Assembly (NCBI GenBank): GCA_003169235.1
Contig: PMPX01000214.1
Span: forward strand, 1-38,964
Reading direction: 5' to 3'
DNA: 38,964 nt
DNA from: Acidimicrobiaceae bacterium
Lineage (GTDB): Bacteria; Actinomycetota; Acidimicrobiia; Acidimicrobiales; RAAP-2
Each line of letters starts with the position of its first letter. Position 1 is the first letter of the stretch. The notes under the pieces are model-generated. The model was not told the DNA's origin and did no database searches. It saw only the letters and a list, made by a program, of their open reading frames with translations. Shown in pieces: positions 1 through 38,964 of the stretch. The position numbers and the translations under genes are program-made.

Positions 1-1850
1 ATGATCAGCTTGGCCATGCGGTAGCCGGGAGCGGCCTTGGCGCCGAACAGGAAGGTGCGCGGCACGATCTCCATGTTGGGGTCGCGCTGGATGCGCTTCA
101 AGAGCGTAAGGATGTGCAGGACCTGCAGGTGCTGGCGCTTGTACTCGTGCAACCGCTTGGCCATCACGTCAAACATCGAGTGAGGGTCGACTGCAATGCC
201 GAGCCGGTCCTGAATATAATCCGCCAGCTTGACCTTGTTCTCCAGCTTGACGGCTCTCCACTGATCGTGAAGCTCGCGATCCGCGGCCAGTGGTTCGAGG
301 CGCCGGAGTTTTTCCAGGTCGCGAATCCAGCCCGCGCCGAGCCGGGCGGTGAGCAGCCGGGTAAGCCCTGGATTGGCCAGCACCACCCAGCGGCGAGGCG
401 TAACTCCGTTGGTCTTGTTGGAGAATTTTTCCGGGGAGAGCTCGTAGAAGTCGCGCAGGACTTCGGCCTTCAGCAACTCCGTGTGCAGCGCGGCAACGCC
501 GTTGATGGCGTGGCTGCCGAGTGCCGCCAGGTGGGCCATGCGCACGTATTTCTCGCCGTGCTCATCAACCAGGGAAAGCCGCAGGGCGCGCTCTTCGTCG
601 TTGGGAAACCTCTGCCGCACGTTCTCCAGATGCCGCCGGTTGATCTCGTCGACGATCTCCAGATGCCGCGGAAGCAGACTGCCGAACAGGGCGCGCGGCC
701 ATTGCTCCAGCGCCTCGGGCAGCAGTGTGTGGTTGGTGTAGGAGAGAGTACTCTGCGTCACGTGCCACGCCGCGTCCCACTCCATCCCGTGCTCATCCAC
801 CAGCAGGCGCATCAGCTCGGCCACCGAGATGGCAGGATGCGTGTCGTTCATCTGAATCGCGAAGTTGCGGTGCAGGTCGGCCAGCGGACGGTTGGCGTGC
901 AACTGGATCTTCACGATGTGCTGCAAGCTGCAGGAGACGAAAAAAAACTGCTGGGCCAGGCGCAACTGCTTGCCTTCCGTGAACTCGTCGTTGGGGTAGA
1001 GGATCTTAGAGATATTCTCCGAGGCCACCTTGTCGCGCACCGCGCCGAAGAAGTCGCCGTGGCTGAAAGTCTCGAAGTTGAAGCTCTCCACAGCCTGCGC
1101 CGACCACAGGCGCATGGTGTTGGCGGTGTTGGTGTGGTAGCCCAGAATCGGCGTGTCGTGGGGAACGCCGCGTACCACGTGGCCGGGAACCCAATGCACG
1201 TGCAGGCGGCCATGGGCGTCTCTGTGCCGCTCGGTGTGTCCGCCCAGCTTCACCTCGAAGGCGTCTTCGGGGCGCTCCAGAGCCCAGGGATTGCCCAGCC
1301 GCAGCCACTTGTCGGTCGTCTCCACCTGCCAGCCGTCGCGGATCTGCTGGTCGAAGATGCCGTACTCGTAGCGGATGCCGTAGCCGATGGCGGGTATATC
1401 GAGCGTGGCCAGCGAATCCATAAAGCAGGACGCCAGCCGGCCCAGCCCGCCGTTGCCCAGGCCCGGCTCTTCTTCCTGCTCGATCAGCTTGCCCAGGCTC
1501 AGCCCGAGTTGTGTCATGGCCTGCTCGGCTTCGTCGCGGATGCCTAGATTGACCAGGTTGTTAGCCAGGTGCGGCCCGGTCAGGAACTCGGCCGAAAGGT
1601 AGCAAACCACCCGCACATCCTGGGCCTGGTAATTCGTCACCGTCGAAATCCAGCGCTCCACGATGCGATCGCGCACGGTGTGGGCCAGCGCCATGTAGAG
1701 ATCGTTCACGGTGGCCCGTTCCAGGCTCCGGCCCTGCACAAAAAAGAGGTTGTCGAGGAAGCTGCGGGCCAGCGCCTCGGCGGTCATGGCTGTCTTCTGT
1801 TCCTTCATCGATCCCACTTTCTCCAGTATCGTTACGCGCGCATCGGACAT
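1..1850 (-). CDS. glgP: Glycogen/starch/alpha-glucan phosphorylase, 3'-truncated at window edge
   Basis: Reverse-strand reading from ATG at 1850: MSDARVTILEKVGSMKEQKTAMTAEALARSFLDNLFFVQGRSLERAT..., EPGLGNGGLGRLASCFMDSLATLDIPAIGYGIRYEYGIFDQ, ending ...FGAKAAPGYRMAKLI at base 3. Not in the ORF track because it has no stop inside the window; the 477-aa plus-strand ORF is its antisense. Confidence 0.95.
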   Translation of the reverse strand, partial: MSDARVTILEKVGSMKEQKTAMTAEALARSFLDNLFFVQGRSLERATVNDLYMALAHTVRDRIVERWISTVTNYQAQDVRVVCYLSAEFLTGPHLANNLVNLGIRDEAEQAMTQLGLSLGKLIEQEEEPGLGNGGLGRLASCFMDSLATLDIPAIGYGIRYEYGIFDQQIRDGWQVETTDKWLRLGNPWALERPEDAFEVKLGGHTERHRDAHGRLHVHWVPGHVVRGVPHDTPILGYHTNTANTMRLWSAQAVESFNFETFSHGDFFGAVRDKVASENISKILYPNDEFTEGKQLRLAQQFFFVSCSLQHIVKIQLHANRPLADLHRNFAIQMNDTHPAISVAELMRLLVDEHGMEWDAAWHVTQSTLSYTNHTLLPEALEQWPRALFGSLLPRHLEIVDEINRRHLENVRQRFPNDEERALRLSLVDEHGEKYVRMAHLAALGSHAINGVAALHTELLKAEVLRDFYELSPEKFSNKTNGVTPRRWVVLANPGLTRLLTARLGAGWIRDLEKLRRLEPLAADRELHDQWRAVKLENKVKLADYIQDRLGIAVDPHSMFDVMAKRLHEYKRQHLQVLHILTLLKRIQRDPNMEIVPRTFLFGAKAAPGYRMAKLI

Positions 1851-1978
1851 TGTGATCCTCATTTCTCCAGGGAGGCCGGGACTTTCCCGGATGGAGCGGC
1901 GTACCCAACGATACGGCCTCAGGAGCAGCCTTGGGCATGAAAAATCAAAAAAATGATCTTCCGGATGCTATTTCCAGG

Positions 1979-2008
1979 AAAGCCCGCACTCCATCCTTGC
2001 GGCTTTTT
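1979..2008 (+). terminator. Terminator-like hairpin plus T-tract in the glgP/AKR divergent intergenic region
   Basis: AAAGC(C)CGCA-N9-TGCGGCTTT followed by TT; one bulged C. Position between divergent genes is odd, so function is uncertain. Confidence 0.4.
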
Positions 2009-2126
2009 CCCATCGCAAGGTCGGGATAGCGCCTGAGTTGCGTATACCACCCCGGAACTGCTGCAGAGCCATCTTCCGAATCACCGCACCGCCCTATCCG
2101 CACTAAACTCTAGACAGGAGCACCCC

Positions 2127-3131
2127 ATGGACTACATCAATCTCGGCGACACCGGCCTTCAAGTCTCCCGCATTTGTCTCGGCTGCATGACCTACGGATC
2201 GCCCGCCACCGGCAAAATCCTGCCCGGCCGCCAGTCCTGGGCGCTCAACGAATCCGACAGCCAGCCCTTCTTCCGCCAGGCCCTCGAACTTGGCATCAAT
2301 TTCTGGGACACCGCCAACGTCTACTCCGGCGGCGACAGTGAGATTGTTATCGGCCGGTTTCTCAAGCAGAACAGCATCCGCCGCGAATCGATTGTCCTCG
2401 CCACCAAGGTCTGCAGCCCCATGCGCGAGGAACCCAACGGCCACGGCCTCTCCCGTAAAGCAATCCTGTTCGAGCTCGACGAGAGCCTGAAGCGTCTCCA
2501 GACCGATTACGTGGACCTTTATCAAACGCACCGCTGGGACTACGAAACCCCCATCGAAGAAACCCTCGAAGCCCTGCACGATGCGGTCAAGGCCGGCAAG
2601 GTCCGCTACATCGGCGCATCGTCGATGTACGCCTGGCAATTCGCCAAGGCCCTGTATCTCTCCCGGCTCAACGGCTGGACCCGCTTCGTCTCCATGCAGA
2701 ACCACTACAACCTCCTCTACCGCGAGGAGGAGCGCGAGATGATCCCGCTCTGCCTGGACCAGGGCGTCGGCTGCATCCCGTGGAGCCCTCTGGCCCGTGG
2801 CGTCCTGGCCGGGAACCGAACCCGGGAAGGGGGGCGGCACACGACGCGCTCGAGCACCGACCCGTTCACCGACTACCTCTACGACCAACCAACGGACTTC
2901 GACGTCGTCGACGCCGTGGTCGAGGTGGCGGCGGCGCGTGACGTGGCTCCGGCGCAGGTGGCACTCGCCTGGCTGCTCGCCAAGCCGGGCGTGACGGCGC
3001 CCATCGTCGGGGCGACGAAGAAGAGGCACTTGAAGGACGCGCTCGCCGCCGAGGAGCTCACCTTGAGCGAGGAGGAGATCGCGCTGCTCGAGAAGCCGTA
3101 CGTCGCGCACCCCGTCCTCGGTCACTTCTAG
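2127..3131 (+). CDS. Aldo/keto reductase
   Basis: MDYINLGDTGLQVSRICLGCMTYG...FWDTANVYSGGDSE...LDESLKRLQTDYVDLYQTHRWD...YIGASSMYAWQ...PWSPLARGVLAG; AKR fold motifs. Composition shifts within the gene. Confidence 0.93.
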   Translation: MDYINLGDTGLQVSRICLGCMTYGSPATGKILPGRQSWALNESDSQPFFRQALELGINFWDTANVYSGGDSEIVIGRFLKQNSIRRESIVLATKVCSPMREEPNGHGLSRKAILFELDESLKRLQTDYVDLYQTHRWDYETPIEETLEALHDAVKAGKVRYIGASSMYAWQFAKALYLSRLNGWTRFVSMQNHYNLLYREEEREMIPLCLDQGVGCIPWSPLARGVLAGNRTREGGRHTTRSSTDPFTDYLYDQPTDFDVVDAVVEVAAARDVAPAQVALAWLLAKPGVTAPIVGATKKRHLKDALAAEELTLSEEEIALLEKPYVAHPVLGHF

Positions 3132-3198
3132 GGCGCCACCGGGGCCGTCAACTAGGGTCGGCCGCAGGAGACCGAGTTCGAGAGATCGGAGGGGTGAC

Positions 3199-4746
3199 AT
3201 GCAGGTCGCACTGACGGTGTCCGACTTTCTCAACCGGGCTGCGCTCGTCTACGGGCACCGCGTCGCCGTGGAGGACGAGCCGGACGTGGCGGGCTCGCTC
3301 GGGACACAGACGTACGCCGAGATGGAGGCGCGGGCGCGAGGCCTGGCCCTGGCCCTCGACGACCTGGGGGTCGGGCACGGGGAGCGGGTCGCGATCGTCA
3401 GCCCGAACTCGGGCCGATTTCTCACCTCGTTCTTCGGGGTCAGCGGCTTCGGCCGCATCCTGGTCCCGATCAACTTCCGGCTGACGACCGACGAGATCGG
3501 CTACGTCGTCGGGCACTCCGGGGCGTCTGTGCTCCTGTACGACCCCGAGGTGGCCGACCAGGTCGATGGCATCAAGGTGAGCCACCGGTTCTGCCTGGAC
3601 GGCTCCGACGACGAGGCGTTGTTCGCCCCGGCGCCGCCCGACGCGGCCCCCCGCCCGTGGGAGCCGGACGAGAACGCCACGTGCTCGGTCAACTACACCT
3701 CGGGCACGACCGCCCGGCCGAAGGGTGTGCAGCTCACCCACCGGAACTGCTGGCTCAACGCGACCATGTTCGGGTGGCACACCGGTGTGAGCGATCGCGA
3801 CGTGCTCCTCCACACCTTGCCGATGTTCCACTGCAACGGCTGGGGGATGCCGTACGCCGTGACCGGCATGGGCGGCGCGCACGTCGCGCTGCGCAAGATC
3901 GACGGCGAGGAGATCCTTTCGCGCATCGAGCGCCACGGCGTGACGCTCCTCTGCGCCGCGCCGGCCGTCGTGGCGGCGATCCTCGGCGCAGCGGAGACCC
4001 GGGCCGGCGAGGGACGGGACGTGCCCGGGCGGGGCACGGTACGCATCGTGGTGGCGGGCGCACCCCCGCCGTCCAAGACGATCGAGCGGGTGGAGGCCGA
4101 GCTCGGGTGGGAGTTCATGCAGATCTACGGGCTGACCGAGACGGCGCCGTTGCTCACCATCAACCGGGCACCCTCGGAGTGGGACGACCTCGACGCACCC
4201 TCGCGATCGATGCTGCTCAGCCGCGCCGGCGTCCCTGCCATGGGTGTGCGGATCGAGACCGATGCCGAGGGTGAGGTGCTGGCGCGCGCCAACCACGTCT
4301 TCGCCGGGTACTGGGAGCAGCCGGAGGAGTCGGCGAGGGCGCTCGAGGGCGGTTGGTTCCACACCGGGGACGGGGGCTACCTCGACGGGGCCTACCTGGT
4401 GATCTCGGACCGCAAGAAGGACGTGATCATCACCGGCGGGGAGAACGTGTCGTCCATCGAGGTCGAGGACTGCCTGTACCAGCACAGCGCCGTGGCCGAG
4501 GTGGCGGTGATCGGTGTGCCCGACGAGAAGTGGGGTGAGACGATCAAGGCCCTGGTGGTGGTGCGCGACGGCGAGACGGTCACCGAGGCCGAGCTGATCG
4601 CGCACTGCCGCGACCGGCTGGCCCACTTCAAGGCGCCGACCACGGTCGAGGTGCGCGACGCGCTCGACCGGACGGCCACGGGGAAGCTGCAGAAGTACAA
4701 GCTCCGCCAGCCCTACTGGGCGGGGCGGGAGCGGTCGGTCGGCTAG
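3199..4746 (+). CDS. AMP-dependent acyl-CoA synthetase/ligase
   Basis: YTSGTTARPKGVQLTHRN, MQIYGLTETAP, GWFHTGDGGYLDGAYLVISDRKKDVIITGGENVSSIEVED, TATGKLQKYKLR. Confidence 0.95.
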   Translation: MQVALTVSDFLNRAALVYGHRVAVEDEPDVAGSLGTQTYAEMEARARGLALALDDLGVGHGERVAIVSPNSGRFLTSFFGVSGFGRILVPINFRLTTDEIGYVVGHSGASVLLYDPEVADQVDGIKVSHRFCLDGSDDEALFAPAPPDAAPRPWEPDENATCSVNYTSGTTARPKGVQLTHRNCWLNATMFGWHTGVSDRDVLLHTLPMFHCNGWGMPYAVTGMGGAHVALRKIDGEEILSRIERHGVTLLCAAPAVVAAILGAAETRAGEGRDVPGRGTVRIVVAGAPPPSKTIERVEAELGWEFMQIYGLTETAPLLTINRAPSEWDDLDAPSRSMLLSRAGVPAMGVRIETDAEGEVLARANHVFAGYWEQPEESARALEGGWFHTGDGGYLDGAYLVISDRKKDVIITGGENVSSIEVEDCLYQHSAVAEVAVIGVPDEKWGETIKALVVVRDGETVTEAELIAHCRDRLAHFKAPTTVEVRDALDRTATGKLQKYKLRQPYWAGRERSVG

Positions 4747-5945
4747 CCCCCGGCGGAGGAGTGGCCGCCTGTCGGCGGCACCGGCCTTCGCGAGCGCTCC
4801 TCAATGACGAGATGGCCGCGCCGGTCGAAGGCGGCCGCGACGTCCCCGTCGATGAGCCGGCGCAGGGGGTCGCCCACGATGGTGCGACGCCAACCCGTGT
4901 CGAGGCGGCTGGGCTCGGCCGCGAGCAACTGTGCGATGTCCGCCCGGGTGGCCAGGAGCCCCTGGTCGAAGTCGAGGTCGTCCGCGATCTGGCGCACCAC
5001 GCCCGAGCAGACGGCGACGGCGGCGGCCGGGGCGACTGCGTCGCGTCCCTCGGTGGGCATCCGGATCTGGTCCGGCTGCAGCCCGAGGCCGCGGTTGACC
5101 GCAGCGAGGATCTCGGCCGCTCGACCCTGGGCCAGGTGCCGGCCGTCGACGCCGCGGGCGCGGCGCAGCTCGTCGCCGTTGCGAGGCGGGCGCTGCGAGA
5201 TCGCCATCAGGCCGAGGTCCGACAGGATCATGCGCCGGGGGCGGTTCGTCTCCGCGGCGGTGCGCTCCCGCCAGGCCGCCACCTCCTGGGCGACGCCGCG
5301 GCTTCGGCGCGACATGCCGCGGATGTCGCCGAGCTTCCACCACGCCTCCTCGGGCACGCGGGCCGGAGCGCGATCGCCGAGCACCTGGTCGCACTCGTCG
5401 AGCGCCCAGTCGAGGCGACCGAGGGCGCGGAGCCGTTCCGTCAGCACGAGCCGCAGCTCCAACAGGTGGGCGACGTCGTTGACGGCATAGGAGACCTGCC
5501 GGTCCGAGATCGGGCGCTCCAGCCAGTCCGACAGTCGGTCGGCCTTGGGCAGGGAGACGCCCAGCATCTGGTCGACCAGTCGCGAGAGCGAGGGTGAGGA
5601 CATCCCGAGGAAGCCGGCAACGATCTGGGTGTCGAACACGGTGGCCGGGACGGTGCCGCAGGCGGCCATCAGCACATCGAGGTCCTGCGAGGCGGCATGG
5701 ACCACCGCCGTGCCCGGTCCCCCGAAGACCTCGGCCAGGGGGGCGGGGTCGACCGCCAGCGGGTCGACGAGCGCCACCTTGTCGGCCCAGGCGATCTGAA
5801 TGAGCGCCAGGTCGGGGACGTAGGTCTTCTCCGTGTGGAACTCGGTGTCGAAGCCGTAGAACTCCTCGGTGACGAGGTCGGCCACGAGGGAACGGAGGCC
5901 GGCGGTGTCGACCACCATGGTCGCCGGCTCGGTCTGCGGGGTCAC
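4743..5945 (-). CDS. rnd: Ribonuclease D (3'-5' exonuclease with HRDC-like C-terminus)
   Basis: FYGFDTEFHTEKTYVPDLALIQIAW, VHAASQDLDVL, VFDTQIVAGFLG, VSYAVNDVAHLLELR; DEDD exonuclease motifs. Confidence 0.92.
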   Translation of the reverse strand: MTPQTEPATMVVDTAGLRSLVADLVTEEFYGFDTEFHTEKTYVPDLALIQIAWADKVALVDPLAVDPAPLAEVFGGPGTAVVHAASQDLDVLMAACGTVPATVFDTQIVAGFLGMSSPSLSRLVDQMLGVSLPKADRLSDWLERPISDRQVSYAVNDVAHLLELRLVLTERLRALGRLDWALDECDQVLGDRAPARVPEEAWWKLGDIRGMSRRSRGVAQEVAAWRERTAAETNRPRRMILSDLGLMAISQRPPRNGDELRRARGVDGRHLAQGRAAEILAAVNRGLGLQPDQIRMPTEGRDAVAPAAAVAVCSGVVRQIADDLDFDQGLLATRADIAQLLAAEPSRLDTGWRRTIVGDPLRRLIDGDVAAAFDRRGHLVIEERSRRPVPPTGGHSSAGG

Positions 5946-6212
5946 GAAGGCGTCACCATGTCGTCGCGCTGGGGCAGAGGTCGGGCGCGGTCGTCGTCGC
6001 GGTGGGAGGAGGTGGGTGAAGGTGCAAGGCCAGCGGCGAGGCTAGCGCGGGTCGGTGACGCCGCCCGGCGCCGGTCGGGCTCGTGATCACTGCACCCTTT
6101 TCGCAACCGTCCTGCAGTCTTTTCCAGGCCTGCATTTCACCCTCCGGGAGTAAACTTGACGCTCTACCGAGAACGTTTTTCGGTGCGCGACCGGGCGTTC
6201 GGCCCAGGTCAC

Positions 6213-6227
6213 GAGACTTCTGGCTCT
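6213..6227 (+). promoter_or_regulatory. DosR-like operator candidate GAGACTTCTGGCTCT
   Basis: Matches RRGASTWYYGGCYCT shared by four sites; ends 54 nt upstream of the GTG at 6282. 13/15 identical to the site upstream of the WS/DGAT genes. Confidence 0.5.
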
Positions 6228-6281
6228 GGTTCAGACGGGACCGTTCCGATAACAGTGAAAAGTCGGATCGGAGGGGGAACT

Positions 6282-6947
6282 GTGAAGAAGGCGAAGGGAC
6301 AACGTGGTGGCGAGACCGCCGGCACCGACCGGGTCCCCGCCGACGCCGCCGGACCGGCCGCCGCGGAGTCGTCGCGGGGCGGGTCGGCGAGGACCGTGGA
6401 GTCGATGCTGGAGGAGTTCGGCGCGGTCGGGGACGGAGTGCCGGGACGGCGTGCGCCGGGCACGGGCAAGTACGACCAGCTCTGGCAGCTCTCCATGGCC
6501 GACCCGCACACGGGACTGGCGAACCAGCTCCTGCTGCTCGACCGCCTCACCCAGGCCCTGACGCGCCGCCGGCGCCACGGCGGCGAAGTGGTGGTCTGCC
6601 ATATCGGCCTGGACAACCTGGCGGAGATCAACGTGGACCTGGGGTACACCACGGGCAACGCCGTCCTGTGCGAGGCGTCCCGCCGCCTGGTGTCGATCCT
6701 GCGCAGCGAGGACACGGTGGGCCGGGTGGGCTCGAGCGAGCTCGTGGTCGTGCTCACCGTCAGCGACGAGCAGGCGGTCGGGCCGCTCATGCGCCGGATA
6801 CAGCACACGCTCGACGAGCCGGTCATCGTGGGCGTGAGCGACATTCGCGTCCATTCCTCGCTGGGCGTCGCGATCGCAGAGGACACCGAGTCCGCCGAGG
6901 ACGTGCTGGCGCGAGCGGATCGCTCGACGCGCGTCGCCAAGCGCTGA
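6282..6947 (+). CDS. Degenerate GGDEF-domain protein
   Basis: GTG start after ribosome-binding-like GGAGGGGG. DPHTGLANQLLLLDRLTQAL (DxLTGLxN-like), LGYTTGNAVLCEASRRL, then GRVGSSELVVVL where RxGGDEF is expected. Confidence 0.85.
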   Translation: MKKAKGQRGGETAGTDRVPADAAGPAAAESSRGGSARTVESMLEEFGAVGDGVPGRRAPGTGKYDQLWQLSMADPHTGLANQLLLLDRLTQALTRRRRHGGEVVVCHIGLDNLAEINVDLGYTTGNAVLCEASRRLVSILRSEDTVGRVGSSELVVVLTVSDEQAVGPLMRRIQHTLDEPVIVGVSDIRVHSSLGVAIAEDTESAEDVLARADRSTRVAKR

Positions 6948-7075
6948 CCGCACCGCTCCCTCCCGACACCCGCCACGACCCCGGGAACCGGTCGTCGTCG
7001 TGGACAAACCAGCAGCGTACGGTCCATGTTCGCCGCCCGGGCACGCTCGGGCACGCTGGGGCGTGGCGTGCGATA

Positions 7076-7090
7076 GGGAGTATCGGCCCT
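7076..7090 (+). promoter_or_regulatory. DosR-like operator candidate, box 1 GGGAGTATCGGCCCT
   Basis: Fits RRGASTWYYGGCYCT; directly repeated at 7100; ends 52 nt upstream of ATG 7143. Confidence 0.5.
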
Positions 7091-7099
7091 AGACAAAAC

Positions 7100-7114
7100 A
7101 GGAGTATCGGCTCT
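7100..7114 (+). promoter_or_regulatory. DosR-like operator candidate, box 2 AGGAGTATCGGCTCT
   Basis: Direct repeat of box 1 at a 24-bp offset. Confidence 0.5.
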
Positions 7115-7142
7115 ACTCCGCTCGCCCAATTCCAGCAAAATT

Positions 7143-7490
7143 ATGTTTGCGATGTCGATGTACAGCGAATTACTGGTGGGCCTGTGTTCCGAAGTGGAGC
7201 CCCTGCCCCTGCCCTCGTCGAGCGACGAGCTCGTCGTGGTGCTCCTGCAGCGCCGGCGCCAGCTCACCGGAAACGGCCACGACAGGAGCCACATCATGGC
7301 CGAGGACCTGGCGCTCGAGCTCGATCACGACCGCATGCTGTTGCGGCTGTGCACGGCGCTGGGCATAGAGAGCGACCCGACCTGGTTCGCCAACCCCCTG
7401 GCCGAACGCGAGCGCCTGGAGGAGCTCCTGCGCACCGTGGGGGTCGATTTCCGCACGCTGGACGACCATCGCCGGGCGACGGTGGCCTGA
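7143..7490 (+). CDS. Hypothetical protein (115 aa), adjacent to DevR-like regulator
   Basis: Coherent ORF ...IMAEDLALELDHDRMLLRLCTALGIESDPTWFANPLAERERLEELLRTVGVDFRTL...; preceded by tandem operator-like boxes; start codon uncertain (ATGs in tandem). Confidence 0.65.
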   Translation: MFAMSMYSELLVGLCSEVEPLPLPSSSDELVVVLLQRRRQLTGNGHDRSHIMAEDLALELDHDRMLLRLCTALGIESDPTWFANPLAERERLEELLRTVGVDFRTLDDHRRATVA

Positions 7491-7515
7491 CACCGACGGT
7501 CGGGCGCCGAGGTGG

Positions 7516-8187
7516 TCAGGCGTTGGGGTTCGTACCCTTGGGGTTCGTACCCTTGCGCTCCGCGAGGACGGCGGCGTACACCGCGGCCTCGGTCCGGCGG
7601 CGCATGCCGAGCTTCGACAGGAGGCTCGAGACGTAGTTCTTCACCGTGGCCTCGGCCAGGAAGAGCTGCTCGGCGATCTGGCGGTTCGACTGGCCCTGGG
7701 CGATCAGCTCCAGGACCTTGCGCTCCTGGGGAGTCAGCACGGTCAGGCGCGACTCGGCCTCCTGGTCCTTGCGGAGTCGGTCGAACAATTCTTGCGTCAG
7801 CATCGGATCGAGCAGGGACATCCCCTGGCTGACCCGCCTGATGTCGCCGAGCAGGTCGCCGCTGCCCACCTCCTTGAGCACGTAGCCCGACGCCCCCGCC
7901 ATGATGGACGAGAACAGCGCGTCGTCGTCGGAATAGGACGTGAGCATCAGGCACCGGACCTGGGGAGAGGTGGACTGGATCTCCCTGCAGACCTCGATCC
8001 CGTTGCCGTCGGGAAGGCGGACGTCGAGGATGGCCACGTCCGGCTCGAGGTCGCGTATCAGCGTCAGGCCCTGCTCCGCGGTGCCCGCCTCGCCGACGAC
8101 CTCCATGTCGTCTTCGGCCTCGAGCAGCGTATGCAGGCCTGTCCTCACCAGCTCGTGATCGTCGAGGACGAAGACCCTGATCGCCAT
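7516..8187 (-). CDS. NarL/LuxR-family response regulator, DevR/DosR-like
   Basis: From ATG 8187: MAIRVFVLDDHELVRTGLHTLLEAEDDMEVVGEAGTAEQGL...PDVAILDVRLPDGNGIEVCREI; HTH LTPQERKVLELIAQGQSNRQIAEQLFLAEATVKNYVSSLLSKLGM. The ORF-track start at 8616 is an over-extension. Confidence 0.95.
   Translation of the reverse strand: MAIRVFVLDDHELVRTGLHTLLEAEDDMEVVGEAGTAEQGLTLIRDLEPDVAILDVRLPDGNGIEVCREIQSTSPQVRCLMLTSYSDDDALFSSIMAGASGYVLKEVGSGDLLGDIRRVSQGMSLLDPMLTQELFDRLRKDQEAESRLTVLTPQERKVLELIAQGQSNRQIAEQLFLAEATVKNYVSSLLSKLGMRRRTEAAVYAAVLAERKGTNPKGTNPNA
7523..7552. repeat. Perfect 15-bp tandem duplication TTGGGGTTCGTACCC x2
   Basis: 7523-7537 and 7538-7552 identical; encodes KGTNPKGTNP at the C-terminus of the response regulator. 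Confidence 0.95.
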
Positions 8188-8284
8188 CTGGCCAATACTG
8201 CCACGCGACGAACGGAGGACCAGAAAGGCCGGAGCGCCGAGGCGGGCGCGCCGTGCGCCGTACTCGGCTCTATCCTGGCGCGTC

Positions 8285-9442
8285 GTGCAGCCGTTCGACC
8301 GTATCGACGATCCCGTCAAGCTTCGCCGGCTCGTGCAGGCGATCCTCATCCTCGATGCCGAGCTGCACCTGCCGGCGGTGCTCCGCCGGATCATTGAGGA
8401 GGCAGTCGACCTCGTCGACGCGCAGTACGGCGCACTGGGCGTCCTGACCGAGGACGGGCGGGCGCTGGACCAGTTCCTCACGGTGGGACTGACCAGCGAG
8501 GAAGAGCAGGCCATCGGTCCCCGCCCCACCGGGCGCGGTGTCCTCGGGACGTTGATTGCGGACGACAAGCCCCTCCGCCTGGCCAACATCGCCGACAGCC
8601 CGGACAGCTTCGGCATCCCGGCTCACCACCCGACCATGAGCTCGTTCCTCGGTGTCCCGGTCCGGGTGCACGGCGAGGTCTACGGGAACCTGTACCTGAC
8701 CAACAAGACGACGGCGCAGGAGTTCTCCGAAGACGACGAGGAGCTGGTGCTCGCCCTGGCGATGGCGGCCGGCATCGCCATTGAGAACGCGCGCCTCCAC
8801 GGCCTCGTGCGTGATCGCGCGCTGACCGAGGACCGCGACCGCATTGCCCGCGACCTCCATGACTCGGTCATCCAACGGCTGTTCGCCATCGGGCTCTCTC
8901 TGCAGGGCACGGCTCGCCTGGTCGAGAGGCCGGAGGCGGTCATGCGCATCGGGGAGGCCATCGACAAGCTCGACGAGACCATCCGCCAACTCCGTAAGGC
9001 CATCTTCGACATTGAGCTCACCATCAACAAAGAGGGACTGCATCCCAAGGTCCTCGACCTCGTGCACGAGCTCCGCTCGGTGCTGGGCCTCCACCCGCAG
9101 GTCTCGTTCAGCGGCCCGGTCGACAAGGTCGTCACCGGTCAGCTTTCCGAAGAGGTGCTCGCAGTGCTCCGGGAGGCGCTCACCAATGTGGGCAAGCACG
9201 CGCACGCGAACCAGGTGGTCGTCACGATTGCCGCCGGCGAGGAGCTGCGGCTCGTCGTGGCCGACGACGGAGACGGCATGGGCGACGCCGGTTCCACGGG
9301 CCGCGGCCTGAAGAACCTCCGGCAGCGTGCCGAGCGTCTGGGCGGCAGCGTGGAGCTCGGCATCTCCCGCGAGGGCGGCACCCGATTGACGTGGCACGTG
9401 CCGATCGCTCCGTTGGAGACCGAAGCGAACCTGGCCGTCTGA
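8285..9442 (+). CDS. GAF-domain sensor histidine kinase, DevS/DosS-like
   Basis: GAF region ...GIPAHHPTMSSFLGVPVRVHGEVYGNLYLTNKT...; H-box RIARDLHDSVIQRLFAIGLSLQG; ATPase LREALTNVGKHAHA, VVADDGDGMGD, GRGLKNLRQRAERLGG. Divergent from the response regulator; GTG start. Confidence 0.95.
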   Translation: MQPFDRIDDPVKLRRLVQAILILDAELHLPAVLRRIIEEAVDLVDAQYGALGVLTEDGRALDQFLTVGLTSEEEQAIGPRPTGRGVLGTLIADDKPLRLANIADSPDSFGIPAHHPTMSSFLGVPVRVHGEVYGNLYLTNKTTAQEFSEDDEELVLALAMAAGIAIENARLHGLVRDRALTEDRDRIARDLHDSVIQRLFAIGLSLQGTARLVERPEAVMRIGEAIDKLDETIRQLRKAIFDIELTINKEGLHPKVLDLVHELRSVLGLHPQVSFSGPVDKVVTGQLSEEVLAVLREALTNVGKHAHANQVVVTIAAGEELRLVVADDGDGMGDAGSTGRGLKNLRQRAERLGGSVELGISREGGTRLTWHVPIAPLETEANLAV

Positions 9443-9454
9443 CAGGGGCAACGA

Positions 9455-9468
9455 GCGTCAATTGACGC
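9455..9468. promoter_or_regulatory. Perfect 14-bp palindrome GCGTCAATTGACGC
   Basis: Exact self-reverse-complement; between the HK stop codon and the riboswitch. Confidence 0.6.
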
Positions 9469-9477
9469 GTCGTTGAT

Positions 9478-9487
9478 CGCAATTGCG
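9478..9487. promoter_or_regulatory. Perfect 10-bp palindrome CGCAATTGCG
   Basis: Exact self-reverse-complement; centre is 21 bp from the centre of the 9455-9468 palindrome. Confidence 0.55.
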
Positions 9488-9543
9488 GGCCGGTAGTCCG
9501 AATGCACCTTGTACTGCAACGCCCGTCGGTTCATCCTTGCAAG

Positions 9544-9621
9544 TGAACGAAAAGGCAAACCTCCCGTGAGGGGGGGACGCAAAGCTACGGGACTCATGGA
9601 GTTCGCCGGGCCGCCGATTCA
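9544..9621 (+). ncRNA. Cyclic-di-GMP-I (GEMM-I) riboswitch aptamer
   Basis: TGAACG AAAAGGCAAA CCTCCC-GTGA-GGGGGG GACGCAAAGCTACGGG ACTC..GAGTT CGCCGGGCCGCCGATTCA: GNRA-capped stem, GACGCAAAGC core, GCCGGG..CCGA 3' element, closing TGAACG/CG(A)TTCA stem. Confidence 0.93.
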
Positions 9622-9639
9622 GCAATAAGCACGCTGCTT

Positions 9640-9682
9640 GTCGCCCCACGGCCCGACCTCTTCGGTCCGTCAGGGGGGAGAC
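9640..9682 (+). promoter_or_regulatory. Putative RBS-sequestering hairpin (riboswitch expression platform)
   Basis: GTC..CCCC ACG..GACC-tcttc-GGTC CGT..GGGG..GAC; pairs the GGGGGG Shine-Dalgarno tract just before ATG 9684. Confidence 0.55.
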
Positions 9683-9683
9683 A

Positions 9684-11402
9684 ATGCAGAAGACCCGCAG
9701 TCGTCGGGCACTGACGGTCCTCATTGTTCGAGGCATCGCCCTGATTGGCCTTCTTTGCGCGCTGGGTACGGGCCTGGCCGTCGAATCCTCCACCGGTGCG
9801 GGCGCCGTGGTGCGCACGGCCGGCTACGGCGGCGGCCAGATGATGACTGCCGACCCCAACGGCGGCTACTGGACGGACAGCGCCTCGGGAACGGTCACAC
9901 CGTACGGAGGGGCTCCTTCACTGGGTTCCCCGGCACTGTCGGGGCTCACATTGAGCAAGCCCATCGTCGGCATGGCCTCCACGCCCGGCGGCAACGGCTA
10001 CTGGCTCGTCGCCTCCGACGGCGGCATCTTCAGCTTCGGCGACGCGGGCTACTTCGGCTCGACGGGCGCCCTTCACCTCAATCAGCCCATCGCCGGCATG
10101 GCACCGACTCCCGACGGCAAGGGCTACTGGCTCGTGGCCGCCGACGGTGGCATCTTCACCTTCGGTGACGCCGGCTACTACGGCTCGACGGGCGGCACCG
10201 GCGTGACCGCTCTCGGCATGGTCATCGACCCGGCCAACGGTGGCTACTTCATCGTGGAGTCGAACGGATCGGCGGTCTTCTTCGGGCCTGCCACGACCAC
10301 CACACCTCCGGCGCCCGCCATCACCACGACCACCACACCTCCCGCGCCCGCCATCACCAAGACCACGACACCTCCGGCGCCTGCCGTCACGACGACGACC
10401 GCCCCGCCACCGCCGCCGACCTCGACCACCTCGACGACCACGACGACCAGCACGACGCGGCCGACCACCACCACGACCGTGACGTCGACCACGCCGCCGG
10501 CGACCACTCTGGTACAGGGTGCCTACGTCTCCGGCGGGACCCCGTCGGCCATGGCGTCGTTCGCCTCGGCCACCGAGACCTCGCCCACCCTCGCCACCGC
10601 CTACCTGCCGGGGAATGCCGGATGGACGGGCATGGACGGCACCGGGGGGAGCCTCAACTGGCTGCTTGGACCCTGGGAGGGAAGCCACTACGCACTGTCG
10701 TTGGGCGTGCCGATCGTCCCGACCAACTCGAGCGGCACCGCGGTCGCCACGCTGGCCACGGGCGCCACGGGGGCCTACAACTCCTACTACGTCACCCTGG
10801 CGCAGACGTTGGTCAGCGCCGGTGAGTCGAACGCCTACCTGCGTCTCGGCTGGGAGTTCGACGGAACCTGGATGCCCTGGCAGGCCACGACGGCCAGTGC
10901 CGAGGCCAGCTACGCCTCGTACTTCCAACAGATCGTGTCGGCCATGCGGTCCGTGCCCGGTGCGGCCTTCCGCTTCGTGTGGAACCCCGATGCCGGAGCC
11001 TTCACCGAGTCGGGATACTCGGTGGCGGCGGCCTACCCCGGGAACGCCTATGTCGACGTGATCGGGCTCGACGCCTACGACCAGACCTGGGCCACGCCGC
11101 AGACACCGGCGAACGCCTGGACCGCGACCACGCTGCCCTCGCTGACCGCGGCGCAGCAGTTCGCAACCTCACACGGCAAGCCACTCGCCTTCACCGAATG
11201 GGGTCTCTCCATCCGCAGCGACGGCCACGGCCTCGGTGACGACCCGTACTACATCAACCACATGGCCTCGTGGATGGAGACCGCCTCCAACGACGTGGCG
11301 TTCGAGAGCTACTTCGACTGCAACGCCGGCGGGGTCAACTCCTTCATCACCGGGGGATCCTTCCCGAACAGCCTGGCTGCCTTCAGCGCAGACCTGGGCT
11401 GA
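9684..11402 (+). CDS. Secreted protein: N-terminal beta-propeller-like repeats, Thr/Pro linker, C-terminal GH26-like glycoside hydrolase domain
   Basis: Signal-like N-terminus; repeats GYWLVASDGGIFSFGDAGYFGSTG / GYWLVAADGGIFTFGDAGYYGSTG; (TTTPPAPAxTx) linker; LRLGWEFDGTWMPW, FRFVWNPDAG, YVDVIGLDAYD, PLAFTEWGL (GH26-like catalytic Glu contexts). Confidence 0.85.
   Translation: MQKTRSRRALTVLIVRGIALIGLLCALGTGLAVESSTGAGAVVRTAGYGGGQMMTADPNGGYWTDSASGTVTPYGGAPSLGSPALSGLTLSKPIVGMASTPGGNGYWLVASDGGIFSFGDAGYFGSTGALHLNQPIAGMAPTPDGKGYWLVAADGGIFTFGDAGYYGSTGGTGVTALGMVIDPANGGYFIVESNGSAVFFGPATTTTPPAPAITTTTTPPAPAITKTTTPPAPAVTTTTAPPPPPTSTTSTTTTTSTTRPTTTTTVTSTTPPATTLVQGAYVSGGTPSAMASFASATETSPTLATAYLPGNAGWTGMDGTGGSLNWLLGPWEGSHYALSLGVPIVPTNSSGTAVATLATGATGAYNSYYVTLAQTLVSAGESNAYLRLGWEFDGTWMPWQATTASAEASYASYFQQIVSAMRSVPGAAFRFVWNPDAGAFTESGYSVAAAYPGNAYVDVIGLDAYDQTWATPQTPANAWTATTLPSLTAAQQFATSHGKPLAFTEWGLSIRSDGHGLGDDPYYINHMASWMETASNDVAFESYFDCNAGGVNSFITGGSFPNSLAAFSADLG
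10296..10394 (+). repeat. Three 33-bp tandem repeats encoding TTTPPAPA(I/V)T(T/K)
   Basis: 10296-10328, 10329-10361, 10362-10394; in-frame linker. Confidence 0.85.
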
Positions 11403-11420
11403 CCATCGAGAGTCCTGTCG

Positions 11421-13271
11421 TTACCAACTGACGGTGTGGGGCGTGTCGTCCTCGAATGTCGTGTCGCCGACGTGCCACGTGACGGGTGGGATGCGCGCGC
11501 TGGGCATGACGGTCAGCGTGCCCTGCGACTGGGGGAGCACGAAATTGAACGTGACGCTCTGCGTCGCTCCGGCGGGGATGTCGACGGACACCCCGACCAA
11601 CAGGGTCGGGCCCTCTGGGCCGTTGGTCACGACGGAGTGTGCCGACGGCGACGAGACGTGGCGGACGTCCCCAGGGAGATTGACGGTGGCGATGCCGACG
11701 TACTCGCCGTAGTGCGTGCCGAGGCCCGGGTAGGGACCGGCGATGTAGGGCGACTGGCCCGGCGGGGTGTGGTTGGCGAGCGTCATGGTCAGGCGGCCGT
11801 CCGTCTGCGCGCCTCGCGGCGTCAGCTGCAGTGAGGTGGTCACCGAGAGGTACTGGTCGAGCTTGTTGCCGCCGCGATTGATCACGTTGGCCACGAGAGA
11901 GCTCGGCTGGAGCTCGCCCGACACCCCCACGGCGCGCCAGATGGCCTCCGTCCGGGGGTTGGCGGACCAGATGAGCACGTGACGTCCCGACGAGGCCGCC
12001 GAGAGTGCGTTGACCATCGCGTGCAGACCGAACGGCCGGTCCTCGAGCGCGTGCAGCGTCGCGGAAGCGAGGGTGGACAGCTCGTCGAGCCGGTTCGCCG
12101 CACTGGAGGAGTAGTCCTCCCCGACGTACTGGTCGTGCAGCAACAACTGGTCGACGTTGTCGGCCGTGACGACCGAGCCGGTCGAGGTGGTCACGGGCCC
12201 GGTCACGGTGAGGAGCTCCTGAAGGCCCTGGACGTCGATCGCCATGACGCCGTCCACGCTCTGGCCCGTGTTGGCCTTCCACATGCTGGCGGCCAACGGG
12301 CCGGTGACGTCGAACTGCGGCGTGAGCCCGAGGTTGCGCCAGTCGACGCCGGGAAGGAGCCACCCCCACCGTGCCTCGAGGTCGCCGCCGACCGTGACGG
12401 CGCCTTGCGGGAGCGTCAGTGACGGCGTCGGGACCATGTCGGAGAGATGGAGCTCGCCGTCGCCCGTGGTCACGATCCCGGCCTCGAGGAACGCACCTGA
12501 GCCCGAGCGCATCTCGGCGTTGTTCCCGGCGAGGAGGAGGTAGGTCCCGGGCCCCTGGAGGATGGAGGCCGCCGCGGCGCCGGCCGCCGACGTGCGCGCC
12601 AGGGTCGTCCGCACCTGGGTGAGGTCGTTGAGGAAGGTGCTGCGCTCGTGCGCCAGCGGCCCGATGAGGCCCTGATCCGGCCCCAGGTCGACTCCGGCCA
12701 GGGCGAGGTGGGTGCTGGCGGCGAGCGCCGCGAGCTGCCGCAGCGCGGTGACCCGGTCGGGTCCAGCCGTGTGGGGGAGGCGGAGCAGCGACCGGGACTG
12801 GCCGACCGCCGTGATGCCCGTCCGGGCGACCTGCTCGGCCGCCCCCGACAGGTCCTGCACCGAGCGCAACTGGCGCCCGGCCACCGGGAGCACGTCCACC
12901 GGCCAGAGAAGGGGGGACGAAAGGAGGCCGTGCGCGGCGCCGAAGCTGGAGGCCGCCGAGTGGAGGGGCCCGATGGGGGCGCCGGACAGGACCCCGTCAG
13001 CGGAGAGGCCCTGACGGGCCGACTGGACAGCCGCCTGGCCCTGGTGGATGTGCTCGGCGGCCACGACCACATCGACGACGACGGCGACCGCCCAGATCAC
13101 CACGAGCGCCACCACGACCGCGGCGACCTTCCACCGCGTGGAGCGGCGACGGGTCAGTGCGCCGCTCGGTCCGGAGTCCGTCGGCGGGTCGGCCTCGGCG
13201 CTCGGATCGCCCGGCTCGCCGTCGTTCACCGGGGGGATCGTACTGCTGGGGTTGCCGGAGCCGGCGGGCAC
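11421..13271 (-). CDS. DUF4012-type membrane-anchored protein
   Basis: Single N-terminal TM (WKVAAVVVALVVIWAVAVVVDVVVAAEHI); GTYLLLAGNNAEMRSGSGAFLEAGIVTTGDGELHLSDM...; NRGGNKLDQYLSVTTSLQLTP. Confidence 0.8.
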   Translation of the reverse strand: MPAGSGNPSSTIPPVNDGEPGDPSAEADPPTDSGPSGALTRRRSTRWKVAAVVVALVVIWAVAVVVDVVVAAEHIHQGQAAVQSARQGLSADGVLSGAPIGPLHSAASSFGAAHGLLSSPLLWPVDVLPVAGRQLRSVQDLSGAAEQVARTGITAVGQSRSLLRLPHTAGPDRVTALRQLAALAASTHLALAGVDLGPDQGLIGPLAHERSTFLNDLTQVRTTLARTSAAGAAAASILQGPGTYLLLAGNNAEMRSGSGAFLEAGIVTTGDGELHLSDMVPTPSLTLPQGAVTVGGDLEARWGWLLPGVDWRNLGLTPQFDVTGPLAASMWKANTGQSVDGVMAIDVQGLQELLTVTGPVTTSTGSVVTADNVDQLLLHDQYVGEDYSSSAANRLDELSTLASATLHALEDRPFGLHAMVNALSAASSGRHVLIWSANPRTEAIWRAVGVSGELQPSSLVANVINRGGNKLDQYLSVTTSLQLTPRGAQTDGRLTMTLANHTPPGQSPYIAGPYPGLGTHYGEYVGIATVNLPGDVRHVSSPSAHSVVTNGPEGPTLLVGVSVDIPAGATQSVTFNFVLPQSQGTLTVMPSARIPPVTWHVGDTTFEDDTPHTVSW

Positions 13272-13521
13272 CCCGTCCGGTCAGCGCGACTGCTCGAGTC
13301 GGTCCCGAGTGGCGGGGCGTCGTTTGGATGCACCGAAATTGCCAATTGTCACGATATTGTGCCATCGCGCGCCGGATTATGACCTTTGGCTCTGCCCGCC
13401 GACCGATTTCCCTGGAATGATGATCAAGGCGGCCCGGTGTCTTGGCGATTAGTTCGTGCAGGGCACGATTGGCCCTTTCGAATCAAGCGCTCTTGGGAGC
13501 GATACAGGTGGAGGAGATCAA

Positions 13522-13836
13522 ATGAAGAGGTCCAAGGCACGGCGGTTGCTTTCCATGGCCAGTGGTCCCGTCCTGGGCGTGATGCTGGCGGTTCCGGTTG
13601 GTGGGCTCCTGGCAGGAGCCGCTGGGGCGGACACGACCTGTTACACGGGCTGCACCTCTCCCGCGGCCGGTATCACGACCTCGTCGGGCAACGGGCCCGT
13701 GGCCAATGACGGGGCGTCGACCTCACCGAGCGGACTGGCGTTCACCGGTGCTGACATCGAGGAGATGGCGCTGATCGGCGTCGTCGCCATTGGCGTGGGC
13801 ACCGTGCTGGTGCGCAGTCGCCGCCGCGCCGCCTGA
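13522..13836 (+). CDS. Small secreted LAXTG cell-wall-anchored protein (sortase E-type signal)
   Basis: GGAGGAGATCAA-ATG; signal peptide ...VLGVMLAVPVGGLLAGAAGA; C-terminus LAFTGADIEEMALIGVVAIGVGTVLVRSRRRAA. Confidence 0.8.
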   Translation: MKRSKARRLLSMASGPVLGVMLAVPVGGLLAGAAGADTTCYTGCTSPAAGITTSSGNGPVANDGASTSPSGLAFTGADIEEMALIGVVAIGVGTVLVRSRRRAA

Positions 13837-13868
13837 CCCCCGACATTTCTCGGCGGATGGAGTAGCGG

Positions 13869-15269
13869 ATGTCGTCGGTGACGATTGGAAGAGATCTGCA
13901 GCACTGGCAGTGGACACGTGAGTCGGAATCGGCTGCGGGTGCCCGCCGCCGGTTTGCCGCCCACACCAGTGGAGAGGCCGTCGCGGGCATGGACCTCCTG
14001 GTCCTGGCGCTTGCCGTGGTGATCTTCGCGCCCAGTGTGCTCCAGTGGTCGGTCGCGGTCTTCGTGCTGGGGGTGCTGGCTCTCTGCGCGCTGCGCGGCC
14101 AGTACGCACCTCGGATCACCCTGAGTGTGAGCAGGGATCTGGGCTCACTGGCACTGGCGGTCACCGTGCCGCTCATGGTGATCGCGACGTTGGACGACTT
14201 CGACCCGCGGGTCCGGCCGTTCGTCGTGGTGGCCGTCGCCTCGTTCTGCCTGCTGGTGCTCGGCCGGGCCGTCGCCTACGCCGGCATCCGGCGCGCCAGG
14301 ACGAAGGGCGCCTTCGCCCAGAGGGTTCTCATCGTGGGAGCTGGGCAGGTGGCGGAGCGCTTCGCAGATGTCCTCGAGACGCACCCGAGCTACGGGTTGC
14401 ACCCGGTCGGGCTGCTCGACGACTGCGCCGACGAGTCCCTGTCGCACCCGGTGCTGGGCGGGATCGATCAGCTCGACGACGTCCTGAGCAAGCACCGCAT
14501 CGACCGGGTCGTGCTCGCGTTCGGCGTCAACCGCGACCCGGATCTGGTGCGGGTCATCCGATCCTGTGAGAACGCGGACGTGGACATGTACGTCGTCCCG
14601 CGTTTCTTCGAGTTGGGCCTGCAGGCCGCGGCGCGCGACGTCGACATGGTCTGGGGCTACCCCCTCGTCCGTCTGCGGCGGTCGACGATGCAGTCGTCGT
14701 CCCGCTGGCTCAAGCGGGCCTTCGACTCGGCCGTCTCCGCCTCGCTCCTCCTGATCGCCGCGCCGATCTTCGGAGTGCTCGCGCTGGGCGTGAAACTCAC
14801 CAGCCCCGGTCCGGTCTACTTCCGCCAGCGCCGCATCGGGAAGAAGGGGCGCGAGGTGGAGATCCTCAAGTTCCGCTCCATGCGGGTGAACAGCGAGTCG
14901 GACACCCAGTGGAGCGTGAACGACGACGCGCGCGTCACGAAGCTCGGGGCATTCATGCGCAAGACGTCGCTCGACGAGCTGCCGCAGCTCTGGAACGTGC
15001 TGCGGGGCGACATGTCGCTCGTCGGCCCCAGGCCGGAGCGCCCCTACTTCGTGGAGAGGTTCGAGAGAGAAGTCCCCGGATACGGCGATCGGCACCGCGT
15101 CCCGGTCGGGCTGACCGGCCTGTCCCAGGTCAACGGGCTCCGGGGCGACACGTCCATTGAGGACAGGGCCTGGTTCGACAACCACTACATCGAGAATTGG
15201 TCGGTTGGCGGAGACCTGGCCATCCTGGCGCGGACGGCCGGCGCCATGATCAAGCAGGTCAGGGACTAA
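13869..15269 (+). CDS. Exopolysaccharide polyprenyl glycosylphosphotransferase (initiating sugar transferase)
   Basis: Multi-TM N-terminus, CoA-binding-like VLIVGAGQVAERFADVLE, then KRAFDSAVSASLLLIAAPIFGVLALGVKLTSPGPVYFRQRRIGKKGREVEILKFRSM...TSLDELPQLWNVLRGDMSLVGPRPERPYFV. Confidence 0.95.
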   Translation: MSSVTIGRDLQHWQWTRESESAAGARRRFAAHTSGEAVAGMDLLVLALAVVIFAPSVLQWSVAVFVLGVLALCALRGQYAPRITLSVSRDLGSLALAVTVPLMVIATLDDFDPRVRPFVVVAVASFCLLVLGRAVAYAGIRRARTKGAFAQRVLIVGAGQVAERFADVLETHPSYGLHPVGLLDDCADESLSHPVLGGIDQLDDVLSKHRIDRVVLAFGVNRDPDLVRVIRSCENADVDMYVVPRFFELGLQAAARDVDMVWGYPLVRLRRSTMQSSSRWLKRAFDSAVSASLLLIAAPIFGVLALGVKLTSPGPVYFRQRRIGKKGREVEILKFRSMRVNSESDTQWSVNDDARVTKLGAFMRKTSLDELPQLWNVLRGDMSLVGPRPERPYFVERFEREVPGYGDRHRVPVGLTGLSQVNGLRGDTSIEDRAWFDNHYIENWSVGGDLAILARTAGAMIKQVRD

Positions 15270-15325
15270 GCGCAGGAGACGTTGAATTCCCACAGAGGGG
15301 GTGGCGAGCGCAGCGTCGCGCTCGC

Positions 15326-16885
15326 GTGGTGACGACGGGCTTGGTGGCCTCCGTCCCCTCGGTGCCGGCGGAGCCGGTCTCTGAGGAGAGAGTCGAGACG
15401 CGGCGCTGGCGCCTCGCCGTCGTCGCGGAGCTGGTGCTCGGGGGGATCCTCGGGTCGTTGTTCCTCGGCACCCACAGCCTCTTCCTCGACGAGTCCGTGA
15501 GTGCCAGCCTGGCCACGGCACCCTGGCACCGTTTCGTCAACGTCGTGAGCCACCGCGAGGCGAACATGGTGCTCTACTACGTGCTGTTGCGCGGGTGGGT
15601 CGTGCTGGGTCACAGCGAGATCGCACTCCGGAGCCTGTCCGTGGTCCTCGCCGTCGGCGCGTTGTGGGTGGTGATCCTGCTGGCGCGCTCGCTGTTCGGC
15701 CGTCGCGTGGCGCTCCTCGCCGGGCTGCTGCTCGCAGTGAACCCGCTGTACGTCCAGTTCGCGCAGGACGTCCGGGGGTACTCCCTGGCGCTCCTCCTGG
15801 TCTCCGCGTCCTGCCTCCTCTTCGTCCGGGGCATCCGGCAGGTCGATCCGCCTCCCCGGCTGTGCTGGACGGCCTACACCCTCGTTACCGCGCTGGCCGC
15901 CTACAGCAACTTCTGGGCGGCGTTGGTCCCCGTCGCGCAGGCGTTGTCCCTGGCGTTCTTGCCGTCGGGACGCATCCCGTGGCGCCGGGTGCTGCCGTCG
16001 GCTGCCGCACTGGTCGTGCTGCTGGTGCCGCTGGGGCTGCTGATCCAGTCCACCGACAGTGCCGGCGTCAACTGGGCCGCGGGGTCCTCGGCCGGGCATC
16101 TGTTCACGCACATCCGGGCGACGGTCCCGCACGCCGTGCTCGACGTGCTGGTACTGGCGGCGGCGGTCTTCGTCGTGGCGGTGATCTTCCTGGCGCGCCG
16201 GCGCCCGGGCGTGACCGGCGTGTTCGCCCGCCACTGGCCGCTCCTGTTCACGGCGTGCTGGCTGGTCGTGCCGGTCGCCGCCGTGATCCTTCTCTCCCTG
16301 GTGGACAAGCCGCTGCTCGTGGTGCGCTACCTGATGGTCAGTCTTCCGCCGGCGATCCTTCTCGTGGCGCTGGCGATCGACCGCATCGCCTCGCTCACCC
16401 GCCGCGGCGCCACCGCCGTCGCGGCGGTGCTGCTGGTGCTGGCCGTCGGCCTGTCGGCTGTCGGTGTCGCGCAGTGGTATTCCCTGGGCGGGCCCCAGGA
16501 CTTCCGCTCGACCGTCGCGTACATCGCCGCCCGGGCGCAGCCGGGGGACGGCGTGCTCATCTTCGCCCCCTACGAGCGGGTGCCCGTCGAGTGGTACCTG
16601 GTCGGGCGGCCGGTCACCGAGCGCGAGGTGCACCCCGTCTACCCGACGACGGCGTGGGGTGTGGACCCGCTGTACTTCGACGGGAACGTGCCGTTCAGCG
16701 CGAGCGCGGTCGAGCAGGCGGCATCGGGGTACCAGCGGCTCTGGCTCGTGAGCGTGACGGCGGACCAGTCCCTGTACCCGGCTCAGGCGGCGGCGGTGGA
16801 CGCGGCCCTGCGACGGGCCGGGTTCACGCCGGCCGGCACCCGGACCTTCCGTGGTGTGGACGTCACCGAAGAGGTGCGGGGGTGA
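15326..16885 (+). CDS. GT39/ArnT-like multi-TM glycosyltransferase
   Basis: LFLDESVSASLATAPWHRFVNVVSHREANMVLYYVLLRGWVVLG, many TM helices; GTG start inferred. Confidence 0.85.
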   Translation: MVTTGLVASVPSVPAEPVSEERVETRRWRLAVVAELVLGGILGSLFLGTHSLFLDESVSASLATAPWHRFVNVVSHREANMVLYYVLLRGWVVLGHSEIALRSLSVVLAVGALWVVILLARSLFGRRVALLAGLLLAVNPLYVQFAQDVRGYSLALLLVSASCLLFVRGIRQVDPPPRLCWTAYTLVTALAAYSNFWAALVPVAQALSLAFLPSGRIPWRRVLPSAAALVVLLVPLGLLIQSTDSAGVNWAAGSSAGHLFTHIRATVPHAVLDVLVLAAAVFVVAVIFLARRRPGVTGVFARHWPLLFTACWLVVPVAAVILLSLVDKPLLVVRYLMVSLPPAILLVALAIDRIASLTRRGATAVAAVLLVLAVGLSAVGVAQWYSLGGPQDFRSTVAYIAARAQPGDGVLIFAPYERVPVEWYLVGRPVTEREVHPVYPTTAWGVDPLYFDGNVPFSASAVEQAASGYQRLWLVSVTADQSLYPAQAAAVDAALRRAGFTPAGTRTFRGVDVTEEVRG

Positions 16886-18069
16886 GCCGGCCGCGCCTCG
16901 GAACGAGCGCGGCGGTGGGCGCACTGGTCGCCGGCGCCACCGCCGGCCATGTCCTCTATCCGGCGTGGTTGGCGTGGCGCACCCGCGGCGGCCGCGGCCG
17001 GGTCGCACCCGCGACGGCACCCCCGGCACCCGGCGCATGGCCGGACCTCACCGTCCTGGTGCCGGCCTACCGGGAGGCCGGTGTGATCGCCGACAAGTTG
17101 GACGACCTCCGGGCGAACGGCTATCCGGGCCGCCTCCGGATCCTCGTGATCGCCGACGGGGATCCCGAGACCGCGGCGGCCGCGGAGCGAGCGGGCGCCC
17201 GCGCCCTGGCCTCTGAGCAGCGGCTCGGCAAGTCCCAAGCCCTCAACTGGGGCTTCGTGGAGGCCGATACCCCAATCGTGGTGATCAGCGACGCCAACAA
17301 CCGCCTTGCCCCCGGTGCCCTCGCCGCGGTGGTGGAGCACTTTGCCGATCCCGAGGTGGGTGCGGTGGCCGGCGAGAAGCTCGAAGACGACGGCGGAGGG
17401 GGCGAGAGCCTGTACTGGAGGTTCGAGTCGTGGCTGAAGCAGCGAGAGGACCGGCTGGGCACGACGATCGGCCTGGTGGGCGAGCTCTCCGCCATCCGCA
17501 CCGAGGCCTGGCGTCCCATCCCCGCCGACGTCGCCATCGACGATCTGTGGGCGGCGCTCGACATCATTGAGCAGGGCTACCGGGTCGCCTACGAACCCCG
17601 GGCCCGGGCGCTCGATCCGGCCGTGCCGTCCCTGGCCGTCCAGTGGGAGCGCCGGACGCGCAACGTCTCCGGCGCGCTGCACGTCCTCGTGCGCCGCCGC
17701 CGGCAGCTGCGGCCGTCGGCGGGTCTCGTGGCCGCCGAGCTGTGGGGGCATCGCCTGGTCCGCTTCACGGTGGGCCCCCTGTCGCATCTGGCCCTCGTGG
17801 CTCTCTCGGCCTCCAAGGTGCGTTCGAGCAGGCTGGCCCGGCTCTTCCTGTTCGCCAACCTGTGCGGCTGCGCCGGCCTGGTGGCGAGCACCCGGGCCGT
17901 CGACACCGCGGCCGGGGATGCCGCGGTCGGACCCACCCCCCGCCGCCTGCTGGCCGCCGCGGCGGCGGGGTCGGGACAGGTCATGTTCCTCCAGGCCGTC
18001 GCGCTGGGCGGCATGGCGCGCTACGCGCGTGGTGACCGGCCGACCATGTGGTCGACTGTGGAGCGATGA
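16882..18069 (+). CDS. Family 2 glycosyltransferase
   Basis: LTVLVPAYREAGVIADKLDDLRANGYPGRLRILVIADGDPETA...PIVVISDANNRLAPGAL; GTG overlaps the upstream TGA. Confidence 0.9.
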   Translation: MSRPRLGTSAAVGALVAGATAGHVLYPAWLAWRTRGGRGRVAPATAPPAPGAWPDLTVLVPAYREAGVIADKLDDLRANGYPGRLRILVIADGDPETAAAAERAGARALASEQRLGKSQALNWGFVEADTPIVVISDANNRLAPGALAAVVEHFADPEVGAVAGEKLEDDGGGGESLYWRFESWLKQREDRLGTTIGLVGELSAIRTEAWRPIPADVAIDDLWAALDIIEQGYRVAYEPRARALDPAVPSLAVQWERRTRNVSGALHVLVRRRRQLRPSAGLVAAELWGHRLVRFTVGPLSHLALVALSASKVRSSRLARLFLFANLCGCAGLVASTRAVDTAAGDAAVGPTPRRLLAAAAAGSGQVMFLQAVALGGMARYARGDRPTMWSTVER

Positions 18070-19292
18070 GTGGCAAGGCGACGCGGCCGGACCCCGGCGC
18101 ACCCGGCCGGCTGAGCGTCCTCGTCGTTTCGATCTCGCCCGAGGTGTGGGGGGCCGAACGGAGCCTGCTCGGCCTGGCGCCGCTCCTGGAGGAGCAGGGG
18201 GTCGCGCTGACGTTGGCGTCGCCACCCGGCCGCCTCTCCGAGGCGTGGTCGAGCCTGGGTCTCCCTCATGTGGAGTTCTCCGCCCCGGACCGCCTCGGAC
18301 TGCGGGCGGACGGCGGCGGACGCCCCGGCGTGCGCGCCTTGTCGAAGGAGATCGCCAGCACGGCGCGCAGCGCGCGACGCCTGGCGCAGCTGGCGCGGGG
18401 TGCGGACGTGGTCCACTCCAACAGCTTGTGGGCCCATCTGGACTGTGCCGTGGCCGGCCGGCTCGCCCGCCGGCCGGTGGTCCTGGAACTGCACGACCTC
18501 GTGCGTCCCGGGCTGGGCCGCGTCGTGCTGAGGGCGTCCGTGCGGCTGGCGTCCGGCGGCATCGCGGTCAGCCAGGCGGTCGCGGACACAGTGGGGACGG
18601 GCCTGCGTCGCCTCCGCGTCATTCCCCAGGCCGTGGACCCGGAGCGATTCCATCCCGGCCCGCCGGACGCGTCCTGGAGAGCACGGCTGAGCAGCCGACC
18701 CGACGAGCCCATCGTCGGTGTGGTCGGCCGTGTCGATCCCGAGAAGGGCATCAGGACCGTGGTGCAGGCCATGAGCATGCTCGACGGGCCGGCGCGGCGC
18801 AGCCACCTTGCCGTCGTGGGTGCCCCGGGCCTCGACGACGGCGCCTACGAGGCCCAAGTGCGAGCGGAAGCGTCAGACCTGCTCGGCGAGCGCGCCCGCT
18901 TCGTGGGCCCGGTCGACGAGGTGCCCGCCGTGTTGCGTTCGCTCGACGTGCTCGTCAACGCCTCCACGTCGGAGCCTTTCGGGTTGAGCATCCTGGAGGC
19001 ACAGGCGTCCGGCGTCCCGGTGATCGGAACCGATGCTGGCGGCATCCCCGAGTTCGTCACCGATGGCCGGACGGGGCTGCTCGTCGCGCCCGGTCGACCG
19101 GATGCCCTGGCGGCCGGCCTCGACCGCCTGCTCGGAGCGCCGGCCCTGCGCCACGAACTGGCGGCCGCGGCCCGCCACGACGTCGTGGCGCATCACACGT
19201 TGGCCGCCCGGGCGCGGGCGGTGGCCGACCTGTACCGCGAGGTGGCCCGGGCGAGGGCCACGGAAGGCGCGGGGGCGGGGGCGGCGCGGTGA
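18066..19292 (+). CDS. Family 4 glycosyltransferase
   Basis: PEVWGAERSLLGLAPLL...PIVGVVGRVDPEKGIRTVVQAM...NASTSEPFGLSILEAQASGVPVIGTDAGGIPEFVTDG; ATGA overlap. Confidence 0.93.
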   Translation: MSGKATRPDPGAPGRLSVLVVSISPEVWGAERSLLGLAPLLEEQGVALTLASPPGRLSEAWSSLGLPHVEFSAPDRLGLRADGGGRPGVRALSKEIASTARSARRLAQLARGADVVHSNSLWAHLDCAVAGRLARRPVVLELHDLVRPGLGRVVLRASVRLASGGIAVSQAVADTVGTGLRRLRVIPQAVDPERFHPGPPDASWRARLSSRPDEPIVGVVGRVDPEKGIRTVVQAMSMLDGPARRSHLAVVGAPGLDDGAYEAQVRAEASDLLGERARFVGPVDEVPAVLRSLDVLVNASTSEPFGLSILEAQASGVPVIGTDAGGIPEFVTDGRTGLLVAPGRPDALAAGLDRLLGAPALRHELAAAARHDVVAHHTLAARARAVADLYREVARARATEGAGAGAAR

Positions 19293-20431
19293 GGACCCTC
19301 ATGGTGACCAAGTTCCTGCCGTTGCCGGACAACAACGGGGGGCACCAGCGCTCCCTGGCGATCGCCCGCCGCCTCGCCGGCCTCGGCGACCTCGTGCTGT
19401 GTGGGTACGACGACGGCACCGCGGACAGGGCGGGCCTGCGCGACCTCGGGATCGACGTCCGGGCCGTCCCGTGGCGGGTGACGCCGGTGGGGGTGGCCCG
19501 TGGGATGCTGGCGACGCGCAGCCTCTCGGCGGCACGGTTCTGGAGCCCGGCGATGGTCGAGACGGTCCGCGGCGCGGCGGACGAAATGGCCGTCGACCTG
19601 TTGCAGGTCGAGTACCAGCAGATGGTGCCGTTCGTGCTCGACCTCCCGGCGAAGACATCGGTCCTCGACCTCCACAACGTCGAGTCGGCCCTCGTGGCGA
19701 GCTACGCGCGGGCCCGCCGGGGTGTGCCCGCCGCGCTGCTCCGCTCCGAGTCGGCCGCGTTGAGGCGGATGGAGCGACGCACGATCGGGGAATTCGACCA
19801 CGTGGTCGTGGTGAGCGAGGAGGAGCGGGCCAGGCTGCCCGCCGGCGCTCGCTCCGTCCTCGTCTGCCCCAACGGCCGGGAGCCGTCGGTGGTGCTCCCC
19901 GACGCGCCGGACGCGGTCGTGGCCTTCGTGGCCACCATGGGATGGGCCCCCAACGTCGATGCCGCCGTCTGGCTCGGCCGCGACATCTGGCCCCGGGTGC
20001 TGGCCCGGGTTCCCGGGGCCCAACTCCTCATCGTCGGCAAGGACCCGGCCCCGGCGGTGCGCGCCCTGGCCGGCGGGAGCGTCCAGGTGACCGGAACGGT
20101 GGACGACGTGACCCCCTACCTGGCACGGTCCCGCGTCGTCGTCGCCCCGCTGCGGGCCGGCGGAGGTACCCGGCTCAAGATCATGGAGGCGCTCGACGTC
20201 GGCCGGCCCGTCGTGGCCACCTCCGTCGGCTGCGAGGGGATGCAGGACCTGGTGGGCCGGGGCGTGGTCGTGGCGGACAGTGCCGGGGGACTGGCCGACG
20301 CCATCGCGGGGCTCCTGCTCGACCCCGCCCGGGCCTCAGCGCTCGGGCAGGCCGGCCACGACGCGGTGGTCGCCGACCACACCTGGGACGCCGCGCTGGC
20401 GCCGCTGCTCCAGGCGGTACGCCCGTGTTGA
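19289..20431 (+). CDS. Glycosyltransferase (GT4-like)
   Basis: LMVTKFLPLPDNNGGHQRSLAIARRLAGLG...VSEEERARLP...PLRAGGGTRLKIMEALDVGRPVVATSVGCEGM; GTGA overlap. Confidence 0.92.
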   Translation: MRTLMVTKFLPLPDNNGGHQRSLAIARRLAGLGDLVLCGYDDGTADRAGLRDLGIDVRAVPWRVTPVGVARGMLATRSLSAARFWSPAMVETVRGAADEMAVDLLQVEYQQMVPFVLDLPAKTSVLDLHNVESALVASYARARRGVPAALLRSESAALRRMERRTIGEFDHVVVVSEEERARLPAGARSVLVCPNGREPSVVLPDAPDAVVAFVATMGWAPNVDAAVWLGRDIWPRVLARVPGAQLLIVGKDPAPAVRALAGGSVQVTGTVDDVTPYLARSRVVVAPLRAGGGTRLKIMEALDVGRPVVATSVGCEGMQDLVGRGVVVADSAGGLADAIAGLLLDPARASALGQAGHDAVVADHTWDAALAPLLQAVRPC

Positions 20432-21870
20432 AGCTGGTGGAGGCCGTCATCGCGCTCGGACTGGCGGCCGCCGTCGTGGCGCTCTTCGTTCGTTGGGAGC
20501 GGGAGGGCAAGGAGCAGCTCGTGCCGCTCGTCCTCCTCGGGCTGTTGGTGGTGGAGGCCACGATCTACGCCGACGACAACACGCTGCCGCGCAGCATCTT
20601 CCACCCCGGATCGGGGTCGGCGCAGCTGCGACTGCCCGAGATCTACATCACGCTCGCGCTGGTGGCGCGCCTCATCGCGCGGGGGAAGCCCACGCGGATC
20701 GGCCTCCCGGCCGGCCTCTGGCTCGCCTTCGCGGCCTGGTTGGCGGTCGGCGCGGTGGAGGGGAGGCTCTATCACAACGCCCTGTCGCAGGATCTCTTCG
20801 AGGCCAAGGACATCCTGTACATCGTCGGGGCGTACGCGCTGGCCGCGGGAGTGCCGCTGCGGCGCTACTTCGACCGAGGCGACCTGTTCAAGCTCGGAAG
20901 CCTCTGCGTCGCGTGCGCGTCGCTGCTGGACGTGATGACGATCGCGCACATCGGCCTCAACACGAACCTGCCACTCCTCCCGCTGCAGAACTTCGGCCTC
21001 GACGGTTCCGGGGCGGCGGCCCTGTTCGTCGCCATCGGAACGATGTGCTTCCTCACCAGGTTGGCGTCCGGAACCGTCCGGGTACGCCATGTCGTGGCGT
21101 TGGTCCCGTTGATCGCCGCCGTCGTGTTGGCCGACCAGCGTGCCGTGCTGGTGAATCTCGGCGCGGTGGTCCTGGTGCTGCTGCTCGTGCTGCTCGTCGG
21201 GCACCGCCAGAGCGTGGGCCAGAGCCTCCACGTCAAGTCGGGCCAGGTCGTGGTGACCCTCCTGGCCGTCGTCGCGGTCGGCATCGTGGTCGTGGTCGTG
21301 CCGGCCGCGGCCGACCGTCAGCCGGCGCGGATCCCGCTCGCCTCGACCTTCGAGAACCTCTTCCACGGTGGGGCGAAGGCGGAGTCGGCTCAGGATCGCC
21401 TGAACCTGGCGTCCGAGGCGGAAGCCCTCATTCCCCAGCACCTGGTCATCGGATGGGGCCTCGGGGTGGAGCTGCAGTACTACGAAACCGGGTCCCGCTC
21501 GGTGAAGACCATCGCGTACGCCCACAACATCGTGCTGGACCTGTGGCTCCGGGTCGGCCTCATCGGCCTGCTGCTCTTCGTCTTCGCGCTGTGGGCTTCG
21601 GTCGCCGATGGGCTCAAGGTGTGGCGACGACATACGGACCCGGTGACCGCCGCCCTGGCCCTGGCTCTGGTGGCCGTGCTGGCGGGACTCCTGGCCACGG
21701 CGTTCATTGAGCCCCTTCTCGACGAGTACCGGCTTGCCACCCTGTTCGGTGTCAGCATCGGCATGCTGCGGGCCACGGTCACGTCCATGGACATGACGAG
21801 CCGATTGCCGACCTGGCGGGGCGAGGTGAACCGCTTGCGGCCCGCGGCGGGGGGTGTCCCGTGGACCTAG
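20425..21870 (+). CDS. O-antigen ligase/polymerase-like membrane protein (Wzy candidate)
   Basis: ~10+ hydrophobic segments; VIGWGLGVELQYYETGSRSVKTIAYAHNIVLDLWLRVGLIGLLLFVFALW typical of Wzy/WaaL. Confidence 0.85.
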   Translation: MLKLVEAVIALGLAAAVVALFVRWEREGKEQLVPLVLLGLLVVEATIYADDNTLPRSIFHPGSGSAQLRLPEIYITLALVARLIARGKPTRIGLPAGLWLAFAAWLAVGAVEGRLYHNALSQDLFEAKDILYIVGAYALAAGVPLRRYFDRGDLFKLGSLCVACASLLDVMTIAHIGLNTNLPLLPLQNFGLDGSGAAALFVAIGTMCFLTRLASGTVRVRHVVALVPLIAAVVLADQRAVLVNLGAVVLVLLLVLLVGHRQSVGQSLHVKSGQVVVTLLAVVAVGIVVVVVPAAADRQPARIPLASTFENLFHGGAKAESAQDRLNLASEAEALIPQHLVIGWGLGVELQYYETGSRSVKTIAYAHNIVLDLWLRVGLIGLLLFVFALWASVADGLKVWRRHTDPVTAALALALVAVLAGLLATAFIEPLLDEYRLATLFGVSIGMLRATVTSMDMTSRLPTWRGEVNRLRPAAGGVPWT

Positions 21871-23003
21871 CGATCGGGATCCACTCCATGGCCCCCGCCG
21901 GGGGGACGGAGCTGAACGTGTTCCAGGTCTCGCGCGGGTTGGCGCAGCGCGGCCATGCCATCGACCTGATCGCGGCGCGGGACGGCAGCCTGGCCGACGA
22001 GTACCGGACCTTCTGCCGGAGTGTGACCAGGCGTCCGGTCTTCGACTTCGCCCGCTCGACGGCCCTGCGCGACCTGGTGCGCATGGCACCGGCCGTGGTC
22101 GCGGCCGCCAGGAAGAAGCCCGACGTCGTCTACCCCAATCGGTTCGCCGAGATCGTATGGGCGGTGGCGGCGGGCCGGCTGTCGGGGGCACCCGTCGTCT
22201 GTCACCTCCACGAGATCCGTCATGCCCGACCGGGGTCGTTCCCCAATGAGCACGTGCGCCGGTTCATCGCCGTCTCCGAGTTCCTCAAAGGCCAGTGGGT
22301 GGAGATCGGGCTCAACCCGGATCTCATCGACGTGGTCCACAACGGGGTGTCGTCCGACCAGTACCCCGCCGGCGGGAAGGAGGAGCGGGCCAGCGCCCGT
22401 GCCCGTCTCGGACTTCCCCAGGAGGGGTTCATCGCCCTGTACTTCGGGCGCCTCGACCCGGAGAAGGGGATCGACGTACTGCTCGACGCCTGGCGGAGGC
22501 TCGGCCTGGGCGGCGAAGAGGGGCGGCTCCTGCTCGTCGGCTCACCGAGCACCCACCTCCGGGACGGGAACCGGTACGTCGAGGGTCTCCAGGCGAACGC
22601 CCCGCCGGGGTGCATCTGGCTGCCGTCGCAGGCGGACGTGGTGCCCCCGTTGCACGCCGCGGACGTGGTGGTCCTCCCGACCATCTGCGACGAGGGCTTC
22701 CCGCGGGTGATCGTCGAGGCGATGGCCACCGGCCGCCCGGCCCTCGCCTCCCGGATCGGCGGGATCCCCGAGCTCCTCACGGGGGAGTTCGAGCGGTTCC
22801 TGATGGAGCCCGGCGATGCGGGGATGATCGCCTCCGCCCTGGACAGCCTCGTAGGCTGGCAGCAGCGGGAGCCTGAGCTGGCCGGCCGCTGCAGCGCTCA
22901 TATTCGGGATCACTTCTCACTCGACCGGCTGGTGGAAGGTGTGGAGCGGTCGCTCACCGCGGCCGCCGGAGAGGTGCAAGGAGAGGGATCGGCGTGGATC
23001 TGA
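21861..23003 (+). CDS. Family 4 glycosyltransferase
   Basis: IHSMAPAGGTELNVFQVSRGLAQRGH...YFGRLDPEKGIDVLLDAWRRL...TICDEGFPRVIVEAMATGRPALASRIGGIPELL. Confidence 0.93.
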   Translation: MDLAIGIHSMAPAGGTELNVFQVSRGLAQRGHAIDLIAARDGSLADEYRTFCRSVTRRPVFDFARSTALRDLVRMAPAVVAAARKKPDVVYPNRFAEIVWAVAAGRLSGAPVVCHLHEIRHARPGSFPNEHVRRFIAVSEFLKGQWVEIGLNPDLIDVVHNGVSSDQYPAGGKEERASARARLGLPQEGFIALYFGRLDPEKGIDVLLDAWRRLGLGGEEGRLLLVGSPSTHLRDGNRYVEGLQANAPPGCIWLPSQADVVPPLHAADVVVLPTICDEGFPRVIVEAMATGRPALASRIGGIPELLTGEFERFLMEPGDAGMIASALDSLVGWQQREPELAGRCSAHIRDHFSLDRLVEGVERSLTAAAGEVQGEGSAWI

Positions 23004-24349
23004 GGCAGATCGTGCGCACCGTGCGCGCCAACTGGGTCGTGGCTCTGGTCACCTTCCTCGTGTGCGTGGGCATCGGCGCAGCCTTCGCCGTGCTGCCTGC
23101 GAAGCAGTACCAGGCCTCGGTCGTGCTCCTGGCGCAGCCTCCGCCGGGTGCCTCCGACCCGGGCTCGGACGTGGGTGCGATCCAGATCGAGGTCCCCCAG
23201 ATCGTGGTGGAAGCGACCAACGCGGGCGTGGCCGACCAGGCGCGCGCGCTCGTGCCCGCCCGCTACCGGTCCGAGCCCGTGAAACTGTCGGCAACCGGTG
23301 ATCCCGGCTCCAACTCGGTGACCATCGTCGCCACCAGCAGCGACCCGGCCGTCGCCCAGGCCTATGCCAACGCCCTGGCGGCCAAGGTGCTGCAGCTCAC
23401 GAACCGCGAGGCGACGACGACCCTCGTCCTGTCGGAACTGGGTCCGGCTCAGCTCCCGACCACACCGACGAATCCCCGCAAGACCATCGTCGTGGCGTCC
23501 ATCGCCCTCGGTCTGATCCTGGCCGTGTTCGCCGCCCTGGAGGCGGCCTCCCTGCGCCGTCGTTTCGTGACCGCCGACGAGATCCGCGAGCGGGTCGGGC
23601 TGACCGTCCTGGGCGAGGTGCCGTTGCTGATCCACGCCGGCGGAGGCCCTGCCGAGATCTTCGAATCCACCGAGGACCAGCGCGCCCTCGAGGCGTTCCA
23701 GCAGCTTCGCAGCTCGCTCCACCTCCTGTTCCAGGAGACGAGCCCCACCATCGCGGTGACCTCCTGGGATGCTCGTGAGGGCAAGTCGTCCGTCGCGTCC
23801 CACGTGGCGTGGGCGCTGGCGATGCCGGGTCGCTCCGTCGTGGCGGTCGACTGCGACCTGCGCAAGCCCACGCTCCACGAGATCTTCGGGGTGGCCCTCT
23901 CGCCCGGCGTGAGCGACTACTTCGCCGCGGCCGGCCCGGACGAGCTCATGGCCCCCACGGGCAACCGCTACCTCGATCTGATCCCGGCCGGCGTGCCGGG
24001 ACGGCACCCGACGGACATCGTGACGGCCGACGTGCCCCGGCTCCTGGCCGCCCTCCACGAGTCGGACCGGACGATCATCGTCGACTGCCCGCCACTGTCG
24101 GGCGTGGCCGAGACCAGGATCCTGGTGGCCAAGGCGGACGCCGTGGTGCTCGTGGTCGACGCCCGGAAGTTCGACCCCGAGCATCTCGAGCAGAGCCTGG
24201 TGCAGCTGCGAGCCTCCGGTGCCAACGTGGCGGGCATCGTGCTGAACCGCGTGCGACGCCGGAAGGTCGACGAGAGCTACGGCTACTACGGGTCGACCTC
24301 CGAGCAGGAGGCCAGCACGTGGCGCCGCTGGCTCGCCCGATCCGGCTAG
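22994..24349 (+). CDS. Fused Wzz chain-length determinant / bacterial tyrosine kinase (Wzc/CapAB-like)
   Basis: MDLRQIVRTVRANWVVALVTFLVCVGIGAAFAVL; SWDAREGKSSVASHVAWALA (Walker A), VVAVDCDLRKPTLHEIFG (A'), TIIVDCPPLSG (B), C-terminal ESYGYYGST. Confidence 0.92.
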   Translation: MDLRQIVRTVRANWVVALVTFLVCVGIGAAFAVLPAKQYQASVVLLAQPPPGASDPGSDVGAIQIEVPQIVVEATNAGVADQARALVPARYRSEPVKLSATGDPGSNSVTIVATSSDPAVAQAYANALAAKVLQLTNREATTTLVLSELGPAQLPTTPTNPRKTIVVASIALGLILAVFAALEAASLRRRFVTADEIRERVGLTVLGEVPLLIHAGGGPAEIFESTEDQRALEAFQQLRSSLHLLFQETSPTIAVTSWDAREGKSSVASHVAWALAMPGRSVVAVDCDLRKPTLHEIFGVALSPGVSDYFAAAGPDELMAPTGNRYLDLIPAGVPGRHPTDIVTADVPRLLAALHESDRTIIVDCPPLSGVAETRILVAKADAVVLVVDARKFDPEHLEQSLVQLRASGANVAGIVLNRVRRRKVDESYGYYGSTSEQEASTWRRWLARSG

Positions 24350-24353
24350 GGAC

Positions 24354-25967
24354 GTGCTGAGCGAGCCAGAGTTCCCGCCCGGCGACAGGGCCGGGAACAG
24401 CCGGCCCAAGAAGGCGAGCCTCCGCCGCAACGTGACCACCAACTACGCCGTGGTCGTCGTGCTCGTGGTGGTCGGGTTCGTCACCACGCCGATCCTCACC
24501 CACCAGCTCGGCATCCTCCGTTACGGAGTGTGGGCGCTCATCGGCTCGCTCATCCCGTTCCTCGAGCTCTTGGAACTGGGGTTCGCCAGCGCCACGGTGG
24601 CCTTCGTCAGCCGGCACCTCGAGCTCGAGGACGACGAGAAGGTCGCGGCGACGCTCAACACCTCGTTCCTGTGCCTGTCGGCGCTCGGGGTCCTCGCCTT
24701 CGCGGGCGTCGTGGTGTTCGCGATCTTCCTTCCCGACCTCATCACCAGCATCCCCAAGAGCCTGGTGGGCCAGGCCCAGTTCCTCCTCCTGCTCCTCGCA
24801 TTCGACATGGCGATCTCCATCCCGATGGACACGTACGGGGGCGCGCTGTGCGCCCTGCAGCGATTCGACCTCCTGAACTACAGCCTGATCGCGGTCATGG
24901 TGGCGCAGGCCCTCGGCTGGGTCGTCGTCCTGTGGCTCCACGGTGGGCTCATCGCGCTCGGTGCTGTCACGGTCGCGATCAGCCTGGCGGGCCAGGCCTC
25001 GCGCGGCGTGATGGTGCACCGCCTCCTGCCGTGGTTCCATCTGTCCCTGCGACGGTTCGACCGCAGCCTCCTGCGCACGTTCACCGCAGCGTCGGGCCGG
25101 TACTCGGTGCTCCAGGTCGCGGACGCGGTGATCGCGCTCTCCGACGTCCTGATCGTCGGCGCCGCCGCGGGGGTGCGCGCCGCCGCCATTTACGCAGTCG
25201 CACAGCGGCTGGGCCTGCTTCCGGCCCGGATCGTCCAACCGCGGACGACGCTCTTGTTCTCGAAGGCGGGGCAGCTGGCAGCACGGGACAACCGGTCGGG
25301 TCTGCGGGACAGCACCGACGAGGTCGTGCGCTACGTGCAGTACCTCGCCATCCCCGCCGCGATTGCGTTGGGGTTCCTGGCCGGGCCGACCATCGAGGCA
25401 TGGGTGGGGCCCCTGTACCGCGAGGCGGCCACGGTGATCGGCTTGCTGTGCCTCGCGGCCGTCGTGCAGGTCTGGGCGCTGACGCTCCGCAACGTGCTCA
25501 GCGGCTCGGGCCGTCCGACGCTCGCCGCCGTGCTCTACAGCATCGAGGCGGTGTTGCACGTCTCCCTCGGCATCGCGCTGGCTTCCCGTTACGGAGCGAC
25601 CGGCATGGCCGAGGCCGTGCTGATCAGCGTCGTGGTGATGGAGGGGATGCTCATGCTGCCCCTGGCGTACCGTCGCATTGAGGACTCGTTCGCGCGCCGG
25701 GCGCGCCGCGCCGTGCGCACCCTGGGCCTGCCGGCGCTCGTCACGGGCGCTCTCGCCTGGGTCCTCGGGCGCGGCGCGGGCCCGCTCTTCGCCTTTACCG
25801 ACTCGCATGGCCGCCTGCTCGGCCTGACCGCGGTCGCCGCCGCCGCGGTCGCGCTCCTCGCCGTGTTCTACGCGCTCCTCCTGGTGTGCCTGCCGTCCGA
25901 TCAGCGGCAACGGCTCGTCGCCCGCTCCCGCAGCTCGTTGGGCCGGTTCACCGCACGGGCCCACTAG
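24354..25967 (+). CDS. Polysaccharide flippase/export protein (Wzx/MATE-like)
   Basis: LRRNVTTNYAVVVVLVVVGFVTTPILTHQLGILRYGVWALIGSLIPFLELLELGFASATVAFVSRHL; about 12-14 TM segments. Confidence 0.92.
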   Translation: MLSEPEFPPGDRAGNSRPKKASLRRNVTTNYAVVVVLVVVGFVTTPILTHQLGILRYGVWALIGSLIPFLELLELGFASATVAFVSRHLELEDDEKVAATLNTSFLCLSALGVLAFAGVVVFAIFLPDLITSIPKSLVGQAQFLLLLLAFDMAISIPMDTYGGALCALQRFDLLNYSLIAVMVAQALGWVVVLWLHGGLIALGAVTVAISLAGQASRGVMVHRLLPWFHLSLRRFDRSLLRTFTAASGRYSVLQVADAVIALSDVLIVGAAAGVRAAAIYAVAQRLGLLPARIVQPRTTLLFSKAGQLAARDNRSGLRDSTDEVVRYVQYLAIPAAIALGFLAGPTIEAWVGPLYREAATVIGLLCLAAVVQVWALTLRNVLSGSGRPTLAAVLYSIEAVLHVSLGIALASRYGATGMAEAVLISVVVMEGMLMLPLAYRRIEDSFARRARRAVRTLGLPALVTGALAWVLGRGAGPLFAFTDSHGRLLGLTAVAAAAVALLAVFYALLLVCLPSDQRQRLVARSRSSLGRFTARAH

Positions 25968-26201
25968 GGTCCCATTCGCCGCTCAAGGAACACGGGTCGA
26001 CGGTCGACATCGGAGAGGAGGTCCTCCCTCCGCAGCCGGGGGAAAGCTGGACCGCCAGGCGTCGCTGCGAGGATGCTCACCGGGCGGTGCTCACGGGCGT
26101 GACCGCTGGTTGGCGCCCGGGCAGGCGGGCCGACACGTGAAGAGGCGCACCATGCATGACCAGACCACTGAGGACCGGCCTCGCCGGCCCGGAGCCCACC
26201 G

Positions 26202-28013
26202 GTGACCGCTGACGCCGGTCCCCCCAACGAGGTGGAGTCCGTCGCGCAGTGGCTGGGGAGACCCGACAGGCCGCTGTTCGCCTGGCTGGACGTGCCCGAC
26301 GACGATCTGGTCGCCGGTGTCGCCGTCATCTGCCCGACCATGGGGTTGGAGGCCGCCTACTCGGCCCGGGCGCTGCGCGACCTGGGGCGACGGTTGGCCG
26401 CATCCCGGTGGGCCGCGCTTCGGCTGGACTACGCGGGCACAGGAGATTCGGCCGGCACCTGGACGGACCCCGGCCTCGTGGCGGAGTGGCTGCAGGGTGT
26501 CCGCGGCGCCATCGGGTGCGCCCGTTCGCTCGGGGCGCCGAGGGTGGCCGTGGTGGGCCTCCGGCTCGGCGCCACGCTGGCGGCGGCCGAGCTCGCCGAC
26601 GGCGGGGGCGTGGACGACCTGGTGTTGTGGGACCCGTGCGCGTCGGGCCGGAAGTTCCTCCGCGAGCAACGCGCGCTGTGGGCCTTCCTGCGCGACCAGG
26701 CCACCGAATGGGGGACGCTGCGCGAGGGTGAGGTGTGGGGCTCGGGAGGGGAGAGCACGGACGCCTCGCTCGAGGCGCCGGGCATCCTGTTCTCAGCCGG
26801 CACCGTCGCGGAATTGGAGCCGGTGGCGATCGCCGGCGGCGATCGCAGCCTGGCCTCGCGGGAGCTGCTGCTGACCCGTGAGGGGAGGAAGCTCGACCGC
26901 GTGCTGGCGGAACGGCTGGCGCTGCCCCATGTGGAGACCGAGCAGATCGCCGGCCAGGAAGCGCTCCTCGATGTCGACGCCGTCACACCGGAGCCGACGC
27001 TGGAACGGATCGTGCACTGGGTCACCGAGCCCCGGGGGCCTCTCGTCCGGATCGAACGACCGACGCACCAGACCACGGTGACTCTCCGGAGCGAGGGCCG
27101 GCCCAGCGTGCGCGAGCGACCCCTCGACATGGGGTCCGCCCACCTCTTCGGCGTGCTGAGCGAGCCGGAGCACCAGGCCGAGCCGTCGACGCCGACGGTC
27201 GTCTTCCTCAACGTGGGCCGGATCGGTCACGAGGGCCCGGCCCGCCTGTGGGTGGACCTGTCCCGGTCGTGGGCGGCCGAGGGGCTGCGGTGTGTGCGGG
27301 TGGACTTCAGCGGGATCGGCGACAGCCCCACGAGGCCCGGCCGGACCGAGTTGGTCGAGTTCCCCGCCGATGCGCTCGAGGATCTGGACGACATCCGTCG
27401 GGCCGTCACCGCGGAGGGGGGCACGGAGCTCGTCTTGGTCGGGCTGTGCTCGGGCGGCTACCACGCCATTGAGTCGGCGCTCGCCGCACCCGTCGCGTCC
27501 GTCTGCCTGATCAATCCCGCAATCACCTACTACCGGGGGGTGCAGCACCCCGAGCGACGATTCGAGCCCAACGTCGAGGCCTCCGGGCTCAGCGACCGCG
27601 AGGCCTGGGGGTCGACCCGCCCCTTTGTGTCGACCGCGTTGTCGCGGCTCGCGCCGCTGCGGGACGCGGCGCGGCGGGTCCCCGGCAGCTGGTGGGTCCT
27701 CAAGCGGTGGTTCGTGACGGCGAGCCCGGGCCGGATGTTCGAGCGCCTGGCCCGGAGCGGCGTGGACGTCCTCGTCGTGTCGGGGAGCGTCGAGGAGCGC
27801 AAGTTGTGTGAGGGCGAGCGGCGCCGGATCGGCGCGCTGATCCGCAAGGGTGGCCTCAGCATGGAGACCATCCCCAACCTGGAACACACCCTCTTGGAGC
27901 GCACCGGCCGCGACCGCGTGTCCGCGCTGCTGCACGCCCACGTCACACGCCGTGTCGCCGGGGCGCGAGGGGCCGGTCCGGCCGGGCGCGGCGCCATCGG
28001 CCTCCGCCGCTGA
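26202..28013 (+). CDS. Tandem alpha/beta-hydrolase fusion, resembling exosortase-associated hydrolases
   Basis: Two hydrolase-like modules: AVICPTMGLEAAYSAR...RLDYAGTGDSAG...VVGLRLGATLAAAEL, and VFLNVGRIGHEGPARLWVDLSR...RVDFSGIGDSP...LVGLCSGGYHAIESAL...NLEHTLL. Confidence 0.85.
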   Translation: MTADAGPPNEVESVAQWLGRPDRPLFAWLDVPDDDLVAGVAVICPTMGLEAAYSARALRDLGRRLAASRWAALRLDYAGTGDSAGTWTDPGLVAEWLQGVRGAIGCARSLGAPRVAVVGLRLGATLAAAELADGGGVDDLVLWDPCASGRKFLREQRALWAFLRDQATEWGTLREGEVWGSGGESTDASLEAPGILFSAGTVAELEPVAIAGGDRSLASRELLLTREGRKLDRVLAERLALPHVETEQIAGQEALLDVDAVTPEPTLERIVHWVTEPRGPLVRIERPTHQTTVTLRSEGRPSVRERPLDMGSAHLFGVLSEPEHQAEPSTPTVVFLNVGRIGHEGPARLWVDLSRSWAAEGLRCVRVDFSGIGDSPTRPGRTELVEFPADALEDLDDIRRAVTAEGGTELVLVGLCSGGYHAIESALAAPVASVCLINPAITYYRGVQHPERRFEPNVEASGLSDREAWGSTRPFVSTALSRLAPLRDAARRVPGSWWVLKRWFVTASPGRMFERLARSGVDVLVVSGSVEERKLCEGERRRIGALIRKGGLSMETIPNLEHTLLERTGRDRVSALLHAHVTRRVAGARGAGPAGRGAIGLRR

Positions 28014-28028
28014 GGTCGTCTCTGCGGC

Positions 28029-29468
28029 TCAGGCCCGTGCGGCCTGGTGCGGCCCCCGGTCCGGATGCGGCACCGCGGTGACGAGTTCGGCGAAGCAGCG
28101 CTCCATGCCCCGGGCGAGAACCTCCGCGTCGGGGCAGGCGACCGGGTCGGCGAGGATGCCGATCGCCAGCTGGCCGTCGTAGGACAGGGCGGCCACTCCC
28201 ACGCTGAGGTTGCCCGCCAGGGGCACGATCGGGACGGCCTCGAGCATGCGGGCGCCCAGCACGTAGAGCGGGACGTCGGGACCGGGCACGTTCGTGACGA
28301 CCAGGTTGACGAACGGCTGGTGGTGGACGAGATGGCTGGCCGCCGACAGTGCCGCCGGCGGCAGGGCGTCGAGCGAGGACAGGAACAGGTGCGTGGCCAG
28401 TGGCTGGGCGTGGTCCTTGGAGTCCCGCTCGGCCCGGGCCACCTCCTGCAGGCGATCGGCCGCGGGTGCGGCACCGATCGGGAGCCGCACCACCATGGCG
28501 GAGACGTCGTTGCCGAGCCGATGGTCGCCGTGGTGATCGGCCCCGACCGGCACGAGGACGTGCAGCCGGCGCCCCTCCATCACCTCGCCCCGCGCCGAGA
28601 GCAGATCGTGGACCCCGCCGGCGATCGCCGTCAGGAGCAGATCGTTGAGGGTGACGCCGAACCGGCGTTCGGCCCGGCGGAGTTCGTCCATGGGCTGGCG
28701 CACCACGACGACCTCGCGATCGAAGCCGACCGGGGTGTTCAAGGAGCAGTCGGGCGTGACGGGCGACAGCGGGAGCAGGCTGCGGAAGGCCGACGTGTAG
28801 CGCGCCAGCACGTGGCCCGCCGACGACGGGTGCCACACGGCGTGCCACCCGTCGGCGGCGACCGTGCGGGCGAACCCGGCGAGACGGGCCGCACCGCCCG
28901 TCGCCACGGCCACCCTCCCCGGGGGCGGGGTGGGCTGCCACCCGTCGGATTCGTGCGGGGCGGGCGCACGGGGCTCCAGGTCGAGCAGGACCGTGGCCAG
29001 CTCGACGCCGGCCAGGCCGTCCGCCATGGAGTGGTGCAGCATCTCGAGCAGCGCGACGCGCCCGCCCTCGAGCCCGTCGATCAACCAGATATCCCAGAGC
29101 GGCCGGGTGCGGTCGAGCCGGCATGACACCAGCTGGGCGCAGAGCTCCAGCAGCTGGGCCTCTGTGCCGGGTGCGGGCAGCGCGGCCTGGTGGATGTGGT
29201 CGGTGATGTCGAAATCGGGTTCGTCGACCCACACCGGCGCGGCCTCGCCGAGCGCCGGGAACCGGACGACCTTGCGCAGCTTGGGCACGAGGTGCAGCCG
29301 GCTCTCCACCTCGGCGCGCACCTCGTCGAGCCGGAGGCACCCACGGGCGTCGTGCAGCGGGCCACCCTCGAAGATCCCGATGAAGCTCATGTGCATCGGG
29401 GTGTGGTCCGACTCCATGTAGAGGAAGGACGCATCGAGCGGCGTGAGGGAGTCGGTGGGGGCCGTCAT
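28029..29468 (-). CDS. Wax ester synthase/diacylglycerol acyltransferase (WS/DGAT)
   Basis: MTAPTDSLTPLDASFLYMESDHTPMHMSFIGIFEG; HHSMADG (HHxxxDG); VTLNDLLLTAIAGGVHDLL; NVPGPDVPLYVLGA. Confidence 0.95.
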   Translation of the reverse strand: MTAPTDSLTPLDASFLYMESDHTPMHMSFIGIFEGGPLHDARGCLRLDEVRAEVESRLHLVPKLRKVVRFPALGEAAPVWVDEPDFDITDHIHQAALPAPGTEAQLLELCAQLVSCRLDRTRPLWDIWLIDGLEGGRVALLEMLHHSMADGLAGVELATVLLDLEPRAPAPHESDGWQPTPPPGRVAVATGGAARLAGFARTVAADGWHAVWHPSSAGHVLARYTSAFRSLLPLSPVTPDCSLNTPVGFDREVVVVRQPMDELRRAERRFGVTLNDLLLTAIAGGVHDLLSARGEVMEGRRLHVLVPVGADHHGDHRLGNDVSAMVVRLPIGAAPAADRLQEVARAERDSKDHAQPLATHLFLSSLDALPPAALSAASHLVHHQPFVNLVVTNVPGPDVPLYVLGARMLEAVPIVPLAGNLSVGVAALSYDGQLAIGILADPVACPDAEVLARGMERCFAELVTAVPHPDRGPHQAARA

Positions 29469-30859
29469 GCCGACCGCGGGGGGTCGGGTCGCCGGGCGGA
29501 GCACACCTCGGCGAAGCCGTCCTCAATGCAGGCGGCCAGCTTCGGGCTGTCGGGCACGGCGGCGACGTCGGCGGTGATGGTGACGCAGGCACGGTTCGCG
29601 GCAGACACGAGCGACACGTTGAGCGCCGCCCCCGACGGCGGTGACACCGCGTAAATCCCCTCCACGCCCGTGCCGGCAAGGAAGGCCTGGAACGGCGGCC
29701 CGGGGATGTTGGTGATGCAGAAGTCGTCGCCCAGGAGCATGGAGCTCCACAGGTTGCGGGCCACGACGGCCGGCAACGCGCTGAGCACGGTGGCCATCAC
29801 GTCACTCAGGGCCAAGCCGGGCGCGTGCTTCCACTGCGCCGCGTTCTGGCGGACCTCCGCCATGCAGTCCGCCACGTCGGTGTGGACCGGGATCACGAAC
29901 CGGGCGGGGACGAAGTGGTTCCCCCCCGCCCCCTCGCCACCCCCGCGCACGTTCACGGGCATGAGGGCCCGGAAGCCCGAGCTCGTGGCACCGTGCTGCT
30001 CGTGGTAGAGGCTGAGGCCGCGCACGACGGACGCCACGAACACGTCGTTGACCGTGCCGCCCCACGCCCGCGCCACGCTCTTGAGGTTGGTGAGGTCGAA
30101 CTCCAGGACTTCGACGTGGCGTCGGAAGCTCCGCCCCGTCATGATCGATGAGATCGGCTTGCCCGCCGGGGCCATCAACCGGGCGACCGAGCCGCCCACC
30201 GCGATCAGCTGTCCGAGCGAGCGAACGGGGTGGGTCACCGCGTCGACGGCGCCGCTGACGAGGCCGATCGGATCCGGCGGCAGGGGCATGCGACGGCGCC
30301 ACGACCCGTTCGGTCCACCGTCCGGCGACCGGCCCGCGTCCCCCCTCGTCGAAGGCGGCGCCACCGGGGCGGAGGGGTCGAAGAGATTGGCCAGCACCGC
30401 CAGGCCGCCCACGCCGTCGATGAGCGCATGGTGGACCTTCATCACGAGGGCAGCGCGATCGCCCATGCCCTCGACCAGGACGGCCTCCCACAGGGGGAGC
30501 GCCGAGTCGAATCCGCTGGTCGCCATCGTCTGGGCCATGTCGAGGACGTCCCGCAGGCTTCCGTGCCCGGCCAGGCGCATGCGCCGCAGGTGGGTGTCCA
30601 GGTCGAAGGACGCGTCGGGCACGAATTGGGGGCGGCCCCGACCCGGGGCCCGGGTCACGGCCCGCGAGCGCAGGCGTGGGACGGCCACCGTGAGCGCGCC
30701 GACGCGGGCACGGACCTCCGCCCAGTCGGGTCTCCCGTCCAGGACCATGATGGCCACGATGGTCGGGCGCATCACCGGATCGGCACCGATCGTCCACAGC
30801 AGGGCGTCGGAGCCGCTCATGGTGTCGGCAGCCGGCGCGTGCATCGCTTCTACTCCCAT
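29465..30859 (-). CDS. Wax ester synthase/diacylglycerol acyltransferase (WS/DGAT)
   Basis: MSGSDALLWTIGADPVMRPTIVAIMVLD; KVHHALIDGVGG; GGTVNDVFVASVVRGLSLYH; TNIPGPPFQAFLAG. The 1070-aa ORF-track entry is this gene extended through sequence antisense to the MFS gene. Confidence 0.95.
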   Translation of the reverse strand: MGVEAMHAPAADTMSGSDALLWTIGADPVMRPTIVAIMVLDGRPDWAEVRARVGALTVAVPRLRSRAVTRAPGRGRPQFVPDASFDLDTHLRRMRLAGHGSLRDVLDMAQTMATSGFDSALPLWEAVLVEGMGDRAALVMKVHHALIDGVGGLAVLANLFDPSAPVAPPSTRGDAGRSPDGGPNGSWRRRMPLPPDPIGLVSGAVDAVTHPVRSLGQLIAVGGSVARLMAPAGKPISSIMTGRSFRRHVEVLEFDLTNLKSVARAWGGTVNDVFVASVVRGLSLYHEQHGATSSGFRALMPVNVRGGGEGAGGNHFVPARFVIPVHTDVADCMAEVRQNAAQWKHAPGLALSDVMATVLSALPAVVARNLWSSMLLGDDFCITNIPGPPFQAFLAGTGVEGIYAVSPPSGAALNVSLVSAANRACVTITADVAAVPDSPKLAACIEDGFAEVCSARRPDPPRSA

Positions 30860-30909
30860 GACACAACCCCTTCTCCGTGCGATTGTGGGTTCGTGCGGGC
30901 CACTGGCAT

Positions 30910-30924
30910 AGAGCCGGAAGTCCC
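30910..30924 (-). promoter_or_regulatory. DosR-like operator candidate GGGACTTCCGGCTCT (minus strand)
   Basis: Preceded by TT(G): TTGGGGACTTCCGGCTCTA. Perfect left half of the mycobacterial DosR consensus TTSGGGACTWWAGTCCCSAA; 50 nt upstream of WS/DGAT start 30859. Confidence 0.55.
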
Positions 30925-31087
30925 CAATTCCGGGCGCCCCGGCCCCGGCGGACGGACGATGTGTCTTTGGACCCTTCAGGTCGCCCCGCCGCCGCCCTAG
31001 CATCGGTCCTGGCCCGACGCCGTGGCCGGCCCGGAACGGGGCCGTGGGGGGCATGGGGCTACGGAGTTTCGGGAAAGGGGATCCATC

Positions 31088-32923
31088 ATGACCACGACAG
31101 CGGTGAGCACACCGGTCCCGCGGAGTGGCCTGGCGAACGCCCTCGGGCGGCGCCAGCTCTACAAGTACCCCAACACCCTGCCGCGGCTCGGGTACCTGTC
31201 GATCGTGGTGCTCACCACGATCATGCTCTATTACCTCTACTACGTGGAGGGTGCGGTGACGCCGCTGTTGCTGCCCTACTACCACATGTCGTTTCAGTAC
31301 TTCTTGTACCTGCTCGTGGTCTCCAACGCGATCGGGGCCTTCAGCGCGTTCGTCGGCGGCCTGTCCGACAAGATCGGCCGGGCCAACCTCACGATCTACG
31401 GGACGCTGGTGGTCGCGCTCATCCAGCTCCTCGCCATCCCGCACATCCACGACAAGTTCTGGTTCGCCGCCTCCTACTGCGTCATCGGTTTCGTGGAGGG
31501 TGTGATCCTCGTCTCGACCCCGGCCCTCATGCGCGACTTCTCTCCCCAGATGGGACGTGGGGTGGCCATGGGGTTCTGGGCGCTCGGTCCCACCATGGGT
31601 GCCCTGTGCGCCAGCCTGGTGGCCACCCACACGCTGAGCCACCTCGCGCCGTGGCAGGACCAGTTCATCATCTCGGGGCTGGTGTGCATGGGCGTGGTCG
31701 TGATCGCGTTCTTCTTCCTGCGGGAGCTCTCCCCGCGGCTGCGAGACCAGCTCATGGTTTCCGAGCGCGAGCGCGCGCTCGTCGAGGCGCGCGCCAAGGG
31801 TATCGACGTCCAGAAGGCGACCAGGCACCCGATCCGCTCCATGATGAAGATCGACCTCGTCGCCTCGTCCATCGCGATTTCGGTGTTCCTCCTCTTCTAC
31901 TACGCGTCGGTCAGCGTGCTCACGATCTACTGGGTGGTGACGTTCAACCGGACCACCCCGCAGGCCAACGGCATCAACGTGTGGCTTGCCGCCTCCCTCT
32001 CGATCGGACTGGTCGTCGCTGGGGCGCTGTCGGACTGGGCCCGGGTCCGCAAGCCGTTCATGCTCGTCGGGGCGATCTGCACCATGGTGATGATGGGCTT
32101 CCTCATCGTCCAGACGGGCCACCCCCACACCGGCTACTACTCCAATGTCCTCGTCATCGTGCTGCTGGCGCTGTCGATCGCTCTCGCCTACGCGCCGTGG
32201 ATGGCCAACTACACCGAGCAGGTTGAGTCCCACAACCCGGCGCTCACCGCATCGGGCCTCGCCGTCTGGGGCTGGATCCTGCGCATCACTGTCGCACTGT
32301 CCTTCCTCGTGCTGCCCCACGTGATCACCACGTCGACCGTGTTGGTGGACAACCAGACGGCGGGCGCCACGTTGCAGACGATCGAGGCCGCCGTACCCTA
32401 TGCGCCGGCACCTTCCGCGCCGAAGTGCTCTCCGGGCCAAACGCCCGCACAAGTGATCACCAACCTGCAGGCCACGAAAGAGGTCGGGCCACAGACTTTG
32501 GCCAAGCTCCTGGTTGGGTGCAACTCGACTCACGACCTCAATAAGGCGTTGTCGGCCGCTGGCGGCCTCACCAATCCCCAAGTGCAAGGCCTGCTCGCCT
32601 ACTCCCCTCTGGCGACCGCCATTCAGAACGGCCAGCCGGTGAGCCAGGCCGAGATCCAGGCCAAGGTGGGAGTGCACTCACAGAACCTGGCCAGCCTGCT
32701 CGTGGCCGAGCAGAAGCTCGTGCCGGCCCAGAAGGCCTCGCCCAACGAGTGGAAGCGGTGGTGGACGGTCTGCCTCCTCGGCGAGCTGGTGTTCGCCATC
32801 CTCGTCTTCTTCATGCGGGGGCGGTGGAGCCCTCGGGCGGCCCGGCGCGACCTGGCCGAACACGACCGCATAGTCACCGAGGAGCTGGCCAAGCTGGCCC
32901 GGGAGCCCGCCCCGGTCGGGTAG
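31088..32923 (+). CDS. MFS transporter with a long insertion near the C-terminus
   Basis: FVGGLSDKIGRANLTIYG, GRGVAMGFWALGPTMGALCASL, GALSDWARVRKPFMLVGAI; soluble segment VDNQTAGATLQTIEAAVPYAPAPSAPKCSPGQTP...NEWKRWW before the final TM. Confidence 0.9.
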   Translation: MTTTAVSTPVPRSGLANALGRRQLYKYPNTLPRLGYLSIVVLTTIMLYYLYYVEGAVTPLLLPYYHMSFQYFLYLLVVSNAIGAFSAFVGGLSDKIGRANLTIYGTLVVALIQLLAIPHIHDKFWFAASYCVIGFVEGVILVSTPALMRDFSPQMGRGVAMGFWALGPTMGALCASLVATHTLSHLAPWQDQFIISGLVCMGVVVIAFFFLRELSPRLRDQLMVSERERALVEARAKGIDVQKATRHPIRSMMKIDLVASSIAISVFLLFYYASVSVLTIYWVVTFNRTTPQANGINVWLAASLSIGLVVAGALSDWARVRKPFMLVGAICTMVMMGFLIVQTGHPHTGYYSNVLVIVLLALSIALAYAPWMANYTEQVESHNPALTASGLAVWGWILRITVALSFLVLPHVITTSTVLVDNQTAGATLQTIEAAVPYAPAPSAPKCSPGQTPAQVITNLQATKEVGPQTLAKLLVGCNSTHDLNKALSAAGGLTNPQVQGLLAYSPLATAIQNGQPVSQAEIQAKVGVHSQNLASLLVAEQKLVPAQKASPNEWKRWWTVCLLGELVFAILVFFMRGRWSPRAARRDLAEHDRIVTEELAKLAREPAPVG

Positions 32924-32945
32924 AGGGGGGCCGGCCGCGCCCCGA

Positions 32946-33800
32946 CTACAGGGCGGCGGACCAGGCCGTGAGCTGAGGTGCCAGCAGCGGCCAGTGGGCG
33001 AACAGGCCCTCCCCTGACGCCGCCGCGACCATGCGCTCGTTCCACTCGGCGTCCCCCCACGGGGGCTCGATTAGATGGGCCGCGGGGAGGAGCGCAGCCA
33101 GGCGCTCCGAGGTGGCCCTGGTGTGGTGAGGGTCGCTCACGCCGCTGCGGAACACGAGGGCCGGCAGGTCGAGCCGGCGGAGCTCGTCGTCGGTGACCCC
33201 CGGGACGAGCTGGTCCGGCCGGGGGCAGTAGGCCAGCATCCATTGCTCCAAGGTGGCGATGAACTCCTCGGGGTCCTGGGCGAGGAAGCGCTGCCGGTTG
33301 GCCGGGTTGCGCTCCAGGACCTCGGACCACTCGGGCAGCTCGGGCACGGCCGCCATGCCGCCCCGCCAGGCAGCGGCGATGGAGTCCCCGCAGTAGTGCG
33401 TCGCCAGGCTGAGCAAGCCGTAGGGGCCGCCGCTGATCCACCACAGGGCCAGCCGCCGGGCCACGTCGCGGTGGCGGGCCGCCGTGAGCAGCGAGACGCG
33501 GGACCCCCCCGACCCCCCGGCGATGGTCGCGGGTGCGAGGTCCAGCCGGCGGAGCAACCCCGCCAGCACGTCCGCCTGCATGGCCGACTCCGAGCTGCCC
33601 GCGAAGCACACGTCGGAGGCACCGGTGTTGGGCCGGTCCCACACCAGCACCCGTTTCCCGGCCGCCACCAGCGCGCCCGCCAGTTCGTGGAGCCCGGGAG
33701 TGTCCTTGCTGAACCGCCCCCCCGGGGTGAGGACCCAGGGATCGCCCTCGCCGACCACGTCGTAGGCGATCCGCAGTCCCTCGATCTCCGCCACGGGCAC
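32946..33800 (-). CDS. Alpha/beta hydrolase
   Basis: VLVWDRPNTGASDVCF, IAGGSGGSRVSLLTAARH (nucleophile elbow); GTG start. Confidence 0.88.
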   Translation of the reverse strand: MPVAEIEGLRIAYDVVGEGDPWVLTPGGRFSKDTPGLHELAGALVAAGKRVLVWDRPNTGASDVCFAGSSESAMQADVLAGLLRRLDLAPATIAGGSGGSRVSLLTAARHRDVARRLALWWISGGPYGLLSLATHYCGDSIAAAWRGGMAAVPELPEWSEVLERNPANRQRFLAQDPEEFIATLEQWMLAYCPRPDQLVPGVTDDELRRLDLPALVFRSGVSDPHHTRATSERLAALLPAAHLIEPPWGDAEWNERMVAAASGEGLFAHWPLLAPQLTAWSAAL

Positions 33801-33806
33801 GGCCGT

Positions 33807-33823
33807 ACCCTACGTCGTAGGGT
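33807..33823. promoter_or_regulatory. Perfect inverted repeat ACCCTACG-T-CGTAGGGT in a divergent promoter
   Basis: 8+1+8 perfect palindrome between hydrolase (start 33800, -) and amidohydrolase (start 33851, +). Confidence 0.6.
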
Positions 33824-33850
33824 TTCGTCGTCGCTGACCTGGGAGGGACA

Positions 33851-35017
33851 ATGGCTCTTGCACTGGACGGGCTCCGGGTCATTGACGCGGACACCCATCT
33901 GACCGAGGCCCACGACCTGTGGACGAGCAGGGCGCCGGCCAAGTACGCGGACCGCGTGCCCAGGGTCCAGGAGATCGACGGGCGCCCGATGTGGGTCGTC
34001 GACGGGTGTGAACTGGGCTTTGCCGGCGGCGGCGGCGTCATCGACCGCGACGGGGGCAAGGGGCGGGCCCTCGAGGCACTCTTCGAGTGGACGCAAGACC
34101 GCATCCACCTCGGCGCCTTCGACCCCGAGGCGCGCCTGGCGGTCATGGACGACTCGGGCATCTGGGCGCAGGTCTGCTTCCCCAACTCCATCGGGCTCGG
34201 GGGCCAGGGGATCTCCGACGTGGTCAAGGACCCCGAGCTCCGCCTCCTGTGCGTGCAGATCTACAACGACGCCATGGCCGAGGTGCAGGCGGACTCGGGT
34301 CTCCGTCTGCTGCCCATGCCGGTGCTGCCGGCCTGGGACCCCGCGGCGTGCGTGGCCGAGGCGACGCGGGTGGCCGCCCTCGACCTGCGCGGCGTCAACA
34401 TGACGTCGGACCCCCAGGACCTCGGCGCGCCCGACTTGGCCAGCCGGGCCTGGGACCCGCTGTGGGAGGTCTGCGCCGACCTGCGGCTGCCGGTCCACTT
34501 CCACATCGGCGCCAGCCTCACCACCATGACCTACTTCGGGACCTACCCCTGGGCGTCACAGGACGAGGACACGAAGCTGGCCATCGGCGGGACGATGCTC
34601 TTCATCGGCAACGCCCGCGTCGTGAGCAACATCATCCTGAGCGGCATGCTCGACCGTCACCCGACGCTGAAGATGGTCTCGGTGGAGAGCGGCGTGGGCT
34701 GGATCCCCTTCATCCTGGAGGCGCTCGACTACGAGATGTCGGAGAACGCGCCGCAGCAGCTCGCGCAAATGTCGATGCTCCCCTCGGAGTACTTCCGGCG
34801 CAACCTCTACGCGACCTTCTGGTTCGAGAAGACCAACGTGCCCGCCCTCATCGCGTCGGTCGGGGAGGACAACGTCCTCTTCGAGACGGACTTCCCCCAT
34901 CCGACCTGTCTCTACCCCAAGCCGCTCGACACGGTGGAGGAGAAGATGTCGACGCTGGCGCCGTCGGTGCAGCGCAAGATCCTCGGGGAGAACGCGGCGA
35001 AGCTCTACCGGCTCTGA
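33851..35017 (+). CDS. Amidohydrolase family protein (amidohydrolase-2/PF04909-like)
   Basis: RVIDADTHLTEAHDLW (DxH), LPVHFHIGAS, ESGVGWIPFILEALDYE, NVLFETDFPHPTCLYP. Confidence 0.92.
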   Translation: MALALDGLRVIDADTHLTEAHDLWTSRAPAKYADRVPRVQEIDGRPMWVVDGCELGFAGGGGVIDRDGGKGRALEALFEWTQDRIHLGAFDPEARLAVMDDSGIWAQVCFPNSIGLGGQGISDVVKDPELRLLCVQIYNDAMAEVQADSGLRLLPMPVLPAWDPAACVAEATRVAALDLRGVNMTSDPQDLGAPDLASRAWDPLWEVCADLRLPVHFHIGASLTTMTYFGTYPWASQDEDTKLAIGGTMLFIGNARVVSNIILSGMLDRHPTLKMVSVESGVGWIPFILEALDYEMSENAPQQLAQMSMLPSEYFRRNLYATFWFEKTNVPALIASVGEDNVLFETDFPHPTCLYPKPLDTVEEKMSTLAPSVQRKILGENAAKLYRL

Positions 35018-35025
35018 CACTCGCC

Positions 35026-35883
35026 CTAGCGTTGAGGCGTCACCGAGTCGAGCGTGAAGTCACCGTGCGCGTCGAGCGTCGACGTGCCCACCGGTGAGGC
35101 CGTCGACACCGTGGTGTGCCACGTCCCGCGGAGCGGGAGCCCGTCGGTGACGGAGAACCACGTGTCGGAGACGTTGGAACCGCTCTGGCCCCCGGAGAAC
35201 GTCACCTTCTCGCTGACGAGGACGGAGGCGAGCCGTCGGGTGCCGATCGTGAGGTCGGCGGCGCGCACCAGCGTCGAGGTGCCGTGCATGAAGACCGGGC
35301 CGATGGACAGGTGGTCGTTGTGGCCGGTGCACGCCACCGCATGGGACGCCCCGGGCACGAGGTGGCCCGCGACCGTCGTGATCGACGGGCGGCAGACGAA
35401 GGTGGACGTGTCGTCGACGTGGAAGGCGACGAAGTCCCAGTTGTAGTACCCGGCCCTCGACGGTGAGACCAGCGCCCCGTCACGGACGCAGTAGTCCCAG
35501 CTCTGCCAGTGGTAGTCGGAGAAATCGAGGCGGAACTCGAAGCACCCGCCGGCGCGGCGGACCACCGTGCCGGGGATCCCGGGGCCCTCGGTCTGCGACT
35601 TGGGCGGGACCGTGAGGGACTCGGTGCCCGTCCCGTGGTACGAGTAGACACCGGGGGCCGGGCCCGTCCCGGGGCCGCTGCCGGCGGTCCCACCCTCCTG
35701 GAGGAAGCGCTGGATCGCCACGCTCGAGGGCACTGCGTGGGCGCCGCTGTCGGACCACAGGTAGGCGAAGGTGCCGGCGCCGGCGAGCACGACGACGGCG
35801 ATCCCCGCCAGCACCCAGCGGAGCGTGTGCCGGCGCCTTCGTGGAGTGGGAGGGGGGCCGGACGGGTCGTCGGGGCGCGCCAT
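35026..35883 (-). CDS. Hypothetical membrane-anchored extracytoplasmic protein
   Basis: MARPDDPSGPPPTPRRRRHTLRWVLAGIAVVVLAGAGTFAYLW; extracytoplasmic domain with four Cys (GGCFEFRLDFSDYHWQSWDYC, FVCRPS, HAVACTG). Confidence 0.75.
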   Translation of the reverse strand: MARPDDPSGPPPTPRRRRHTLRWVLAGIAVVVLAGAGTFAYLWSDSGAHAVPSSVAIQRFLQEGGTAGSGPGTGPAPGVYSYHGTGTESLTVPPKSQTEGPGIPGTVVRRAGGCFEFRLDFSDYHWQSWDYCVRDGALVSPSRAGYYNWDFVAFHVDDTSTFVCRPSITTVAGHLVPGASHAVACTGHNDHLSIGPVFMHGTSTLVRAADLTIGTRRLASVLVSEKVTFSGGQSGSNVSDTWFSVTDGLPLRGTWHTTVSTASPVGTSTLDAHGDFTLDSVTPQR

Positions 35884-35968
35884 GGCCTCTGTTGTCGCGC
35901 CGGAGCGCACGCCCGGGCAGGGCCGTTCGCCCCCATTGCGGGACCTTTCGGGCGGTGACGGCCGGGGA

Positions 35969-36823
35969 TCAGGCGGAGCGATGGGGCCGGTGCTGCACCG
36001 TGCCCGGGTCGAGAGCCGCGAGGAACGCCACGATCTCGTCGGTCAGCCGCTTCGGCCGGAGCCTGAGCTCCAGCGGTGAACGGGCCCGGATGAGCACGCC
36101 GTTCGGCATCCGGGCCACGAGGCCGGCGGCGTCGTCGAAGGGGTGGATGACGTCGTTGCGGTGCGCGAGGACGAGCGTCGGGACCGCGATGGAGCGCCGC
36201 TGCTCCTGGGTCGGCGCGACCGGCCCCACGAGGACGCCGTGGAGCACGGCCGACGTGACGTCGGGGGAGACCGACAGCGCGTGCAGCACGCTGTTGAGCG
36301 GCCCGAACCTCGTCGCGGGGATGCGCTGCATCAGGCGCGACGTCAGGTTCACGACGCCCCGCCCGTAATGGGCGGCGAGGACCATCGGGACGAACACCAT
36401 GGCCGCGGCCGGCACCGCCCGTTCCAACACCGGCATCTCGAGGATCAACGCCCGCGTGCGCTCCGGGTAGCGGGTGGCGGCGAACAGGCTCACGTTGGCG
36501 CCGAGCGAGATGCCCCCGAGCACGGCCTCGTCCACTCCGAGATGGTCGAGCAGCGCGATGACCTGCTCCGCGTAGCTGTCGATGCGGTACGTCGACGCGT
36601 GGGTCGGCTTGTCGCTGCGTCCGTGCCCGAGAAGGTCCAGCAGGACGACGCGGTAGCCCTGCTCGGCGAGGGCCTGGGCGATGCCCCGGTTGAGCTCGGC
36701 GTCCAGCAGCAGGCCGTGCAGGTACACCACGAGGGGGCTCGTGGAGGAGCCGTAGACGTCGTAGACCAGCCGGTGCCCCTGCGCCGTGAAGGAGAGGTCG
36801 AACTCCACCGGGATCGCGCTCAC
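35969..36823 (-). CDS. Alpha/beta hydrolase
   Basis: LVVYLHGLLLDAELNRGIAQALAEQGYRVVLLDLLGHGRSDKP...VLGGISLGANVSLFAAT...VLAHRNDVIHPFDDAAGL. Confidence 0.9.
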   Translation of the reverse strand: MSAIPVEFDLSFTAQGHRLVYDVYGSSTSPLVVYLHGLLLDAELNRGIAQALAEQGYRVVLLDLLGHGRSDKPTHASTYRIDSYAEQVIALLDHLGVDEAVLGGISLGANVSLFAATRYPERTRALILEMPVLERAVPAAAMVFVPMVLAAHYGRGVVNLTSRLMQRIPATRFGPLNSVLHALSVSPDVTSAVLHGVLVGPVAPTQEQRRSIAVPTLVLAHRNDVIHPFDDAAGLVARMPNGVLIRARSPLELRLRPKRLTDEIVAFLAALDPGTVQHRPHRSA

Positions 36824-37127
36824 AAGGCCACCCGTGCGTCACGCGTCAGCATGTCTCCGTCCTCTCCGCCGATGCAGCTTCCACTCTGCACGGTACGGCC
36901 GGCGGGGCGAGGGGTGACAGGGTCGTTCGGCAGGAGTTCGCCCCGGGTGGCCCGCCGCTCGCGAAAAGGGCCGGGTGCACAGGCATTGCAGCCCATGTCG
37001 GTGGCGCCGGGAGATTGGGAGGGGCGGCTTCTGGACATGGTTCCGGGAGCCCGGCGGGGCTCGGACCGGCGATCCGGCGGGTCCGGTCGGAGCCGGGGCG
37101 TAGCGTACGACGACAGAGGGAGCCACC

Positions 37128-38964
37128 ATGGGCACCAGGAACACCCGCTTCATCCGGCCCGGCCTCGTGGCCGCCATCGGCACCCTCGCCGCCGCCCTTC
37201 CCGTCGCCGCCCTCGCCTTGCCGCCGACGACCTCGGCCGGCGCAGTCGCGGCGCCGCACTTCGGGGTGACCCAGATCTGGCAGCAGACCCTCGACGATCC
37301 GAACAACGAGATCGCGCTGTCGTCGCCCAACGTGGCCGACCTCGACGGCCAGCCCTCGGTCGTCGTGGGGGACCGGGGTGGGCACGTGTACGCCTACCAC
37401 CTGTCCAACGGCTCGGGGGTCGCCGGGTGGCCCTACGACACCGGGGCGCCGGTCGATTCGTCACCCTCGGTTGCACCGATCGACGCCAACGGGCTCGACT
37501 CCGTGTACGTCGGCACCGGCAACGTGACCACGCCGGGCTCGGGGGGCTACCAGGCCATCGCTCCCAACGGAGGCGACCAGTGGTTCGTCCAGGAGGACAA
37601 CCCCGCGGGTGACCCGACCCCGCATTCGGCCGTGTCGGCCTCATTGACGGTGGGCGGCTACGCGGGTGGGTACGGCGTCGAGGCGGGCTCGCTCGGGCAG
37701 AACGCAGACGCCCTCGCCGCCGCCAACGGCTCCATGCTCGCCGGCTTCCCGTGGTTCACCGCGGACTCGGTGTTCTCGACCGCCGCGCTCGCCGACCTCT
37801 ACGCCGACGGCAACAGCGAGATCGTCAGCGGTGGGGACTCCAGTGCCGGCGTGGCCTACGGGCAGACCTACACCGACGGCGGCCACATCCGCATCCTCTC
37901 GAGCGCCGGCAATGCCGGGAGCGCCAACCCCGCCGGGGGGCTGATCTGCCAGTACGACACGACGCAGAACATCGACCGCTCCTCGCCGGCCGTCGGCCAG
38001 TTCCTCTCCGGGGGCGCCGTGGGGATCGCCGTCGGGGACGGCAGCTACTACCAGGGTGCCTCGGACTCGGACAAGGTCTTCGCCATCAATACGGGCTGCG
38101 GTCTGGCCTGGAGCGACACCCTCGACGGGATCACGGCGGACTCGCCCGCCCTGGCCGACGTCGAGGGCAACGGCCAGCTGGCCGTGGTCGAGGGGGCGCA
38201 GACGGGGAGCTCGAGCGGCACGATCTACGCGCTGAACGGCAGCAACGGGGCCATCCTGTGGTCGGATCCCACCTCGGGCGCCGTCCTCGGCTCGCCGGTG
38301 ACGGCCGATCTCACCGGCGGCGGCTACCAGGACGTGCTCGTGCCGACGACGGCCGGCATCGACGTCTTCGACGGGCGCTCGGGCGCCCAGGTCGCAACCA
38401 TCGGCGCCGGGTACAGCTTCCAGAACTCCCCCCTGGTGACCGACGACCCCGACGGGAGCATCGGGATCACCGGGGCGGGCTACCAGTCCGACGGCGGCAC
38501 CCTGGTCAGCGTCATCACGCACTGGGAGGTCGGCGGCGGCGGCTCGGGCTCCAGCGTCGACGAGGCCGGCGCCTGGCCCCAGTTCCACCACGACCCCCAG
38601 CTGACCGGTGACGCCGGCACGCCGGGGCCGACGATTCAGGTGCCCTGCAACGCCCCGAGCGATGGTCCCGACGGCTACATCCTCTCGGCGACCGACGGCG
38701 GCATCTTCGACTACGGCAACATCCCCTTCTGCGGCTCGACGGGCAGCATCCACCTCAACCAGCCGGTGGTGGGGGCCGCGCTGACCCGCGACGGGGGCGG
38801 CTACTGGGAGGTGGCCTCCGACGGCGGGGTGTTCACCTTCGGCACGGCCAAGTTCTACGGCTCCACCGGGAACATAACGTTGAACAAACCGGTGGTGGGA
38901 CTGGCTCCCACCTTCGACGGTCGGGGCTACTGGGAGGTCGCCTCCGACGGCGGCGTCTTCAGCT
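37128..38964 (+). CDS. Secreted beta-propeller (FG-GAP/VCBS-like) protein with C-terminal GYWxVASDGG repeats, truncated at window edge
   Basis: MGTRNTRFIRPGLVAAIGTLAAALPVAALALPPTTSAGAVAA signal; repeats SSPNVADLDGQPSVVVGDRGGHVYAYHL, SPALADVEGNGQLAVVEG, SPVTADLTGGGYQDVLVPT; then GYILSATDGGIFDYGNIPFCGSTGSIHLNQPVVGAALTRDGGGYWEVASDGGVFTFGTAKFYGSTG. Open to the window end so absent from the ORF track. Confidence 0.85.
   Translation, partial: MGTRNTRFIRPGLVAAIGTLAAALPVAALALPPTTSAGAVAAPHFGVTQIWQQTLDDPNNEIALSSPNVADLDGQPSVVVGDRGGHVYAYHLSNGSGVAGWPYDTGAPVDSSPSVAPIDANGLDSVYVGTGNVTTPGSGGYQAIAPNGGDQWFVQEDNPAGDPTPHSAVSASLTVGGYAGGYGVEAGSLGQNADALAAANGSMLAGFPWFTADSVFSTAALADLYADGNSEIVSGGDSSAGVAYGQTYTDGGHIRILSSAGNAGSANPAGGLICQYDTTQNIDRSSPAVGQFLSGGAVGIAVGDGSYYQGASDSDKVFAINTGCGLAWSDTLDGITADSPALADVEGNGQLAVVEGAQTGSSSGTIYALNGSNGAILWSDPTSGAVLGSPVTADLTGGGYQDVLVPTTAGIDVFDGRSGAQVATIGAGYSFQNSPLVTDDPDGSIGITGAGYQSDGGTLVSVITHWEVGGGGSGSSVDEAGAWPQFHHDPQLTGDAGTPGPTIQVPCNAPSDGPDGYILSATDGGIFDYGNIPFCGSTGSIHLNQPVVGAALTRDGGGYWEVASDGGVFTFGTAKFYGSTGNITLNKPVVGLAPTFDGRGYWEVASDGGVFS

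Follow-up and report, generated by a model that had tools for sequence, protein, structure and literature searches.

Among the closest described relatives of the leader analyzed here are Vc1 and Vc2 of Vibrio cholerae (RF01051), with which it shares a three-helix aptamer and the bases G20, A47, and C92, the ligand contacts named for Vc2 (PMC4744006). Vc1, which precedes gbpA, also resembles it in lying in the leader of secreted or surface-protein genes; how Vc1 and Vc2 act on the genes behind them has been described as unclear (PMC4744006). Judged from its sequence, our leader, located in a 38,964-nucleotide stretch of DNA (the window; Table 1), joins a sensor of this known class to a translational expression platform for which comparison with relatives supports two alternative folds. 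We propose that it is a c-di-GMP-I riboswitch that probably turns translation OFF, the decision being made during transcription. Our search of the open-access literature found no paper that joins c-di-GMP riboswitches with the presumed lineage.

Table 1. Features of the leader, the regulated gene, and their surroundings (positions in the window).
Feature	Position	Strand	Basis or remark
GGDEF (diguanylate cyclase) gene, context only	6156–6947	+	PF00990, E 2.5e-27; ~2.6 kb upstream
GAF histidine kinase	8285–9442		Near the regulated gene
Extended P1, 5′ arm (UUGC 9537–9540, UGAACG 9544–9549)	9537–9549	+	Sequence
c-di-GMP-I-type aptamer	9545–9619	+	RF03167 and RF01051 scores; residue mapping from the RF03167 alignment
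Aptamer 3′ strand CGGGCCG, shared arm (inside the aptamer or the anti-sequestor)	9607–9613	+	Exact complement of 9649–9655
Extended P1, 3′ arm (CG, A bulge, UUCA, GCAA)	9615–9625	+	Sequence
Anti-sequestor inner helix, 5′ arm AUAAGC	9625–9630	+	AUAAGC/GCUUGU here, AUGAGC/GCUCAU in the paralogue (L007)
Sequestor 5′ strand CUGCUUGUC-G-CCCC-ACGG	9634–9651	+	Minimum-energy fold; own-linker pairing test
Anti-sequestor inner helix, 3′ arm GCUUGU	9636–9641	+	Overlaps the sequestor 5′ arm; genus-level inner-helix covariation
Anti-sequestor outer helix, 3′ arm CGGCCCG	9649–9655	+	Shared in part with the upper stem of the sequestor; its counterpart in relatives is GCGGYCC
Shine-Dalgarno (SD) tract GGGGGG	9673–9678	+	Sequence; 5 nt 5′ of the AUG
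Sequestor 3′ arm GACAA-U-GCAG, including the start codon (9684–9686)	9680–9689	+	Fold
Regulated gene, 572 aa	9684–11402	+	Signal peptide, three GYW repeats (61–177), Thr/Pro linker, GH26-fold domain with E391 and E505
Exopolysaccharide locus, context only	13869–25967	+	Initiating sugar transferase, PMT_2, glycosyltransferases, Wzy_C, Wzz/tyrosine-kinase-like, flippase-like

In a covariance-model scan, the sole match in the whole window is to RF03167 (c-di-GMP-I-GGC), at 9545–9619 on the plus strand with 62.3 bits (E 1.5e-12; gathering cut-off 59); RF01051 (c-di-GMP-I) likewise matches the aptamer with 60.1 bits, well over its gathering cut-off of 35. In the RF03167 alignment, G20, A47, and C92 correspond to 9554, 9581, and 9614, and all three are canonical. 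Because residue 47 is G in the RF03167 consensus and A (A9581) in the aptamer, membership in RF03167, the best-scoring Rfam model, was rejected and we file the sequence as an ordinary c-di-GMP-I aptamer; the name ‘GGC’ presumably refers to positions 20, 47, and 92. The aptamer is therefore assigned to the c-di-GMP-I riboswitch class and is predicted to bind c-di-GMP. The original prediction of a c-di-GMP-I (GEMM-I) aptamer is thus borne out by a significant covariance-model match with the contact bases kept, with a small shift of coordinates: the aptamer spans 9545–9619 with a P1 that can be extended to 9537–9549/9615–9625, and the sequestor spans approximately 9634–9689 instead of 9640–9682. 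Outside the genus, family members show covariation of the extended P1 (z −4.0); within the genus covariation is absent (z −0.9, not significant), and we dropped the extended P1 as a switching helix in the genus.

The gene downstream of the leader encodes a protein with a signal peptide (identified by eye) and a domain that scores 38.4 bits against PF02156 (cut-off 20.2; E 1.2e-9); its matches to mannanases have E 5e-10. E391 and E505 align to E175 and E282 of the Cellulomonas enzyme (2x2y/2bvt), which we take to be the pair of catalytic acid/base and nucleophile, and both glutamates (E119/E233 in domain numbering) are invariant in eight relatives. For a structure model of moderate confidence (pLDDT 65, pTM 0.73), the best Foldseek match is a GH26 lichenase (E 4e-12). 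By family score and catalytic glutamate pair, the 572-aa protein is a predicted member of GH26, in agreement with the secreted GH26-like target that had been proposed.

The minimum-energy fold buries the SD tract and also the start codon, that is, 9634–9642 (CUGCUUGUC) pairs with 9680–9689; this is at odds with the possibility, raised with the original prediction, of an RBS that is never paired in structure predictions. This sequestor is the static ground state whether or not the aptamer is constrained. Single-sequence burial was nevertheless dropped as evidence: 88% of dinucleotide-shuffled linkers pair the window's SD at least as well (0.88), and SD pairing over 58 leaders is the same as with dinucleotide-shuffled linkers (median fraction 0.52); G-rich SDs in C-rich leaders pair anyway. 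We also asked whether each SD/start region pairs better with the linker of its own leader than with linkers taken from relatives, after correction for row and column effects; in the comparative tests the starts were chosen by SD score and the sequences are related, and this relatedness should make the own-vs-swapped test conservative. The own linker pairs the SD/start region better both in the genus (n = 24; z −5.1 for −17 to +3 and −5.8 for −9 to +11) and in the rest of the family (n = 32; z −2.1 and −2.6), and the signal is absent in control regions from +7 onward and 5′ of the aptamer. The comparison indicates that, at the level of the family, pairing between the SD/start region and the leader exceeds chance. 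Thus, of the SD-burying stem put forward originally, the minimum-energy fold and the family-level pairing stand, but the single-sequence fold is at the level of chance.

What would make the leader a switch is an anti-sequestor, a structure absent from the earlier reading, in which the linker pairs with the 3′ strand of the aptamer; it can coexist with neither the aptamer nor the sequestor. In the own-vs-swapped test, the last 14 nt of the aptamer plus 8 favor their own linker (p 0.0008 in the genus, 0.0012 in the others), and the other aptamer segments give null results; the last 12 nt also pair better with the linker than with shuffled linkers (t −4.1 and −3.1). Many leaders in the genus share two alternatives: GGGCCGC..GAAAUAGC with GCUAUUUU..GCGGYCC, which places the anti-SD in an internal loop, and UUUCCC with GGGGAAA. 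When 22 leaders are simply aligned with MAFFT, 83.6% of the anti-sequestor pairs are standard, compared with 39–55% for slid controls; the inner helix has 13 double-change cells vs 4.3 when shuffled (0/500; slid controls ≤5). The register of the window's inner helix differs from the genus consensus.

The calculated energies, which leave out ligand and tertiary contacts, depend on whether the SD has been transcribed. Before it is, the anti-sequestor in the window is favored over the ligand-free aptamer by 5.8 kcal/mol, and the mean of the same gap is −2.9 in the genus (n = 22) and −3.0 in the others (n = 28), compared with +1.1 and +3.0, respectively, for shuffled linkers (Wilcoxon 7e-5 and 3e-5); with the SD in place, the preference is inverted, to +4.2 in the window. 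Taken individually, the anti-sequestor of the window does not reach significance (20% of shuffles do equally well), and in the two modeled states the opening of its SD is approximately equal (0.44 vs 0.46) and only that of its AUG differs (0.37 vs 0.68). At the family level, the comparisons argue that mutually exclusive pairing links the aptamer and the sequestor; together, the SD/start pairing and the anti-sequestor tests support the translational mode proposed at the outset.

In the mechanism that we propose, the aptamer 3′ strand (9607–9613) would, without ligand, pair with CGGCCCG (9649–9655) and AUAAGC (9625–9630) with GCUUGU (9636–9641); this long anti-sequestor hairpin would hold the anti-SD segment (9642–9648) in an internal loop, leaving the SD and AUG free. 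With c-di-GMP bound, the aptamer would retain its own 3′ strand, the anti-sequestor would be unable to form, and 9634–9651 would pair with the SD and start codon; low c-di-GMP would permit synthesis of the secreted GH26-fold enzyme and high c-di-GMP would stop it. That the anti-sequestor is favored before the SD is made, with the order reversed once the SD is present, is the pattern expected of a switch that is decided co-transcriptionally; because, in the full-length RNA, the fold with aptamer and sequestor is the more stable even without ligand, the OFF logic needs co-transcriptional kinetics. We infer the OFF polarity, the kinetic control, and the physiological role. A scan for sigma-70-like promoters found none just upstream.

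The ground-state fold could also be read with the opposite sign: the sequestor forms irrespective of constraints on the aptamer, which would also be seen for a default-off switch, and c-di-GMP riboswitches of either sign are known (PMC4744006). Translation would then be turned ON, either because the ligand-bound aptamer and extended P1 destabilize the SD stem or because the SD stem is the default block. We consider this unlikely: the sole competing pairing that the comparisons back draws on the 3′ strand of the aptamer itself, so formation of the aptamer makes the linker available to the SD rather than drawing it off. Transcription control, with intrinsic or Rho-dependent termination as the output and SD pairing as a by-product, would accord with the frequent use of terminators by c-di-GMP-I riboswitches (PMC11218506), and Rho sites could likewise become exposed if the leader is blocked. 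It seems quite improbable here, because the covarying feature is the SD/start pairing and no U-tract follows the linker hairpin; no intrinsic terminator was found in the leader, and the only terminator-like site lies within the coding sequence (9700–9718), a chance-level count.

The top score of RF03167 could be taken to mean that the aptamer is a ligand-altered variant (c-di-GMP-I-GGC) that senses another dinucleotide. To this we give very little credence: residue 47 is A in the window and in at least 76 of the 78 relatives (it is G in one, L053, and one is divergent), G20 and C92 are canonical in the window, and diguanylate cyclases are abundant in the genome, the genes of which give 14 GGDEF matches (13 above the cut-off, some partial). 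The translational OFF switch remains our preferred reading.

A survey of the family found approximately 78 copies of the aptamer in 39 of 173 genomes, with 18 in one genome; class-wide the aptamer is sparser (36 of 396 sampled genomes). Start codons in the relatives are typically 56–78 nt 3′ of the aptamer and have a good SD. Judged by eye, class-level relatives do not share the family-specific platform, and several have short leaders without it; in the g13 leaders, neither c-di-AMP (ydaO) nor any other second riboswitch has an Rfam match. The genome of the window has a second aptamer (C219, 65.9 bits) 5′ of a paralogous gene, the GH26 domain of which is 76% identical to that of the window gene; its third GH26 gene (C100) is without an aptamer. 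The proteins encoded behind the aptamers commonly have signal peptides (by eye) and are mostly secreted (glycosidases and beta-helix proteins). Pfam matches among 49 of these include GH26 (8), beta-helix (8), TIG, GH16, GH5, CBM5/12, ECF sigma factor, EAL, and HD, and BLAST identifies 10 GH26-like genes behind aptamers beyond the window's own (three are cut at contig ends). We see an even chance that these leaders form a lineage-wide c-di-GMP OFF regulon, with up to 18 copies per genome, that restrains secreted glycosidases and other surface proteins by one conserved kinetic design; in this design, the aptamer 3′ strand and the linker would form the anti-sequestor before the SD is made, and ligand would decide within that interval.

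Several other aptamers have distinctive features. Seven (L100, L101, L102, L104, L105, L106, and L075) have U (or A-U) at the position of C92 and keep G20 and A47; because C92 contacts the ligand, their specificity may differ. Six of the seven precede one type of gene, that is, a 10–12-codon leader ORF followed by a protein of ~950 aa with a PilV-like prepilin start. In one genus, 10 aptamers (L047, L049, L064, L065, L071, L072, L080, L081, L084, and L091) lead an ORF of ~40 codons (MGE...), the end of which falls at an inverted repeat, near-perfect GGCGGAGCCCCC/GGGGGCTCCGCC, probably with a convergent gene beyond; the aptamer and ORF would form a riboswitch-led short transcript. The sole G47 aptamer, a true GGC-type (L053:301–375), is 5′ of an ECF sigma factor gene. 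Three aptamers that share a genus are located ahead of genes for an ISAzo13-family transposase (L074), a PAS/HD-type signaling protein (L107), and an EAL-type protein (L108), with the domains provisionally assigned to these members; the last two could provide c-di-GMP feedback.

In the window, the exopolysaccharide gene set lies 3′ of the GH26 gene, in line with the adjoining locus that had been described. A DUF4012 protein (11421–13271, minus strand), convergent with the GH26 gene, is encoded at the edge of the exopolysaccharide locus. Upstream, the GGDEF domain encoded at 6156–6947 is closed by a TGA at position 156 of the 161-position profile and may be complete or truncated. In this context, the GH26-fold enzyme may fairly be assigned a matrix-trimming role. 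If the proposal is true, matrix-degrading or adhesive secreted enzymes would be under direct second-messenger control beside exopolysaccharide genes. Dozens of natural variants with compensating changes back both folds, so the wiring from c-di-GMP to the start codon is directly testable.

Compared with known systems, the layout of the aptamer aligns with c-di-GMP-I-GGC (RF03167) over all 80 positions, but the residue-47 consensus differs. In Vc1, no anti-SD or terminator is apparent (PMC4744006), whereas both the sequestor and the anti-sequestor described here have comparative support. Bc1 of Bacillus thuringiensis also has a long expression platform, and in the presence of c-di-GMP SHAPE data put both its RBS and its AUG in a stem-loop (PMC11218506); however, its control depends on two terminators and c-di-GMP has almost no effect on it in vivo (PMC11218506), and no terminator is seen in our leader. 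The regulated protein resembles the GH26 beta-mannanases and lichenases (CfMan26A, 2bvt; CtLic26, 2vi0) in its fold match and two catalytic glutamates; it differs from them in its identity (~18–20% over the structural match) and in adding N-terminal GYW repeats and a Thr/Pro linker.
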